NCBI GenBank assembly: GCA_937899415.1
Contig: CALBPI010000056.1
Location: 62,001-126,000 of the forward strand
Length of the DNA stretch: 64,000 nt
From: an uncultured Gammaproteobacteria bacterium
GTDB taxonomy: Bacteria; Pseudomonadota; Gammaproteobacteria; Steroidobacterales; Woeseiaceae
Direction of reading: 5' to 3'
The notes below the pieces were generated by a model, which made no database searches, was not told the origin of the DNA, and saw only the letters and a program-made list of their open reading frames with translations. Shown piece after piece: positions 1-64,000 of this stretch. The stretch's first letter is position 1; every line of letters begins with the position of its first letter. The translations under genes were made by a program, and so were the position numbers.

Positions 1-732
1 GTGAACGTCCTCGAGTTCTTCCTTGAGCTTGGCCCGGTCCTCGTCGGTGTTCTTGCCGAACATCGTCACCGTGCGTTTGTACTTGCCGGCCGTGACCTGC
101 TCAAAATCGACACCCTTCTCTTCGAGCAGTCGGTTGAAATTGGGCAACTGCGCCAGAACACCGATGGAGCCCACGATCGAAAATGGCGCCGCGAGAATGC
201 GGTCCGCCACGCAGGCCATAAGGTAACCGCCACTGGCCGCCACCTTGTCAACGGCGACGGTGAGCTGGATCCCCGCGTCGCGCACGCGCGCGAGCTGCGC
301 GCACGCAAGACCGTGTTCGTGCACCATGCCGCCCGGATTCTCGAGCCGCAGCAACAGCTCGTCGCCCTCGCCAGCTACAGCCAGTACGGCCGTGACCTCT
401 TCGCGCAGTGAGGCCACGCCCTGGGCACGGATGTCACCCTTGAAGTCGAGCAGGAACGTCCTGGGCCGCGACGTGTCGTCTTGCTTGTCGGCCTTGCGGT
501 CAGCCTTCTGTTTTTTCTTGAGTGCCTTGAGCGCGTCGCCGCTCGTGATGGCCCGGCGCAGCGAACGCGCCAGGTTCTTGTACTTGTCGTTGAGCTTGTC
601 GACGCGCAGCGTTTCGGACGGGTGTTGGCGCTTCGAGAACGCCGCCGCCATGGCGAACACGACAATAATCGCGACGAGGAAGGTCAGCGTCTTGGCAAGG
701 AACAGGCCGTAGTCGGTGAGAAAGGTGCTCAT
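1..732 (-). CDS. sohB: SohB-like inner-membrane peptidase, S49 family (3' end outside window)
   Basis: The first 244 residues of an S49 (SppA/SohB) serine peptidase are visible; the C-terminus lies beyond base 1. From ATG 732 there is one hydrophobic membrane segment (about residues 8-31), then a charged Lys/Asp-rich stretch typical of the S49 N-terminal domain, then the protease fold. The likely nucleophile is Ser167 in VAASGGYLMA and the likely general-base Lys219 is in GKYKRTV, giving the Ser-Lys dyad of the family. Known members degrade membrane proteins and cleaved signal peptides, with the active site in the periplasm. It lies 17 bases downstream of lipA on the same strand and is probably co-transcribed. 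Full-length homologues are about 330-350 residues, so about one third is missing. Confidence 0.88.
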   Translation of the reverse strand, partial: MSTFLTDYGLFLAKTLTFLVAIIVVFAMAAAFSKRQHPSETLRVDKLNDKYKNLARSLRRAITSGDALKALKKKQKADRKADKQDDTSRPRTFLLDFKGDIRAQGVASLREEVTAVLAVAGEGDELLLRLENPGGMVHEHGLACAQLARVRDAGIQLTVAVDKVAASGGYLMACVADRILAAPFSIVGSIGVLAQLPNFNRLLEEKGVDFEQVTAGKYKRTVTMFGKNTDEDRAKLKEELEDVH

Positions 733-749
733 CGTGTCGCGCTATGCAC

Positions 750-1826
750 TCAGGATGCTGCCGCTGCGTCGAAACCGACGTTGTTCTTCTCGAGCACACG
801 CTCGGCCCGGTAGCTCGAGCGCACAAGCGGACCCGACACCACCTCGAGGAAGCCGCGCTTCAATCCGGCCTCGCGGTAGGCCAGGAATTCGTCGGGTGTG
901 ACATAGCGTTCCACGGGCAAATGGTTGACCGTGGGTCGCAGGTACTGACCGAAGGTGACGATGTCGCAGCCGATTTCGGCAAGGTCGTCGAGTGTCTTCA
1001 GGATTTCTTCATCCGTCTCGCCGAGGCCCAGCATGAGGCTCGTCTTGGTCAGCACGTCGGGGCGGTGCTGCTTGGCGAACTGAAGCACATCCAGCGTCTG
1101 CCGGTAGCCCGCGCGCGGGTCGCGCACGGGGTGCGTCAGTCGCTCTACCGTCTCGACATTCTGCGCGAACACTTCAAGGCCGGAGTCGAGCACCTTGGCC
1201 ACCTGATCCGTGTTGCCGCTAAAGTCGGGCGTCAGCGCCTCGACGGCCGTTTCAGGCGTGCGCCGCTTGATGGCGCGGACGCAGGCCGCGTAGTGCGCAG
1301 CGCCGCCATCGGCCAGGTCGTCGCGGTCGACGGAGGTCAGCACGATGTATTTGAGCCCCATGGACTCCACCGCAATCGCGGTGTTCTCGGGTTCTTCGTG
1401 ATCGAGCCAGCCTTTGGGGTTGCCCGTGTCAACGGAGCAGAACTGGCAGGCCCGCGTGCACACGCTGCCCATCACCATGATCGTGGCCGTGCCGGCATTC
1501 CAGCACTCGCCGATGTTGGGGCACTTGGACTCTTCGCAGACCGTGCTCAGGCGTCCTTCGCGGACCGTCTTTTTGACGGCCGAGAACTTCGCGCCGGCGG
1601 GCATCTTGGCGCGCAGCCACTTGGGCTTGTCGCCGCGCGGGGCAACGCCCCGGTCACCGCGTTGTTTGACGCCGTCCTTGATGGCCTTGAAGCCTGCCTC
1701 GTGGGCGTATTTCTGGCCGCTCGTAACCACGGGAATGCCACGCAGCGTCGAGCCCGGACGGGTGTCTGAGTTGCCGTTGCCCAGGGGCGCAGATTGCATC
1801 GTTTTTTGGGTGATTCGGTCGGCCAT
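750..1826 (-). CDS. lipA: Lipoyl synthase
   Basis: 358 residues from ATG 1826; an upstream in-frame ATG would add a 46-residue extension unlike LipA. It is a radical-SAM enzyme that inserts two sulfurs into octanoyl groups on lipoyl domains (lipoate biosynthesis, cytoplasm). Both iron-sulfur sites are visible: the auxiliary cluster motif C97-x4-C102-x5-C108 and the radical-SAM motif CxxxCxxC (C123, C127, C130 in CTRACQFC). The C-terminal RSSY motif, whose serine ligates the auxiliary cluster, is also present. LipB, often adjacent, is not in this window. Length and motifs are normal, so the call is firm. Confidence 0.97.
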
Positions 1827-1962
1827 GCGGGTTCCTGCGGTTTGAGCCCCGATCAGGTATTGTCTCATGCCGGCGCGCAGCCGGGATAGCGCCACAAGCC
1901 TGAGACATGGGGGCAACAGGACCGAAATACAGCTCCCCGGGGACGGTGCGTTTCCCCAAGGC

Positions 1963-1990
1963 AAAAAAAAGCCCGGCGGGGGGACCGGGC
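1963..1990 (-). terminator. Rho-independent terminator of the 71-residue ORF
   Basis: Read on the minus strand, a GC-rich stem (GCCCGGT / GCCGGGC) is followed directly by eight T. It lies 25 bases beyond the stop of the small gene at 2015-2230 and upstream of lipA, so it separates that gene from lipA transcription. Confidence 0.85.
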
Positions 1991-2014
1991 AATCAGGGGG
2001 AAATCACAAATCAC

Positions 2015-2230
2015 TCAATGCAGTCGGTACCAGTTGACCAATTCCAGCTGGTCGTACTCGATGTCGAAGTTTTCGGCGAGCAGCCAGGTAAGCTGCGCTG
2101 CCGAGACCTTGTAGCCGCGCTCGTGCGTGAGCTCGACGATGCCGCTGAATCGATCTGAGCGGTCCAGCAGCGGGTCATTAACTTCAAATTGAGTGTAGAA
2201 CTTCGACTGCATGGATTTGACATTACGCAT
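2015..2230 (-). CDS. Small conserved-looking protein of unknown function
   Basis: 71 residues from ATG 2230, chosen because AGGG lies about 7 bases upstream; a second in-frame ATG at 2212 gives 65 residues but has no visible ribosome site. The product is acidic and soluble with no membrane segment. It contains a stretch (ELTHERGYKVSAAQLTWLL) faintly like the helix-turn-helix part of Nif11-type leader domains, but the match is too weak to name. The C-terminus is rich in aromatic residues (ends NWYRLH). A dedicated strong terminator follows it, and it diverges from the OmpA-family gene across a 129-bp gap. Both facts argue for a real monocistronic gene. Function unknown. Confidence 0.65.
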   Translation of the reverse strand: MRNVKSMQSKFYTQFEVNDPLLDRSDRFSGIVELTHERGYKVSAAQLTWLLAENFDIEYDQLELVNWYRLH

Positions 2231-2359
2231 TCGGTGCCCTGATAGACGTGATCTGCCGCACAGAATGCGAATATCCCATTCCGGGGCGTAGCCGCTTGCA
2301 GCCGCCGGGCGCTCGCGGTAACAATAGCGGCTCAATGCGCATTGATCTTAATTAAGCAT

Positions 2360-3811
2360 ATGAAATACAAAGGTTTTCTGATCGCGACGCTGGCATTCTG
2401 CCTGGCGCTGGCGAGCACGGCAGGTGCCCAGGCCCTGCGTGACAGTCTGTTTGCCGAGGCCGATCGCGCCTACCAGTCGGCCCGCGATGCCAATGCGGCA
2501 CTACTCGCGCCGCGGAATTTCGAGCGCGGCCAGAAGGCCTACCAACAGGCCGAACAGGGGCTCGAGCGCGGTCGCAATGTCGAGTACATCCGCTCGAGAC
2601 TCGCCGACGCCACGGCGCGTTTCACTGAAGCGACCGAGTCGGCTGACCTGACCCGGACCACGCTGGCTGCCACCATCAAGACGCGCCAGGACGCGCGCGC
2701 CGCCGAAGCCCCCATTCTGTCGCAGCCCATATGGGAGGACGCCGAAGAAGCGTTCGGTCGGGCCATCAGCGAGCTCGAGCGCGGCGACCTCAAGGACGGT
2801 CGACGCTACGGTCTTGAGGCCGAGAGCCTCTACCGCGACGCCGAGCTGGGTGCGATCAAGACCAAGTACCTGAGCGAAACCCGGCAGCTGCTCGCCGACG
2901 CGGAGCGCGCACGCGTTGATCGCTACGCGCCCGTGACGCTGCAAAAGTCGCGCGACCTGCTCGCCCGCGCCGAGCGTGAGCTTAATGAAAACCGCTACGA
3001 CACCGACTTGCCGCGCAGCCTGGCGCAGCAGGCCAACTACGAAGCGCGCCACGCCATCTACCTGTCCGAAGTTGGACGTCGCGTGCGCGACCGCGACCTG
3101 AGCGTCGAGGAACTTGTCCTGTCCTGGGAAAAACCGCTGGCTGAAGTGGCCGCGGCCGCCGACATCGTGCCCGACATGGCCAATGGCGGCGACGCGCTGG
3201 GCAACCAGCTCGCAGGACACATCACGGCACTGACCGAGTCCAACCAGAGCCTCGAGCAGGACGTGCAGGAATCCGAGCAACGCGTTGCCGAGATGTCCGA
3301 AGAGATTCGCTTGCTCGACGAAAAGCTGGGTGGCGCCACAGCCGAGCGCGCCGCGCTCATGCAGCGACTGCAACGCCAGGCGCGCATCAAGGAGCAGTTT
3401 GAAACGGTCGAGAGCATGTTCTCGCGCACTGAGGCGCTCGTATTCCGCGAGGGTGACAACATCACCGTCCGCCTCGTGGGCCTGAGCTTCGCGAGTGGTG
3501 CGGCGACGATCGACCCGAGCTACTACCCGCTGCTCGAAAAGGTGGAGTCCGCCATCGACGTCTTCCCGCGGTCGGGCCTCATCATCGAGGGCCACACGGA
3601 TTCCTACGGCAGTGACGCCACGAACCAGTCCTTGTCACAGGCCCGTGCCGATTCGGTGCAGCAGTACATGCTCAACGCCATGCGGATTCCGAGCACGCGC
3701 CTGACGGCCACGGGTTACGGCGAAACGCGCCCCATTGCCAACAACGAAACCTCGCAGGGCCGCGCACGTAACCGTCGTATCGATGTCGTCATCCAGCCGC
3801 GGCTGGACTGA
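2360..3811 (+). CDS. OmpA-family envelope protein with DUF4398-like N-terminal helical region
   Basis: 483 residues from ATG 2360; an in-frame TTG at 2342 would only spoil the signal peptide. The first ~23 residues form a signal peptide ending in an AGAQA-type cleavage site. Residues ~30-260 are long Ala/Glu/Arg helices with repeated heptads, like DUF4398 proteins, followed by a coiled coil (~280-345). The last ~115 residues are an OmpA/MotB peptidoglycan-binding domain with GHTDSYGSD and the terminal RARNRRIDVVI. It is inferred to tether outer membrane or periplasm to peptidoglycan. It is not a porin: no beta-barrel precedes the OmpA domain. The gene stands alone, 6 bases from the convergent hydrolase gene. 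Confidence 0.85.
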   Translation: MKYKGFLIATLAFCLALASTAGAQALRDSLFAEADRAYQSARDANAALLAPRNFERGQKAYQQAEQGLERGRNVEYIRSRLADATARFTEATESADLTRTTLAATIKTRQDARAAEAPILSQPIWEDAEEAFGRAISELERGDLKDGRRYGLEAESLYRDAELGAIKTKYLSETRQLLADAERARVDRYAPVTLQKSRDLLARAERELNENRYDTDLPRSLAQQANYEARHAIYLSEVGRRVRDRDLSVEELVLSWEKPLAEVAAAADIVPDMANGGDALGNQLAGHITALTESNQSLEQDVQESEQRVAEMSEEIRLLDEKLGGATAERAALMQRLQRQARIKEQFETVESMFSRTEALVFREGDNITVRLVGLSFASGAATIDPSYYPLLEKVESAIDVFPRSGLIIEGHTDSYGSDATNQSLSQARADSVQQYMLNAMRIPSTRLTATGYGETRPIANNETSQGRARNRRIDVVIQPRLD

Positions 3812-3817
3812 GCACCT

Positions 3818-4777
3818 CTAGCGCGGATCGCCATCCGACACGTTCTCTCGTGTCGGGTGCATCCCCTCGCGGTGGTGGCGCCACCAGTCGGCGATAATGC
3901 CGGCCGTAAGCGTGTTGACGAGGTAGCCGTATTCGCTGTGCACGACGAGGCGGCCGTTCTCGCGGTAGTGGTTGAAGACGTCGTAGTCCTCGATCGAATC
4001 CACTAGCCCCAGCGTTTCCATTTCGCGGAAATCGTTGCGCATGCAGCGGTCCAGCGCCGTCAGTTCGCCGATGGCGACCACGTTAACCCAGTCACCCATG
4101 TTGTCGGGATAGCGTTCCGCGCCCTCGCGGTCATGGCCCATCATGCCGCGCTGCATGATGTGATTGCCGAGCGGGCTGCCCAGCGTCATGAGCAGGCTGC
4201 AGCCCGCATCAAGGCCGTCACGGCGTGACAGCGCCCAGAGCGTGTCCCAGCCAATCACCGAACCCAGACTGTGGCCGATGACCAGAACGGGTCGGCCCGC
4301 TTCTGAGGCCTCAACAATCTTCTTGCGCAGGTCGGCCCGCGCCGCCTCACCCATGCCCTTTTCGTCGTGGATGTAGCGACGCACATCGCGCAAGGTCACG
4401 CGCATGTCGTCGTTGGCGAGGCTTGCGACGAGAAACGGCAACGCGTCGCCGGCCAGGTACAGCCAGCGTGTCAGCCGGGTCTTCCAGGCCGTGGCCTCCT
4501 CGACGTCACGCGCGCTCGGCCGCGCCTGCGCGCACAGCGCGTCGATGCCCGGCAAGTCGATCTCGATGTCGCGGTAGCGTTTGTAGAACCCATAGGTCCA
4601 GCTCGCGCGCACGAAGGCATCGGGGTTCGCGGTCAGGTCTGCGGCTACGTCGGGATCGACGCGACCCAGCCCTTCGAGCAGACAACGTCGCAAGGCGTCG
4701 AGATGTAATTCGGGCGGCGGCTTGGGCTTCATGCCGGGCACGAACACGATGAGCGGCAGGCCGGCGACGTCAGTCAC
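3818..4777 (-). CDS. Alpha/beta-hydrolase-fold protein, substrate unknown
   Basis: 319 residues from GTG 4777. This start overlaps the end of the upstream HAD gene (GTGACTGA) and has GCGAGG 7 bases before it; an ATG at 4798 is the alternative. The N-terminus is a buried beta strand with an oxyanion-type loop (LIVFVPGM). The nucleophile elbow is GHSLG (Ser170), and a C-terminal VVHSEYGYL could hold the catalytic His. No signal peptide, so a cytoplasmic serine hydrolase (esterase/lipase-like) is inferred. The middle (residues 40-130) is a long helical cap. I do not recognise a characterised subfamily. It is translationally coupled to the HAD phosphatase and EamA transporter genes. Confidence 0.75.
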   Translation of the reverse strand: MTDVAGLPLIVFVPGMKPKPPPELHLDALRRCLLEGLGRVDPDVAADLTANPDAFVRASWTYGFYKRYRDIEIDLPGIDALCAQARPSARDVEEATAWKTRLTRWLYLAGDALPFLVASLANDDMRVTLRDVRRYIHDEKGMGEAARADLRKKIVEASEAGRPVLVIGHSLGSVIGWDTLWALSRRDGLDAGCSLLMTLGSPLGNHIMQRGMMGHDREGAERYPDNMGDWVNVVAIGELTALDRCMRNDFREMETLGLVDSIEDYDVFNHYRENGRLVVHSEYGYLVNTLTAGIIADWWRHHREGMHPTRENVSDGDPR

Positions 4778-5462
4778 GGAGCAACCTCGCAAGCTCATGG
4801 AGGTTGCGGACCTCGACGGGCGGCGCACCGTGCGCATCAGACCAGCCAGCACCGGTTCGGTTGACCCAGACGGCGTGCTGGCCTGCGTCGCGCGCGGCAT
4901 TCACATCACGCTCGGGGTCATCGCCAATGTGAAGGACTTCGTGTGGTCGTACGCCCATGACCGTCTCGGCTTTCCGGAACATGCGAGGGTCGGGCTTGGC
5001 GGCGCCAGCGTCCTTCGCCGTGACCCGGGCACGAAAGTACACCGCAATGCCCGCGGGTCCCAATCGCGCGTTACCGTTGGTCAGCGCCACGAGCCGGTAG
5101 CGACCCGCAAGCGCGGCCAGCGCCGGGCGCGCATCGTCGTAAAGCCGCACACGATTGCGCGCGGCGTCGAAGACATTGAAGGCGCCATCCACAAGCGCGT
5201 CGGGGTAGCCTGTTTCGCGGGCCATCTCGGCCAGCACGCGCCGCCGCAACCAGGTCAGGTCGTGCGCGCGCTCAGGCGCGTCAGCCACGACGCGTTTACG
5301 CAGTGCCATGCGGGCCTCGCGGTCGAAGCGTTCGCCCACGCGCGGATAGTGCACGTCGAGCCATTCGGACATCGCAGCCTCGGCGCCGTAAATGACGGGG
5401 CGAATGGGCCAGAGCGTGTCGTCGAGATCAAAGCTCAGCGTGGTGATCCCCGAAAACGTCAT
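4770..5462 (-). CDS. HAD-superfamily phosphatase, YigB-like
   Basis: 230 residues. The four HAD motifs are in order: FDLDDT (nucleophile Asp12, acid Asp14), LTNGN, the Lys of AAKPDPRMF, and IGDDPERD. Residues ~20-100 are the helical C1 cap of the HAD-IA group. The closest family I recognise is YigB, which dephosphorylates 5-amino-6-(5-phosphoribitylamino)uracil in riboflavin synthesis, but HAD specificity cannot be read from motifs. The start ATG overlaps the stop of the EamA gene by four bases (ATGA), and its end overlaps the next gene, so the three genes form one transcript. Confidence 0.85.
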   Translation of the reverse strand: MTFSGITTLSFDLDDTLWPIRPVIYGAEAAMSEWLDVHYPRVGERFDREARMALRKRVVADAPERAHDLTWLRRRVLAEMARETGYPDALVDGAFNVFDAARNRVRLYDDARPALAALAGRYRLVALTNGNARLGPAGIAVYFRARVTAKDAGAAKPDPRMFRKAETVMGVRPHEVLHIGDDPERDVNAARDAGQHAVWVNRTGAGWSDAHGAPPVEVRNLHELARLLRD

Positions 5463-6367
5463 GACTGCGCCTCGGGGTCGGGCACGGCCGGCGAGTCGAT
5501 AGCGGGTGCCACGCCGTGGCTGCCACTGCGCAGCGTGATCACAAGCGCACCGCCCAGCGTTACGAGCCCACCGATGATCATGCGCGGCGTGACGACGTCG
5601 CCGAGCAGCAAGACTCCGAAGACGACGCCAACCACGGTGGCGAGCAGCAACAAGGGGCTCACGAGCGAGAGTTCATAGTGGCGCAGCAACTCGTAGGTGC
5701 CGCCGTGACCAATGAGGCTCGCGCCAATGGCCGAAAACAGGACCAGGCCGAGCACGAGCGGCGCTGCCGTCATGACGGCCTCCACCTGCCCCGTCTCGGT
5801 GACGAGCGACAACACGGCGAGTGTCGGGAACGCTACGACGGCGAGCCAGCCCTGCAGCTGAAACGCATCAACTTTCACATGTGCTTTCATGAGCGTCATG
5901 CCCGCCGCACCCGCGAGCGCGGCGCCCACAACAAGCAACACCGCCTCGCCGTAACCGAACACGCGCGGATCGAAGCCGATAATCATCACGCCCAGAAATG
6001 AGACGGCGATGCCCAGAGTGCGCCGCCAGCGAATCACCTCACCCAGGAACAGCACAGACATGAGTGTCGACAGCGGCACGCCGAGCTGCACGAGAATCGC
6101 CACGGTCGAGACGTCGGCGGCCTGTTGCAGGCCAAAAATCAGAAAGGCGAAATGCACCGTACCCATGAGCAGGCCGACGCCAAAGAGCACCGGCATCTGT
6201 CCGCGTTGCACGCGCAGGAACGGCGCAAGAACGACAAGCACGACGGCGAACCGCAGCGCCACGAAGGCGAGCGGTGGCAATTCGCTGAGCACAAACTTGG
6301 AGGCCACGAGGTTGAGGCCGAACGCAAGATTGACGGCCAGCATGAGCAGCCAGTGAGACGGGGTCAT
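5459..6367 (-). CDS. DMT-superfamily (EamA) membrane transporter
   Basis: 302 residues with about ten hydrophobic helices arranged as two EamA repeats. The first begins with LAFGLNLVASKFVLSELPPLAF, and the second starts near residue 150 after GYGEAVLLVVGAALAGAAG. A polar tail follows residue ~285. Members export amino acids or other metabolites through the inner membrane; substrate cannot be inferred here. First gene of the EamA-HAD-hydrolase group and 36 bases downstream of the Ada-like gene on the same strand. Confidence 0.88.
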   Translation of the reverse strand: MTPSHWLLMLAVNLAFGLNLVASKFVLSELPPLAFVALRFAVVLVVLAPFLRVQRGQMPVLFGVGLLMGTVHFAFLIFGLQQAADVSTVAILVQLGVPLSTLMSVLFLGEVIRWRRTLGIAVSFLGVMIIGFDPRVFGYGEAVLLVVGAALAGAAGMTLMKAHVKVDAFQLQGWLAVVAFPTLAVLSLVTETGQVEAVMTAAPLVLGLVLFSAIGASLIGHGGTYELLRHYELSLVSPLLLLATVVGVVFGVLLLGDVVTPRMIIGGLVTLGGALVITLRSGSHGVAPAIDSPAVPDPEAQS

Positions 6368-6403
6368 CGCAGGCGGAGTTGCCGCGTGGCGAGCGCAGGG
6401 GCT

Positions 6404-7279
6404 TCAGGGTGTTGTCGAGGATAGCACCTCGGATTCGGCAGCCGCGAGCCCGCGACACTGCTCCCAGGCCAGCACCACGCGTTTGCGCTCGGGCCCCCAG
6501 CGGTAGCCGCCGAGCCCGCCATCGGCACGCAGTACGCGGTGGCAGGGAATGAGGATGGCGACGCTGTTGGCCCCCACCGCACCACCGACGGCGCGCGCCG
6601 ATCCCGGTTGGCCGATGCGCGCTGCAAGCGTCGCGTAGCTCACGGTTTCGCCGGGCTCGAGCGCCACGAGTGCCTGCCAGACCTTGTGCTGAAACGGCGT
6701 GCCCACCAACAGCAGATCGACACGCGACTGGCCGGGCTCGAAGACCGCGGCAACGGCGGCGGCGCCATCGGACATCGGTTCGAAGACCGCACCGGGCCAC
6801 TCGGCGCGCAGGTCGGCGAGCCGTTGCTCGCGTTGCGCCCTATCGCCGAGACGCAGCGCGACGATGCCGCGCGGGCTGCACGCGAGCAAGGCGTCGCCGA
6901 ACGGTGTCGGTCCGAACGCCCATTCGAGTGTGAGCCCCTCACCACCGCGCCGAAACTCTCCGGGCGTCACCGCATCGATGGCCACAAACAGATCATGCAA
7001 TCGGCCCGGTCCCGACAATCCGGTTTCCCAAGCTGCCGCCTCGACGGTGGCGTCTCCACGCAGCGCGTCGCGGGCGTCGGCCAGCGTCAGGTGCGCGAGA
7101 TAGCGTTGTGGCGAGATACCCGCCCAACGCCGGAACAACCGCGAGAACTGAGAGGGCGACAATCCGGCTGCACCGGCCATGTCGGCCACGTCCGGGCGCT
7201 CGCGGCGGTGCGCGGCAATCCACGCGATCGCATCGGCGATGCGGTCGTAGTCTCGGTGTGTCACGGCTGTCGTATCCAT
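6404..7279 (-). CDS. AraC-type regulator fused to O6-alkylguanine-DNA methyltransferase (Ada-like)
   Basis: 291 residues from ATG 7279; an ATG 36 bases upstream is also in frame and neither has a strong ribosome site. Residues ~10-95 are an AraC-type DNA-binding domain (two helix-turn-helix units, LSPSQFSRLFRRW). Residues ~105-280 are an O6-methylguanine transferase with the suicide cysteine in IPCHRV, followed by GGLGGYRWG. The N-terminal zinc-binding methyl-phosphotriester domain of E. coli Ada is absent, so this is the short two-domain type, and its trigger as a regulator is unclear. It repairs alkylated guanine directly. It lies 60 bases beyond the end of the Bat operon, probably with separate transcription. 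Confidence 0.9.
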   Translation of the reverse strand: MDTTAVTHRDYDRIADAIAWIAAHRRERPDVADMAGAAGLSPSQFSRLFRRWAGISPQRYLAHLTLADARDALRGDATVEAAAWETGLSGPGRLHDLFVAIDAVTPGEFRRGGEGLTLEWAFGPTPFGDALLACSPRGIVALRLGDRAQREQRLADLRAEWPGAVFEPMSDGAAAVAAVFEPGQSRVDLLLVGTPFQHKVWQALVALEPGETVSYATLAARIGQPGSARAVGGAVGANSVAILIPCHRVLRADGGLGGYRWGPERKRVVLAWEQCRGLAAAESEVLSSTTP

Positions 7280-7339
7280 GCGCGCAGTGTGCGCGCGGGT
7301 GGCGAGACGCACCACCCGAATCCTGCTAAGCGATAACAG

Positions 7340-9046
7340 CTAGTTGGCCGGGAACAGCGGCGGCAAATCGGGCTGATTGGCCAACCGTGCCGCAGCGCCA
7401 GGCTCGTGCACGCTACGCAGCGCACGCCTCAGCGCATCGCCGCGCCAGGCCCCGTCGTCGCCATTGCCCCACAGGTGGCGGTTCAGCCCTTCGACCGCGG
7501 CCGCGGCGTCGCCAGGCAGGCGCGCTGCGATATCGCCCAGCGCGCGCGGCGGATCGTCGGACCAGAAGTGGCTCGCCCAGGCCAAGAGTGCGTTTGCTGC
7601 CTCGCGCGGCTGGTTCGCCTCGCAGGCGCGCTGTACCGCCTTGAAGGCCTTTTGAGTGGCGCGGAACGGCGCCTCATTGTTGCGCGTCCGGCGTTGGCGG
7701 CGGCGTTGTCGTCGGTCGCGATTGACACCCCGCCAGACCAGCCACAGCGTGATGAGCCACAGGGCAAGCAGCCCGTAGTTAATCGTCTTCAGACGGAACA
7801 GTCGTTGGCGAAGTTCGACGTTTTGCGGCGCCGGCGTTGTTGCTGCAGCGGCCTCCGGCTCAGCCTCCGTCCGCGCCGGCGCTTCGGTTGCCACGGTCGG
7901 TTCCGGCGGCGGCGTCACCCCTGCGGCCTGCAGAATCGGCAGGCTGACGGTGGTTGATGTCCAGGCACCGGCCTCCGTGTTGAACCAGGGCACCTCCACG
8001 GATGGCAGGGCGAAGATCCCGCCCTGCGAGGCAATAACCGCGAAGCCCTGCTCGCGCGCCGAGCGCATCGTGCTCTGCTGCGCCCGCGTCTCAAGATCGG
8101 GCTGGTCGGGGTATATCCGCAGGCCGGACTGCGCCGGAAACTCGAGCTCGGGCAGCTGGCTCGACATGAGCCCGTCGGCCTCAAGGCGAAGCCGCACATT
8201 GGCGGGCTCGCCGGCCTCAAGAATGCCGTCCTCGGGACGCACCGTGGCACGCAAGCGAATGTCGCGCGCGGGCAGCCAGTCGGCGCCTGCAAACTCGGCG
8301 GGCGGCAACACCACAGGCTCCACCGCAAGGGTTAAGGGATCCGACGCGTAGACGCGCGGCGACGAGATGCGGCCACGCTCCCAGATACTGGCCTGGAAGC
8401 GCACGGGCTCAATCGTGAAGGCGCCACTGGCCTGCGGGTACAACGCGTAGTTTCGTTCCGTGACGCCGTAGAGCCGGTCACCGATTTGCGCCTCGTAGCG
8501 CCGGTCATCGGCCAGACGCTCGATGATGATTTCGCCGCCCTCAACGCGCGGCTCTTCCCAACTCATCTGGCGCACCGCAACGCCGATGTAGAGCTTCACG
8601 GTGTAGACAACCTGCGCCTGCACCCAGGACTGCTCGCGATCCAGCGACACTTCGAGGAACACATCCGCCTCCCCGGGCGGCGCTTGCGTGGCCTCGCGCA
8701 CGAGCACGGGAATCGGGTCGCTCGATACGCCGTCGACGGACAACGGCGGAATCTCGAACTGACCCACCTCGCGCGGCAACAGCACATAGGTCCAGCGGCG
8801 GCTGGCCTGGCGCTGCCCGTTGATGATGCTGATGCTCGTGTTCTGGCTGCGGCCCAGGACATCAAAGTCCTTATCGAGCCCCGAGATATCCGGTTCGCCC
8901 TGCTCCCCACCGTCGGCCGTCAGCGTCAATGAGAACGACTCGTTGACCTGCACACTGGAGCGGTCGACTACGGTGGTCACAGCCGCACCTGCCGTTGCCG
9001 ATACAACCCACGCCAACACCGCACACAGCCCCCATCGCTTTACCAT
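7340..9046 (-). CDS. batD: BatD-family protein
   Basis: 568 residues. A signal peptide (about residues 1-22) is followed by repeated beta-rich domains (SVQVNESFSLTLTADG, WTYVLLPREVGQFEIPPLSV) typical of BatD. There is an Ala/Pro/Glu linker near residues 385-405, one transmembrane helix (~415-435), a very basic RRQRRRQRR stretch, and a cytoplasmic helical tail. BatD proteins work with BatA/B and a MoxR ATPase; the system is linked to envelope stress and aerotolerance in some bacteria, but its mechanism is unresolved. Its ATG overlaps the stop of batBC by seven bases. Last gene of the six-gene operon. Confidence 0.9.
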   Translation of the reverse strand: MVKRWGLCAVLAWVVSATAGAAVTTVVDRSSVQVNESFSLTLTADGGEQGEPDISGLDKDFDVLGRSQNTSISIINGQRQASRRWTYVLLPREVGQFEIPPLSVDGVSSDPIPVLVREATQAPPGEADVFLEVSLDREQSWVQAQVVYTVKLYIGVAVRQMSWEEPRVEGGEIIIERLADDRRYEAQIGDRLYGVTERNYALYPQASGAFTIEPVRFQASIWERGRISSPRVYASDPLTLAVEPVVLPPAEFAGADWLPARDIRLRATVRPEDGILEAGEPANVRLRLEADGLMSSQLPELEFPAQSGLRIYPDQPDLETRAQQSTMRSAREQGFAVIASQGGIFALPSVEVPWFNTEAGAWTSTTVSLPILQAAGVTPPPEPTVATEAPARTEAEPEAAAATTPAPQNVELRQRLFRLKTINYGLLALWLITLWLVWRGVNRDRRQRRRQRRTRNNEAPFRATQKAFKAVQRACEANQPREAANALLAWASHFWSDDPPRALGDIAARLPGDAAAAVEGLNRHLWGNGDDGAWRGDALRRALRSVHEPGAAARLANQPDLPPLFPAN

Positions 9047-10857
9047 GGCTCGGTCCTGTCATCGGGCCAGAGCCGGTTACCGTCTTGATCGGTCTGCCGG
9101 CGCTGATACTGGTAACGAAATTTGCGGCGCAAGAGCCCGCCCGGATCGTCGGGAATCCGGCGCAGCCACTGTTCGAGTGCCTGTTGTTGTTCGGCGGCCG
9201 TGCGTTCCTCGGCCGTCTGCGCTTGCGCCGGCGTCGGCTCGCCATCGGGATCGGCCATCGCCTCGCGCAGCTGGCGTTGAATCTCCTCGATGTCCCGGCG
9301 CTCGGCCTCTTCGTCCGCACTGCTCGTTTGACGGTCGCGCGACGTGGGCTGGTCATCACCCGATTGCCCGTCCTCGGCGTCACCGCCCTGCGCGGACCCC
9401 GACCCGTCCTGCTGCTGGCCGCCGTCCTGCGGGTCGCCCTCACCCGAGTCGCCCTGGCCACCATTCTCGCCGCCCTGCTGCTGGTTGCCCTGGAGCTCCC
9501 GCAGCACATCGAGATTATGTTGTGCGTCTTCGTGGTCGGGGACGTCGGCGAGCAAGTCCTCATAGGCCGTGATGGCCGCCGCAATCTCGCCCGACCGCGC
9601 CAGTGCCGTGGCGTGGTTGTAGCGCGCGGTCGCACCCTCCAGGCCCTCGAATTGCGTCGCACTCTCGCTGAAGTCCCCGGCACGATAGGCCGCGCTGGCC
9701 TGCCAGGCGGGAGCGCGGAACAGCTCCGCCGCTTCGTAAGCCTTGCCGTCTTCGAGCGCCTCGGCGCCGCGCTGGTCTCGATTCTTCCACAGTGAATCCC
9801 AGGTACTGGCCTGGGCCGGCAGGGGCGTGATCATGATGAGCGCAAGACACCCCGCGACGACATAGCCGCCCCGGCGAAATGCGATCGCGACGAGCGGTAA
9901 TAGCAACAACGTGATCCAGGGGCCGCGGTCGAGCCAGCGCTCGATCGACTGTTCCGACCCCTCACTGTCGCGAGAGATTCCGCCGGGCTGCGACTGCAGC
10001 GACAGGGCCGCCAGATCGCTGTCGTCCGCACTGAGCCGCGCAAACCCGCCGTCGCCGGCGTCGGCGAGCCGGCGCAGTCCCGCAATGGGCACCTTGGGCA
10101 GCGCGATGTTGCCGCGACCGTCTGTCACAAAGCCCGAGTCCTCGGCCGGAATCGGACCACCGGCTTCGGTGCCGACAGCCAGCACGGACACCGTGTGCCC
10201 AGCATCACGAATGGTGCGCGCCGACGTCAGTGCGGGCGGCAGATTGCCGCCGTCCGTGATGAGCAAAATACGGCCTGTCTTGACGCCCGCCTGCTCGAGC
10301 AACTGGCGCGCCTTGTCGAGACCCGATTCGGGGTAGCTGCCCCGGCTGGGCATGAGGCTCGGAGACAACGTCGGCACGATGGCATCGATGGTGTCGATAT
10401 CGTCCGTGAGCGGTGTCACCACAAACGCATTGGCACTGAACACGACGAGCGCGGTTTCGCCGCCCTGTCGCTCTCGCAGGATGTCCTTGAGCTTGAGCCG
10501 CGCACGCGTGAGGCGCGAGGGTGCAACGTCCGTGGCCTCCATGGACCGCGACAGGTCAAGTGCAATCACCATGGCGTCACCATCCCGTGTGACAGGCACC
10601 GACTGACGTTCCCAGGCTGGCCCCGCCAGTGCGAGCGCACCCGTGATCACGGCCAGCGTGAGCAGCACGGGCGTCCAAACACTGCGCTCGGCCGGCCCGG
10701 CCTCGATGAGTACGGCGTCGCGCAGCGCAGGCGCGACGAGCGCGCGCCAGGCGTGGCTGACGCCCGCACCGCGAAGCCAGTACCAGGCGCCCAGCGCGAG
10801 CACGACCGGTATCGCCGCAAGCCACCAGGGTCTCAAAAAGTGCAGTTCCGCCATCAT
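9040..10857 (-). CDS. batB: BatB-type VWA protein fused to a BatC-like TPR region
   Basis: 605 residues. Two N-terminal membrane helices (~8-28, 62-80) precede a von Willebrand A domain with the metal-site motif DLSRS (Asp101, Ser103, Ser105) and a distal DGG. A third helix lies near residues 310-345, then TPR-like repeats (about 370-460). The tail of about 120 residues is almost only Gly, Gln, Asp, Glu and Arg, ending in an RFRYQYQRR segment. In Bacteroides the VWA (BatB) and TPR (BatC) parts are separate; here they are one polypeptide, as in many gammaproteobacteria. It overlaps batA and batD by a few bases at each end. Confidence 0.9.
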   Translation of the reverse strand: MMAELHFLRPWWLAAIPVVLALGAWYWLRGAGVSHAWRALVAPALRDAVLIEAGPAERSVWTPVLLTLAVITGALALAGPAWERQSVPVTRDGDAMVIALDLSRSMEATDVAPSRLTRARLKLKDILRERQGGETALVVFSANAFVVTPLTDDIDTIDAIVPTLSPSLMPSRGSYPESGLDKARQLLEQAGVKTGRILLITDGGNLPPALTSARTIRDAGHTVSVLAVGTEAGGPIPAEDSGFVTDGRGNIALPKVPIAGLRRLADAGDGGFARLSADDSDLAALSLQSQPGGISRDSEGSEQSIERWLDRGPWITLLLLPLVAIAFRRGGYVVAGCLALIMITPLPAQASTWDSLWKNRDQRGAEALEDGKAYEAAELFRAPAWQASAAYRAGDFSESATQFEGLEGATARYNHATALARSGEIAAAITAYEDLLADVPDHEDAQHNLDVLRELQGNQQQGGENGGQGDSGEGDPQDGGQQQDGSGSAQGGDAEDGQSGDDQPTSRDRQTSSADEEAERRDIEEIQRQLREAMADPDGEPTPAQAQTAEERTAAEQQQALEQWLRRIPDDPGGLLRRKFRYQYQRRQTDQDGNRLWPDDRTEPW

Positions 10858-11882
10858 CGTGCCGTCACCGTCATGACCATCCGCGGCAACGCCAGCGCGC
10901 CAAGCAGCAACAGGCCCAGGGCCAGCGGCAAATGGAACACCTCGTCCCGCGGCCGCAGACCCGACTCCTCGTCGGCGGCCGGCTCGAGCGCGTCCAGCTC
11001 CCGGTAGATGCCTGCCAGGCCCGCGGTGTCGCGGGCGCGGAAGTAACGTCCGCCCGTGATTTCCGCAATGCGGGTCAGCGTCTCCTCATCGAGGTCCGAA
11101 GACGGATTGACGAGACGCGGGATCATGCCCGACTGGATCTGCATGCGTTCGGCGCCGATGCCGATCGTATAAATCTTGAGTCCGATCGTCGCTGCGAGTT
11201 CCGCAGCCTTGAGCGGCTCGATACTGCCGGCCGTGTTGGCGCCGTCCGTGAGCAAAACGAGAACTTGCTCCTCACCGTCGGCGTCAGCCTCGCGCAATCG
11301 CTTTACGGCCAGCGCAATCGCGTCGCCAATCGCGGTCTTTTCGCCGGCGAGACCAATGGCGGACTCCAGTAACAGCGTCTTGATCGTTTGCCGGTCGAAG
11401 GTCAGCGGCGTCTGCAGGTAGGCGCGGACACCAAACAGGATCAGGCCCAAACGGTCGCCCTCGCGGCGATCGATGAAATCGCCACCCACGGCCTTGGTCG
11501 CAGTCAGCCGGTCGACGGCGCGCCCCGCGAGCTGGAAGTCCTTGGCCTCCATGCTGCCCGAGAGGTCGACCGCGAGCATGAGGTTGCGACCCGTGAGCGG
11601 CGCCGACTGCGCGTCGGCCAGCAGCTGCGGTCGCGTTGCAGCCGCGACGATCAGGCACCACGCCAGCAAACCGAAAAGCGTGCGCGGCGTGAGCCAGGCG
11701 CTACCGACCGGCTTGGTTTCGATGAGTGCCGCAAAACCACCACCCGCCGGCACACGCAGTGCACCCCCCGTGGCATCGCGCGTCACGGGCGGCAACAACC
11801 AGGCCAACAATGGCAGCGGCAACGTCAGCGCCAGCCAGGGCCAGGCGAAGACGAGATTCTCGAGCCAGACGGAAAGGTTCAC
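10854..11882 (-). CDS. batA: BatA-type VWA-domain membrane protein
   Basis: 342 residues from GTG 11882. This start overlaps the DUF4381 stop (TCGTGA) and has a strong GGGGGGTGG upstream; the longer ATG 11924 would lie inside the previous gene. Helices at ~12-30 and ~68-82 are followed by a VWA domain with complete MIDAS motif DLSGS (Asp106, Ser108, Ser110) and LTDGANTAG. A C-terminal helix near residue 320 anchors it so that the VWA domain probably faces the periplasm. It is expected to act with BatB/BatD and the MoxR ATPase of the same operon. Confidence 0.92.
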   Translation of the reverse strand: MNLSVWLENLVFAWPWLALTLPLPLLAWLLPPVTRDATGGALRVPAGGGFAALIETKPVGSAWLTPRTLFGLLAWCLIVAAATRPQLLADAQSAPLTGRNLMLAVDLSGSMEAKDFQLAGRAVDRLTATKAVGGDFIDRREGDRLGLILFGVRAYLQTPLTFDRQTIKTLLLESAIGLAGEKTAIGDAIALAVKRLREADADGEEQVLVLLTDGANTAGSIEPLKAAELAATIGLKIYTIGIGAERMQIQSGMIPRLVNPSSDLDEETLTRIAEITGGRYFRARDTAGLAGIYRELDALEPAADEESGLRPRDEVFHLPLALGLLLLGALALPRMVMTVTAR

Positions 11883-12367
11883 GAGGCCACCCCCCGTGCG
11901 GCCACGCGCGGCCAGCGCTTGCACAGCTCGACGAGTGCCGTGACCTCCGCGGCACCCAGTTGCGGCGCTTCGGGTCGGTAGGCCGCGTCGAGCAGCAACG
12001 CACCCGGCGCCGCATCAAACGGGGCATCCACGAGCGGCGCATTGAGGTGTCGACGCCAGGCATCGCCCACGAGACCCGCCGTCTTGTCGCGGCCCGAGAT
12101 GGCAATGGCTGTGCGACGCAAGGTCGCGGCCAGACCGCAGAGCAAGGCGCGATGGTCACCGGTCGCGCGCCAGTCCCGCTCAAGACGCACGACCTCGCGG
12201 TTGGCGAGCCGGCCCAACGCGTTGCGCCGGTATCGGATCAGGAAGACCAGGCCAACGAGCGCAAAAACGACGAGCGCGGCCAGCAACCACCAGCCTGGCG
12301 CCAGCGGCCACCAGCCCGGTGCGTCGGGCAGGTGGATGTCGCGCAGCGGCAGGTCGGCCGGGTTCAT
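11879..12367 (-). CDS. DUF4381 membrane protein of the Bat operon
   Basis: 162 residues. A short N-terminus (LPLRDIHLPDAPGWWPLAPG) ends in the PGWWPLAPGWW signature of DUF4381. It is followed by one transmembrane helix (~27-45) and a cytoplasmic helical domain with basic residues directly after the helix. The function of the family is unknown; it occurs between the DUF58 and batA genes in MoxR/Bat operons, as here, with 4-base overlaps on both sides. Confidence 0.85.
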   Translation of the reverse strand: MNPADLPLRDIHLPDAPGWWPLAPGWWLLAALVVFALVGLVFLIRYRRNALGRLANREVVRLERDWRATGDHRALLCGLAATLRRTAIAISGRDKTAGLVGDAWRRHLNAPLVDAPFDAAPGALLLDAAYRPEAPQLGAAEVTALVELCKRWPRVAARGVAS

Positions 12368-13332
12368 CGGGTCATCCGCGAGGTCACGCCGACACCGACC
12401 CGCCCCATGAGGCCCTGCATGACCTCAAGCGGATCGTCATCGGTGGAGACTTCCTGAAAACTCACGCGACTGCGTTCGCAAAGTTCGCCCAGCGCGTCGC
12501 GGCGGGCTTCGAAGCGTGCGATCCAGTCGCGGCGGCGTTTGCCCGTGGTGTCGATGACCAGGCGGCGGCCGGCGATCGACAGTGGGTAGCGACCCGCGGG
12601 CGGCAACTCACGTTCCAGACCGTCACTGATAAAGAGCACGAGCACGTCGTTGTGGCGCGCGATGCTGACGAGATGCGCGCTGGCTTTCTCGGTCATACCC
12701 GTAAAATCGCCGGCCAGCGCGATAAGGCTGCCCGGGTGCGCCACGCGGTGCAGGCCCGCGAGCGTGCGCTCGACAACGCCCGTATCCGAGTTCGGCGCAT
12801 CAAATTGCGACTGCATGGCGGCCATTTGATGAATGAGCCGCAGGGCAGCGCGGTGTCCCAGCAGCGGGCGCAGTTCCGCATGCTGCGCGCCATTGAATAC
12901 GAAACCACCCAGGCGATCGCCACGCTGCACCGCAGCCCAGCCCAGCAAGGCCGCAAGTCGTGCAGCCTGCACACCTTTAAACACACCGCGCGTGGCGAAC
13001 TGCATGGTCGGTCGCTGGTCGACCCAGCAAAACACGGGGCGCTCGCGCTCTTCGCGAAACAGCTTCGTGTAGGCGCGGCCGGTGCGCGCCGTCAGCCGCC
13101 AGTCGATGTTGCGGGGGTCGTCGCCGTCCTGGTAGAGCCGCGCCTCATCGAATTCCATGCCGCGCCCCTTGAAGTGCGACAGGTAGTTGCCGCCGCGCCG
13201 CGCGCGGATGCGCAGCGCGTCGAGGCTCAGGTGACGGGCCGCATCGCGCAACCGGATCAGCTCGGTCTGCGACACGAGGGACGGGTCATGCGTGACGATC
13301 CGTCCGGCGCCGACGTCGGTCGCGGCGCTCAC
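12364..13332 (-). CDS. DUF58-family VWA-like protein
   Basis: 322 residues, soluble, with the family signature GDDPRNIDWR at residues 70-79 and the following ARTGRAYTKLFREERERPVF. The C-terminal half is VWA-like with degenerate metal-site residues (CWVDQRPTM). DUF58 proteins are standard partners of MoxR ATPases. It starts 4 bases after the moxR stop and overlaps the DUF4381 gene. No membrane segment, so it is probably cytoplasmic. Confidence 0.9.
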   Translation of the reverse strand: MSAATDVGAGRIVTHDPSLVSQTELIRLRDAARHLSLDALRIRARRGGNYLSHFKGRGMEFDEARLYQDGDDPRNIDWRLTARTGRAYTKLFREERERPVFCWVDQRPTMQFATRGVFKGVQAARLAALLGWAAVQRGDRLGGFVFNGAQHAELRPLLGHRAALRLIHQMAAMQSQFDAPNSDTGVVERTLAGLHRVAHPGSLIALAGDFTGMTEKASAHLVSIARHNDVLVLFISDGLERELPPAGRYPLSIAGRRLVIDTTGKRRRDWIARFEARRDALGELCERSRVSFQEVSTDDDPLEVMQGLMGRVGVGVTSRMTR

Positions 13333-13336
13333 GGCG

Positions 13337-14320
<984 letters not shown>

Positions 14321-14412
14321 GACCGTTTCCGTTGCAGTTACCTGGGCCGGCGAGTGTAGAGTATCCGCCTCGGGCGGCTCAACGCAGGCCGCTGTTTCGG
14401 CGAACCTCTTTA

Positions 14413-14934
14413 ATGACGCTTTTCGGCACCCGGAATTCCCTGAAGGCCCAATGTCGGCGGTCGCTGAGCCTGATTGTGCTCTCGCTCGCCCTCGTGGCGG
14501 GCGCCCGGGCCCAGGTACTGCCCGAGGCGCCGATCCCGTTTGACCGCCTGCGATCCGCGTTTCCCCCGGCCGTGGTCATCGCGCAGGGCGCGACCGCGTG
14601 CTACCGGCTCGATGCGTTGCTGGCCGACACGCCCGCTCGGCGCACGCGGGGCCTCATGTTCGTCGAATCGATGGCGGACGACGCAGGCATGCTATTTACC
14701 TACCCGCGACCGGCCACCTTATCTATCTGGATGAAAAACACGCTCATCCCGCTAGACATCATCTTCGCCGACGGCGACGGCAATATTATTAATGTCGTCC
14801 GGGGCACACCGCTGTCGCTTGAGAGCCTGCCCTCAGCGCGCCCCGCGCGCTACGTGCTCGAGCTCAATGCCGGCCGTAGCGAGGCTCTGGGGCTCGACGC
14901 AGAGGCCCGGCTGCTGGTTTTCGGAGACTCTTGA
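14413..14934 (+). CDS. DUF192-family secreted protein
   Basis: 173 residues from ATG 14413; an earlier in-frame ATG at 14332 would put 27 residues before the signal peptide. The signal peptide covers about residues 1-34 and ends in AGARAQ. The DUF192 domain follows with RTRGLMFVESMADDAGMLF, the conserved SIWMKNTLIPLDIIFAD and a YVLELNAGRSEALGL end. The family is small, periplasmic and widespread; its biochemical role is not established. It ends one base before the convergent unknown gene. Confidence 0.88.
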   Translation: MTLFGTRNSLKAQCRRSLSLIVLSLALVAGARAQVLPEAPIPFDRLRSAFPPAVVIAQGATACYRLDALLADTPARRTRGLMFVESMADDAGMLFTYPRPATLSIWMKNTLIPLDIIFADGDGNIINVVRGTPLSLESLPSARPARYVLELNAGRSEALGLDAEARLLVFGDS

Positions 14935-14935
14935 G

Positions 14936-15517
14936 TCAGCGAACGCGTTCGACGCGGATGGTGCGGTTCGAGCCCTCAACCTGCAGCCGGTAGCTGCCAA
15001 ACGCCCGTTTACGGATGTAGACCCTGGGATTCGCCGGGCCGCGATAGCGCGCACTGCCCGACTGCACCTGCCGCCACACCTGGCCGTTCTCGAGCTCGAA
15101 TACCGTGTTGCCTGTCCACCCTCTGTAGTCGCCAACAAGGCGAGACTCGAGTACGTCGGGCGTCTCCGCTTCGCGTTCCACCTGCTCGATGCCGAAGCGC
15201 TCCGGCGAGTCCGGTGCTGCCAGTGTGCCTGAGACCTGCGGCTGGGCGGGTGCTTTCGGTTCTGCCGCAACCGTGACATCGGTCGGGGCAGCGGGGGTTG
15301 TCGGTATCGTCGTGGCTTGCACGTCGGGAGGCTCCGGCGCTGCCGGCGGTGTCACGGTGTCTTTCGCCAGCGCGTCGTAGCAGGCCAGTCGTTCGGCATC
15401 CGCGGACAGAGACCGACAGGCCGCGAGGCCCGTCTCGACCGGTGTGGCCGCCGCCGCAGCGACGTTGGCGACCGCCAGCATGGCGGCAAGACCCAGGGGG
15501 CTCAGCGTGTTCGACAT
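14936..15517 (-). CDS. Secreted protein of unknown function, Ala/Pro linker and small C-terminal domain
   Basis: 193 residues from ATG 15517; a longer frame to 15742 begins in a low-complexity region and lacks the signal peptide at its start. Residues 1-23 form a signal peptide. A short Cys-containing segment (LAACRSLSADAERLACYDALAKD) resembles the start of many envelope proteins where two cysteines bracket a helix. A Pro/Ala/Thr-rich linker (~50-105) then leads to a compact beta-rich C-terminus (NGQVWRQVQSG, RKRAFGSYRLQVEGSN). This last part resembles a pattern seen in small periplasmic proteins with a terminal ORxF/FGSY-type strand, but I cannot assign a named family. Function unknown. Confidence 0.6.
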   Translation of the reverse strand: MSNTLSPLGLAAMLAVANVAAAAATPVETGLAACRSLSADAERLACYDALAKDTVTPPAAPEPPDVQATTIPTTPAAPTDVTVAAEPKAPAQPQVSGTLAAPDSPERFGIEQVEREAETPDVLESRLVGDYRGWTGNTVFELENGQVWRQVQSGSARYRGPANPRVYIRKRAFGSYRLQVEGSNRTIRVERVR

Positions 15518-15609
15518 GGCCTGAAAATCCGTCAAGACAGGGGCGCCGAGTCTAGCCCAAAACCGCCCTCGCCGGCGGCTCCAAAGCCCCCGTGAAACCC
15601 CTCCGAACC

Positions 15610-15629
15610 TTGTGTGCTTTTCGCAACAC
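15610..15629 (+). repeat. Operator-like 20-mer, copy 1
   Basis: TTGTGTGCTTTTCGCAACAC. It matches copy 2 at 17 of 20 bases and is itself an imperfect inverted repeat (TTGTGTGC / GCAACACAA). Location upstream of the receptor promoter suggests a protein-binding site; this is inference. Confidence 0.5.
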
Positions 15630-15838
15630 AAAGCCAAAAAAGGGCGCTTTTTGCGCATTTTGGCCTGCCGGGACTCGCCTGTTTCGGGCATTTCGTGTGC
15701 GCGAGGCCACGCTATTTTCAGTGCGTTGCAAAACTGCATCAAAATTTTTTTACAGCAAAAAAACTTTCATTGACAACTAGTTAATTCACTCTAGGCCGGC
15801 CAGAAGTACGCATTGAAGCGGTTCGGACCCCTTGAGGC

Positions 15839-15858
15839 TTGTGCACTTTTTGCAACAC
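15839..15858 (+). repeat. Operator-like 20-mer, copy 2
   Basis: TTGTGCACTTTTTGCAACAC, ending 4 bases before the putative -35 hexamer at 15863. An inverted, more diverged copy (GTGCGTTGCAAAACTGCAT) lies at 15721-15739, making three related sites in 250 bases. Confidence 0.5.
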
Positions 15859-15862
15859 TCCG

Positions 15863-15890
15863 TTGGCCAAAAAGGCTTGCGTGGTATTAT
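15863..15890 (+). promoter_or_regulatory. Putative sigma-70 promoter of the TonB-dependent receptor
   Basis: TTGGCC and TATTAT separated by 16 bases; the -10 is strong and the -35 is moderate. Start of transcription would fall near 15897, giving a leader of about 150 bases. Confidence 0.5.
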
Positions 15891-16045
15891 CGGCGCACTC
15901 ATTCGTCATCGAATGTGTTGATTGGCTGCGTGGGAAAGCAATAACAATCGGGGACCCGGGGGCTTTCTGGGGAACCACCTTGCAACTGGTCGCATACCCA
16001 ATCTTGTTCAAAATAACGAGAAAACCGTTACCTCAGGAGGAATTC

Positions 16046-18763
16046 ATGAGTAACACCCTGCTACGCCGCGCAGTGCGCACGGCGCTGGCTGCCGGCGCCG
16101 TCGCCGGTCTGGCCCAGTCGCCCGCCGCATTCGCGCAGGACGACGACACCAAGGAACTGGACAACGTCCAGGTCACGGGTTCGCGTCTCTCGCGTGCTGA
16201 TATCGAAACGGCCCAGCCCGTTACGGTTATCGATCGCGAAGACATTGACCTGTCGGGTGACACCACGGTTGCAGAAGTTCTGCAGACGAGTGTCTTCAAC
16301 AGCTTCGGCTCCTTCCGTGCTACCTCGGGTTTCGCTAACGGCCAGGCTGCCGTTAACGAAGTTTCGCTGCGTGGTCTCGGCTCGAACCGTACCCTCGTAC
16401 TGCTCGACGGCCGCCGTATCTCTGCTACGGGCGGTTCGGGTGGTGCTGCACAGAACCTCAACCAGATTCCTCTGGCGGTTGTCGACCGGATCGAAGTGCT
16501 GCGTGACGGCGCCTCGGCCATTTACGGTTCTGCCGCCATCGCCGGTGTAATCAACATCATCACGCGTCGCGACTTCGATGGCGCGGAACTGAGCTACCAG
16601 CAGACGTTCCCGAGTGACGGTGGTGAGCAGGTTCGCGCTTCGGCGACGGTTGGTGTCAGCTCCGCCAAGGGCAACATCTACTTCACGCTGTCGTCGCTAT
16701 CGGGCAAGCCGCAGTACTACCGTGATGTCGACTACGCAAGCTCTGCCCCCGCTAACGGCGGTATCAGCTCGTTCGGCTTCCCGGCTACGGCTATCGGCCT
16801 GACCAGTGGCACGACCAACGTCGACAGCCGCTGCCCTGACGCGGTTGGCGCCTCGCAGGAATTCCCGAACAGCTACGCCTGGGGTCTGGACAACGCGGGT
16901 GACATCTTCATCGGCAACACGGCTGCAGACGGCTCGACGGCTATCCGTTGTGCTTACGACTTCGCGCAGGACATCATGTCCGTGCCGCGTGTTCGTGAGT
17001 TCGGCGCCCTGGTCCGTGGTAACTACGACCTTTCGTCGAACCTGCGTGTCCGCTCTCGCGTTCTCGTATCGCAGCTGAACTCGGACACGCGCTTCGCAGG
17101 TACGCCTGTGACGGCTCCGTTCCCGATTCTGCCCGCTACGCTGGCCGACGGCTCGCCGAACCCGACGAACCCGTACGTACAGTTCGGTCTGCCGGCTCCG
17201 GAAGACTTCCTGCTGCTGTTCCGCACGGTCGGTAACGGTACTCGTGACAACACCGTCACCGAGAACATCATCGACACGTGGGTCGGCCTGCAGGGTGAGA
17301 CGGACTGGTTCAACGGTACGTTCCAGTGGGAAACGAACCTGCAGTTCAATCGCAACATCACTAACAACCAGACATTCAACCTGGTGAACAAGGAAGTGTT
17401 GCAGCAGCTGCTCGACAACGGCCAGCTCGACGTTTTCAACGTACTGGGCAACGGTGTTGACCTCGACGTACAGCGTACGGCGAACCACACCGGTACCTAC
17501 GACGCTGAAATCCACCGTCTGACCTGGGACGCGATCGCCAACTTCGACCTCGGTGAACTGCCGTCAGGTCCGATCTCGTGGGCGTGGGGTGTTGAGTACA
17601 ACGACACCGACTTCGACCAGCTGAACGACGTTGAATCCAACCGTCTGGTCATCGCTGGCTCGGCCGGCGGCGACAACATCTCGGAAGGTCGTATCAACTA
17701 CTCGACATTCTTCGAAGCTGCGATTCCGGTGCTTGACAACGTCGACGTCAACATCGCAGGTCGTTACGAGACGTACAACGATCCGGGCATCGGCAGTGAA
17801 TTCACGCCGGCGTTCAGTGTCGCTTGGCGTCCGATCGACCGCCTGCTGGTTCGTGCCACGTACGGTGAGGGCTTCCGTGCCCCGGCGTTCGACGAACTGT
17901 ACGGCAACGTTTCGGAAAGCTTCCCGCCGGGCACCGACTTCTACGGTGCAGCCATCGGTGTAGCTCCGAGTGGCCCGACGCAGTACCGCTCGTTCTTCGG
18001 CGGCAACCCGAACCTGAAGCCTGAGTTCTCGAAGAGCTGGACGTTTGGCACCGTGTTCTCGCCGATCGACGGCCTGGACATCGATGTCAGCTACTACCAC
18101 ATCGAGTTCACGAACTTCGTAACGACCAACACGCTGGGTCGTGAGTTCAACGCGGACTTCGCTGCCAACTGCCCGGACGGCACACCTGCTTCGTGTGTTC
18201 CGGCTTCGCAGTACGTTGCCACGACGAACATCACGCGTAACACCGACGGTACGGTTGACTTCATCTCTCTGCAGCAGAACAACTTTGAAGGTGTAGAGAC
18301 TGAAGGTATCGACGTAAACGTCCAGTACGCTCTGTCGACGGACGCCACGGGTGACTTCGTATTCGGTATTGAAGCTGCGCGCGTACTCAACTACGAGCAG
18401 CAGATCTTTGCCGACGATCCCGTGAACGACATCGCCAGCACGCTGGGTGTGCCTGACACGCGTATCAACCCGTTCGCAACGTGGACCTACGGCGACTTCA
18501 CGGTCGGCGCCACGGGCCGCTACATCAGCGGTCAGGACGAAAACCTGGGTGGTACGGACTTCTCGATCTCGAGCCACTTCGAATTGGACGTCCAGGCCAG
18601 CTACGTGCTGCCTTGGGACGCCACCGTCACGATCGGTGCGCAGAACGTCCTGAACGAAGAGCCGGAGCAGAACGAGGACGTCTACGGCTGGGAGCCCTTC
18701 GACTTCTCGCTGTACAACACGCTCGGTACCGTTCCGTACCTGCGCTACCGTCAGAACTTCTGA
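16046..18763 (+). CDS. TonB-dependent outer-membrane receptor
   Basis: 905 residues from ATG 16046, directly behind AGGAGG; the reading frame is open further upstream but without a start signal. A basic signal peptide (to about residue 31) is followed by a TonB-box-like ELDNVQVTGSRL, the plug domain (about 45-160, with RGLGSNRTLVLLDGRR and RIEVLRDGASAIYGSAAIAG), and a 22-strand-type barrel ending in the typical aromatic terminus LRYRQNF. Ligand unknown; the SusC-like N-terminal extension is absent. Codons are strikingly biased to GGT, CGT and GCT compared with the GC-ending codons of its neighbours, which suggests very high expression. Two strong terminators follow. No TonB/ExbB or catabolic partner is next to it. 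Confidence 0.95.
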   Translation: MSNTLLRRAVRTALAAGAVAGLAQSPAAFAQDDDTKELDNVQVTGSRLSRADIETAQPVTVIDREDIDLSGDTTVAEVLQTSVFNSFGSFRATSGFANGQAAVNEVSLRGLGSNRTLVLLDGRRISATGGSGGAAQNLNQIPLAVVDRIEVLRDGASAIYGSAAIAGVINIITRRDFDGAELSYQQTFPSDGGEQVRASATVGVSSAKGNIYFTLSSLSGKPQYYRDVDYASSAPANGGISSFGFPATAIGLTSGTTNVDSRCPDAVGASQEFPNSYAWGLDNAGDIFIGNTAADGSTAIRCAYDFAQDIMSVPRVREFGALVRGNYDLSSNLRVRSRVLVSQLNSDTRFAGTPVTAPFPILPATLADGSPNPTNPYVQFGLPAPEDFLLLFRTVGNGTRDNTVTENIIDTWVGLQGETDWFNGTFQWETNLQFNRNITNNQTFNLVNKEVLQQLLDNGQLDVFNVLGNGVDLDVQRTANHTGTYDAEIHRLTWDAIANFDLGELPSGPISWAWGVEYNDTDFDQLNDVESNRLVIAGSAGGDNISEGRINYSTFFEAAIPVLDNVDVNIAGRYETYNDPGIGSEFTPAFSVAWRPIDRLLVRATYGEGFRAPAFDELYGNVSESFPPGTDFYGAAIGVAPSGPTQYRSFFGGNPNLKPEFSKSWTFGTVFSPIDGLDIDVSYYHIEFTNFVTTNTLGREFNADFAANCPDGTPASCVPASQYVATTNITRNTDGTVDFISLQQNNFEGVETEGIDVNVQYALSTDATGDFVFGIEAARVLNYEQQIFADDPVNDIASTLGVPDTRINPFATWTYGDFTVGATGRYISGQDENLGGTDFSISSHFELDVQASYVLPWDATVTIGAQNVLNEEPEQNEDVYGWEPFDFSLYNTLGTVPYLRYRQNF

Positions 18764-18798
18764 TCTGACCAAAGCGCACGTTGCGTAAGCAACAGAGA

Positions 18799-18826
18799 GA
18801 AGGGGCCTTCGGGCCCCTTCTTTTTT
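18799..18826 (+). terminator. Rho-independent terminator of the TonB-dependent receptor
   Basis: Stem GAAGGGGCC / GGCCCCTTC with TTCG tetraloop followed by six T, 36 bases after the stop codon. Confidence 0.92.
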
Positions 18827-18833
18827 GCAAGAG

Positions 18834-18862
18834 AAAAAGGCCTGCGTACCGCAGGCCTTTTT
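18834..18862. terminator. Second, symmetric terminator
   Basis: AAAAAGGCCTGCG / CGCAGGCCTTTTT around a short loop: A-run on one side and T-run on the other, so it can act in both directions. Tandem with the preceding terminator. Confidence 0.8.
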
Positions 18863-18867
18863 CTTTT

Positions 18868-18977
18868 GTCATCGCGAGGGCCGCCCCACAGCCGTCATCG
18901 CGAGGGCTGCCCCACAACCGTCATCGCGAGGGCCGCCCCACAGCCGTCATCGCGAGGGCCGCAGGCCCGCGGCGACC
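18868..18977 (+). repeat. Tandem 26-bp REP-like repeat, left cluster
   Basis: Three 26-bp units at 18868, 18894 and 18920 (consensus GTCATCGCGAGGGCCGCCCC followed by ACAGCC; unit 2 differs by two bases). A fourth copy at 18946 runs into a palindromic core GGCCGCAGGCCCGCGG. The GTCATYGCGAG head is a common dispersed bacterial palindrome (REP/BIME type). No spacers, so not a CRISPR. Confidence 0.75.
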
Positions 18978-19020
18978 TCCTTCAGGCTGTCGCACAGTTC
19001 ATCGGCACGCTAGCATTGGG

Positions 19021-19110
19021 GGATTGCCGCGCCCGCTTCGCGGGCTCGCAATGACGATGGAGCCACGCGGGCTCGCAATGACGATGGAGCCACGCGGGCT
19101 CGCAAAGACG
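19021..19110 (-). repeat. Inverted REP-like copy with 27-bp tandem units, right cluster
   Basis: On the minus strand this again reads GTCATTGCGAGCCCGCG, an inverted copy of the left cluster's element. The end has been duplicated as 27-bp units at 19039 and 19066 plus a partial third at 19093. Together with 18868-18977 it forms an inverted pair able to fold into a large stem, ending about 17 bases before the GTG of the oxygenase gene. Confidence 0.75.
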
Positions 19111-19127
19111 GAACCCAGGAACACGAC

Positions 19128-19787
19128 GTGTCGCAACTGAAAATCCAATACATGTTCGCCACGCCCATGGCGGCCATCAGCTACGAGAACGCCAACAACC
19201 TGAACCCGCGGCTCAAGGCACGCATCCTGGCCATGGAGGCCGAGGGCGATAAACACCGCGATCAGGAGCAGCGCAACACGCAGGGCGGTCCGCTATTCGA
19301 AAGCCACTTCGACCTGTTCAACCTGCCCGACCCCGAGTTTCGTGAGGTCGGCGCGTTCTGCCACAAGGCCTTGAGCAGCGTTGTCGTGCAGCTCAGTACC
19401 ATGGATGAAGCCACATTCCGGGCTTTGAGTTTCCAATACGACGCCTGGTTCCATGTCTCGCGCAACGGCGCGTTCCAGGGCCTGCACAACCACCAGAATG
19501 CAAGCTGGTCGGGCATCTACTGCGTCGACCCCGGCGATGCCGTCGCCGACCAGCCCATGAGCGGTCGCGTCCGCTTCCACGATCCGCGGCCCAACATTCT
19601 CATGTACGCCGATGCGGGCAATCAGCAGCTCAATGACAGCATCAAGTTTGCGAGCATGGACATCTCACATGAGGCCGGGCGGCTCACCGTGTTTCCGTCC
19701 TACCTGATGCACGAGATCTTTCCCTACTTCGGGGAACGCCCACGCATCGTCATCGCATTCAACTGCAGTATCCGCCGCGGCGGATGA
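19128..19787 (+). CDS. 2OG-Fe(II) oxygenase-like protein (TIGR02466/2OG-FeII_Oxy_5 type)
   Basis: 219 residues from GTG 19128 with CCAGGA eight bases upstream. The double-stranded beta-helix motifs are visible: GLHNHQNASWSGIYCV (metal His at 120/122 and the WSGIYY-type signature), FHDPRPN, and the distal GRLTVFPSYLMHEIFPY (His195) followed by RPRIVIAFN, where an Arg binds 2-oxoglutarate. Target unknown; relatives are often described only as putative 2OG oxygenases. Its promoter region is taken over by the REP-like repeats, so transcription may start within them. It ends 3 bases before the convergent FleQ-like gene. Confidence 0.82.
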   Translation: MSQLKIQYMFATPMAAISYENANNLNPRLKARILAMEAEGDKHRDQEQRNTQGGPLFESHFDLFNLPDPEFREVGAFCHKALSSVVVQLSTMDEATFRALSFQYDAWFHVSRNGAFQGLHNHQNASWSGIYCVDPGDAVADQPMSGRVRFHDPRPNILMYADAGNQQLNDSIKFASMDISHEAGRLTVFPSYLMHEIFPYFGERPRIVIAFNCSIRRGG

Positions 19788-19790
19788 CGG

Positions 19791-21116
19791 TCAGGACAGA
19801 CCGTAGCGCTTGATCTTCTCGACAAGCGTGGTGCGCTGCATACCAAGCCGCTTGGCGGCCTGCGCCACCACGCCATCGCACTGCGCCAGCGCATCAGCGA
19901 TGAACCGTCGCTCTACCTCGGCAATGTGCGCCTTGAGGTCGACGCCCTCCTCGGGCATCTCGATGGCCACGGGTGCCGCGGTCGCCGCGGGTGCGGGTGC
20001 CTCCGGCGGCTCGATACCGCTGATGTCCTGCGGCAGGTCCTCGGGAGCGATACGCCCGTGCGGTTTGAGCACCATGAGGCGCTCCACGAGATTGGCCAGC
20101 TCGCGAACGTTGCCCGGCCAGTCATGGTCAATGAGCAGCGCCAGTGCGTCATCCGAAAAGCTGACGCCCGTGTCGTGCCGCGCCTCGATCCGGCGCACCA
20201 TTTCCTTGAGCAACGGCTGAACATCGTCGCGCCGCTCACGCAGCGGCGGCAAATCGATCTCGACCACGTTGAGTCGGTAGTAGAGGTCTTCCCGAAATCG
20301 ACCGTTCTGAATCGCCTCGGCCAGATCGCGGTGCGTTGCAGCAATCACCCGGACATCGACAGGCACACTCTTGACGGCACCCACGCGCTCCACGACGCGC
20401 TCCTGGAGTACACGCAGCAATTTCACCTGCATCGCGGCCGGCATGTCACCAATCTCATCGAGAAACAGCGTGCCACCGTTAGCCTGCTCGAACCGACCTT
20501 TGCGGGCCGAGGTCGCGCCTGTAAACGCCCCTTTCTCGTGGCCGAACAGCTCGCTTTCCAGCAGGTCGTCGGGAATGGCACCGCAGTTGACGGCCACAAA
20601 CTGACCCTCGCGATCCGACTGACGGTGGATCTCGCTGGCCACAACCTCCTTGCCCGTCCCCGATTCGCCCGTGACCAGCACCGTCGCCGCCGAAGGCGCG
20701 ACACGCGAGATGATGTCCCGGATGCGCGCACTGGCCTTGCTCTGGCCAATAAATGCGGCACCGCCGGGTTCGAGCTGCGTCGCGCCGAAGCCCGCGCCCG
20801 TCACGCGCTCGATAAGCGTACCCAGCGCATCCAGGCGCACTGGCCATTCCAGCGTCACGACATCGGACTCAGCCGGGATTGGCGCTACGCCAACGGCCAC
20901 GAGCGCGGCCTCGGGCAGGGCACTGCGCAGCGGCGCTGACTCGCCCAGGCCGGCGCCCGCCATGACCACCGCGCAGGGGCTCGCACCGCCGAGCGCATCG
21001 CGCCAGTCCTGAACGCCAGCTGCGATCACGCGAGGCACGTCGAAGAAGGAAATGAGATCCACCAGCGCCTGCGCGCGATCACGGTCGTCGTCAATGACGA
21101 GAATCGGGGCTGTCAA
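19791..21116 (-). CDS. FleQ-like sigma-54-dependent activator (second paralogue)
   Basis: About 441 residues from TTG 21116, the first sensible start before the FleQ-type N-terminal domain ([15 protein letters not shown]); the frame is open to ATG 21230, so the start is uncertain. Domains: degenerate receiver-like FleQ domain (~1-115), AAA+ activator with Walker A GESGTGKE, the sigma-54-contact loop GAFTGA, Walker [12 protein letters not shown] and arginine-finger region, then a Fis-type helix-turn-helix ([24 protein letters not shown]). It diverges from the diguanylate cyclase gene. Its HTH and layout match the FleQ at 46390-47709, so it is a paralogue; which one is the master flagellar regulator cannot be decided from sequence, though synteny favours the other. 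Confidence 0.85.
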
Positions 21117-21241
21117 AGGATCATCCGGGCGGCATAGCAGGCACGCGGCGAGCGTACCGCAACCCCATCCTGAACTAAAGTTGCGCGCGTCGAGGCCGCT
21201 ACCCAGGCGACCGGGACACGCGCTACGCAAGGACGCAAGGC

Positions 21242-22363
21242 ATGAGCCTGCTGGACAAGATTACCGGCCGTAAGCGCCCCGCCACCGCAGCGGCGGGCGG
21301 CGGCCAGGGCGGCGGCGACGTCAGCCTGCTCGACGGAAGCCTCGACACCCTATCGGCCGTTCTCCGCACGATGGGCGAGTTTTCGTTTGAGCTCGAAGAG
21401 GAAATCGAAGGGTTTCCGGACCGTTGTGCACACTACGCACGCCACGTCGCCACGGGCGCGGGCATTGAAGACGAAGGTATCTCCAAGAGTGACGATGGCC
21501 AGCGCGAGTGGGGCCGGGTCCGTCGCTTCTACACCGAGCGCCGCCAGCAGGAGGCCGAGTTCGTCGAGGAACGGCTCCGCAACTACCGCCTGCTCGTCGA
21601 GGACCTGGCCGTCGGCCTGCGTTCGGTGGCTACGCGCGAAGCGCTCACGGAAACTGCGGTCCGTTCAAGCCTCGGTGACGTTGAGCGCGCCGCCGACACG
21701 GGCAGCGTTGCCGATATTCGCAGCGCCCTGACCACGGCCATCACCACGGTCGTACAGGCCTTTAACGAGCAGCGCCGCCAGTTCGAGGCGCAGCTGTCAC
21801 AGTCGAACGCCCGCATGATGAGCCTGCGGCGCGACCTCGCCGTGGCCCGCGAGGACCTGAAGCGCGACCCGCTGACCGACGCCTACAACCGCGGCGCCTT
21901 CGACACAGGCCTGCAGCAGGCCGTGGCGCTGAATTTCCTGCTGCGCCAGCCGACCACGATCGTCATGCTGGACCTCGACAACTTCAAGTCCATCAACGAC
22001 GAATACGGCCACGCCGCAGGTGACGACATCCTGCGCTCGGTGGCCGACTGCCTGGCGCGCACCTTCGTGCGTCGCTCAGACCTCGTGGCCCGCTACGGCG
22101 GCGAGGAATTTGCCCTGATTCTGGCCGATGTCGATGTCAAAGCCGCGGAGCCGCTTGTTGAGCGCTTCCTCGACACCGTGCGCTCCACGGTCAAGATCCC
22201 CTACGCGGGCGACGATCGCATCGTCACCTGCTCGGCGGGCCTCACAGAGCTCTTGCCCAGCGACACTGTCGAGACCGTTCTGCTGCGCGCTGATCGGGCG
22301 CTGTACCGCGCCAAACGCGAAGGCCGTGATCGCGTTCGCATCGAAATCTCGGAAGTCGCATAA
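21242..22363 (+). CDS. GGDEF diguanylate cyclase
   Basis: 373 residues. The N-terminus (~1-200) is soluble, helical, with a Gly-rich linker (15-26) and coiled-coil-forming segments. The C-terminal GGDEF domain (~205-373) is complete: catalytic GGEEF at 286-290, substrate/metal residues in [19 protein letters not shown], and an RxxD inhibitory site (277-280) exactly five residues upstream. It should therefore make c-di-GMP with product feedback inhibition. No membrane helix and no known sensor domain. It lies between the FleQ-like activator gene (divergent) and pomA (same strand, 142 bases downstream), suggesting a role in motor control. Confidence 0.93.
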
Positions 22364-22375
22364 ACACTGGGCTTC

Positions 22376-22394
22376 AGGCGTCTCCGCGACGCCT
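22376..22394 (+). other. Hairpin between cyclase and pomA
   Basis: AGGCGTC-TCCGC-GACGCCT, a perfect 7-bp stem 12 bases after the cyclase stop. There is no T-run, so at best a weak terminator or mRNA end. Confidence 0.4.
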
Positions 22395-22412
22395 CTGGTA
22401 CCCCCAAAACAC

Positions 22413-22439
22413 TAAAGTTCTGCGGCACCCGGACGCCAT
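22413..22439 (+). promoter_or_regulatory. Weak FliA (sigma-28) promoter candidate for pomAB-pilZ
   Basis: The -35 half TAAAGTTC matches the sigma-28 consensus in seven of eight bases; 15 bases after TAAA the -10 (GACGCCAT) matches only about half of GCCGATAA. Motor genes are commonly FliA-dependent in this group, but the site needs proof. Confidence 0.3.
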
Positions 22440-22505
22440 CACGGGTGGTGGATTACGCATCGCGTAGCCCCACGTGCAGCCGCAGACTAACTCGGAGGAA
22501 GGCTC

Positions 22506-23270
22506 TTGGACCTCGCTACCCTGATCGGGCTGATTGGCGCCTTCGGCGTGATCTTCGCGTCCATTTTCATGGGCGGCTCCATCTCCACGTTCATCAACGT
22601 GCCCTCGCTGACCGTGGTGTTCGCGGGGACGTTTCTCGTGACGATGATGAAGTTCTCGCTCGGACAATTCCTGGGTGCGGCTAAGGTTGCCGTCAAGGCT
22701 TTCATGTTCAAGCTTGCGACGCCGCAGGAGCTCATCGAGAAGGCCGTCGAACTGGCGAAGGCCGCACGCCAGGGCGGGATCCTCGCGCTTGAGGAAGCCG
22801 AAATCAACGACGAATTCATGCAGTCAGGCGTCAACCTGCTCATCGACGGGCACCAGCCCGAGATTGTGCGGGACATGCTTATCAAGGACATGCAGCTGAC
22901 CGTGCAGCGTCACGAGGAAGGCCAGAACATCTTCAAGGCCATCGGTGACGTAGGCCCGGCCATGGGCATGATCGGGACGCTCATCGGTCTCGTACAGATG
23001 CTCTCGAACATGGACGACCCCAAGCAGATTGGTCCGGCCATGGCTGTCGCGCTGCTCACGACGCTCTACGGCGCCATCCTCGCCAACATGTTTGCACTGC
23101 CCATCGCCGACAAGCTCTCGTTGCGCAGCGGCGAGGAGAAAGACAGAAAGCGCCTCATCATCGATGCCTTGCTGGGCATCCAGGAAGGTCAGAACCCGCG
23201 CGTCATCGCGAGCATGCTCGAGGCTTACCTGCCCAAGTCGGCGCGGACCAAAGAAGAAGCCGAAGCGTAA
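22506..23270 (+). CDS. pomA: Flagellar stator protein PomA/MotA
   Basis: 254 residues from TTG 22506, preceded by GGAGGA seven bases upstream; no ATG fits the N-terminal helix (DLATLIGLIGAFGVIFASIF). Four transmembrane helices with the large cytoplasmic loop between helices 2 and 3 (residues ~50-145) and the conserved GPAMGMIGTLIGLVQML and GAILANMFALPIADKL of helices 3-4. The proton/sodium channel is formed with PomB, the next gene 13 bases downstream. Closer in pattern to PomA/MotC than to E. coli MotA (shorter, no long C-terminal extension). Confidence 0.95.
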   Translation: MDLATLIGLIGAFGVIFASIFMGGSISTFINVPSLTVVFAGTFLVTMMKFSLGQFLGAAKVAVKAFMFKLATPQELIEKAVELAKAARQGGILALEEAEINDEFMQSGVNLLIDGHQPEIVRDMLIKDMQLTVQRHEEGQNIFKAIGDVGPAMGMIGTLIGLVQMLSNMDDPKQIGPAMAVALLTTLYGAILANMFALPIADKLSLRSGEEKDRKRLIIDALLGIQEGQNPRVIASMLEAYLPKSARTKEEAEA

Positions 23271-23283
23271 GGGCTAACTCCTG

Positions 23284-24177
23284 ATGGAAGAGGCACCCAA
23301 AGCAGAAGAAGGCGGTGGCGTCCCGGCATGGGTGATGACCTTCGCCGACCTCATGACGTTGCTCATGTGCTTCTTTGTGCTGCTGCTCGCGTTCTCTGAA
23401 ATGGACGCGCAGAAATTCAAGGAGCTGTCGGGCTCAGTCAAGAACGCGTTTGGTGTGCAGGCCGAGATCGAGGCACGCACGATCCCCAAAGGCACCAGTG
23501 TTATCGCCCGCGAGTTCAGCCCGGGCAAACCGCAACCGACGCTCATCAACGATGTACGCCAGTTCACCATCGACTCGAACCAGAACACGCTCGAGTTCGA
23601 TGAGGAAGAAGACAACGACGAGCTCGAGCGCGAAGCGGAGCGCATTCGCCGCGCGCTCGAGGCCGAGATTCAGGACGGTGCCCTGGCCGTGGTGACGGAA
23701 CAGGACAAAGTGGTCATTCACATCCTGGAGAAGGCGTCGTTCGGCTCGGGGGATGCCACCGTACGCCAGACGTTCAAGCCCACGCTGAACAAAATCGCCA
23801 AGCTGCTGCCCTCGTCCAACGGTCGGATCGACGTCGCGGGGCACACCGACAACGTGCCGATCTCGACGTCGCGTTTCCGCTCTAACTGGGAGCTCTCGAC
23901 AGGACGTGCCGTATCGGTCGCGCAGCTGCTCTTGGGCAACGCCGAGCTCGAACCCCGCCGGTTCACGGTGACAGGCCACGCAGACACACAACCACGCGCG
24001 GAAAACGATACGGCCGAGGGCCGTGCCGCGAACCGCCGTGTCGACATTCGTATCGTCATCGGCAAAGACTGGGATTCGCCCAATGTCATCAGCGCCGATG
24101 ACGTCCTGTTGCCACGCGAGGCAACACGCAGAGACCTGAGCGACGAGACCGGGACGCAGGAAGCGCCCGCACCGTAG
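23284..24177 (+). CDS. pomB: Flagellar stator protein PomB/MotB
   Basis: 297 residues. Short N-terminus, one membrane helix (~14-36) with the ion-binding Asp22 in TFADLMTLLMCFFVLLLAFSEMD; the Cys and FFVLLLAFSEMD context resembles the sodium-type PomB of vibrios. Residues ~40-130 form a long linker/plug with an acidic EEEDNDELEREAERIRR segment, then the OmpA-like peptidoglycan-binding domain (VAGHTDNVPIST, RAANRRVDIRI). It anchors the stator to the cell wall. Coupling ion is an inference from motif resemblance. Confidence 0.95.
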   Translation: MEEAPKAEEGGGVPAWVMTFADLMTLLMCFFVLLLAFSEMDAQKFKELSGSVKNAFGVQAEIEARTIPKGTSVIAREFSPGKPQPTLINDVRQFTIDSNQNTLEFDEEEDNDELEREAERIRRALEAEIQDGALAVVTEQDKVVIHILEKASFGSGDATVRQTFKPTLNKIAKLLPSSNGRIDVAGHTDNVPISTSRFRSNWELSTGRAVSVAQLLLGNAELEPRRFTVTGHADTQPRAENDTAEGRAANRRVDIRIVIGKDWDSPNVISADDVLLPREATRRDLSDETGTQEAPAP

Positions 24178-24188
24178 GGAGTGACACC

Positions 24189-24812
24189 ATGACAGACCAG
24201 GCCAACATGAGTCAGGGCGAGCGCGAGATGCGCCGCGCATTCCGCATCCGAGAGCAGGCGTTTATCGAGGTCCGAATTCTGACTGACTCGGAGTACGCCG
24301 CTGTACTTGAGTCACGCGCACTGCAGCAGCCCAGTGCGTTCGGCAATCATGCGCGCCTCGTCAGCCTTGAGAACCGATTCCAGGAAGCCTTCACACTGCT
24401 CGGAAACGCGTCGTTGCCGGTACGTGAGTGCCTGTCAGCGCTCAACGAGAAGCTGAGCCTGCTGTTCGAAGAGCAGCCTGAGCGCCAGGCGGTCATGACC
24501 CGACTGACAAGCGGCGACGCGGCGACCTGTGAAATCGGCGCCACGGGCCTTCGATTCGATCATGATGTCCACATCGAGGAAGGCAGCAAGGTCTTTCTTC
24601 AGGTGCTGCTGACGGCAGACCGACACTATCTGGAGACGGCTGCTGTGGTTCGGCGGACACCGCCGCCCCTCAACGAGAGCGTGGATGGCCGCTACGGCGT
24701 CGCCGCCGAGTTCGTGGGCTTCAGTGAGGCCGAGTCGGAACTGCTTATCAAGCACTTGTTCCAACGCGAAAGCGAAAGCCTGCGCATGCGCAGGCTCAGC
24801 ATGGACGATTGA
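24189..24812 (+). CDS. PilZ-domain protein, probable c-di-GMP effector of the motor
   Basis: 207 residues from ATG 24189, with GGGAGTGA upstream. The two PilZ motifs are split: an RRAFRIRE (RxxxR-type) near residues 15-22 and, about 95 residues later, CEIGATGLRF (D/NxSxxG-type with Ser replaced by Gly). A helical insertion of ~80 residues between them recalls the non-canonical tetrameric PilZ group of xanthomonads, some of which do not bind c-di-GMP tightly. Placed 11 bases after pomB, it is the obvious candidate for a YcgR/FlgZ-like brake or stator-recruitment factor. Last gene of the plus-strand motor operon. Confidence 0.8.
   Translation: MTDQANMSQGEREMRRAFRIREQAFIEVRILTDSEYAAVLESRALQQPSAFGNHARLVSLENRFQEAFTLLGNASLPVRECLSALNEKLSLLFEEQPERQAVMTRLTSGDAATCEIGATGLRFDHDVHIEEGSKVFLQVLLTADRHYLETAAVVRRTPPPLNESVDGRYGVAAEFVGFSEAESELLIKHLFQRESESLRMRRLSMDD
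24777..24796. other. 20-bp perfect palindrome at the 3' end of the PilZ gene
   Basis: AGCCTGCGCATGCGCAGGCT is identical on both strands, inside the last codons of the PilZ gene. With a second palindrome GCGCGATCGCGC at 24819-24830 it sits at the junction of two convergent genes only 27 bases apart; possible transcript end or protein-binding site. Confidence 0.55.
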
Positions 24813-24839
24813 TGTCTCGCGCGATCGCGCAGTGACATT

Positions 24840-25679
24840 CTAACCCGACAGCGACTGCATCATCGCCTGCATGCGTTCCCCGATGCGGGGTTCCATGTGG
24901 GCGAGTCGCTCTTCGTCGATGCCGAGCTTAACCAGGCAACCGTGCTCGAAGTCGACGGGTGTCTCATCGGTTGCCGAACACACGATCTCGGCGCCGTAAA
25001 CGACGTCAACAAGGTGGACGTCTCCACCTGCGATATCCTTGAAGTGTTCGATCGGCTCCATCGTCTGAACGATCACCTCGTCGAAGCCCCAATCCTCAAC
25101 GATGCAGCGACCAATTTGCGGGTGCCAGGTGTCGGGATCATCACTGCGCGCCAGCATGTCGACACGCATGCCCGGAAACTCCGTGGCTTTGGTGATCATG
25201 TAGAGCTTTCCGATCTCGTGCAGCAGGCCGCAGAGGAACGCCTGCTCAGGCGACACCTTGCTGCACTCGCCGGCGACGACGTACGCCACCGATGACATCG
25301 CGATACTGCGACGCCAGAGGACCGCCAGGTCCTTGGCGATCGCGGGGTGTTCCTGTGCGATGAAGATCTGCTCCACGGCCAGTGCGATGGCCATGTTGCG
25401 CACCTCGTTGAGGCCGAGACGCATGACAGCCTGCTTGAGGTCGCAGATGGTCCGGTTGGTCGCATTGTAGAAGGCCGAGTTGGCCGACTGCATAAGGCGT
25501 GAGGCGAGTACACTCTCAAGACTGGCGAGCTCGGTGATGCGATTGATATCGCAATCCTCCTGCTCGAGTGCGTCGCGAATCTGGATCACGGCGTCGGGAA
25601 ACGACGGCAGTCGAATTTGCCCCAGCGTCAGCTCCTTCGAAAGGAGCTGCAGAAACGCCATGCTTTCCTGGTTGACCAT
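24840..25679 (-). CDS. HDOD-domain protein
   Basis: 279 residues from ATG 25679, with TTGGAG 9 bases before. Residues ~15-215 form an HDOD domain (LPSFPDAVIQIRDALEQ, SLESVLASRLMQSANSAFYN, LCDLKQAVMRLGLNEV-type core); the canonical HD metal residues are absent, as expected for this family. HDOD proteins are usually signalling adaptors linked to chemotaxis, c-di-GMP or motility regulators; the partner here is unknown. It is the last gene of the flhF-fleN-fliA-DUF2802 group, separated by 27 bases, where chemotaxis genes sit in Pseudomonas-type clusters. Confidence 0.85.
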   Translation of the reverse strand: MVNQESMAFLQLLSKELTLGQIRLPSFPDAVIQIRDALEQEDCDINRITELASLESVLASRLMQSANSAFYNATNRTICDLKQAVMRLGLNEVRNMAIALAVEQIFIAQEHPAIAKDLAVLWRRSIAMSSVAYVVAGECSKVSPEQAFLCGLLHEIGKLYMITKATEFPGMRVDMLARSDDPDTWHPQIGRCIVEDWGFDEVIVQTMEPIEHFKDIAGGDVHLVDVVYGAEIVCSATDETPVDFEHGCLVKLGIDEERLAHMEPRIGERMQAMMQSLSG

Positions 25680-25706
25680 ATCGGGTCTCCAAATACTCTG
25701 TTCTGT

Positions 25707-26108
25707 CTAGCGCGGGCCGTGTAGGCGCACGAGCAACTCGGCTTCACCGGTCGAAACGCCGCAACGTCGCGAGATCTCCTCCACCGGGAGTCCCTCTCGT
25801 GCACAACCCGTCGCATCTGTTAGCGACCGCGGGCTGGAAATCTTGCATTGTTCGAGCTGCGCATGGACGAGCTCCTGCAATCGGGCGTTGACGCTGTCGA
25901 GCTCCTGTTCGACACGGACGAGGCCTGGCGCCGCCAGCTCTGTGCTCACGTCGCCGCGTGACGCGACCAGTTCGGCCAGTCGGCGCAGATTGCCGTCCTG
26001 CTGATGCAGCCGGCGGCGCACGCCCAGCAAGGTCGTGAACGTAACGATAAACATGAAGGCGAAAACCACGGCCAGGGCGCCTGGATAGGTCAGCGTTGCA
26101 ACAGTCAC
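25707..26108 (-). CDS. DUF2802-family protein
   Basis: 133 residues. One N-terminal membrane helix (~10-28), a coiled-coil middle, and the compact C-terminal helix-turn-helix-like DUF2802 part (CAREGLPVEEISRRCGVSTGEAELLVRLHG). The family is typically encoded at the end of flagellar/chemotaxis operons next to cheW; function not known. Its ATG overlaps the fliA stop by 4 bases, so it is co-translated with fliA. Confidence 0.85.
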   Translation of the reverse strand: MTVATLTYPGALAVVFAFMFIVTFTTLLGVRRRLHQQDGNLRRLAELVASRGDVSTELAAPGLVRVEQELDSVNARLQELVHAQLEQCKISSPRSLTDATGCAREGLPVEEISRRCGVSTGEAELLVRLHGPR

Positions 26109-26848
26109 AGCTTGTCTCCGAGATAATCAGCGTAGTCGCCGAGACGTGATTTGAGCCGCAGCAGGGCCTGCCCATGAATCTGGCAGACGCGGGATTCACT
26201 GACGCCCAGGATCATGCCCACCTCTTTGAGGTTCATGTCGCGCTGGTAGTACAGCGACAACACGAGGCGCTCGCGCTCGGGCAGTTTCGAAATCGCACCT
26301 TCGAGGCGGTCCGTGAACTGGGTTTCCTCCAGTGCGTCTTCGGGCTCAGCGTGGTCAGCCGATGCGATTTCGCGCGAGCGGTCCGAGTCCGTGTAGGGCT
26401 GCTCGAGGCTGAACAAGCGGCAACTCGCCGAGTCGCGCAACACGTCATGGTATTCCTCGAGCGGCATATCGAGATGGTCGGCTATTTCCTGATCGCTGGG
26501 GTGGCGCCCGAGATCAGACTGCAGCTCGGAGATGGCCTCCGTGATGCTGCGGTAGCGCCGGTGCACGGAGCGCGGTGTCCAGTCGGACTTGCGCACCTCA
26601 TCGAGAATCGCGCCCCGGATTCGGATACCCGCGTAAGTCTCAAAGCTCGCCCCGCGACTCTCGTCGTAGTGCGCCGCAGCCTCGATGAGTCCGAGCATAC
26701 CCGCCTGCACGAGATCGTCGAGCTCAATGCTTGCGGGCAACTTGGCGAGGATGTGATGCGCAATGCGCTTCACGAGCACAAGGTTATCGTTGATGAGTTG
26801 CTCCGAGGCGCTGGCCGCGCCCGTGCTCTTGGCTTGTGCGTAGCTCAT
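26105..26848 (-). CDS. fliA: Sigma-28 factor FliA
   Basis: 247 residues. Region 2 (ELDDLVQAGMLGLIEAAAHYD, FETYAGIRIRGAILDEVRKSDW), region 3 and a region-4 helix-turn-helix (LKEVGMILGVSESRVCQIHGQALLRLK) are all complete. It directs late flagellar promoters such as those found here upstream of fliC (51989-52015) and flgM (63532-63558) and is held by the anti-sigma factor FlgM encoded at 63595. Overlaps fleN by four bases. Confidence 0.97.
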   Translation of the reverse strand: MSYAQAKSTGAASASEQLINDNLVLVKRIAHHILAKLPASIELDDLVQAGMLGLIEAAAHYDESRGASFETYAGIRIRGAILDEVRKSDWTPRSVHRRYRSITEAISELQSDLGRHPSDQEIADHLDMPLEEYHDVLRDSASCRLFSLEQPYTDSDRSREIASADHAEPEDALEETQFTDRLEGAISKLPERERLVLSLYYQRDMNLKEVGMILGVSESRVCQIHGQALLRLKSRLGDYADYLGDKL

Positions 26849-27720
26849 CCCTGTTCTCCTGACACAAGTTGTTGTTCGGCGATGAGTCGCTCGAAAAAGA
26901 ATTTGAGGCCCCCGCTGGCGCCGTGCGGCTGCTGCCAGGCTTCCGCTTTTTCTGCGAGCTGGGCGAAGGCTTTCGCCGACCAGCTCGCGGGGTAACCATC
27001 TACGACGGCGCGTTGTTCCTGCACGGCCTTGCGCAGGTAGCCATCAGAGGGAATCGTGCCCGCGTGGCTCAGCACGACATCGAGGAACCGGTCTGTGACA
27101 CGCAAGAGCTTCTCGAACAGCTCGCGGCCATCGACGCGGCTTCTCGACATGTTCGAGAGCACGTTGAAGCGGCGTATGCCGTAGTCGCGGCTGAACACCT
27201 TGATGAGTGCGTAGGCGTCCGTGATCGAGGCCGGCTCGTCGCACACGACGACGAGCACGTGCTGGGCGGCCTGGCAGAACCGGGCCACGTTCTCGGCGAT
27301 GCCTGCCGCCGTATCGACGACGAGCACCTCGGGCTGGCTTTGCAGCTGCGAGAAGGAAGAAATGATCGCCGCCTGCGAAGCCTGTGGCAGATCGGCCATC
27401 GTGCGGTCGCCCGACGAGGCCGGCACGATGCGCAGGCCGGAGGGGCCCGTCATGATGGCTTGCTCGAGCTGCGCCTCGCCGCGAATCAAATGCGCGAGGT
27501 TGCAGGCAGGCTGCAAGCCCAGCAGAACATCGACATTGGCGAGGCTCAGGTCGGCGTCCATGAGCATGACGTTGCGACCGCGCTGTGCGAGCGCCACGGA
27601 CAGGTTGACGGAGACGTTGGTCTTGCCGACACCACCCTTACCGCTTGTCACAGCGATGACCTTGGTGGGCTTGGCCGCGACGGCTTCGCGCAGTTCCGTG
27701 GCCTGTACCGAGTTATCCAT
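26845..27720 (-). CDS. fleN: FleN/FlhG, MinD-like ATPase controlling flagellar number
   Basis: 291 residues from ATG 27720, which overlaps the flhF stop by 8 bases; a longer frame to 27798 lies inside flhF. Deviant Walker A SGKGGVGKTNVSVNLS, MDADLSLANVDVLLG and VVDTAAGIAE mark the ParA/MinD fold. A C-terminal amphipathic stretch (GLKFFFERLIAEQQL) may serve membrane binding. In relatives it antagonises FleQ and limits the number of polar flagella; here two FleQ-type targets exist. Confidence 0.95.
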   Translation of the reverse strand: MDNSVQATELREAVAAKPTKVIAVTSGKGGVGKTNVSVNLSVALAQRGRNVMLMDADLSLANVDVLLGLQPACNLAHLIRGEAQLEQAIMTGPSGLRIVPASSGDRTMADLPQASQAAIISSFSQLQSQPEVLVVDTAAGIAENVARFCQAAQHVLVVVCDEPASITDAYALIKVFSRDYGIRRFNVLSNMSRSRVDGRELFEKLLRVTDRFLDVVLSHAGTIPSDGYLRKAVQEQRAVVDGYPASWSAKAFAQLAEKAEAWQQPHGASGGLKFFFERLIAEQQLVSGEQG

Positions 27721-29014
27721 GGCTTGCCTCCGCACGGCCGAAGCGTTCGGCCAGGTCCAGTTCTTCAGGCAGGAATCGATCTTCGGACGCGTACTCAAGT
27801 GCCCGGTTCATGAGCCAGAGCTTGCGGCGCACGGCGCTCGAGAGATCGTCAGGAACACGCTGTCCGTCGCAGAGATAAGTCAGCGGCAGTCCGTTGCGAA
27901 TGAGCACCGACAGCGGTGCACCCAGACGGCTCGCCTCGTCGATCTTGGTGAGCACAGCCGCCTTGAGCCGCACCTGGTTGTACTGGCGCACGACTTCGTC
28001 GAGCAGCGGCGCATCCGTGGTGGCCGCCAGGGTCAGGTAGAGGTCGACGGGTCGCTTCTGGCTCGCCAGGCCGTCGAGCATCTGTGCCAGGCGCACATCG
28101 CGCTGGCTCACGCCGGCCGTGTCGATAAGCACGAGCCGGTAGTCCTCGAGCCGTTCGAGCAGGCCTTTGAGCGCTGCGGGGCCCGACGCTTCGAACACCG
28201 ACGCGTTGATGATGCGACCAAAAGTTCGCAGCTGGTCCTGGGCTCCGATGCGGTAGCTGTCCATCGACACGAGTGCGATGTCGCGGGCGCCGTGGCGCAC
28301 CGCGTACTGCGATGCAATCTTGGCGATCGTGGTCGTCTTGCCGACACCCGTCGGTCCGACGAAGGCTGCGACACCGCCGTGTTCAATGAGAGACTCTTCG
28401 GCAACCGGCAACGCCCGCGATAATTCCGCGATGGGCTGGCGCCAGGCGTGCGTGAATTTTCCGGGCGTACGTTCGATCTCGTCGCAGACGCGGCGCGCGA
28501 TATCGGGCTCGATACCCAGGCGCGTGAGGTTGCGCAGCACTTGCGCGCGGACGGGGTCCTGCGTCGCCTGCTGCTGCCAGCTCAGTGCACCCACCTGGTT
28601 GGCAATGAGATCGCGCAGTGCGGCCAACTCGTTGCGGACTCCGCCCAATGCGTGACCGTCGGGCGCCACTTCGAGCGCTGTGACATGGGTGTCATCGATG
28701 CGGTGCGTTTCCGCGTGCGCCGTACCCTGGTCGACCATGGCGAGCAGGTCACGGACCGGGTCCTGCGCGCTCGCCGTAGCTTCGGCCTCCTCTGCCTCGA
28801 CTTCGGTTTGCGCGCGGGCGGCAGTCTCGGTCGCCGCGGCGGGCGGGCGCAAGGCCTGTTTCACGAGCGCCTCGTCATAATCGAGCGCGGCGATGATTTC
28901 GATGTAATCACCGACCCGACGGTTCGACAGGATCACCGCGTCGGGGCCCTGTTCGGTGCGCACGGCCTTGAGTGCCTCGCGCATGTTCGGTGCCAGAAAC
29001 CTTTTGATCTTCAT
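27713..29014 (-). CDS. flhF: Flagellar SRP-type GTPase FlhF
   Basis: 433 residues. Basic N-terminal B-domain (MKIKRFLAPNMREALKAVR), a variable Ala/Glu/Gln linker (~70-110), then N- and G-domains with GPTGVGKTTTIAKIAS (G1), SMDSYRIGAQDQL, DTAGVSQRD (G3) and TKIDEASRLG (G4). It sets the polar site of flagellar assembly. Follows flhA after a 56-bp gap without a clear promoter. Confidence 0.96.
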   Translation of the reverse strand: MKIKRFLAPNMREALKAVRTEQGPDAVILSNRRVGDYIEIIAALDYDEALVKQALRPPAAATETAARAQTEVEAEEAEATASAQDPVRDLLAMVDQGTAHAETHRIDDTHVTALEVAPDGHALGGVRNELAALRDLIANQVGALSWQQQATQDPVRAQVLRNLTRLGIEPDIARRVCDEIERTPGKFTHAWRQPIAELSRALPVAEESLIEHGGVAAFVGPTGVGKTTTIAKIASQYAVRHGARDIALVSMDSYRIGAQDQLRTFGRIINASVFEASGPAALKGLLERLEDYRLVLIDTAGVSQRDVRLAQMLDGLASQKRPVDLYLTLAATTDAPLLDEVVRQYNQVRLKAAVLTKIDEASRLGAPLSVLIRNGLPLTYLCDGQRVPDDLSSAVRRKLWLMNRALEYASEDRFLPEELDLAERFGRAEASHG

Positions 29015-29070
29015 CTTCTACGTAGCTCCGTGCCACTTGTCGCGCGAATCCGTTTCGCGCCTCCCTGCCC

Positions 29071-31113
29071 CTACTGTCCGACGGACGCGATCATGCGGAT
29101 CTGTCGGTCGTCGGGAATCTCGTTGTAAGCCAGGACATGCAGGTTGCGAATGCCTTTCATCATCTTCGCGAGCCAGGGCCTGACTGTGGGTCCCACCAGC
29201 AGCACCGCCGATTCCCCGGCTGCCTCCTGGTCGTTGGCCTTCTCGGCCAGGGATCGGTGGATACGCTCCACGAGCCCTGGTTCGAGTCCAGCCACAGACC
29301 CGTTCTGAGAGGAGTTATTCAAGATCTGTTCCAACTCGGGCTCGAGCGTTAAAACAGGCAGTTCTTCCGCGTCAGGACTGATGTTCTGGACGATCGAGCG
29401 GCCCAGTGCGACGCGCACGGAGGACGTCAAAGCGTCGGGATCCTGACTCTTGGCGCCCATATCAGCCAAAGTTTCGGCGATTTTGCGGATATTCCGGATC
29501 GGGATGCCCTCGGCAAGCAGGTTCTGCGCCACGCGCAGGATCGTTGCCATGGGCAGCGTCTTGGGTGTGAGCTCCTCGACGAGCTTGGGCGCACTCTTGC
29601 CCAGACGCTCGAGCAGCTGCTGCAGCTCTTCGTGGCCGATGAGTTCGTGCGCGTGCTGCTGCAGGACCTGGCTGATGTGCGTGGCGACGACTGTGCTCGG
29701 GTCGACGACCGTGTAACCGAGCATCTGCGCCTCTTCCTGCTGCGCCGGTTCGATCCAGACAGCATCGAGACCAAAGGCGGGGTCGCGCGTCTTAAGGCCC
29801 TTGATGTCGCCGTAGACCTGGCCCGGGTTAATGGCCAGGTCGCGGTCGGACTCGATCTCGCCCTCACCGAGCGGGACGCCCATGACCGAGATGCGGTAAG
29901 CCGACGGCTTCAGGTCGAGGTTGTCGCGGATGTGCACGGGCGGCAGCAGGAAACCCAGCGTGTCGGTGAGCTTGCGCCTCACGCCCTTGATCCGGTTCAC
30001 GAGCGGACCGCCGCGCTGGCGGTCCACGAGCGGAATGAGCCGATAGCCGACTTCCAGGCCGATGGTGTCGAGCGGCGTGACGTCTTCCCAGGTCAGCTCG
30101 CGTGTCTCGGGCTCCGGTGCCGGAGCGGCCTCGAGCACTTCGGGCTCGGGCGCGGGTTTGCGTGACAACCGCCAACTTGCGTAGCCGCAGATACTCGCGA
30201 GCAGGATGAACGCGAAGTTGGGCATGCCCGGGATTAGTCCCAGCGTGATCAGTACACCGGCCGTGACGGCCAGCGTACGCGGCTGATTGAACACCTGGCG
30301 CACGATCTGGTTCGACATGTCCTGCGCGTCTGAGACGCGCGTAACGATCACGGCCACGGCTGTCGACAACAGCAGCGACGGGACCTGCGCCACGAGGCCG
30401 TCACCGATGGTGAGCAGCGTGTAGATTTTGCCCGCCTCAGAGAAGCTCAAGTCGTGCTGCATCGTACCGATGGCCAGGCCACCGATGACGTTGATGAACA
30501 GAATGAGGATGCCCGCGATGGCGTCACCGCGGACAAACTTGCTCGCACCGTCCATGGCACCGTAGAAGTCCGCTTCGTTGGCAACTTCCTTGCGCCGCGT
30601 GCGCGCCGTGTCCTGGTCAATAAGGCCCGCGTTGAGATCGGCGTCGATAGCCATCTGTTTGCCGGGCATGGCGTCGAGCGTGAATCGCGCGGTCACTTCC
30701 GACACGCGGCCCGCGCCTTTGGTGACCACGACGAAGTTGATGATCACGAGAATGGAGAACACGACGAAACCAACGGCAAAGTTGCCGCCCACGACGAAGT
30801 CCGCGAAGGCCTGGATGACCTTGCCTGCGGCACCACTGCCCGTGTGGCCGTCGAGCAGCACCACGCGCGTCGACGCAATGTTGAGCGCGAGTCGCAGCAG
30901 CGTGACGACCAGCAGCACGGTCGGGAACACACCGAAGTCGAGCGGTCGCGCGACGTAGATGACTGTCAGCAGGATCGCTAGCGACAACGCGATGTTGAAG
31001 GTGAACAGCGTGTCGAGCGCGAACGGCGGCAGCGGCACCATCATCATTGCGAGGATCACGAGCAGCAGCAGCGGCACCCCAAGGCCACGACCAATGTTTC
31101 CAAGGCGCGTCAT
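29071..31113 (-). CDS. flhA: Flagellar export-gate protein FlhA
   Basis: 680 residues, normal length. Eight membrane helices in the first half with the conserved cytoplasmic FHIPEP region (PGKQMAIDADLNAGLIDQDTARTRR), then the large cytoplasmic domain (GYRLIPLVD, LPPVHIRDNLDLKP) that docks chaperone-substrate complexes. Its start overlaps the flhB stop by four bases. Confidence 0.97.
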   Translation of the reverse strand: MTRLGNIGRGLGVPLLLLVILAMMMVPLPPFALDTLFTFNIALSLAILLTVIYVARPLDFGVFPTVLLVVTLLRLALNIASTRVVLLDGHTGSGAAGKVIQAFADFVVGGNFAVGFVVFSILVIINFVVVTKGAGRVSEVTARFTLDAMPGKQMAIDADLNAGLIDQDTARTRRKEVANEADFYGAMDGASKFVRGDAIAGILILFINVIGGLAIGTMQHDLSFSEAGKIYTLLTIGDGLVAQVPSLLLSTAVAVIVTRVSDAQDMSNQIVRQVFNQPRTLAVTAGVLITLGLIPGMPNFAFILLASICGYASWRLSRKPAPEPEVLEAAPAPEPETRELTWEDVTPLDTIGLEVGYRLIPLVDRQRGGPLVNRIKGVRRKLTDTLGFLLPPVHIRDNLDLKPSAYRISVMGVPLGEGEIESDRDLAINPGQVYGDIKGLKTRDPAFGLDAVWIEPAQQEEAQMLGYTVVDPSTVVATHISQVLQQHAHELIGHEELQQLLERLGKSAPKLVEELTPKTLPMATILRVAQNLLAEGIPIRNIRKIAETLADMGAKSQDPDALTSSVRVALGRSIVQNISPDAEELPVLTLEPELEQILNNSSQNGSVAGLEPGLVERIHRSLAEKANDQEAAGESAVLLVGPTVRPWLAKMMKGIRNLHVLAYNEIPDDRQIRMIASVGQ

Positions 31114-32297
31114 GCGTCAGACTCCCTGTCGTTGTCGTTGTCGTTGTCGGTATCTGCCGGCACGCGGCGTTGGGTAAAGCGGTACTCGTCGACCTCGGGC
31201 ACGGGCGGCTCGGGTCGCTGCGCGCCGGGTGCCAGGTCGCGCAGCTGGAAGATGTAGGCGAGCACCTGCGCGACGGCCGTGTACAGGCCTGCGGGAATTT
31301 CCTGGTCGATCTTGGTCGAGAAGAACAGCGAGCGGGCGAGCGGCGGTGCCGAGAACAACGGCACACGGTGCTCGTCGCCGAGTTCGCGAATGCGGGCGGC
31401 CACGAGGTCCTGGCCCTTCGCCACAACCTTGGGTGCAGCCATGCGGCCTTCCTCGTAAGACAGCGCCACGGCGTAGTGCGTCGGGTTGGTGATGATGACG
31501 TCGGCGTACGGCACCGAGTCCATCATGCGGCGCGTCGCGACCTCTTGCTGCATCTGCCGGATGCGCTGGCGGACCTCGGGGCGACCGTCGGTTTCCTTCA
31601 TCTCGTCACGCACTTCCTGGCGTGTCATGCGCAGCTTCTTGGCGTGGTCGAAAAGCTGCCAGGGCACGTCGATGGCGGTCCCGACGAGCAGACCGGTGCT
31701 CACGACAAGCAGTGTCATGGCGGCAAGCCAGGTGGCCTTCACGAGCCCCGCCGAGGTCGGCATATCACCCAGCCGCATGACTTCGGGGCCGACATAGCTC
31801 AGCCAGGCCACGGCGATCAGGGCGATGAGCACCACCTTGGCGATCGACTTGGCCAGTTCGACCATCGCCTTAAGTCCGAACATGCGCTTGATGCCCTTGC
31901 CCGGGTTGATCCGTTCGGCCTTGGGCGCGAACGCCGACGCACTGAACGTGGCGCCGCCGAGCATGACCGAAAAGCCGAAGGCCGCGCAGGCGATCACAAA
32001 GCCCAGCGGCAGCATGATGAACAACGCCGACACCACCTGCCCGGCCAGCGACTCGGCCAGGAAGCCCGGGTCAAACATGCGGCTGCGATCGATCACGAAG
32101 CCAGCCGCGAAGCCGTCTGCAAGCCGAGCGCCGAGCGGGCCACCCAGCACGAGCAAAGCAGCGGACGCCGTCAACATGACGCCCGATGTGGTGAGCTCCT
32201 TGGATCGGGGTACGTCCCCCTTTTTGCGCGCGTCCTGGCGACGCTTGGGGGTCGCCTGTTCTGTTTTTTCCTGGCCGTCCTTGTTCTCTTCAGCCAT
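31110..32297 (-). CDS. flhB: Flagellar export-gate protein FlhB
   Basis: 395 residues. N-terminal EKTEQATPKRRQDARKKGDV, four membrane helices, and the self-cleaving NPTH in IITNPTHYAVALSYEEG, which switches export from rod/hook to filament proteins after FliK measurement. The extreme C-terminus is odd: a hexanucleotide repeat (31128-31148) encodes a DNDNDND tract before the terminal RESDA, an extension dispensable in known homologues. One base overlap with fliR. Confidence 0.96.
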   Translation of the reverse strand: MAEENKDGQEKTEQATPKRRQDARKKGDVPRSKELTTSGVMLTASAALLVLGGPLGARLADGFAAGFVIDRSRMFDPGFLAESLAGQVVSALFIMLPLGFVIACAAFGFSVMLGGATFSASAFAPKAERINPGKGIKRMFGLKAMVELAKSIAKVVLIALIAVAWLSYVGPEVMRLGDMPTSAGLVKATWLAAMTLLVVSTGLLVGTAIDVPWQLFDHAKKLRMTRQEVRDEMKETDGRPEVRQRIRQMQQEVATRRMMDSVPYADVIITNPTHYAVALSYEEGRMAAPKVVAKGQDLVAARIRELGDEHRVPLFSAPPLARSLFFSTKIDQEIPAGLYTAVAQVLAYIFQLRDLAPGAQRPEPPVPEVDEYRFTQRRVPADTDNDNDNDRESDA

Positions 32298-33079
32298 CAG
32301 CGTGCCTCCACCGTGAGGCCCGCGAGCGCGTCCAGCGCTGCCGGGAAGAGATTGTCGAACATGCGCTCGATGCCACCCACCGTGAGATAGAGCACCGTGA
32401 AACCGAGCAGCATCGAAATCGGAAAGCCGACCGCGAACAAGTTCATGGTCGGCGCCGCGCGGCTCATGACGCCGAACGACAGGTTAACGATGAGCAGCGT
32501 CGTGACCGCGGGCAGCGCGATGTGCATGGCGCCCACGAACAGCTGGCTCGACCAGGTCAGGATCGCTTGTGCGTCTGTGGCGTCGAGGAACGTGCTGCCA
32601 ATAGGCGCGGCCGTAAAGCTGTCGGCCATGAGCTGGATCAGCGCCAGGTGACCGTTGATGGCCAGGAATACGAGCATGGTCAGCATGAGGTAGAGCTGGC
32701 TGATCACGGGGATGTTCACGCCACTCACACGGTCGATGAACACGGCGAAGCCGAGGCCCATGCTCATGGCGATGGTCTGTGCGCCCAGCGTGACGGCGTC
32801 GAAGACGATCTGCACCGTAAAGCCCATGATGAAGCCAAGCGCGGCCTCCTGCATCGCGTGGATCAGGCCTGACAACGAGAACATCGTCATCGGTGACAGG
32901 TCGTGTTCGACCACGGGCGCCATGAGCAGTGTGAGCACAATGGCCAGCAAAGCTCGGATGCGGCGCGGCACGAAGGCACCGCCGATCGCGGGGATCGCGA
33001 CCACGAATGTCGAGATGCGGATGAACGGCCAGATGTAGGCCGCGAGCAGTTCGACGATGGGTGCGATATCGAGCGTCAC
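32297..33079 (-). CDS. fliR: Flagellar export-gate protein FliR
   Basis: 260 residues with about six hydrophobic segments, typical N-terminal YIWPFIRISTFVVAIPAIGG and LGFIMGFTVQIVFDAVTLGAQ. Forms the FliPQR export core in the inner membrane. Starts 4 bases after the fliQ stop within the fliLMNOPQR-flhBA run. Confidence 0.95.
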   Translation of the reverse strand: MTLDIAPIVELLAAYIWPFIRISTFVVAIPAIGGAFVPRRIRALLAIVLTLLMAPVVEHDLSPMTMFSLSGLIHAMQEAALGFIMGFTVQIVFDAVTLGAQTIAMSMGLGFAVFIDRVSGVNIPVISQLYLMLTMLVFLAINGHLALIQLMADSFTAAPIGSTFLDATDAQAILTWSSQLFVGAMHIALPAVTTLLIVNLSFGVMSRAAPTMNLFAVGFPISMLLGFTVLYLTVGGIERMFDNLFPAALDALAGLTVEAR

Positions 33080-33083
33080 AACG

Positions 33084-33353
33084 TCACCCGATAATCGAGG
33101 GAATATCCTGGATCAGCGTGCGCGTGAAATTCACGAGCGTGCCGATGATCCAGGGCCCGGCGACCATCACCGACAGGCCCAGCACGAGCAATTTCGGAAT
33201 GAATGACAGCGTCATTTCATTGATCTGCGTGGCCGCCTGCAGCATGCCGATGATCAGGCCCACGGCCAGCGCCGAGAGCAGCAGCGGCGACGACACGGCG
33301 AACGTGACCCAGAGGGCCTGCTGACCGATCGAAAGAATGGACTCGGGTGTCAT
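33084..33353 (-). CDS. fliQ: Flagellar export-gate protein FliQ
   Basis: 89 residues from ATG 33353; the longer frame to 33422 lies inside fliP. Two membrane helices (ALWVTFAVSSPLLLSALAVGLIIG and LLVLGLSVMVAGPWI) with the conserved QAATQINEMTLSFIPK loop. Normal length. Confidence 0.95.
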   Translation of the reverse strand: MTPESILSIGQQALWVTFAVSSPLLLSALAVGLIIGMLQAATQINEMTLSFIPKLLVLGLSVMVAGPWIIGTLVNFTRTLIQDIPSIIG

Positions 33354-33360
33354 GGCGGCC

Positions 33361-34104
33361 TCAGACGTAGAAACTCGAGGCCAGCGTGCCGAGCAGCAAG
33401 GCCCAGCCATCGACAAGCACAAACAGCATGAGCTTGAACGGCAACGAGATCAGCATAGGCGACAGCATCATCATCCCCATCGACATGAGGACGCTCGACA
33501 CCACGAGGTCAATGATCAGGAACGGGATGAAGATCAGGAACCCGATCTGGAATGCGGTCTTGAGCTCGCTGACCATGAACGCCGGGATGACGACGCTGAG
33601 CGGGACGTCATCAATCGAGTCAAAGCCCGAGTGACCGGCGATGTCTGCAAACAGCTTGAGGTCGGCGTCACGCGTCTGGTCGAGCATAAACGCCCGTACG
33701 GGCTTGAGCCCGGCCGTCACGGCCTCGGTCATCGTGATCGTACCGTCGCGGTAGGGCTGCACGGCATCAGCGTTGACGGTGTTGATGACGGGGGACATGA
33801 CGAAGAACGTCAGGAACAGCGAAATACCGATGAGCACCTGGTTGGGTGGTGTCTGCGCCGTACCCAGCGCCTGGCGCAGGATCGACAACACGATGATCAT
33901 CCGAACAAAGGCACTCATCGACAGCAGCAACGCCGGCAACAGCGTCAGCAGTGTCATCGTGACGAGAATCTGCAGGCTTAAGCTCAGTTGTTCGGGTGCC
34001 TCGGTTCCCACACCTTCCACCACAAGCGGCAGCGCTGCGTCCTGGGCTGCGGCGAGACCGGGCACCAAGACCAGTACGATCACAATGAGAATCGCGCGCA
34101 TCAT
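33361..34104 (-). CDS. fliP: Flagellar export-gate protein FliP
   Basis: 247 residues with a cleavable-type signal peptide (about 1-20) then the FliP domain: ILVTMTLLTLLPALLLSMSAFVRMIIVLSILRQALG near the first core helix, VLIGISLFLTFFVMSP, and IPFLIIDLVVSSVLMSMGMMML. The GTAQTPPNQ loop is conserved. Overlaps fliO by four bases. Confidence 0.96.
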   Translation of the reverse strand: MMRAILIVIVLVLVPGLAAAQDAALPLVVEGVGTEAPEQLSLSLQILVTMTLLTLLPALLLSMSAFVRMIIVLSILRQALGTAQTPPNQVLIGISLFLTFFVMSPVINTVNADAVQPYRDGTITMTEAVTAGLKPVRAFMLDQTRDADLKLFADIAGHSGFDSIDDVPLSVVIPAFMVSELKTAFQIGFLIFIPFLIIDLVVSSVLMSMGMMMLSPMLISLPFKLMLFVLVDGWALLLGTLASSFYV

Positions 34105-34535
34105 GACGTGGGCTCGCCGCGCTTGAGGGCAGCGCCCAGTTCGCGAAGCTTGCTGGCAAACGCCGTGTTAGCTGCCGCCGGTGCGTCGGCCTTAATGGGC
34201 TCGCTCAGGGTGTGCAGGTGGCTGATGCCGTTCGCGGTAATGCCGAGCAGCACCTGCTCGTCGCCGATCTGGACCACAGCGAGACGCTCGCGATTGCCTA
34301 CCTGCCGGCTGGCAACGATGTCCAGCGCGCCCGTGGTACCACGCAGGCGCGCTGGGCCGCGGGCGTAAAGCCAGCCGCAGACGACGACCAGGAGCAGCAC
34401 GAGTGCCAGATTCATGATCATGCCTGCCGCGCCGCCAGCGGGCAGTGCGACAGGCTCTGCCGCGTGCGCCGTGCCGGACTGGGCCAGAGACGCCAACATT
34501 GCGGCCACGATGGGCGCAAGTCTCGGGAGTCGCAT
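34101..34535 (-). CDS. fliO: Flagellar biosynthesis protein FliO
   Basis: 144 residues. Signal-like segment (1-25), one transmembrane helix (~38-60, LALVLLLVVVCGWLYARG) and a cytoplasmic beta domain (RLRGTTGALDIVASRQVGNRERLAVVQIGDEQVLLGIT) as in FliO. It stabilises FliP during export-gate assembly. Sits between fliN (10-base gap) and fliP. Confidence 0.9.
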   Translation of the reverse strand: MRLPRLAPIVAAMLASLAQSGTAHAAEPVALPAGGAAGMIMNLALVLLLVVVCGWLYARGPARLRGTTGALDIVASRQVGNRERLAVVQIGDEQVLLGITANGISHLHTLSEPIKADAPAAANTAFASKLRELGAALKRGEPTS

Positions 34536-34545
34536 GGGTGTGGCC

Positions 34546-34893
34546 TCAGTTCAGCGTCTGAATGCGTTCGGCGGGGCTCACCACATCGGTGAGGCGAACG
34601 CCGAACTGACCGTCGACGACAACGATCTCGCCGCGGGCCACGAGCGTGCCGTTGACGAGCACGTCGAGCGGCTCGCTGGCGCTGCGTTCAAGCGCCACCA
34701 CCGAGCCTTCGGCCAGGTTGACGAGTTCGCGGATGGAAATGGTCGTGCTGCCGACCTGCAGGGCCAGCGTCACAGGGACATCGAGAATCAGGTCGAGATT
34801 GACGTCGGCCTGGCTGGCCGCGTCACCGGCCGTCGGCGTCATTGCGTCGGGCGCGTACTTCTCTTCGGTGGCGGCGTCGTTGGTGTCACTCAT
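34546..34893 (-). CDS. fliN: Flagellar switch protein FliN
   Basis: 115 residues. Acidic N-terminus, then the SpoA domain (LDLILDVPVTLALQVGSTTISIRELVNLAEGSVVALERSASEPLDVLVNGTLVARGEIVVVDGQFGVRLTDVV) with all expected core positions. C-ring component that binds FliH and export cargo. 41 bases downstream of fliM. Confidence 0.95.
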   Translation of the reverse strand: MSDTNDAATEEKYAPDAMTPTAGDAASQADVNLDLILDVPVTLALQVGSTTISIRELVNLAEGSVVALERSASEPLDVLVNGTLVARGEIVVVDGQFGVRLTDVVSPAERIQTLN

Positions 34894-34934
34894 TGACTTG
34901 TTCCTGTAAGACGTAGGTTTTTTCTGAATCGGGT

Positions 34935-36023
34935 TTAGCGGCGCTGGCCATCAGCAGCCAGCCAGCGCTCGAAGCGGAATGCGTTGGCGCCTTCGCTGGT
35001 GCCGAAGCTGCCCTCGGCGCGCTCGACGCCGCCGATCGCGAGGCGGGCCCTCTCGGGTGCCGCGATCGGCAGCAGGTCACCAGGCTTAAGCGTGACGACC
35101 TGGCGCAAAGGCAAGGTGATGTCGCTGACGTGGACATCCGTGACCACGTCCGTTTCCGCGAGATAGTGTTCGAAGCAGGCGCGCCAGTGCGGGTCGCCTT
35201 CGACGCGGCGGGCGTTTGCCGCACCCTCCAGGTCGTCCATGATCGAGGCAACCTGGGTGTCCGGAAGCAGCAGGCGCAGGTGGCCTGTTTGCCCGGCGAC
35301 ACGAATCTCGAAGCGGCAGACGATGACGCGTTCCTTCGCGTCGATGCCACTGCCGATACTGGGGTCAAACTCGCGAGCCAGTACTTCGGGGGAAAGCGCA
35401 ATGAGTTTTTCCCAGGACGGTGTCACCGTATCGAGAAACTGGGCCATCGCGAGCTCGGCGACGCGCAATTCGCCCGCCGTGAATTGTTGCCGCGCTGGTC
35501 GCGGCGGTGGCTCGGGGCGCGGCTCGGCAGCGCCCGCCTCGTCCGATTCGGCTTCAGGCTCCTCGGCTGTAAATCCGAAGAAGGCCTCAACCAGCGCGGT
35601 CAGCAACGCGTCATCGATGAGGATAAGCGCGTTACCGGGCAACGGCTGCAAGGCCACGCGCAGCGTAATGATGGGCGGCACGGTCTTGGCGATGGCCGCC
35701 GCGAATCCGGCAGAGAAGGTCTCATCGGCGGTGACGCTGACGCGTGTGCGCAACAACGTCGACCAGAGCGCAGCCGTGCGTTTTGCCATCTGCTGACAGA
35801 TGCCCTGCAAACGGGGGAAGCTGCCGAAATTGATGTAGGCGTCGGGCCGCAATTCGAAGGGCATGACGCTGGCGGCCGAGTCGCTGTCGCCCGCACCGCC
35901 GACCACACCCGCCTCGACACCGGCCAGCAAGGCATCCTTTTCGTCGTCGGACAGAATCTCTTGCGGTGCTTCGGCGGCCTCTGCGCCGCTGTCGCTGACT
36001 TCGTTTTCGGGCGTGTCAGCCAT
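34935..36023 (-). CDS. fliM: Divergent flagellar switch protein FliM
   Basis: 362 residues, about 30 longer than usual. The CheY-P-binding peptide is retained (ILSDDEKDALLAG, residues 23-35) but is preceded by ~20 acidic residues instead of lying at the very start. The middle CheC-like domain is recognisable (VMPFELRPDAYINFGSFPRLQGICQQ). The FliG-binding loop that normally reads FFGGxG is FFGF (148-151), followed by an inserted Glu/Ala/Pro-rich stretch (152-180). The C-terminal SpoA domain is intact (DITLPLRQVVTLKPGDLLPI). Overlaps nothing; directly after fliL. Confidence 0.9.
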   Translation of the reverse strand: MADTPENEVSDSGAEAAEAPQEILSDDEKDALLAGVEAGVVGGAGDSDSAASVMPFELRPDAYINFGSFPRLQGICQQMAKRTAALWSTLLRTRVSVTADETFSAGFAAAIAKTVPPIITLRVALQPLPGNALILIDDALLTALVEAFFGFTAEEPEAESDEAGAAEPRPEPPPRPARQQFTAGELRVAELAMAQFLDTVTPSWEKLIALSPEVLAREFDPSIGSGIDAKERVIVCRFEIRVAGQTGHLRLLLPDTQVASIMDDLEGAANARRVEGDPHWRACFEHYLAETDVVTDVHVSDITLPLRQVVTLKPGDLLPIAAPERARLAIGGVERAEGSFGTSEGANAFRFERWLAADGQRR

Positions 36024-36539
36024 TTACTGCACCACGAGGTTCGTGAAAAAGACGGCCTCGACGCCACCTTTGCCCGTTTGCTCCGTCAGGATCTTGTTGA
36101 TTTCCTCGAGCGCCATTTCGAGCATCCGCGCCTTGCCCTCACGCGTCGAGACGTCGCCGTACTGGACGTCGCCGTAGATGATGATGAGGTTGTTGCGGAT
36201 GATAGGCGCGTGCGTCTTGATCGCCTCGACAACGGCCTCGTCACGCGTGAGCAACTCGAGTGAAATCTGAAGAAAGCGACCCTTCCCGCGCTCATCCATG
36301 AAGTTGATGAGCAACGGTGGGTGTATGCCGTGGTAGATCGCGTCCTTGCCGACCGGTTCGGCGGCCATTTCGGCCTCGCCTTCCACCGCCACCGCTTCAG
36401 GCTCGCCGCCCAACATGCCCTGGATCATGGGGCCCAGGAACACGCCCGCCGCGAGCAACGCGATAGCGCCAACGGCAATGATGATCATCTTGCCCTTGCC
36501 GCCCTTAGGCGCTTCTTCTTCCGTAGCTTCGTCTGCCAT
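36024..36539 (-). CDS. fliL: Flagellar basal-body-associated protein FliL
   Basis: 171 residues from ATG 36539, chosen because GGAG lies about 6 bases upstream; ATG 36587 would precede the ribosome site and lie only 4 bases from the sigma-54 promoter. One membrane helix (~18-38) after a Lys/Glu N-terminus, and a periplasmic stomatin-like domain (PPLLINFMDERGKGRFLQISLELLTRD, HAPIIRNNLIIIYGDV). It supports stator function. First gene of the fliLMNOPQR-flhBA transcript, 52 bases below a strong sigma-54 promoter. Confidence 0.93.
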   Translation of the reverse strand: MADEATEEEAPKGGKGKMIIIAVGAIALLAAGVFLGPMIQGMLGGEPEAVAVEGEAEMAAEPVGKDAIYHGIHPPLLINFMDERGKGRFLQISLELLTRDEAVVEAIKTHAPIIRNNLIIIYGDVQYGDVSTREGKARMLEMALEEINKILTEQTGKGGVEAVFFTNLVVQ

Positions 36540-36590
36540 GTCGTCTCCGAATCGCGGCTTGTGCCGCAGTTGATTCCTGAGAGACATAAA

Positions 36591-36605
36591 GCAAAGGGCG
36601 TGCCA
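36591..36605 (-). promoter_or_regulatory. Sigma-54 promoter of the fliL operon
   Basis: TGGCACGCCCTTTGC on the minus strand: perfect -24 (TGGCACG) and -12 (TTGC) elements at the required spacing. AT-rich DNA with dispersed sites upstream (36606-36680) could hold activator binding. Confidence 0.9.
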
Positions 36606-36708
36606 AACCCTGTTTATTACTATTTTTCAGTCACTTATCGATTATCGACAGTGCCCGTGTGACAGTTTTTCGTCGCTGTAACGGGGGACGGGGGCCAGGC
36701 GTCAGAAA

Positions 36709-37977
36709 TCAGACGAAGGTGTCGATGAGACCACGCGTGCGCAGCCGGACCACGGGTTCAGTCACAGGCGAGTCACCGCGCTCTGTGGCGTCGGCATCGG
36801 TCTGGGCGTCCAGCGCACCACTGCGTTCCGTGTCCTGGGGCTCGCGCCCCGTGCTGCCCGCGCCCGTATCGGCGCTGACATCGGCTTGCGACAACTCGAG
36901 GCCTTGTTGCTCGAGCATTTCCCGCAGGCGCGGGAGGCTCTGTTCGATGGCGTCACGCGTCACCGCGTGTGCGGCGGTGAACTGCACGCGTGCCTGCACC
37001 TCTTCCACCTCGATGGCCATCTCGATGGGGCCGAGATGTTCGGGGTTCAGGGTCAGCTGCGCCTGGGGCAAGCGCGCCTGGATGACCCAGCCGACGCGTT
37101 CCGCAAACTGCCGACCCCAGCCGCCTTCACCGGGCATGAGATCGGGACCCGCAAGCTGCGGGACAGCGCTTGGGGTCTGCGGCGCGGTGCCCACGGCATC
37201 GCGCAACGGCGTCAGTGCGCCAACCAGCGCATCGAGACGCGCGGGTTCGGCGCGCGCCGCACTCGTAGCCTCGATGGCGCGCGGACCGGCGGCGGCTCGA
37301 TTGGCAGCACGACCTGCGGCCGCAAGCGCCGCGCCTGGCGGCGTGCGGACTGTCTCAGTGGCCTGCTGCGCGACTGAACGTGCCGCAGCGGCTTTGGCGT
37401 CTGCGGCTTCCCTGGCGGCCTGCGCGTTTGACGTCGCTGTGGCAGCCTTGAGGGCGTCGACACCTGCGGGCTCCGGGCTCTTTCGTGATTCGGTCTTGCC
37501 GTCGATCGCAACGCTGCGCAGCGGTGCCAGTGCGCCCGCCTCTGCGGCGCCTGCGGGCGCGGCGCGTTGCAGTACAGCGGGCTGTGCCTGCGCGCTGCGA
37601 ATCTCCTCCGCGACGGCGCCGCCCAGCGGGCGGTTGATGATCGGGTCGAGCACGTCATCAGGCACGGCTTCGGCCAGAGGCGTCGTATTCGTGAGTGCTG
37701 TGGTGTCGGCCGCGGACGTGACGCCCTCCTTGATGGGCACGGCGATCGGCATGGCAACCGGCAAGGCTTTGCCGTCCTCGACCGGCAAGGTGTTGCCGGC
37801 CGGCGCCTGCCCGCCCGCTTCGGCGTCGAGCCCGCCGGCATCGAGCAGCAGGGCCGCAAACTCGAGCGCCGCATCCAGCGCGCGCTTGTCGTCCACGTCC
37901 GCAACGCCAGACTTTACGGGGCCTGCCGCGCCTTTGCCCAGCAGGGCCAGCAAAGGTGAATCGGTCGCTGTGGTCAT
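36709..37977 (-). CDS. fliK: Flagellar hook-length control protein FliK
   Basis: 422 residues. N-terminal ~280 residues are low-complexity Ala/Pro/Glu, consistent with the flexible ruler. The conserved C-terminal domain (WGRQFAERVGWVIQARLPQAQL, TLNPEHLGPIEMAIEVEEVQARVQFTAAHAVTRDAIEQSLPRLREMLEQQGLEL) triggers the FlhB switch. Read from its own sigma-54 promoter at 38072-38086, just downstream of fliJ. Confidence 0.92.
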   Translation of the reverse strand: MTTATDSPLLALLGKGAAGPVKSGVADVDDKRALDAALEFAALLLDAGGLDAEAGGQAPAGNTLPVEDGKALPVAMPIAVPIKEGVTSAADTTALTNTTPLAEAVPDDVLDPIINRPLGGAVAEEIRSAQAQPAVLQRAAPAGAAEAGALAPLRSVAIDGKTESRKSPEPAGVDALKAATATSNAQAAREAADAKAAAARSVAQQATETVRTPPGAALAAAGRAANRAAAGPRAIEATSAARAEPARLDALVGALTPLRDAVGTAPQTPSAVPQLAGPDLMPGEGGWGRQFAERVGWVIQARLPQAQLTLNPEHLGPIEMAIEVEEVQARVQFTAAHAVTRDAIEQSLPRLREMLEQQGLELSQADVSADTGAGSTGREPQDTERSGALDAQTDADATERGDSPVTEPVVRLRTRGLIDTFV

Positions 37978-38071
37978 CAGGCTGCTCCTTTCCGTGTTGC
38001 TGCGCCGACCCGTAGCCGGGTTGGCGGTGCCTGTTCAGTGCCGTGTCGTATCTGTTGTCGAGTCTGAAGTT

Positions 38072-38086
38072 GCAGCTATCGTGCCA
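38072..38086 (-). promoter_or_regulatory. Sigma-54 promoter of fliK
   Basis: TGGCACGATAGCTGC: -24 perfect, -12 reads CTGC instead of TTGC, spacing correct. 95 bases before the fliK start. Confidence 0.75.
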
Positions 38087-38092
38087 AGCCGG

Positions 38093-38533
38093 TCAGGGCT
38101 CGCGCCGCAGCACCCGTGACAGCGCCATGGCGTCGTCAATCTTCTGTTGCGCGGCCTCGGCCCGAACCCGCGCCTCTTCATTGAGTCGCGCCGTGAGCTG
38201 CTCCAGCGAGCGGCTGCGGCGGCGTTTGTCCTGCCACATGCGCAGCACGACCAGTCGTCGCTGGTCTACTGTTGCGACGACGTCGCGCTGCGCCGCGATC
38301 GCCTGGTCGAGCCGAGAGAGAAATGTGTGGTAGTCGTGCCAGTGCGCGCCGTGCCAGGACGATTGCTCTCGGCTCATGTCGTGATAGCCCGCCCGGTACT
38401 GCTCGAGCTCCTCAAGCGTCTTGCGCGCCTCTGCGACGGCCGCATTGACCTCCGCCAGGGCCTCGGCCGCCGTTTGTTCTTCGCGCTCCGCGTGCTTTTG
38501 CACGGGCGCCAGTCGTTGCCGTCGATCACGCAT
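38093..38533 (-). CDS. fliJ: Flagellar export chaperone FliJ
   Basis: 146 residues, almost wholly a two-helix coiled coil rich in Arg, Glu and Ala, ending RVLRREP. Position between fliI and fliK and size identify it as FliJ, the ATPase-complex stalk component; sequence conservation in this family is low. 15 bases after fliI. Confidence 0.85.
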   Translation of the reverse strand: MRDRRQRLAPVQKHAEREEQTAAEALAEVNAAVAEARKTLEELEQYRAGYHDMSREQSSWHGAHWHDYHTFLSRLDQAIAAQRDVVATVDQRRLVVLRMWQDKRRRSRSLEQLTARLNEEARVRAEAAQQKIDDAMALSRVLRREP

Positions 38534-38548
38534 TCATGAGCCCCCGCA

Positions 38549-39949
38549 TTATCCGGCGGCGCCGGTTGGTGCTGCGTTATCCGCTGCGCCGCGACCGGCG
38601 AGCACGGCCAGGCCATCGAGGCTCTCGGCTCGCGTCACCTGCTCGTCGGGGCGCTGACGCAGGAACGCCTGCACATCGGGCCAGAGCGCGATGGCCGCGT
38701 CGACCTCGGGATTGGCGCCGGGCTGGTAGGCACCGATGGCCAACAAGTCCGCGTTTTGCTGGTAGCTCGAAATCGACTGGCGCAGCGTCAGCACCTGCTC
38801 GCGCTGCGTCTCACTCGTGATCTGCATCATGGCGCGGGTCACAGACGCCTCGACGTCGATCGCCGGATAGTGGCCGGCCTCAGCCAGTGAGCGTGACAAC
38901 ACGATGTGGCCATCAAGAATGGCGCGCGCCGCATCCACAATCGGGTCGTTCTGATCGTCACCCTCGGCCAGCACGGTGTAGATCGCCGTGATCGAGCCGC
39001 TGCCTGCTGCGCCATTGCCCGCGCGCTCCACGAGCTGCGGCAGCTTGGCGAATACGGACGGCGGGTAGCCTTTCGTGGCGGGTGGTTCGCCAATGGCCAG
39101 CGCGATCTCACGTTGCGCCTGGGCGAAACGGGTCAGCGAGTCCATGAGCAGCAACACGCGCTTGCCCTGGTCTCTGAAGTACTCGGCCACGGCTGTCGCC
39201 AGCGCCGCACCCTGCAAGCGCATGAGCGGCGGGTCATCGGCCGGGCTCGCCACAACAATCGCGCGTGACAGGCCTTCGGCGCCGAGCGTCTCGTCGACGA
39301 ACTCCTTGACCTCGCGGCCACGTTCGCCGATGAGCCCGACCACGATGATGTCGGCCTCCGTGAAGCGCGTCATCATGCCGAGCAACATACTTTTGCCGAC
39401 ACCCGAGCCCGCGAACAGGCCCATGCGCTGACCGCGACCGACGGGCAGCATCGAATTGATGGCCCGAACACCGACGTCGAGCGGTTCCGAGATCGGTTGG
39501 CGTGACAGCGGGTTGAGCGGCTCGGGATTCAGGTTCACGACGGCGTCACCACGAATACGCGGCCCGCCGTCGAGCGGACGACCGCGGCCGTCGATCACGC
39601 GGCCCAGCATGTCGTCGCCAACGGGAATGTGACGCGTGGCGGGCCCGGGGATGACCCGCGCATTGGGCGCGATGCCGTGCAGGTCTTCGGCGGGCATGAG
39701 GAACAGTCGTTCGCCCGCAAAACCCACCACTTCGGCGTCGACGCTGCGGCCGTCATCGGCCAGGACTTCGCAGTGCGCGCCGACCGCGGCCGAGACGCCC
39801 TCGGCTTCAAGCGTCAGCCCGACCGTGCGGCGCAGAACGCCCTCGACAACGAGCGCGGGGCGAGCCTCTACGTCGCGCAGCCGTTGCTCGAGTCGGCGCC
39901 CCACGGTGCCGAAACTCGACTGGCGTACGGTGTCAGCCGCAGCGCTCAC
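38549..39949 (-). CDS. fliI: Flagellar export ATPase FliI
   Basis: 466 residues. F1-beta-like ATPase with Walker [18 protein letters not shown], Walker [38 protein letters not shown] and the FliI signature. Overlaps fliH by four bases. Confidence 0.97.
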
Positions 39950-40569
39950 TGGCGCTGATCGCCCATGAGCGCATTGACCATCGTCGCAATACGCGATTCG
40001 ACGCGTGCGTCAATGTTCGAGCTCTCACTTGAGATGTGGCAGCCGCCCCGCGTCAGCGCGGCGTCGTGCACGATGCGCCAGCGCGCACTGGCGGACTCCT
40101 CATTGGAACTCGCATCACGACCCAGGATGGCCTCGAGCCGATCCGCGTCTTCGGGGTGCAGGTGCACGGTAATCTGTGACGCTGTTACGGGCAGCAGGGA
40201 CACGGCATCGCGAACAAGGCCCACGATACTGTCGGGGTCGAGCTCGAGCTGACGCTTGAACATGCGCCCGACCATGACCGTCACCATGCGCGCGAGCTGC
40301 ACCTCAAGCGCGTCGTCGAGTTCGTCGAGCGGCGCCGCCAGGTGCTGAAGCGTCGCCTCGAGCAGGTCGCGGCGCGCCGTGAGTTCCTGCGCGGCCTCGA
40401 CCAGGCCCTGTTCGCGACCTTCCTCGAGCCCCTTGCGCATGCCTTCGGCGCGCGCTTCCTCGTAGGCTTGCTGCTGCAGTTCCTCGAGGTCTGCGGCCGT
40501 GAGCATGCCCGACTGGGGAAAGTCGGGCGCCTGCCAGCGATCTTCGCCGCCGGACTCAGACGTACTCAT
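39946..40569 (-). CDS. fliH: Flagellar assembly protein FliH
   Basis: 207 residues from ATG 40569, which overlaps the fliG end by 14 bases; the longer frame to 40653 lies in fliG. N-terminal W-x-P-type motif (RWQAPDFP), a long Glu/Gln-rich coiled coil ([20 protein letters not shown]) and the V-ATPase-E-like C-terminal domain ([29 protein letters not shown]). Regulates FliI. Confidence 0.92.
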
Positions 40570-41563
40570 CGTCACTGTCACCAAGGTTGATGTCGCCGTT
40601 GTCGGCCAGGCGGCGCGCGACTTCGAGGATTTCCTTCTGCGCCGCTTCGACATCGGAGAGTTTCATGGGGCCGCGGGCCTCCATGTCTTCCTCAAGCAGC
40701 GCGGCAGCGCGTTTGGACATGTTCTGGAATATCTTCTTCTGAACGGCCGGGTCGGCGCCCTTGAGCGCGATCACGAGGCGGTCGTTGGAGACCTCGCGCA
40801 ACAGCGTCTGGATACCGCGGTCGTCGACATTGAGCAGGCTGTCGAAGACGAACATCATTTCGGCGATACGGTTACCGAGATCGGGGTTGGCCAGGTTGAT
40901 CTGTTCGAGCACGGCCTCGCCATCGGCGTTGTTCAGCGCGTTGACAATGCCCGCGGCAACGCGGTCACCGCCAACCTTGGCGGTTCGCGATACCGTGATG
41001 TTCGAGGACTTGGCGGCGATCAGTGATTCGATTTCGGCGAGTGCGCTTTGCTGCACGTCGTCCAGTCGCGCCACACGCATGACCACCTCGGCGCGCAACG
41101 CGTCCTCAAAGTTGGCCAGCACCTCGGCGGCCTGCTCGGCTTCAAGGTAGGACAGTACGATGGCGATGATCTGCGGGTGTTCGTCGCGCACCAGCTCGGC
41201 GATCGACTCGGCGCTCATCCACTGCAAGGTGTCGAAGCCGCTCGCGTCGCCGTCGACGAGAATGCGGTCGATAAACGCATCGGCCTTGTTGGCGCCAAAG
41301 GCGTTGGTCAGCACCTTGCGGATGTAGTCCTCGGTGCCCACGCCAAATGACGCGGCGTCGTCCACGGTTGTGACGAAGGTCGAAAGCACCTCGTCGGCCG
41401 CCTCGCGGGTCACATTCTTGAGCCCCGCCATGGCCACACCGACGGCCTGCACTTCCTTGGGCTTCATGTGCTTGAGCACCTGGGAGGCCTCCTCCTCGCC
41501 CAGCGACATCAGGAGGATGGCGGCGCGCTCGGTGCCCGAAATCGGGTTCTCGTCACTCGCCAC
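40556..41563 (-). CDS. fliG: Flagellar switch protein FliG
   Basis: 335 residues from GTG 41563 (frame is open upstream into fliF; TTG 41572 is an alternative). All three domains are present: N-terminal FliF-binding (SGTERAAILLMSLGEEEASQVLKHM), middle with the EHPQ motif (VRDEHPQIIAIVLSYL), and C-terminal torque helix with conserved charges (FVFDSLLNVDDRGIQTLLREVSNDRLVIALKG). EHPQ is intact although its FliM partner loop is altered. Confidence 0.95.
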   Translation of the reverse strand: MASDENPISGTERAAILLMSLGEEEASQVLKHMKPKEVQAVGVAMAGLKNVTREAADEVLSTFVTTVDDAASFGVGTEDYIRKVLTNAFGANKADAFIDRILVDGDASGFDTLQWMSAESIAELVRDEHPQIIAIVLSYLEAEQAAEVLANFEDALRAEVVMRVARLDDVQQSALAEIESLIAAKSSNITVSRTAKVGGDRVAAGIVNALNNADGEAVLEQINLANPDLGNRIAEMMFVFDSLLNVDDRGIQTLLREVSNDRLVIALKGADPAVQKKIFQNMSKRAAALLEEDMEARGPMKLSDVEAAQKEILEVARRLADNGDINLGDSDDEYV

Positions 41564-43241
41564 TGTCGTCAATCCATTTGCGCACGACCTGCGCGACGCG
41601 CGCGGGGTCGTGTCCTGTGATGTTTCGAGCCGCGGCGACCTTCTCCTGGTAGGAGAGACCCGGTGTGCTGGGCGCATCGAGCTGACCCGCCACACGGCCG
41701 CCGCCTTCGCCGTCGCTCGGCAGCAGCGTGCTCAAGCCGCCGCTTGGCGCGGGCGGTGTAACGATACTTTTGAGCATCGGCCGCACGATGCCAAAGGCCA
41801 GCACGAGCACGAGCAGTACGCCGCCGGCCTGCTTGCCGATTTCACGCACGATGGGCTGCTCCCAGATCGCCGGGCCCTCGCCGGGCTCCATGAGGGGCAC
41901 GGGCCTAAATGGCGCCACAACGACGCCGACGGAGTCGCCGCGCACCTCGTCAAAGCCCATGGCTTCGCGCACAAGCGCTTCGATCTCGGCCAAGCTGGGC
42001 GGCTCCGCGGCCTGGTTAGCGGCCGTCGCCGCGGCCGCATCGGCGGCTGTTTCGCCCTCGGCCGGCGCCTCGACGCTAGCTGCTGCTGCCTCCGGTGCCG
42101 TCAGCGCGACTTCGTCGACGATAACCGCAACCGACAGACGCTGGATCCGGCTGGACGGGCTTCGCGTGCGGGAAATCGTGCGGTCCATTTCGAAATTGCG
42201 CGTCGAGCTACGCGAGGAATTGAGCGTGTTGGCCTGATCAGCAGAGTCAGCTGCTACGCCGCCCGCCTCGGGCGGTGTATTCGTCAGCGCACCGGGTATG
42301 CCACCCGCCTGAGCCTCATTAGCCTGGCGCTGCTGTTCATTGATTTGTTCGCTGCGCACCACCTGCGAGGTCGGATCGAAGGCCTCGGTCGTGGCTTCCA
42401 CCACGGTGAAGTCGAGGCTGGCGGTCACCTCGGCGCGCACGTTGCCGTGCCCCAGCAACGGAATCAGGATGGCTTCGATGCGCCGTCGGTAGTCAGCCTC
42501 GAACTCACGCGTCATCTTGAACTGGTTGGCGGTCATCGCGTCGCTTTCCATCTCACCATCGCTCGACAGCAAATTGCCGAACTGGTCGATGAGCGTGACG
42601 TCCGCGGGCGCCATGTTGGGAATGGCGCTCGCCACGAGATTGATGATGGACTCAGCCTGCCCGGCCTCAAGTTGTTGGCCGCCGTAGAGTTGCAGGAACA
42701 CCGACGCACTGGGGCGCTGGCGGTCACGAATGAATGCCGACTCCTTGGGGATCGCCAGATGCACGCGCGCATCCTGCACCGCGCGCAGCGACTTGATGGT
42801 CTGCGACAACTCGGCTTCGATGGCGTGCTGGTAGCGCGCGGTTTCCATGAACTGGCTGACGCCGAAGCTCGACGACTCGCCCATGTCATCCATGCCGCCC
42901 TGCGACTGCCCAAGGCCCTGGGAGGCCAGCTGCATGCGTGCACTTTGTAACTGATCCGCAGGGACAAGAATGGCCCCGCTGTCCGCGATGTCGTATTCGA
43001 CACCGGCGTTGCGCAGCGCATCGACCACGGCGGCGGCCTCGCGTTGTTCAAGACCCGAGTACAACGATCGGTACTCGGGTTTCTGCGACCACATGACCAC
43101 GGCCACGCCGGCGGCGACGGCCAGTGCCACGCCAACCAGCAGCAACACCTGGCGCACGGCCGGTATCTGCAACACGTTGCCGAGCTGAATCTGCGGCACG
43201 GCGGCGGTCTGAATCTCAGTGGTGGGTACGGTAGCTTCCAT
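41553..43241 (-). CDS. fliF: Flagellar MS-ring protein FliF
   Basis: 562 residues. Two membrane helices (~30-50 and ~440-465) enclose the periplasmic ring-building domains (YRSLYSGLEQREAAAVVDAL, QDARVHLAIPKESAFIRDRQRPSASVFLQL); the C-terminus (YQEKVAAARNITGHDPARVAQVVRKWI) binds FliG. Confidence 0.96.
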   Translation of the reverse strand: MEATVPTTEIQTAAVPQIQLGNVLQIPAVRQVLLLVGVALAVAAGVAVVMWSQKPEYRSLYSGLEQREAAAVVDALRNAGVEYDIADSGAILVPADQLQSARMQLASQGLGQSQGGMDDMGESSSFGVSQFMETARYQHAIEAELSQTIKSLRAVQDARVHLAIPKESAFIRDRQRPSASVFLQLYGGQQLEAGQAESIINLVASAIPNMAPADVTLIDQFGNLLSSDGEMESDAMTANQFKMTREFEADYRRRIEAILIPLLGHGNVRAEVTASLDFTVVEATTEAFDPTSQVVRSEQINEQQRQANEAQAGGIPGALTNTPPEAGGVAADSADQANTLNSSRSSTRNFEMDRTISRTRSPSSRIQRLSVAVIVDEVALTAPEAAAASVEAPAEGETAADAAAATAANQAAEPPSLAEIEALVREAMGFDEVRGDSVGVVVAPFRPVPLMEPGEGPAIWEQPIVREIGKQAGGVLLVLVLAFGIVRPMLKSIVTPPAPSGGLSTLLPSDGEGGGRVAGQLDAPSTPGLSYQEKVAAARNITGHDPARVAQVVRKWIDDSGE

Positions 43242-43278
43242 CTACGCGGTTCCTGGTGCTTGGTTCCATGCGGGCCCG

Positions 43279-43599
43279 CTATACGGGCATGTTCATCACT
43301 TCCTGATAGGCGTTGACGAGCTTGTTGCGCACTTCGGTCATCGCCTGGAATGACAGGCTCGCTTTCTGCAGCGAGATCATGACCTGGGTCAGGTCGGCGC
43401 CGGGATCACCGGCTTCGTAGGCTGCCGCCTGTGCACCTGCTGTCTGCTGCGCGTCGTTGACGGCATTGAGCGACTTCGAGAGCAGCGACGAGAAGTTGGG
43501 CCCGTCGACCTCGGCAGGTGCTGCCGATCCCATACCATCGAGCTGCGCATTGAGCTCGCGGATCTTGGAAAGCAGGTTGGCGGAATTGATCTCGTTCAT
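43279..43599 (-). CDS. fliE: Flagellar hook-basal body protein FliE
   Basis: 106 residues with the typical C-terminus DLTQVMISLQKASLSFQAMTEVRNKLVNAYQEVMNMPV. Joins the MS ring to the rod. Begins 9 bases after the fleR stop, so the fliE-fliJ genes may be read from fleSR or from an unseen promoter inside fleR. Confidence 0.95.
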   Translation of the reverse strand: MNEINSANLLSKIRELNAQLDGMGSAAPAEVDGPNFSSLLSKSLNAVNDAQQTAGAQAAAYEAGDPGADLTQVMISLQKASLSFQAMTEVRNKLVNAYQEVMNMPV

Positions 43600-43608
43600 G
43601 GTCTGTCC

Positions 43609-45027
43609 TCAGGCCACTGACGGGCGCGCGCCGTAGCGCGGCTGGCGGTCGGGAATGGTGTAGCCGGCCTCACGCAGGCGGGCGATCTTGTAGCGCAGCG
43701 TGCGTGGGCTGATGCCCAGGGTGCGTGCCGCTTCGGTACGGTTGCCGGAGCCAGCCTCGAGCGCGTCGACGATGCGGCGGCGCTCCTCGTCGCGCAGGTC
43801 GTGGCGCAGGTCGCCTGCCGACGTCGTGGTCGGCGCAGGCGCAATCTGAGTTGTGTGCACAGGTGCGGTGCCCGCCGTTTCGAACACAAGATCTGAATCT
43901 GTAATCGTGTCGCCGGCCAGCAGAATCAGAATGCGTTGCACGAGGTTGTCGAGCTCACGCACGTTGCCGGGCCATCCGTGCGCCAGCAGGCGCCTTTCAG
44001 CGCGCGCCGTGAGTGTCGGGCGAGCGCGCTGTCCTTCGCAGTAGCGCGTCAGGAAGTGACGGAACAGCGGCAGCACATCGCCGCGCCGCTCGCGCAGCGG
44101 CGGAATATGCAGCGGAAACACGTTGAGCCGGTAGTAGAGGTCTTCGCGGAACCGCCCCGCCTCAACCTCTGCCGCGAGGTTGCGGTTGGTCGTGGCCAGT
44201 ACGCGGACGTCGACGGTCTTGCTGCGCGTGGCGCCCAGGCGTTCGACTTCGCGTTCCTGAAGCACCCGCAGCAGTTTGGCCTGCAGGCCCAGATCCATTT
44301 CACTGATTTCGTCGAGCAGCAACGTGCCGCCGTCGGCCTGTTCAAACTTGCCGGGCCGCGCCTGTTGCGCGCCCGTGAACGCGCCGCGTTCATAGCCAAA
44401 TAGCGTCGCCTCGAGCATCTGCTCGGGGATCGCCGCACAGTTGATCGCGACCCAGGGCTTCTCGGCACGCGGCGAGCGGTTGTGAATAAAGCGCGCGAAC
44501 ACTTCCTTGCCCGCGCCGCTCTCACCCGACAGCAACACCGTGGCGTCGCAGTTGGCCACACGTGCCGCGATGCCCAGCAGGCTCACAGTGTCGGCGTCGC
44601 CGCAGACGACCGTGCCCGTGTCCACACCCGTCACCGATAGCGACCGGTGCCGGGACAGCGTCCGCGACACGGTGTCGATGAGCTCGCGCGTGTCGAACGG
44701 CTTCACGAGATAGGTCTCCGCGCCGAGCTGCATCGCAGCGACTGCGCGCGGCACGCTTGCGTACGCCGTCATGAGAATCACGGGCAGGCCCGGATGCTGG
44801 TCTCGGATGTCACCCAGCAGCTCGAGCCCGTCCATGGGCTGCATTTGTACGTCACTGAGTACGAGCTGCACGGGGTGCTCACTGGCGAGGGTCAGCGCGG
44901 CGCTACCGTCGGTCGCTGTGAGGACGCGATAACCGGCATCGGTCAGCGTCGCGCACAGCGCCTCGGACAGGTCGGCGTCGTCCTCGACGACGAGAATCGT
45001 GGCGCGTGGGTTTTCGGTATCAGACAT
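43609..45027 (-). CDS. fleR: FleR/FlgR-type sigma-54 response regulator
   Basis: 472 residues from ATG 45027; the frame is open to 45822 but that overlaps fleS. Receiver domain with phospho-acceptor Asp59 (LVLSDVQMQPMDG), AAA+ activator with GESGAGKE, sigma-54 loop GAFTGA and GGTLLLDEISEMD, and Fis-type HTH (NRTEAARTLGISPRTLRYKI). Activates mid-class flagellar genes with FleS. Starts within the fleS 3' end (8-base overlap). Confidence 0.95.
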   Translation of the reverse strand: MSDTENPRATILVVEDDADLSEALCATLTDAGYRVLTATDGSAALTLASEHPVQLVLSDVQMQPMDGLELLGDIRDQHPGLPVILMTAYASVPRAVAAMQLGAETYLVKPFDTRELIDTVSRTLSRHRSLSVTGVDTGTVVCGDADTVSLLGIAARVANCDATVLLSGESGAGKEVFARFIHNRSPRAEKPWVAINCAAIPEQMLEATLFGYERGAFTGAQQARPGKFEQADGGTLLLDEISEMDLGLQAKLLRVLQEREVERLGATRSKTVDVRVLATTNRNLAAEVEAGRFREDLYYRLNVFPLHIPPLRERRGDVLPLFRHFLTRYCEGQRARPTLTARAERRLLAHGWPGNVRELDNLVQRILILLAGDTITDSDLVFETAGTAPVHTTQIAPAPTTTSAGDLRHDLRDEERRRIVDALEAGSGNRTEAARTLGISPRTLRYKIARLREAGYTIPDRQPRYGARPSVA

Positions 45028-46255
45028 GACCCACCGCCTGTTTGGAAAAGGTGGCCGGCGGCACATGCGCAGAAATGGCAGAAAACTGCGATGTGCCACC
45101 GACGGGGGGGAAATCGGTCCGGGCGACAGGCAGGTGCAAGGAAAAGCAGCTGCCGCTCGGAGAGCTTTCGACGGTGATGTCACCGCCGTGGGCTTGGGCG
45201 ACCGAACGAACGACGGCCAGGCCCAGGCCCGTACCGGCCGGTCGGGTCGTGAAAAACGGCTCAAAGATCTGGTCTGTGAGACCGGCGCGGATACCGCGGC
45301 CTTCATCACGAACGGCGATGTACACGGTGTCGCCGTCGCCATCCACGGCGATCGTGACCGTGCCGCCCTCGGGGCTGTGCTGTACGGCGTTGACCACAAG
45401 GTTAGCGATGGCGCCGCCCAGCGCGCGAACGTTGCCGCACACACGCGGCCCCGGATCAGGTGCGTTAACGCGCAGCTTGACGTGGGCCGGTGCAAGACCA
45501 CGCGCATCATCGACGACCTCATCGACGAGCGCGGTGATATCCATGACCCGTTCGTCGGCGGGCGTGCCGTGGGCGAAGCGCAGCATGTCATCAACCATCG
45601 ACTCGATGTCGTTGAGGCGGGCGACAATGCGGCTGCGAGCCGCCTCATCACCGGCGCGTGAAGCCCAGAGCATGGCCGTCGACAGCGGGGTACGAATCTG
45701 GTGTGCGAGGCGCGCGGCCATCTCACCGAGCATGGCGAGGCGCTGCTGGCGCTCGGTCCCTTCCCGGTTGGCGCGCGCGGTCGTGACGTCGATGAAGACG
45801 ACGAGACGCGCGTGTGCATCAAGCGGGGACTCGGTCAGCGTGTACCAGTGTTCGCCCAATGCGTATTCGCCGGCCGCGGGCTGCGCGCAACCCAGCGCGG
45901 CGCGGGCCACGTCTGACCAGGCGTCACCGATCAGCGGTGACGAGAAGGCGTGGGAGGCCTTGGCGTTGGCATCGGTAATGCGGCCGTCTGCGTCGACGAT
46001 GAGTACCAGCGCGGGCAAGGCTTCGAGAATCTGTGCCATACGTTCGGCGAGACGCTCACGCGCAGCCGCCTCGCGGTTGCGAACGTGGCGTGCACGGCTC
46101 AGCGCGGTGGCCAATGTGGCGACCTGCGACTGCAGGCGATCGTAGGCGGCGTTGAGTTCCAGCGAGTGTGTATTGAACGCTTCGAAGGCCGCCGTGAGGC
46201 CGGCCTCGGTCGCTGTCGTCGCTGTCACGTTGTCTGTGTTCACCTGAGGTCCCAT
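45020..46255 (-). CDS. fleS: FleS/FlgS-type sensor histidine kinase
   Basis: 411 residues, no membrane segment, so a soluble sensor. N-terminal helices, a PAS domain (~75-160), HisKA with phospho-acceptor His185 in LAHQIRTPLS, and an ATPase domain with NLVVNAVQHSPEGG, DEGRGI and GTGLGLAVV. Input is thought to be assembly state of the basal body in relatives. Under a perfect sigma-54 promoter. Confidence 0.94.
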   Translation of the reverse strand: MGPQVNTDNVTATTATEAGLTAAFEAFNTHSLELNAAYDRLQSQVATLATALSRARHVRNREAAARERLAERMAQILEALPALVLIVDADGRITDANAKASHAFSSPLIGDAWSDVARAALGCAQPAAGEYALGEHWYTLTESPLDAHARLVVFIDVTTARANREGTERQQRLAMLGEMAARLAHQIRTPLSTAMLWASRAGDEAARSRIVARLNDIESMVDDMLRFAHGTPADERVMDITALVDEVVDDARGLAPAHVKLRVNAPDPGPRVCGNVRALGGAIANLVVNAVQHSPEGGTVTIAVDGDGDTVYIAVRDEGRGIRAGLTDQIFEPFFTTRPAGTGLGLAVVRSVAQAHGGDITVESSPSGSCFSLHLPVARTDFPPVGGTSQFSAISAHVPPATFSKQAVGHV

Positions 46256-46288
46256 TCAATCCGTCGAAATGGTGTCAGGACAGTAAAA

Positions 46289-46303
46289 GCAAGTTGCGTG
46301 CCA
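46289..46303 (-). promoter_or_regulatory. Sigma-54 promoter of fleSR
   Basis: TGGCACGCAACTTGC: perfect -24 and -12 elements, 34 bases above the fleS ATG, with AT-rich DNA (46310-46345) upstream. Confidence 0.92.
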
Positions 46304-46389
46304 CTTCCGTGTAAGCACTTTAAATCAATTAATTCAGCAACTTAAGATTCTTCCGACTGTCGTCAAAACGTCAATTTTTCGTCGCAGGC

Positions 46390-47709
46390 TCAGGCTGCGC
46401 GGAGTTTTTCGACGAGCGTCGTGCGGCGCATGTTGAGCAGCCGCGCCGCGCGGGCGACCACGCCGTCGGCACGCGCCAGGGCGCTTTCGATGAGCGAGCG
46501 CTCGAGGTCGCGCAGGTAATCCTTTAGAGCAATGCCCTGTTCAGGCAACGCGCCTGCGGCGGTCTCGGCGTCGATGGCTTCGACGTCGACATTTGCGCCG
46601 CGGAATTTGTCGGGCAGGTCGGCAACGGTCACGATGCCAGTCGGGTGCAGGATCGCGAGCCGCTCCACAAGGTTGCCGAGTTCGCGCACGTTGCCGGGCC
46701 AGGCGTACTGCGCCAGTGCCGCGAGTGCGCAGGGCTGCAGCCGCAGCTTGCGTTGCGCACCCGATTCACTGCCAAGCAACAGCTCCGCGAGCAGGCCCGG
46801 GATGTCTTCGAGGCGCTTGCGCAGCGGCGGCATGTCGATCGGGAACACGTTGAGTCGGTAGTAGAGGTCTTCGCGGAACCGGCCTTCGGCCACGGCCTGC
46901 TGCAGATCGCGGTGGGTGGCCGCAACGATTCTCACGTTGGCGGTCCGCGTCTCGCCGCTGCCCACGCGCTCGAAGCGGCGTTCCTGAAGCACACGCAGCA
47001 ATTTGACCTGCATCGGCATGGGCATGTCGCCGATCTCATCGAGGAACAACGTGCCGCCTTCAGCCAGTTCGAAGCGGCCATTGCGCGTCGCAACAGCGCC
47101 TGTAAAGGCGCCCTTCTCGTGCCCGAACAACTCGCTCTCGAGCAGCTCGGCGGGAATCGCGCCGCAGTTGACGGGTACAAACGGGCCGTCGGCGCGATCC
47201 GACAAATCGTGAATCGTCCGTGCGACGAGTTCCTTGCCCGTGCCCGACTCACCGTTCACGAGAACGTTGGTATCGAAGCAGGCAACCTGTTCAATGAGAC
47301 CACGCACGTATGCGATGGAGGCAGAGCTGCCGGTCAGTCGCTGACGGCGTTGGTTGCCGCGGTAGCGACCGGCCTGCTCGAGCAGGTGCGCGAGGCGCGA
47401 GCGACGAACGGGTTGTTCGACGGGCCACACGGGTGCCGAATCGAGCACCGGCAGCAGGGCGTCCACGTCACCGGCGTCGCGCATCAGCAGGATGGGAGTG
47501 TCGGCAGGCAGCTTGTCGCCAGCGGCATCCAGGCTGGCCCGGTCGGCAACAATCGCCGCAATGCGGTCTGGCAGGGGATCCGTATCCACGTCGATGACGG
47601 GGTAATCGAGAAACTCGATCCGGTGGCGGAGATCGGCGAGCTGGCTTGAATCGGTGTGCATCACCCAAACCGCGTGCCGAGCGTCTTTTGCGACGTTCTT
47701 GTCTGTCAT
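46390..47709 (-). CDS. fleQ: FleQ, sigma-54-dependent flagellar master regulator
   Basis: 439 residues. FleQ-type N-terminal domain (~1-125, no phospho-Asp constellation), AAA+ domain with Walker [15 protein letters not shown] and [11 protein letters not shown], and Fis-type HTH ([21 protein letters not shown]). In Pseudomonas FleQ binds c-di-GMP and FleN. Synteny (between fliT and fleSR) marks it as the true orthologue, against the paralogue at 19791. No sigma-54 site in the 164 bases upstream, consistent with constitutive or sigma-70 expression; AGGACAGGCC precedes the ATG. Confidence 0.93.
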
Positions 47710-47873
47710 GGCCTGTCCTTTTGCATACCCGCCAAAATCCTTATGGCGGTGTCGCTACCCTGCGACAGGACAAAGCATAGAGAGACGTTCGGCCTTAACT
47801 GTGCCGGAGATCACATTTTTTCAGTTAAAACCTATAGTTTTGGAGCTTATGTGAAGTCGGTCCGCAACAAAGT

Positions 47874-48161
47874 TCAGATTTGAGCGGTCTCTGCGTAAGC
47901 TCGGGATGCGCGGCGTCCCAGCCGCAAACCGTCGATTTCTGCCGCGACGCGGTCGCGCAGCGCGGTCAGTTTGATACGAAATTCGGTGTCTTGTCGCGCC
48001 AGTTCCTGCAATTCGTTAGGCGCAAGCTTGGGCGCCAGCTCGCGAATGAGCCCATCGCGGTCCTGCCCGCACTGGGCCATTTGCGCCGCATCGTCGGCCG
48101 CAACCGCTTCAAGCAGCGCAGCTTCAATCGCCGCAACCCGGGCCAGCTCGGTATCAGCCAT
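47874..48161 (-). CDS. fliT: FliT-like flagellar chaperone
   Basis: 95 residues from ATG 48161, overlapping fliS by 8 bases. Helical, acidic, with the C-terminal RLGRRASRAYAETA resembling the GRKAAxAY ending of FliT. Known FliT proteins bind FliD and regulators. Similarity is weak, so the call rests partly on position after fliS. Confidence 0.68.
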   Translation of the reverse strand: MADTELARVAAIEAALLEAVAADDAAQMAQCGQDRDGLIRELAPKLAPNELQELARQDTEFRIKLTALRDRVAAEIDGLRLGRRASRAYAETAQI

Positions 48162-48570
48162 CGCTGGCCGCCTGTGCCGGTACTTCGTCGCCAATGGCGT
48201 CCCACGCACTCTTTACTTCGCGAACGAGACCTTCGACTTCATCGATGATGGCAGCGTCACTCTTGAGGTTGGCCTCGAGCAGCCGACGCGTCGCGTAGCT
48301 GTACAGCGCCACGAGGTTTTCTGCGAGCCGACTGTCGTGGGTGTCGTCGACGGCGACTTGAAGCACGTCAAGAATCGCCACGGCCTGGCTCAGGTGTTCG
48401 CCCTTGCCGGCTACATCATTGTTGCGGATGCAGTGCTTGGCCATCGACAGGCGCGCCACGAATCGCGTCATCAGCGATGCGATGAGCGTGTAGCCGTCGG
48501 CGGTTTCCACCGTGTGCTCGGCGGCCGAGTTGCGATAGGCCTGGTTGGCCGTGTGCGTGGGTGCGTACAT
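48154..48570 (-). CDS. fliS: Flagellin chaperone FliS
   Basis: 138 residues, four-helix pattern with typical QAYRNSA start and LYSYATRRLLEANLKSD late motif. It keeps flagellin unpolymerised for export. 8 bases after fliD. Confidence 0.94.
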   Translation of the reverse strand: MYAPTHTANQAYRNSAAEHTVETADGYTLIASLMTRFVARLSMAKHCIRNNDVAGKGEHLSQAVAILDVLQVAVDDTHDSRLAENLVALYSYATRRLLEANLKSDAAIIDEVEGLVREVKSAWDAIGDEVPAQAASDG

Positions 48571-48578
48571 GTCCGTCT

Positions 48579-49961
48579 CTACGACTGGCCCGGCGTCGGC
48601 ACGTTGGCGAGCTGGGCCGCTAAGAATGAACTGGTCGAGTTGAGGTTGGCCAGCAGCGAGTCGAGCCCGTTGAACTGACGCAGCAGGCGCGCCTCGAGCG
48701 ATATCAGTCGGTTCTGCAAGCGTTCGTTCTGCTCACCGAGCGTCTCGATGCTGCTTTCGATACCGTCTGTGCGCGCCGTGATGATGCCGTCACTCGAGAC
48801 GTAGCTGTCGATAACCGAGGTCAGCCTCGCGGCGTAGCCCTCGTCGCCCGTGAACAAGCGTTCGATGGCCTGGAAGTCGTTCTCGAGAACCGTGTTGAGC
48901 GCCTCGCTGTCCACCTCGAGCTTGCCGTCACTGTCGAGTCGGACACCGACTTCATTCAGCGTGTCGAGCAACGGGTTGGCCGTCGTCGTGGCTTCGGACA
49001 GGGTCTGGCGCAAACGCGAGGTCGCGCCGCGCAGGGCCGAGTCGCCCTGCAACGCACCCGCTACATTGGTGTCGGGATCAAACACCGACAGGCGATCGGC
49101 CGTGTCGATGAAGTCGTTGTATGCCTTGACGAACGCGTCGATCGAACCCTTGAGCCCTGACGTGTCGTTCTTGACCGTGACATCGAACGCGGTGCCCGAT
49201 GTCTCCTGCAGGGCGGTGAACGTGACACCGTCGACCACCGAATCAAACGTGTTGGTCTCACTCGTCACCGTGAAGCCGTTAACCGTGGCGCGCGCATCGG
49301 CGGCTGCCACTGACTCGGTCAGGTTGTTGATGCCGTTGCCGGGGTCGAAGGTCAGTGCCGACAGACCATTGTCAGGCGTCGACTGCGTCACCGTAACGCC
49401 ATTGGCGGCGCCCGTTCGCGTCCCCGTGAGGACGAGAAAGCTGCCCGACTCGGCGTTGATGATCGTGGCCAACACGCCCGCGTTGTCATCGGCGTTGTTG
49501 ATGGCATCGCGAATGTCGGCCAGCGTATTGGCTTCGGGATCAATCGTGACCGAGAACGACTCGGTCCCGATGCTCAGGTCGAGCGTCCCGGAGCCCACAG
49601 CGGCATCGGCACCCGTAAATGAGGCCGAGCTCAACCGTGCCGCTGTTGCCAGCGATTCGATATCGATCGAGTAGGACGCGGGTACGGCGTCCGAGGTTAC
49701 CGTCAGCGAGATGGCATCCTCGTTACTCGACGAAATCGTTCTGCCGCGAACGGCATCGTTGTTTTGTAGCGCATCAATGGCGGTCTTGAAGCCCTCGAGC
49801 GAGGACTTCAGGCTGCCGTAGGCCGACAGGCGCGACTGAAACTGCGTCTCACGCTGAATCAGTCGCTGCGAGGCTGCCTGTCCTTCCGCGGTCACGAGCT
49901 GTTGCACGAGACCGTTGACGTCCAGGCCGGAGCCAATCCCTGTCGATGTTATGCCGGTCAT
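48579..49961 (-). CDS. fliD: Filament cap protein FliD
   Basis: 460 residues. Conserved N-terminal GIGSGLDVNGLVQQLVTAEG and C-terminal coiled-coil end (RLQNRLISLEARLLRQFNGLDSLLANLNSTSSFLAAQLA). Builds the pentameric cap for flagellin insertion. The variable middle is short compared with enterobacteria. Confidence 0.95.
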   Translation of the reverse strand: MTGITSTGIGSGLDVNGLVQQLVTAEGQAASQRLIQRETQFQSRLSAYGSLKSSLEGFKTAIDALQNNDAVRGRTISSSNEDAISLTVTSDAVPASYSIDIESLATAARLSSASFTGADAAVGSGTLDLSIGTESFSVTIDPEANTLADIRDAINNADDNAGVLATIINAESGSFLVLTGTRTGAANGVTVTQSTPDNGLSALTFDPGNGINNLTESVAAADARATVNGFTVTSETNTFDSVVDGVTFTALQETSGTAFDVTVKNDTSGLKGSIDAFVKAYNDFIDTADRLSVFDPDTNVAGALQGDSALRGATSRLRQTLSEATTTANPLLDTLNEVGVRLDSDGKLEVDSEALNTVLENDFQAIERLFTGDEGYAARLTSVIDSYVSSDGIITARTDGIESSIETLGEQNERLQNRLISLEARLLRQFNGLDSLLANLNSTSSFLAAQLANVPTPGQS

Positions 49962-49999
49962 GCTTCGGGTTTCCGTTCCCTGCTACTGCCGCGCCTGCT

Positions 50000-50380
50000 T
50001 TATGCAGACGCATCGACGAGCGAAGGCAGCGCCTCGCCCGTTTCAGCCGCCTTAACCACCGCTTCCGGCGGCAACTGGCGGATGATCTCCCCGGTTTCCC
50101 GGTTCATCACCGTGATGACCACGATGCCACTGTCAGCGTCTGGCTCGAACTTGAGCGCGGGCGACAGGCCCTGGGCCTGTGTGTTCACCTGCTCGAGTGC
50201 CTTCTCGAGGCGAGCCTTACTGACGGGGGCACGTTGCGCTGCGGCCGCTTCCTTGGCCTGCGTAACGGCGTCACCTTCCTGGCGCACCGATTGCGTCGTC
50301 ACTTCATCACCAGACGGCGCAGCGCGTTTTGGCGCTGGTGCCGCGACCTGGCGTGTCGTGACTTCGTTAATCGGGTTCAT
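50000..50380 (-). CDS. flaG: FlaG-family protein
   Basis: 126 residues. The conserved FlaG domain is the C-terminal half (KFEPDADSGIVVITVMNRETGEIIRQLPPEAVVKAAE) behind a variable Ala/Gln stretch. Affects filament length in Pseudomonas and Vibrio. Between fliC and fliD, 62 bases after fliC. Confidence 0.92.
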   Translation of the reverse strand: MNPINEVTTRQVAAPAPKRAAPSGDEVTTQSVRQEGDAVTQAKEAAAAQRAPVSKARLEKALEQVNTQAQGLSPALKFEPDADSGIVVITVMNRETGEIIRQLPPEAVVKAAETGEALPSLVDASA

Positions 50381-50400
50381 CGTTCTCTAACCTCTGGGTC

Positions 50401-50447
50401 GGGCGGCTTCCCTGCCGCCCTTCCGAAGTAATCCGTCCTGGATTACT
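50401..50447 (-). terminator. Tandem hairpins after fliC
   Basis: On the minus strand: AGTAATCC / GGATTACT (50427-50447, spanning the fliC stop) then GGGCGGC / GCCGCCC (50401-50420). No T-run follows, so they look like mRNA-stabilising or attenuating hairpins that allow reduced read-through into flaG-fliD rather than a full terminator. Confidence 0.6.
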
Positions 50448-51894
50448 GGAGCAAGCTCAGCGCCAGCTGGGGCTGGGCGTTCGCCTGAGTCAGTACCGAT
50501 ACACCGGCCTGCTGCAGGATCTGAGCCTTCGTCAGCTGAGCAGTCTCAGCGGCGAAGTCAGCGTCCAGAATCCGGCCACGCGATGCGGCCAGGTTTTCCG
50601 AAACCGTCTGCAGGTTGGAGATAGTCGATTCGAAGCGGTTCTGGATAGCACCAAACTCACTTCGCAGCGAGTTAATGGTGGTCAGCGCCGCGTCGACACG
50701 CTGAATGGCGTCCTCAGCGTTGGCAACTGTACCGACGGTCAGGGTGTCGAGACCCGTCGTGTCTTTGGCGATCTGCGTTGCGGTGAAGCCGAGCAGTGCT
50801 TCGTTGCCGCCCGAAATCGTGATGTTGTCCGACGCGCTCAGCGTGATCGAACCACGGTTCGTAGCGGTGCTACCTGCCAGGTCACCGGCAACTGCCGCCG
50901 TCGTCAGGCCACCCGCGGGAGCCGTACCGGCCAGCGTCTGCGAGATGTCGATGTTACGACCGTCGACTGCCGTGAAAGTCACGTCAGTGCCGTCGAACGA
51001 GGCGGTGACGCCCGTGTCATTGGCGAACAAGTTGACGCGATCCACCAGGTCCGAACCCGTGATCGGACCACCGCCCGTACCCACGCTCAAGTTTTCGTTG
51101 GTGAAGATCGCTTCGCCGTTGATCGTCAGCGAGTAGGTTTCGTCACTGTTATCAGCAGCACCCTCGTCGATCGTCGTGAAGGCACTGACCGCCTCAGTCG
51201 TCGCCGTAGCCGTCAGGCCCGTAACACCGGAAGCGTTGATCGCAGCAACCTTGTCCTGAGCGCTGTCAGAATCCGAAGACGCAATTTCAACGGCAGCGCC
51301 GTTACCGACAGCGATGCTGACCTGACCCGGACCGATAGCCGCGGCCGATACCGCGTTGGCGCCCGTGGCGCTGGCGATCTGGCCGATCTGCGAGGTGCGG
51401 ACACCCGTGGTCAGAGAGACGTTGATCTTCTCACCGACGTTGGCGCCGACCTGGAACGCCGCGTTACCGAACGTGCCGTCGAGGACCTTGAGGCCGTTGA
51501 ACGACGTCTGCGAGGCGATACGCTCGACCTCTGCAAGACGCTGCTGCACTTCTTCGTCGATTGCCGCGCGGTCAGACGCCGAGTTGGTGGCGTTGGCCGA
51601 CTGTACGCCGAGCTCGCGAATACGCTGCAGGTTGTTGGTAAGCTCACCGAGCGCGCTTTCTGCCGTCTGTGCAAGCGAAATGCCGTCCGACGCGTTTCGT
51701 ACGGCCTGGTTAAGACCACGGATCTGCGTCGTGAAGCGTTCCGAAATTGCAAGGCCAGCAGCATCGTCCTTCGCGCTGTTGATGCGCAAACCAGTGGACA
51801 AACGCTCCAAAGACGTCGTCAACAGACTCTGGGAACGGTTCAGGTTCCGCTGAGCGTTGAGCGACGCAACGTTCGTGTTGATTGACTGTGCCAT
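50443..51894 (-). CDS. fliC: Flagellin
   Basis: 483 residues. Classical D0/D1 ends: N-terminal NLNRSQSLLTTSLERLSTGLRI and ELTNNLQRIRELGVQSANATNS (the LQRIRELGVQ patch that TLR5 recognises is present), C-terminal ILQQAGVSVLTQANAQPQLALSLLQ. The variable middle (~180-370) is Thr/Ala/Gly-rich, with FTAVDGRNIDISQ-like repeats. Ribosome site AGGAG. Transcribed from a FliA promoter at 51989-52015 through an ~85-base leader that carries two hairpins. Confidence 0.97.
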   Translation of the reverse strand: MAQSINTNVASLNAQRNLNRSQSLLTTSLERLSTGLRINSAKDDAAGLAISERFTTQIRGLNQAVRNASDGISLAQTAESALGELTNNLQRIRELGVQSANATNSASDRAAIDEEVQQRLAEVERIASQTSFNGLKVLDGTFGNAAFQVGANVGEKINVSLTTGVRTSQIGQIASATGANAVSAAAIGPGQVSIAVGNGAAVEIASSDSDSAQDKVAAINASGVTGLTATATTEAVSAFTTIDEGAADNSDETYSLTINGEAIFTNENLSVGTGGGPITGSDLVDRVNLFANDTGVTASFDGTDVTFTAVDGRNIDISQTLAGTAPAGGLTTAAVAGDLAGSTATNRGSITLSASDNITISGGNEALLGFTATQIAKDTTGLDTLTVGTVANAEDAIQRVDAALTTINSLRSEFGAIQNRFESTISNLQTVSENLAASRGRILDADFAAETAQLTKAQILQQAGVSVLTQANAQPQLALSLLQ

Positions 51895-51921
51895 TTTCTA
51901 AAACTCCTAAGTTTTCCGTTC

Positions 51922-51966
51922 CCGGCACGTTAGCTGCCGGCCGAATCGCAACACGTCCGTAGACGT
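51922..51966 (-). other. Structured 5' leader of fliC
   Basis: Two stems in the leader between promoter and ATG: CCGGCA / TGCCGG (51922-51940) and ACGTC / GACGT (51953-51966). They could stabilise the mRNA or control translation. Confidence 0.5.
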
Positions 51967-51988
51967 CGTGAAATGCGCTTCACCCGGG

Positions 51989-52015
51989 TTAGCGGAGTGC
52001 GGCTGCAAACCTTGA
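51989..52015 (-). promoter_or_regulatory. FliA (sigma-28) promoter of fliC
   Basis: TCAA, 15 bases, TCCGCTAA on the minus strand against consensus TAAA-N15-GCCGATAA; correct spacing, three mismatches. Confidence 0.8.
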
Positions 52016-52105
52016 GTGGTTTTTTAGAACTGTGATGGCGTTCAAAGCGCGCGAGAAAAACACCGCAATGGCATTGCGAAGTGCTTTAGCGCGCTTCGTG
52101 GAAAT

Positions 52106-52121
52106 CGTGACCTGCGTCACG
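52106..52121 (-). terminator. Possible weak terminator after flgL
   Basis: CGTGAC-GCAG-GTCACG on the minus strand, 14 bases past the flgL stop, followed by ATTTCC: a perfect six-base stem but almost no T-run. Confidence 0.4.
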
Positions 52122-52134
52122 AGAACGCGACCAC

Positions 52135-53328
52135 TTAGAGCAGACGGAACAGAGACAGGCCCTGAATTCGCAGGAACGACTGCTGCGCGGCCTCAAGCGT
52201 CGTCGCCTGCTGCGTCAGTGCAGAGATCGCCGCCGCGTAGTCGAGATCTTCGATGTCCGCGAGCGATTCCTGCAAGACCAGCGAGGCGCCTGCGTTGGCG
52301 TCCACCTGCGACTCGATCGTCGCAAGCCGGCTGCCCACGCCTGTGCGCACCTCGAGTACGCGTGCCAGGGCCTGGTCGAGCCCCTCGATGCCTCGATTGA
52401 TCGCCGCGTCCTGTTCGGCCCGCTGTGCCTCGTCGGCGACAGGCGTCTCGAGCGCCGCCGCAAGACGATCAATAATGCTGAACATATCGGTATTGGGACT
52501 TGGCCCGACATCGAACACATCGCCCGTCGCCGGTTCACCTTCGATGCGGACATCGAGTCCGCCGAATGTGATGCTATCACCCGGTGTAAACGCACCGCTT
52601 GAGACCAGTACGCCGCCGCCGTCGCGGACCTCGAAGGCGTCCGCTGCCGTAAAGGTGACCTCGTAGGCTTCAAAGTTGTAACCCGTGACACCGGCAACAT
52701 CGTTGTTGAAGATCGTGCCCGTGCCCGTATTCGCTGCCGAAGGCGTGGTGAGCACCTGGCCATTGCCCTCGCGGATACGACTGAAGACACGTTCTCCCGA
52801 GTCGCTGTCCGGAATCTGGCGCGTCCGTGAAATCGACACGAAACGCTGACCCTGATCGCCGTTGTAGCTGAAGCCTGCGCTCGTGCGTGTGAACGGCTGG
52901 GTTTGTGTCTGGTAGCCCGCGAACAGGAAGTCATCGCTGGAGTCGCGGGTGTTGGCCAGTGCCAGCAGTTGATCAAGTCCCTGGCGCAGCTCGGCCGCAA
53001 CAAAGTCGCGAGACTCATTGGTCTGTGTGGCATTGGCGGCCTGCAAAGCGAGCTCGCGTGCCCGTTGCAGCAGCTCGGTCACGCCCGTCAGCGTCTCTTC
53101 CTCGAGTCGCAACCGACTCTCTGCGAGGCCTGCGTTGCGCTGAAACTGCTCAACACTGTCAATGGACTCGCGCAGGTTGAGCGCTCGGGCGCTGCCGACG
53201 GGATCATCCGACGGGCGCTGGATCTGGCGACCGGTGGCCACCTGTTCCTGAATGTCGTTGAGACTGCGCTGCAAGCGCTGCAGCGTCAGTACGTTGTTCT
53301 GGAAAAAGGCCTGAGTGGATACGCGCAT
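52135..53328 (-). CDS. flgL: Hook-filament junction protein FlgL
   Basis: 397 residues. Flagellin-like ends: N-terminal RVSTQAFFQNNVLTLQRLQRSLNDIQEQVATGRQIQRPSDDP and C-terminal QQATTLEAAQQSFLRIQGLSLF. Joins FlgK to the filament. Nine bases after flgK. Confidence 0.95.
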   Translation of the reverse strand: MRVSTQAFFQNNVLTLQRLQRSLNDIQEQVATGRQIQRPSDDPVGSARALNLRESIDSVEQFQRNAGLAESRLRLEEETLTGVTELLQRARELALQAANATQTNESRDFVAAELRQGLDQLLALANTRDSSDDFLFAGYQTQTQPFTRTSAGFSYNGDQGQRFVSISRTRQIPDSDSGERVFSRIREGNGQVLTTPSAANTGTGTIFNNDVAGVTGYNFEAYEVTFTAADAFEVRDGGGVLVSSGAFTPGDSITFGGLDVRIEGEPATGDVFDVGPSPNTDMFSIIDRLAAALETPVADEAQRAEQDAAINRGIEGLDQALARVLEVRTGVGSRLATIESQVDANAGASLVLQESLADIEDLDYAAAISALTQQATTLEAAQQSFLRIQGLSLFRLL

Positions 53329-53337
53329 GGTCAGTCC

Positions 53338-55221
53338 TTAACGTCGCGTGGCAGCGAGCAGCGTGTCGAACAGGTCGCCAGCGACACTGATGACCTCGGC
53401 GGCTGCCTGGTAGGCCTGCTGAAAACGAATGAGCTCCGCGGCTTCCTCATCGAGATTGACGCCCGATTCCTCAAGGCGCCGCGTCTCGGCGCTCTGCAGC
53501 ACAATGGCTTGGGCATCGGCCGTGTTCTCGGCGAGTCGCGTGCGGCTGCCGACTGTCGCGACCAGCGACGCGTAGGCCTGGCTGACAGACTGCGAGCCAC
53601 CGGCGAGCACGCCGGCGTCGCGTGTGGCGCCCAGCGCCAGCGCGTTGCGGTTGTCACCCGCGGCGTTCGTGTTGCGCTCCACGGTGAAGCGATCGCCCGT
53701 CGTGGGCGCCCCCGTGAGGGTGTAGGCGGAGCCGTTGAGCGTGATCGTGTCGCCAGGCGTGAATGCAAAGCTGCCCACACCATTCACGCTGTAGGTATTG
53801 GGACCCGTGAATTCAATAACGCTCGTGGCGAAGAAGTTCGGGTCCGACGTGTCGAGCGGGACACCGTTGTCGATGCTCGCATCACTCAAGTTGTTGAGGT
53901 CTGCGGAGCCCCGCGTGGGACCTGCTGCCGCGAAGGCGCCCGGGTCGCTAGCCACCACGGACAGGCCCGAGATGGCATCGAGCACAGGCTCGACCTCAAA
54001 CGTGTCGCCGGCTGCAGGCGCACCACTCACGGTAATCGCGAGCCCATCCGCACGGAACGGGTCAGCGCCCGTACCGGTGCCTGTCAGCGTGATCTCCGCG
54101 CCCGTGTCGTCACGGAACAGGCGGTAGTCTGTGCCATCGAACAGGAAGCGGTAGCCCGACTGCGGCACCTGCCCGATGTCCTGGACGACGACACTGATGT
54201 CGCCGGTGCCGGTGTTGAGCGCCGACGGTGTGCCGCGTGCGGGCCCCGTCGCAAAGATATCGCCGCCCAAATTGCCGTTGGCGTCGAGACCCAGCGCATT
54301 CTGTTCATTGAAAGTTTGTGCGACGGCCACAGCGCTCGCACCGAGCGCGCGGCGCGTCGGGTCGAGGATCGTATTCTGGAATTCGAACAGACCGCCGATC
54401 TCACCGCCCTTGAGGATGTCGCGCAGTGGCGTGTCGCCGCCCAGGCCGCGGTAAATCACTTCATTGCGGTTGGGGTCGAACTCGGATGGCTGCACCTCGA
54501 GCTCGAAGGTCTCGCCACCGATGACCAGCGTCTGGCCGTTGCCGACGAAGACGTTGATCGAGCCATTGTTCTCTTCGGTCACGGTCACGTCGACGAGACG
54601 CGTGAGTTCACGCACGAGCTGGTCGCGCTCGTCGAGCAAATCGTTGGGCGGGCGTTGCGTGCCTGCGGTCACGATGCGCTGGTTCAGGTCGGCGATCGAT
54701 GTAGATAACTGATTGATTTCGCTGATGGTCTGAGCGACCGCCTGGCTCGTTTCCTCGCTGACACCGGCGAGCTGGTCGTCCAGAGACTGGAAGCGCGCCA
54801 CGAGGCTTTCAGCCTCGGCAAACAACGCACCGCGCGACGCCGGCGTGGCCGGGTCGAGCGAAAAATCCTGCACCGCCGAGTAGAACGACGACAGCGCCGG
54901 CGCGAGTCCCGCCAGGGGATCGGCAAGCAAGTCATCGACGCGCCCGCCGAAGCCGGCCAAGGTCTCAAAGCGCGACGCCGACGAGCCGGCGTTGCGGACC
55001 TGGTTGTCGAGAAACGCGTTGTAGTAGCGCTCAACACTGTTGATCTCGACGCCACGACCGAAGAATCCGACACCCGAAAACTGTGGCGATCGCGCCGACA
55101 GCTGCACGCGCTGGCGGTTATAGCCAGGCGTGTTGGCGTTGGCGATGTTTTGCCCGACGGTATCGAGCGAGCGTCGAAACGCCGAGAGCGCACTGGTGCC
55201 TATTCCGAGAATCGATGACAT
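53338..55221 (-). CDS. flgK: Hook-filament junction protein FlgK
   Basis: 627 residues. Rod/hook-type N-terminus (ALSAFRRSLDTVGQNIANANTPGYNRQRVQLSAR) and C-terminus (SGVNLDEEAAELIRFQQAYQAAAEVISVAGDLFDTLL). Longer than the ~550-residue E. coli form because of an inserted Gly/Thr/Asp-rich domain in the middle. Confidence 0.96.
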   Translation of the reverse strand: MSSILGIGTSALSAFRRSLDTVGQNIANANTPGYNRQRVQLSARSPQFSGVGFFGRGVEINSVERYYNAFLDNQVRNAGSSASRFETLAGFGGRVDDLLADPLAGLAPALSSFYSAVQDFSLDPATPASRGALFAEAESLVARFQSLDDQLAGVSEETSQAVAQTISEINQLSTSIADLNQRIVTAGTQRPPNDLLDERDQLVRELTRLVDVTVTEENNGSINVFVGNGQTLVIGGETFELEVQPSEFDPNRNEVIYRGLGGDTPLRDILKGGEIGGLFEFQNTILDPTRRALGASAVAVAQTFNEQNALGLDANGNLGGDIFATGPARGTPSALNTGTGDISVVVQDIGQVPQSGYRFLFDGTDYRLFRDDTGAEITLTGTGTGADPFRADGLAITVSGAPAAGDTFEVEPVLDAISGLSVVASDPGAFAAAGPTRGSADLNNLSDASIDNGVPLDTSDPNFFATSVIEFTGPNTYSVNGVGSFAFTPGDTITLNGSAYTLTGAPTTGDRFTVERNTNAAGDNRNALALGATRDAGVLAGGSQSVSQAYASLVATVGSRTRLAENTADAQAIVLQSAETRRLEESGVNLDEEAAELIRFQQAYQAAAEVISVAGDLFDTLLAATRR

Positions 55222-55257
55222 GGATCAGTCCGTGTTGGTAAGCGCGGGCCTTACGGA

Positions 55258-56217
55258 TCACCGCACATGCGTTGATAGCGACAAGAGGTCGGTTTGCTTG
55301 AGCGCATCCAGGACGCCGCGCATCGTGTCGCCGCTGGCGACACGGCGGATCTTGGCCGCGTAATTGGGGTCGGTGGCGTAGCCGGAACGCTGCAGGGCCT
55401 CGGCAAAGCCGGAAACATCATTGGCGCGGTTGCGCACGCCTGCGTAGCGCTCGCTGCCACCAATCAAAGCACCGTAGTCGGCGAAGCTCTGGTTGAGCGA
55501 TGGATAGGCGCGGAACGCCTCGCGGCGCTGGCGCATGGCGCCGTCCTCGAATTCCAGCGTGTCGCGCTGCACAGCGGTGCCCTGCCAGCCGCGGCCCGCC
55601 TTGATGCCAAACAGGTTGAGACTGCTTTGACCGCCCTCGTCCGGCATCACGTGCTGGCCCCAGCCGGTTTCGAGCGCAGCCTGCGCCAGCACCCCGAGCG
55701 GGCTCACGCCAAGCGTGTCGGCAACCGCTCGCGCGTGGGGCAGGATGTCTTTGATAAAGGACTGCGGATCGGTCCAGTTCTCGGGCGTAGGCGCCGACGC
55801 TGCGACGGCGGGTGCGCCAGTGGTCAGTGCGGGCGATCTCGTCGTCGCCACGGCGGCTGCCACGCGCGATGACCGCGCAACGGGCGTTGGCGCGAGGCTG
55901 CCTGCGGGCGGCGGCGGCGTATGACGGGCTCCGGGATCGCCGCCCAGCTGGCGAACGAGCAGGTCCTTCAAGCCGACACCGGTACCGGACGCGATGTCGT
56001 CGGCGATCTGCTGGTCGAACAGATCACGGTACATACCGCCACCGCCAGCCTCGCCAAAGATCGGGTCGCCAAAACTGGCCGCGCGCATGCTCTTCAGCAT
56101 TTCCTGCACGAACAGTGCCTCGAACTGTCCAGCGACCTTGTTGAGCGCGGCATCGCGGTCGCGGCCCGCGAGCGCGCGCAGGTCCGTGAACTGGCCGAAG
56201 TCGGTGACGCTGGGCAT
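55258..56217 (-). CDS. flgJ: FlgJ, rod cap and peptidoglycan hydrolase
   Basis: 319 residues. N-terminal rod-cap part (~1-95, QFEALFVQEMLKSMR), Pro/Ala linker (95-145), then a muramidase domain with likely catalytic Glu183 in LAQAALETGWGQ and the FGIKAGRGWQG / YPSLNQSFADYGALI motifs. Overlaps neither neighbour; 9 bases after flgI. Confidence 0.95.
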   Translation of the reverse strand: MPSVTDFGQFTDLRALAGRDRDAALNKVAGQFEALFVQEMLKSMRAASFGDPIFGEAGGGGMYRDLFDQQIADDIASGTGVGLKDLLVRQLGGDPGARHTPPPPAGSLAPTPVARSSRVAAAVATTRSPALTTGAPAVAASAPTPENWTDPQSFIKDILPHARAVADTLGVSPLGVLAQAALETGWGQHVMPDEGGQSSLNLFGIKAGRGWQGTAVQRDTLEFEDGAMRQRREAFRAYPSLNQSFADYGALIGGSERYAGVRNRANDVSGFAEALQRSGYATDPNYAAKIRRVASGDTMRGVLDALKQTDLLSLSTHVR

Positions 56218-56225
56218 GCGGGCCG

Positions 56226-57359
56226 TCAGATCACGAGCAGCTCGGCGCGCAGAGCGCCGGCCTGTTTGAGCGCTTCGAGGATGGCCACGAGGTCGCCTGG
56301 AGCAGCGCCCACTTCGTTGACGGCCTGCACGATCTCATTGAGATTCGTGCCCGGCGCGAACAGGAACATGCGGTCGCTTTCCTCGTCGATGGACACACCC
56401 GAGTCCGTCGCCAGCACGGTCTGTCCGTCCGAGAACGGCTCGGGCTGACTCACGAAGGGTGTTTCGGAAATCGTCACGACCAGCGAGCCGTGTGCGACGG
56501 CTGCAGGCGATACGGTGACATTGCTGCCAATGACCACGGTGCCCGTCCGCGAGTTGATGATGACTTTTGCCGCGGCCGGTGCCGGCTCGACTTCAATGTT
56601 CTCGAGGATGCTGAGAAACGAGGTCCGCGCACCGGGTGTTTTGGGCGCCTGGACACGAACGCTCACCGCATCGATGGCCTCAGCTGAGGCCGGACCCAGC
56701 ATGTCGTTGATGGCCACGGACAATCGGTTGGCCGTCGTGAAGTCAGGCGTGTTGAGGTTGAGCATAACGAAATCGGTGTCGTTGAAGCCCGCAGCGACGG
56801 AACGCTCAACCGTAGCCCCGTTCGGGATGCGCCCCGCACTGGGAATGTTGACGGTGATCCGTGAGCCATCGAGACCCTCGCCGCCAAAGCCACCGACAAC
56901 GAGATTGCCCTGCGCCACGGCATAGACGTTACCGTCGATACCGCGCAACGGCGTCATGAGCAGGCTGCCGCCGCGCAGACTCTTGGAGTTACCGATTGAG
57001 GAAATCGTCACGTCTATGGTCTGCCCGGGCTTGGAGAACGGCGGCAGTTCGGCGTGAACGGAGACTGCAGCCACATTGGTGAGCAGCGGGTTCACACCCT
57101 CGGGAATCGTGATCCCGAACTGGTTAAGCATGTTCTGCAGGCTTTGCACCGTAAACGGCGTCTGCGCCGTCTGGTCACCGGTACCGTCGAGACCGACCAC
57201 AAGGCCGTAGCCCACGAGCTGGTTGGTGCGGACACCTGAGACGGAGGCCAGGTCGCGAACGCGTTCGGCCTGTGCCACGTCAGCGCCGGTCAGCGCGACG
57301 GCCGCGATCAACGCGGGTGCCAGGCGCAGAACCCAGTCACGAAAATTCCAGTGGTGCAT
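56226..57359 (-). CDS. flgI: Flagellar P-ring protein FlgI
   Basis: 377 residues with signal peptide (about 1-31, ends in DVAQAE) then [30 protein letters not shown] and the conserved C-terminus [36 protein letters not shown]. Periplasmic ring around the rod. Confidence 0.97.
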
Positions 57360-57379
57360 GCGTCGTGCTCCTGTGGCGA

Positions 57380-58054
57380 TTACTGCGGGAACCAGATGGA
57401 CTGTGCAAAGCGCTGCAGCAGACCCATCTTGTTGGCCGCGGCCAATACGCCTTTGCTCGAATAGGTGATGCGCGCGTCGGCAACACGGCTCGAAGAGACG
57501 CTGTTGTCGGGCGCAATGTCGAAGGGCCGGATGATTCCCGACAGGCGGATGAACTCGTCACCCTGGTTGAGCGTCACCCATTTCTCGCCGCGAATGACCA
57601 GATTGCCGTTGGCAAGCCGCTTCACCACGGTCACGGTGATGTCGCCATCGAGCCGGTTTGACTGGCTGCTGGCGCCCTCGCCGTCGAACTCGTTGGTGGA
57701 GTCGATCGTGGCCGAGAAGATGTCGTCGCCGTTACGCTGCATGTTGCGGCCGAAAATGCTCGGGTTCGCGATGTTCACGCTGCCTTCCTTGCTCGTGGAG
57801 GTGCTCGACGACTTGGTGGCCGTGGTGTTCTCCGAAAGCCGGATCGTGAGAATGTCGCCCACGCGACGCGCGCGCAGGTCCTCGAACAGGCGCACGTCGA
57901 GCGCTTCCTGGTAGATGGCGCCGTCTGTGGCCTCGGCGGCCGGCTCGACGATGGGCTCGGGCGGCGTGAAGTCGGGGCCGCCCAGGTTGACGATGCAACC
58001 GGTCAGGGTCAGAGCGCCTGCGAGCGAGAGTGCGATGCGAAGAATGCGTTTCAT
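57380..58054 (-). CDS. flgH: Flagellar L-ring lipoprotein FlgH
   Basis: 224 residues. Lipobox LTGC near residue 19, followed by GSLFED-type core ([41 protein letters not shown]) and the conserved [25 protein letters not shown]. Outer-membrane ring. Confidence 0.96.
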
Positions 58055-58062
58055 CGGGTGTC

Positions 58063-58848
58063 CTAGAGGTTCTGCGTCAGGAACTGCAGCATCTGGTCGT
58101 TGGTTGAGATGGCCTTGGAGTTCATCTCGTAGGCGCGTTGCGTTTCGATCATGTTTACGAGCTCTTCAACGACGTTGACGTTGGAACCCTCGAGCGCGCC
58201 CTGTTGCAGACGGCCCAAGCCGTTAAGGCCTGGCGAGCCCGGCTGCGGGGTGCCACTCGACACCGTTTCCGAATAGAGGTTCTCGCCACGCGGCTGCAAA
58301 CCGACCGGGTTGATGAAGTCGACGATCTGTAGGATCCCCACCTGGGTCGGTGCCGTCTGACCGGCAAGCTGCACGGACACCGTGCCGTCGACACCCACGG
58401 TGATCGACTGCGCGCCCTCGGGGATCGTGATCGACGGCTGCACGAGATAGCCGCCGGCGGTGACGAGCTGACCCTGTGCATCGCGCTGGAACGACCCGTC
58501 GCGCGTGAAGCCCAGCGTGCCGTCGGGCAGCAGTATCTGAAAATAGCCGCGGCCCTGAATGGCTACGTCGAGCGGGTTGTCTGTCTGCAGGATGCTGCCT
58601 TGTGCGTGCAACTGCTCTGTCGCGACGACACGAACGCCGGTACCGACGTTGAGGCCCGAGGGCAACACCGTGTCCTGCGAACTCTGACCACCGGCCTGGC
58701 GCTGGTTCTGATAGATCAGGTCCTCGAACACGGCGCGTCCGCGCTTGAAGCCATTGGTGTTGACGTTGGCGAGGTTGTTCGAAACGACCGTCATCTTGGT
58801 CTGCTGGGCGTCGAGCCCGGTCTTGGCGACCCACAATGCCTGGTTCAT
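58063..58848 (-). CDS. flgG: Distal rod protein FlgG
   Basis: 261 residues. N-terminal [24 protein letters not shown] and C-terminal [28 protein letters not shown] define FlgG. Nine bases before flgH. Confidence 0.97.
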
Positions 58849-58863
58849 CGTCTACTCCTGGAT

Positions 58864-59604
58864 CTAGCGAAGCGACAACAGCGCGGCGGCTGCGTCAGCG
58901 TTTTCTTCTGCGGTGGTGATGGTCTTGACCTGCATCTCGTACTGGCGTGCGAGACTGATCATGGTGACGAGCGCTTCGGCAACATTGACGTTGCTGGTTT
59001 CAAGCGCGCCCGGTGTCAGTCGAACCGTTGCGTCGGGAGGACTCGAGGCCGCGTCAGTGCGGCGTAACAGGCCATCCGTGCCTTTCTCGAGTGCGTCGTA
59101 CTCAGGTTTGACCAGTTTGATGCGATCGACCGTGGCCAGCGTTTGCGGGCCCTGCCCGACGGGTTGAACGGAAATCGTACCGTCGGGGCCGATCGTGATG
59201 GTTTCGGAGGGCGGTATTGCCACGGGGCCGCCTTCGCCCAACACCAGGTTGCCAGAGCTCGTGATGAGTTGGCCCAGCGTGTTGAGTCGCAGGTCACCGG
59301 CGCGCGTGAAAGCCTCGCTGCCGTCGGCCGCCTGAACGGCAATGAACCCTTCACCCGAGACCGCGACATCGAGATCGCGTCCCGTCGTGACCGTGGCGCC
59401 CTGGGTGAAGTCGGTGGCGTAGGACTCGCCCACGGCATTGACGCGCGTGGCGTAGCCGGGGCCGTCGACATTGAGTGAGCGGAACGCGTGCAGGTCCGCC
59501 CGAAATCCCGTCGTCGACGCGTTGGCGATGTTGTTGCTGTTCACGGCCTGCGCGATTTCGGTCTGTCGCGCACCCGTCATTGCAATGTAGGCCATTCGGT
59601 CCAT
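58864..59604 (-). CDS. flgF: Proximal rod protein FlgF
   Basis: 246 residues with NNIANASTTGFRADLHAFRSL and the C-terminal ETSNVNVAEALVTMISLARQYEMQVKTI. 15 bases before flgG. Confidence 0.95.
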   Translation of the reverse strand: MDRMAYIAMTGARQTEIAQAVNSNNIANASTTGFRADLHAFRSLNVDGPGYATRVNAVGESYATDFTQGATVTTGRDLDVAVSGEGFIAVQAADGSEAFTRAGDLRLNTLGQLITSSGNLVLGEGGPVAIPPSETITIGPDGTISVQPVGQGPQTLATVDRIKLVKPEYDALEKGTDGLLRRTDAASSPPDATVRLTPGALETSNVNVAEALVTMISLARQYEMQVKTITTAEENADAAAALLSLR

Positions 59605-59629
59605 GCCTGACTCCTCCTAGCGGCTCCGG

Positions 59630-60850
59630 TTACCGTCGGATGTTGATGACGGTCTGCGTCACGGTGTCGGCCGTCGAGATCATCTGCGCGTTGGCCTGGA
59701 AGTTGCGCTGCGCCGTGATCATATTGACGAGCTGCGCGGTAAGGTCGACGTTGGACGCCTCGAGCGCACCCGACTGGATCAGGCCAAAGCGGGCAGTTCC
59801 CGCGTCACCCAGCGCGGCATCGCCAGACTGGAACGACTCCGCCCAATTGGTATCACCGTCCTGCTGCAGGCCCTGCGGATTGACGAAGGTCGCCAGCGCG
59901 AGCCGGCCCAGTGCCGTCGACTGACCGTTGGTGAACTGCGCGAAGATCACGCCCGTGGGGCTGACCTCGAGGCCCGTGAGTCGGCCCGTCGTGAAACCGT
60001 TCTGGACGACAGAGTTCACGCCGAAGGCGTCACCGAACTGCGTCGTATCGACAAACTGAAGATCAACGTTGAGCAGGTCCGCGCCGTTGCCCGGATCGTA
60101 GGGCGCCAGCGTGAACGAACCTCCAACGGGCACGGTCAGACGGCCGTCGCCGCCGAATTGCACGGGCTGCGGTGTGCCGACGACGTTGCCGTCAATCGTG
60201 GTTTGTACCGTCCACTCGTTGGGGTTGGCACCCTTGATGAAGTAGGACGTTGCCGTGTGCGCTGAGCCCAGCGAGTCGTAGATCGTAACGGCCGTCGTGA
60301 AGTTGAAGCTCGTCGCGTCCGTCGGGTCGAATACAGGGTTGATCGGTGCCGTCGCGTCAGAAGGCAGGTTGACGCCAAACGCGATCTCGTCCGTTGCCGA
60401 GGGGGGGTTGGCGCCCGTGTTGAGCTGCAGGTCCACCAGGTTGCCCGTGTTGAAGTTGCCGTCCGCGGCGACCGGGTAGGACTGCACACGCAGGCCGTTG
60501 GCGTTGACCACGAAACCCTCGCGGTCGACCTCGAAGGTGCCGGCACGCGTATAGAGGCGCGAACCACCGTCGTTGAGGACGAAGAAGCCTTCGCCCGAGA
60601 TGGCGAGGTCGAGGCTGTTTGAAGTGAACTCGATGTTGCCCTGCGAAAACTGCTGGGCGACATCAGAGAGCTTTACGCCGCTGCCCGCTGCCGTCGAACT
60701 GACGGCCTGGGTGCCCACCGCAAAGACCTCCGCGAACTGGGCGCGTGATTCCTTGAAGCCCGTCGTGTTGACGTTGGCGATGTTGTTGGCCGTGACCCCG
60801 AGGTCGGACGAGGCCGCGTTGAGGCCGCTCAGTGCGATACGAAATGGCAT
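59630..60850 (-). CDS. flgE: Flagellar hook protein FlgE
   Basis: 406 residues. N-terminal LSGLNAASSDLGVTANNIANVNTTGFKESRAQFAEVF and C-terminal LEASNVDLTAQLVNMITAQRNFQANAQMIST frame the variable hook domains. 30 bases after flgD. Confidence 0.96.
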   Translation of the reverse strand: MPFRIALSGLNAASSDLGVTANNIANVNTTGFKESRAQFAEVFAVGTQAVSSTAAGSGVKLSDVAQQFSQGNIEFTSNSLDLAISGEGFFVLNDGGSRLYTRAGTFEVDREGFVVNANGLRVQSYPVAADGNFNTGNLVDLQLNTGANPPSATDEIAFGVNLPSDATAPINPVFDPTDATSFNFTTAVTIYDSLGSAHTATSYFIKGANPNEWTVQTTIDGNVVGTPQPVQFGGDGRLTVPVGGSFTLAPYDPGNGADLLNVDLQFVDTTQFGDAFGVNSVVQNGFTTGRLTGLEVSPTGVIFAQFTNGQSTALGRLALATFVNPQGLQQDGDTNWAESFQSGDAALGDAGTARFGLIQSGALEASNVDLTAQLVNMITAQRNFQANAQMISTADTVTQTVINIRR

Positions 60851-60880
60851 GATCGTTGTCTCCGGTAATGCACGCTTGAA

Positions 60881-61561
60881 TCAGAAAATTTGGCGGACGT
60901 TGTCGAGCGAGAACGCTCCCAACGCCTGCGAATTGACGGTGACGCCCTGGCCCGAGCCGTTGAGCGTGACGCTGTCGGCGCGGGCGCGAATCAGCGTGGG
61001 AACCCGCTCCACCTCGTCGAAACGCGAGATGCGGGCCTCAAAGGTGTAGCCGCCGCGCGCCGCCAGCGCGCCATCGGCGGTGTAGCCATCCCAGCGGAAT
61101 GCGACGTCGCCCGACTGCTGCAGGCCGAGGTCGATGCTCCGAACCAGCTGACCGCTGGCGTCGAGCACGTCGACGGTGACGTTACCGCTGGCGCCTTCAA
61201 CGGCGACAGCGCCCTCGATACCCGTGCCTGTGCCATCAAGAAGCGCAGCGTCGGTCGCAACGAGCAGGTCACGTCCCACGAGCGACGAGGCCTGCAAAGC
61301 CTGGTCGGAATACAGATTGGCCGCGAAGCCGTCGAAGGACTCATTGAGCTCTTCGATACCGGTCGCGGTGGTGAACTGTGCGAGCTGGGCGAGAAACTCG
61401 CCGTTGTCCATTGGCTCGAATGGATCCTGATTCTCTAGCTGCGCCAGCATGAGGGTGAGGAACTCATCCTGGCTTGCGGATTGGGTGCTCACTTCAGCAG
61501 GCTGACGCGCCAGACCGAGGTCCTGCAGCTGCGAAAAATTCTCTAGTACGGTCATCTTCAA
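60881..61561 (-). CDS. flgD: Hook-capping scaffold protein FlgD
   Basis: 226 residues. FlgD signature DEFLTLMLAQLENQDPFEPMDNGEFLAQLAQFTTATGIEELN, then the Ig-like/tudor-like C-terminal domain (FRWDGYTADGALAARGGYTFEAR). Confidence 0.95.
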   Translation of the reverse strand: MKMTVLENFSQLQDLGLARQPAEVSTQSASQDEFLTLMLAQLENQDPFEPMDNGEFLAQLAQFTTATGIEELNESFDGFAANLYSDQALQASSLVGRDLLVATDAALLDGTGTGIEGAVAVEGASGNVTVDVLDASGQLVRSIDLGLQQSGDVAFRWDGYTADGALAARGGYTFEARISRFDEVERVPTLIRARADSVTLNGSGQGVTVNSQALGAFSLDNVRQIF

Positions 61562-61570
61562 TTACCTCGA

Positions 61571-61996
61571 TCAGCTCTCGCCCATGCGCAAGGTCTGCGC
61601 CAGCAGGTCGCGTGTGGTCGTCATGATTTCCACGCTCGACTGGTAACTCCGCGAGGCCGACAGCATGTTGACCATCTCCTCCACGGTGTTGACGTTGCTC
61701 ACGTAGACGTTGCCGTTTTCATCGGCCTCAGGATGTTCGGGCTGGTAGCGCTGCGTCAGCGGCGCCTGACTCTCGACGATGCTGCGCACGCGAACGCCGA
61801 AGTTCGCCGACTCGTTGTTGAGCGCCGCACCGAAGTCCGGCACGGACTGGAACACGGGCTGGCGTGCACGGTAGACCTTGCTGGCGTCGCCGCTGGCGCT
61901 GTCCGCGTTGGCCAGGTTGCTGGCCGTCGTGTTGAGCCGCGTGGATTGCGCGGCCATCGCCGAGCCGGCGATACCAAATACCTTATTGAGTGACAT
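61571..61996 (-). CDS. flgC: Proximal rod protein FlgC
   Basis: 141 residues. AMAAQSTRLNTTASNLANADS start and SNVNTVEEMVNMLSASRSYQSSVEIMTT end. Overlaps flgB by one base. Confidence 0.96.
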   Translation of the reverse strand: MSLNKVFGIAGSAMAAQSTRLNTTASNLANADSASGDASKVYRARQPVFQSVPDFGAALNNESANFGVRVRSIVESQAPLTQRYQPEHPEADENGNVYVSNVNTVEEMVNMLSASRSYQSSVEIMTTTRDLLAQTLRMGES

Positions 61997-62397
61997 CAGC
62001 TACCTCCTCGGATGGCGAGTGTCAGGCCGCGGATCTTGCGGTTGATGAACATGAGCGAGGCCTGGTAACCCATGACGTTCTCGGCGTAATTGGCCTGCTC
62101 GACGTCGGCCTCAACGGTGTTGCCGTCGACGGACGGCTGCAGCGGAATGCGGTACGCCACTGCAGGGTCCAGACCAGGCGCGCGCCCGGGTGATGTGGGG
62201 ATGTGCTGCGCGTCGGTCGTGGCCATACGCAGGTTTCCGCCACCCGTCTCGGCCGCACGCATGGCCGCACGAAAGTCGATATCGCGCGCCTTGTAGCCGG
62301 GCGTGTCAGCGTTGGCGAGGTTGTTCGCGAGCAGTTCGTTGCGTTGTGTACGCAGCGACAGTGCCTTCGCGTGATTGCCAAACGGGTCGATGTCCAT
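61996..62397 (-). CDS. flgB: Proximal rod protein FlgB
   Basis: 133 residues from ATG 62397 with AGGAGG upstream; an ATG at 62457 would run into the promoter. NELLANNLANADTPGYKARDIDF start and ADVEQANYAENVMGYQASLMFINRKIRGL end. First gene of the flgBCDEFGHIJKL run. Confidence 0.95.
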   Translation of the reverse strand: MDIDPFGNHAKALSLRTQRNELLANNLANADTPGYKARDIDFRAAMRAAETGGGNLRMATTDAQHIPTSPGRAPGLDPAVAYRIPLQPSVDGNTVEADVEQANYAENVMGYQASLMFINRKIRGLTLAIRGGS

Positions 62398-62453
62398 GTG
62401 CGAGCCTCCTGCTCGAAACGTGCCGGGGCACGCGTGTCCTGCGGAGATGGATA

Positions 62454-62468
62454 GCAAAGCCCGTGCCA
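62454..62468 (-). promoter_or_regulatory. Sigma-54 promoter of flgB
   Basis: TGGCACGGGCTTTGC: perfect -24 and -12 elements, 57 bases before the flgB ATG, directly back-to-back with the flgA promoter at 62614. Confidence 0.92.
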
Positions 62469-62613
62469 GCTCTTACAAGTGATTGATTTATATGGCGCTC
62501 GACATCACGGCGGCCGCCATTGCCGGTGCCGGCGGCAAGGGCTTGCCGCAGAAAGGCCGGGTTTTGCCGGGTTTGCGTCAACGAACCGACGCCCGGGCGG
62601 GGATTTACGGGGG

Positions 62614-62628
62614 TGGCACAGCTCTTGC
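62614..62628 (+). promoter_or_regulatory. Sigma-54 promoter of flgA
   Basis: TGGCACAGCTCTTGC: -24 with one change (A at the last base), perfect -12, 40 bases before the flgA ATG. The 145 bases between the two divergent promoters are the likely FleQ/FleR-binding zone. Confidence 0.88.
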
Positions 62629-62667
62629 AGATTCTCTTTCGACCGGCAACCGACCACGGAGCGCAAA

Positions 62668-63474
62668 ATGCCGAAGCGCCACGCAAAATCCAGACAAACA
62701 GCTGAACTGATTGACTTTTTATTGAGCAACCACGGCGCGCCCGAATTGCCTCAGGGCCGACGTGGTGTCGGTTTCTTGACGCTCGCGGCCTGTGCGCTCG
62801 TCATCGGTCTCGCGTTGTCGCACGGCGTGGCGGCCGGCAGTGCCGCACCGTCCGATATCGCGGCAGCGGCGCGCAATGCGGTGATCAAAGCTCGCGGTCT
62901 GGACCCGGAACGCACGCTGATCGAGGCCCAGGCACCCGATGCCCGGCTCCGGCTCAGCGCCTGTGACCGGCCGTTGACGACGTCACGGCTCGACGCCCGA
63001 CCCGGTGCCCGGCGCGAGACCGTGCGTGTGGCCTGCACGGGCAGCTCACCCTGGAAGGTCTACGTCCCCGTCACGGTGTCGCAGTTCGAACAGGTGGTGA
63101 CAATTGAACGTAATCTACCGCGCGGTCACGTACTGACCCAGGCAGACCTTGGCAGCCGCAAGCTCGACGCAAGCCGTCTGCCCGGCGGCTACCTGTTACG
63201 CGCCGAGGACGCCGTCGGCCACGTGCTCACGCAATCGGTCGCCGCAGGTGGTGTCTTGAAGCCCAATCAGCTCAAGGCCGACGACGCCATCCGCCGCGGC
63301 CAGGCCGTGGCTCTGATCTCGGGCGCGGGCCCTGTCGCCATCCGCATGGGCGGTGTGGCGCTTAACAGCGCCCCCGTAGGCGGGCGCATTCGAGCCCGCA
63401 ACGCCAGTTCTGGCGCTATTGTTGAGGGCATTGCGCTCAATGAGGCCGAAGTGCGGGTGACAGGCAGACGATGA
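62668..63474 (+). CDS. flgA: P-ring chaperone FlgA
   Basis: 268 residues from ATG 62668 with GGAG upstream. An unusual basic ~35-residue segment precedes the hydrophobic signal segment (~35-55), giving a long n-region; signal-anchor use is possible. The SAF-like domain (VTIERNLPRGHVLTQADLGSRKLDASRLPGGYLLRAEDAVGHVLTQSVAAGGVLKPNQL) and C-terminal GGRIRARNASSGAIVEGIALNEAEVRV mark FlgA. Confidence 0.93.
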   Translation: MPKRHAKSRQTAELIDFLLSNHGAPELPQGRRGVGFLTLAACALVIGLALSHGVAAGSAAPSDIAAAARNAVIKARGLDPERTLIEAQAPDARLRLSACDRPLTTSRLDARPGARRETVRVACTGSSPWKVYVPVTVSQFEQVVTIERNLPRGHVLTQADLGSRKLDASRLPGGYLLRAEDAVGHVLTQSVAAGGVLKPNQLKADDAIRRGQAVALISGAGPVAIRMGGVALNSAPVGGRIRARNASSGAIVEGIALNEAEVRVTGRR

Positions 63475-63531
63475 ACGCGCGGGTAGCATGGTGGCGCGAG
63501 AAAAAACTGTGCGAAATTTCACAGAATGTCC

Positions 63532-63558
63532 TAAAGCTAGGTTTCGCTCTGCCGCTAA
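63532..63558 (+). promoter_or_regulatory. FliA (sigma-28) promoter of flgM
   Basis: TAAA, 15 bases, GCCGCTAA: one mismatch to the sigma-28 -10 consensus, 37 bases before the flgM ATG. Gives the expected autoregulatory loop of the anti-sigma factor. Confidence 0.9.
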
Positions 63559-63594
63559 GCAGGGCACGGAGATATAACGTGAGGGAGTTATCCC

Positions 63595-63909
63595 ATGGGA
63601 AATGACATCAATGGTGTATCTAAATCGGGTCTCCCGAAGATCACCGACGTCAACAAATCGCGGCGCGTAGAAGGCGAAGAACGCCCAGCCGCCGAGCGTG
63701 GCGGCGAACGGCCGGCGGGCAACGATACCGTTGCACTGACCGACGGCGCGCGGCTGCTCGAGCGGGTCGAGGGCCAACTTGCGGAAACGCCTGTCGTAGA
63801 CGTACAAAAAGTTGAAGCCGTGAAGGCCGAGATCGCAGACGGTAGCTACCAGGTCGATGACCGCGTCATCGCCGAGAAGCTCGTGCAGAGCGATCGCGAG
63901 CGCGGCTGA
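63595..63909 (+). CDS. flgM: Anti-sigma-28 factor FlgM
   Basis: 104 residues. Disordered polar N-terminus (NGVSKSGLPKITDVNKSRRVEGEE) and the FliA-binding C-terminal helices (DVQKVEAVKAEIADGSYQVDDRVIAEKLVQSD). It is exported through the finished hook, releasing FliA. Confidence 0.95.
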   Translation: MGNDINGVSKSGLPKITDVNKSRRVEGEERPAAERGGERPAGNDTVALTDGARLLERVEGQLAETPVVDVQKVEAVKAEIADGSYQVDDRVIAEKLVQSDRERG

Positions 63910-63916
63910 ACCCCGA

Positions 63917-64000
63917 ATGACGGACGCAGCGGCACAACGCTTTGAGCAGACGCACGCGCTGCTCAGCGACACCGTGAAGTCCTGCGAGCGCCTCTATAAC
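63917..64000 (+). CDS. flgN: FlgN-like export chaperone (start only)
   Basis: The first 28 codons from ATG 63917, 8 bases after flgM: a helical, Gln/Thr/Leu-rich start (QRFEQTHALLSDTVKSCERLYN) as in FlgN, the FlgK/FlgL chaperone. The rest lies beyond the window; call rests mainly on position. Confidence 0.65.
   Translation, partial: MTDAAAQRFEQTHALLSDTVKSCERLYN

Follow-up and report, generated by a model that had tools for sequence, protein, structure and literature searches.

A divergent FliM in a Woeseiaceae genome that lacks a flagellar chemotaxis system

The closest described counterparts of the protein analysed here are the canonical, CheY-responsive FliMs of Salmonella, Vibrio and Thermotoga. 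Residues of FliM that serve "switching" and those that serve "assembly" have so far been sorted mainly through mutants of a few model bacteria. The contact between FliM and FliG includes the GGxG motif of FliM together with its I144-G147 stretch (PMC4642947), and in the CheY-bound C-ring, CheY contacts the alpha3-alpha4 loop of the FliM middle domain as well as the N-terminal helix (PMC11528121).

The motor of Aquifex aeolicus likewise belongs to a flagellate with a simplified switch, and Aquifex swimming is mostly smooth. A. aeolicus is also not known to have che genes. It is reported to lack FliM altogether (PMC7355467), unlike the genome described here.

We analysed a stretch of 64,000 nucleotides (the window) from an uncultured member of the Woeseiaceae, a family that the NCBI taxonomy places within the Woeseiales, Gammaproteobacteria, and that is widespread in marine sediment (PMC7451513, PMC12175321). 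The FliM encoded in this window shares with the canonical proteins its domain order, SpoA C-domain, middle-domain fold and fliL-fliN position, but it is without GGxG and without the I/V-E-G-R segment, has an altered N-peptide and carries a 17-residue insert, and no cognate flagellar che system was found in its genome.

FliM and its partners in the rotor

The fliM gene (34935..36023, minus strand) encodes 362 amino acids and lies in the fli operon between fliL and fliN. Both domains of a FliM orthologue were recognised by Pfam, FliM at 53.9 bits (cut-off 27) and FliMN_C at 34.9 bits (cut-off 23.8). The score against the NCBIfam equivalog model TIGR01397 was 133.8 bits, below the cut-off of 219.6, which none of the Woeseiaceae sampled reached. 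This is the sole copy in the whole genome (3.94 Mb, 98.4% complete); a second, normal FliM elsewhere was rejected, as a genome-wide search found none. Use of FliM as a query in named genomes returned no relatives, but a FliI query succeeded, and the best matches of FliI from this genome were Woeseiaceae genomes.

In the AlphaFold model, the middle domain (residues 63-265; 35229..35837, minus strand) is confident, and its predicted fold is retained, matching the solved middle domain 7dm9 with Z 24.5 and rmsd 1.6 over 169 aligned residues. The C-terminal SpoA/FliMN_C domain (residues 290-355; 34959..35156, minus strand) was located by Pfam and structure match. The first-pass annotation had claimed that FFGF replaces the FFGGxG of the FliG-binding loop, and alignments and residue counts bear this out (residues 148-151; 35571..35582, minus strand). 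The site reads GFxA, with the second and last glycines gone, and the G-F pair occurs only here, every other aligned FliM having G-G, S-G or G-S. The insertion of about 30 residues that was said to follow stands in part: a 30-residue stretch rich in Glu, Ala and Pro is real (residues 151-180; 35484..35573, minus strand; 7 E, 7 P and 6 A), but the net gain relative to relatives in the alignment is 17 residues. The stretch is predicted to be unstructured (pLDDT ~58-63, residues 150-180 being of low confidence), and, given the model, its best interpretation is a disordered loop upon an intact middle domain.

Alignment with sister taxa had been proposed as a check on whether the change is lineage-wide. 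Departure from GGxG is common in the family, 17 of the 32 distinct Woeseiaceae FliMs (this one included) departing from it and 15 keeping it, but the full G-F loss is unique to this FliM; other Woeseiaceae FliMs are free of the insert and have G-G (or S-G, G-S) at the site. Given these departures, the full loss here is the extreme of a loosening at the level of the family. Since half of the Woeseiaceae are without the full GGxG, the motif is tolerant there and not visibly replaced. Outside the family, GGxG was kept in all 24 CheZ+ genomes, in all 13 references and in 51 of 53 CheZ- genomes, and loss of che genes alone therefore does not explain losing it. For the segment that follows GGxG (HAKIEGREFT), the consensus match drops from 0.87 to 0.38 in CheZ- genomes and stands at 0.21 in Woeseiaceae. 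Other broken GGxG variants seen in the family are FYSGNS (L012, G015) and FGSETD (L107, G088).

The AlphaFold model puts the altered loop after the third and before the fourth helix of the middle domain, and by helix order it would be the published alpha3-alpha4 loop. Were the two equivalent, CheY and FliG would share a single loop, and the drift of that loop once CheY is gone would be explained.

The partner proteins are less changed. The EHPQ motif of FliG (41171..41182, minus strand) is intact in sequence, as had been noted, and fliN (34546..34893, minus strand; Pfam, NCBIfam) is intact and, by score and rate comparison, moderately faster evolving. In the solved FliM-FliG middle-domain complexes (4FHR, 4FQ0, 4QRM), the FliM fold and the EHPQ side of FliG are the same as here, but there the glycine motif of FliM is at the centre of the contact (PMC4642947, PMC7355467), and this FliM has no such motif. 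Compensating FliG substitutions beside EHPQ were considered and rejected, none being fixed in Woeseiaceae within ~35 residues of the motif. With a middle-domain fold predicted to be normal, no such FliG change and half of the family without the full GGxG, the earlier statement that the interface "must be rebuilt" exceeds the evidence; a rebuilt interface is possible. The listed fliG ORF (40556..41695, minus strand; Pfam, NCBIfam) opens at a GTG ~45 codons too early, overlapping fliF, and its true start is probably near the fliF end.

The N-terminal peptide ILSDDEKDALL (residues 23-33; 35925..35957, minus strand) is, by alignment, an altered CheY-binding motif. Its core is preceded by 22 residues, compared with ~4 in most relatives and 23-80 in other Woeseiaceae, in agreement with the displacement of about 20 residues first described. 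The peptide had also been called preserved, which holds for the frame L...E..AL but not for every position: relative to the canonical LSQxEIDALL, Gln is changed to Asp and Ile to Lys, and every sampled Woeseiaceae FliM departs at the Q and I positions, and most depart at the D position. In CheZ- genomes, the consensus match is 0.98-1.0 at E, A and L, 0.30 at Gln, 0.17 at Ile and 0.36 at Asp; in Woeseiaceae, it is 0 at both Gln and Ile and 0.22 at Asp. The peptide is nevertheless among the best-preserved stretches of Woeseiaceae FliM, and something may therefore still bind it.

Chemotaxis genes in this genome and in other Woeseiaceae

In other gammaproteobacteria, as in Pseudomonas, a cheYZAB...cheW block is expected at fliA. 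Here, fliA is followed directly by a DUF2802 gene (25707..26848, minus strand) and the block is missing, a gene order also seen in che-less relatives. The succession of fliA, the DUF2802 gene, HDOD genes and then motAB on the other strand recurs in Woeseiaceae; in G034, a genome of the same order, cheZ lies just downstream of fliA. The flagellar gene set is full, and the flagellar genes in the window are open and intact.

Searches for CheZ, CheA, CheW and MCP revealed a genome without a flagellar chemotaxis system. CheZ and ordinary CheA are absent from the genome, the only CheA being of ChpA type, and the single MCP is of pilus type. It lies inside a Pil-Chp-like cluster that is also the sole CheW site, with two CheW, the ChpA-like CheA of 1938 aa, two small response regulators and that one receptor, which is PilJ-like. 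The cognate CheA, CheZ and receptor that accompany a canonical CheY-responsive FliM were thus not found in this genome. The link drawn by the first-pass annotation between the altered FliM and che genes missing from the locus is supported by these genome-wide results, and it also holds across the order, where FliM divergence tracks CheZ.

A GGDEF protein, MotA, MotB and a weak PilZ-like protein are encoded in a row (21242..24812, plus strand), and these neighbours are conserved in Woeseiaceae relatives. This arrangement suggests a flagellum in which, without che genes, the stator or rotor may be controlled by c-di-GMP. A FleQ-like sigma-54 activator is encoded at 46390-47709 of the window, and Pfam did not recognise a FleQ receiver domain in it.

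None of the 31 flagellated Woeseiaceae searched has CheZ. Their FliMs (e.g., those of G006, G008 and G017, the last corresponding to JAJFKP010000038.1 by agreement in FliM sequence) stand, as here, in a che-less arrangement or, for seven of the genomes, beside ordinary CheA without CheZ, and they are similarly fast evolving and in most cases carry the K in the N-peptide. The ordinary CheA lies within the flagellar cluster in three of the seven (G088, G090 and G091). That the additional CheA had restored FliM was rejected, as the FliMs of all seven are just as diverged. It is possible that the che clusters in these Woeseiaceae represent a regain of chemotaxis. In the three genomes with CheA in the flagellar cluster (loci L130, L131 and L133), the order is CheY-CheA-CheW-MCP-...-CheB, without CheZ, between the flagellin/fleQ side and fleS/fleR; similar clusters occur at other sites in G002, G009 and G067 (JAJFKU010000016.1).

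FliM divergence and CheZ across the order

Identity to other Woeseiaceae is 26-31% for FliM and ~60% for FliG, FliN and FliI. Between Woeseiaceae and outgroups, FliM identity is 24%, versus 56% among outgroups, with the corresponding values being 60% and 62% for FliI and 62% and 61% for FlhA. In a sample of 138 flagellated genomes of the order, the fit of FliM to TIGR01397 was expressed as -log10 E and summarised as genus medians, a genus being counted as CheZ+ when CheZ was found in at least half of its genomes (10 genera) and as CheZ- when it was found in none (33 genera). The medians were 97-106 in CheZ+ and 36-86 in CheZ- genera (Mann-Whitney p = 2e-6, not corrected for ancestry).

Locus sequences from 90 genomes of this order, together with reference loci of other groups, yielded scores relative to reference. 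For CheZ+ genomes, CheZ- genomes and Woeseiaceae, respectively, they were 0.86, 0.48 and 0.27 for FliM, 0.84, 0.69 and 0.63 for FliN, and 0.91, 0.76 and 0.76 for FliG, compared with 0.94, 0.91 and 0.90 for FliI, 0.82, 0.81 and 0.82 for FlhA, and 0.78, 0.78 and 0.77 for FliF. Between CheZ+ and CheZ- genomes, FliF, FliH, FlhA and FliE showed no difference, and the median gap was at most 0.04 for FliI, FliP, FlhB and FliQ. A generally fast evolution of flagellar genes was rejected, because the switch proteins alone stand out. Branch rates on a tree of non-switch proteins with 95 tips, measured as branch length relative to a control of export and rod proteins, rose in CheZ- lineages 2.59-fold for FliM (3.65-fold in Woeseiaceae), 1.59-fold for FliN and 1.38-fold for FliG, and terminal branches alone agree for the acceleration of FliM.

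The same tree contains a deep CheZ- clade of 48 of the 95 tips and eight smaller CheZ- groups, of which one, G159, has a normal FliM and, being an incomplete genome, may just be missing CheZ. With one deep clade and a handful of later losses, the association of FliM divergence with CheZ is therefore partly one event. The later losses were assessed in 12 genomes: each was paired with the nearest CheZ+ genome, and the FliM identity of the pair was set against that of CheZ+ pairs with matching control identity. FliM fell below the matched-pair median in 11 of the 12, the exception being G190, and these 11 also fell below the lowest matched pair, although two comparisons rest on just 2 pairs. In G190 and G273, which lack CheZ and have a single MCP, FliM is still near-canonical, and che loss therefore precedes FliM drift. 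The association holds for this one order. We found no prior report in the open literature of che loss together with FliM divergence or relaxed selection, though one may exist elsewhere.

Explanations for the altered switch protein

We regard it as probable, if well short of certain, that this is an orthologous, structural FliM in a flagellum without chemotaxis signals, its switching surfaces having come under relaxed selection after che loss. An ancestor of the clade would have lost its flagella-linked che genes, cheZ included, and selection would then have relaxed on the C-ring parts that serve CheY-driven switching, on FliM most and on FliN and FliG mildly, with export and rod proteins relaxed hardly or not at all. 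FliM would keep both its fold and its position within the ring, presumably still binding FliG as well as FliN. Cells probably still build the rotor, with MotAB as its drive, and rotation is probably either mainly in one direction or under other control, conceivably that of c-di-GMP. In Woeseiaceae, the drift would have reached the GGxG contact too, and here the loop would have lost two glycines and gained its disordered acidic and proline-rich insert. The good preservation of the N-peptide counts against relaxation, as does the equal divergence of FliM in the seven Woeseiaceae with ordinary CheA. The acceleration of FliM could also be positive selection, the relatives being too distant for dN/dS; we infer relaxation and not adaptive rewiring as the cause.

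Adaptive rewiring would mean that the FliM-FliG contact was rebuilt and that FliM answers another regulator through its N-peptide, such as the PilZ/c-di-GMP proteins beside motAB or a CheY-like protein from the pilus system. The invariant E, A and L of the N-peptide in Woeseiaceae, with Ile mostly changed to Lys and Gln mostly to Asp, would fit such a role, as would the conserved GGDEF-MotA-MotB-PilZ neighbourhood and the new fixed FliM residues common to the family. However, FliG shows no compensating fixed change near EHPQ, the regulator partner is only putative and the N-peptide could be preserved for another, structural reason, and we consider rewiring unlikely. A che-free, FliM-divergent flagellum inherited or transferred as a package would make the tie to CheZ a matter of ancestry, not of relaxed selection, and both the single clade that holds 48 of the 95 tips and the presence of family f10 genomes on both sides of that clade point this way. 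This account is quite improbable, as the pattern recurs in later CheZ losses that are nested among CheZ+ genomes and the divergence is limited to the switch proteins and spares the rest of the package.

The extreme divergence of FliM and the loss of a core motif might also be expected of a decaying flagellum in which FliM is becoming a pseudogene. Such decay is very improbable beside intact, open flagellar genes in the window, FliI, FliP, FlhA and FliE conserved as, or nearly as, in chemotactic species, and FliM core residues and a predicted fold that are preserved. Still harder to credit is an assembly or sequencing error in the FliM loop. The genus is represented by one genome, to which the GF and the insert are private, but half of the Woeseiaceae also depart from the full GGxG. 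A frameshift was rejected, since the flanks share one frame, the added length is divisible by three and the other frames hold no GGxG-like sequence; judged from the reading frames, a sequencing error behind the loop is unlikely.

If selection has indeed relaxed, lineages without chemotaxis sort FliM residues by evolution. The parts retained (the fold, the E..AL of the N-peptide, GG in most and the SpoA core) are likely to be required for assembling and rotating the rotor, and those lost (the rest of the FliG/CheY-facing loop and the Ile and Gln of the N-peptide) are likely needed for the response to CheY. A FliM that works without GGxG would, if true, correct the view of the GGxG contact as essential. 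A more far-reaching proposal, which we hold only tentatively and lean against, is that in CheZ-less lineages, Woeseiaceae included, the C-ring is no longer a CheY-driven switch, and that the most extreme FliMs do without the GGxG-EHPQ contact and are possibly under c-di-GMP/PilZ control via the N-peptide. Such lineages would form a series of motors in which the switching and torque functions of FliM are separated.

Two further observations concern individual genomes. In genus g49, the genomes G190, G273 and G290 have no CheZ and no ordinary CheA, their FliM is near canonical and their losses are apparently recent, which makes them useful for dating the order of events. G211 and G236 each carry two full-length FliMs, and the copy less than 2 kb from cheZ scores far higher against the FliM family model (342 vs 257 bits and 340 vs 255 bits, respectively), the same CheZ-FliM trend inside one cell.
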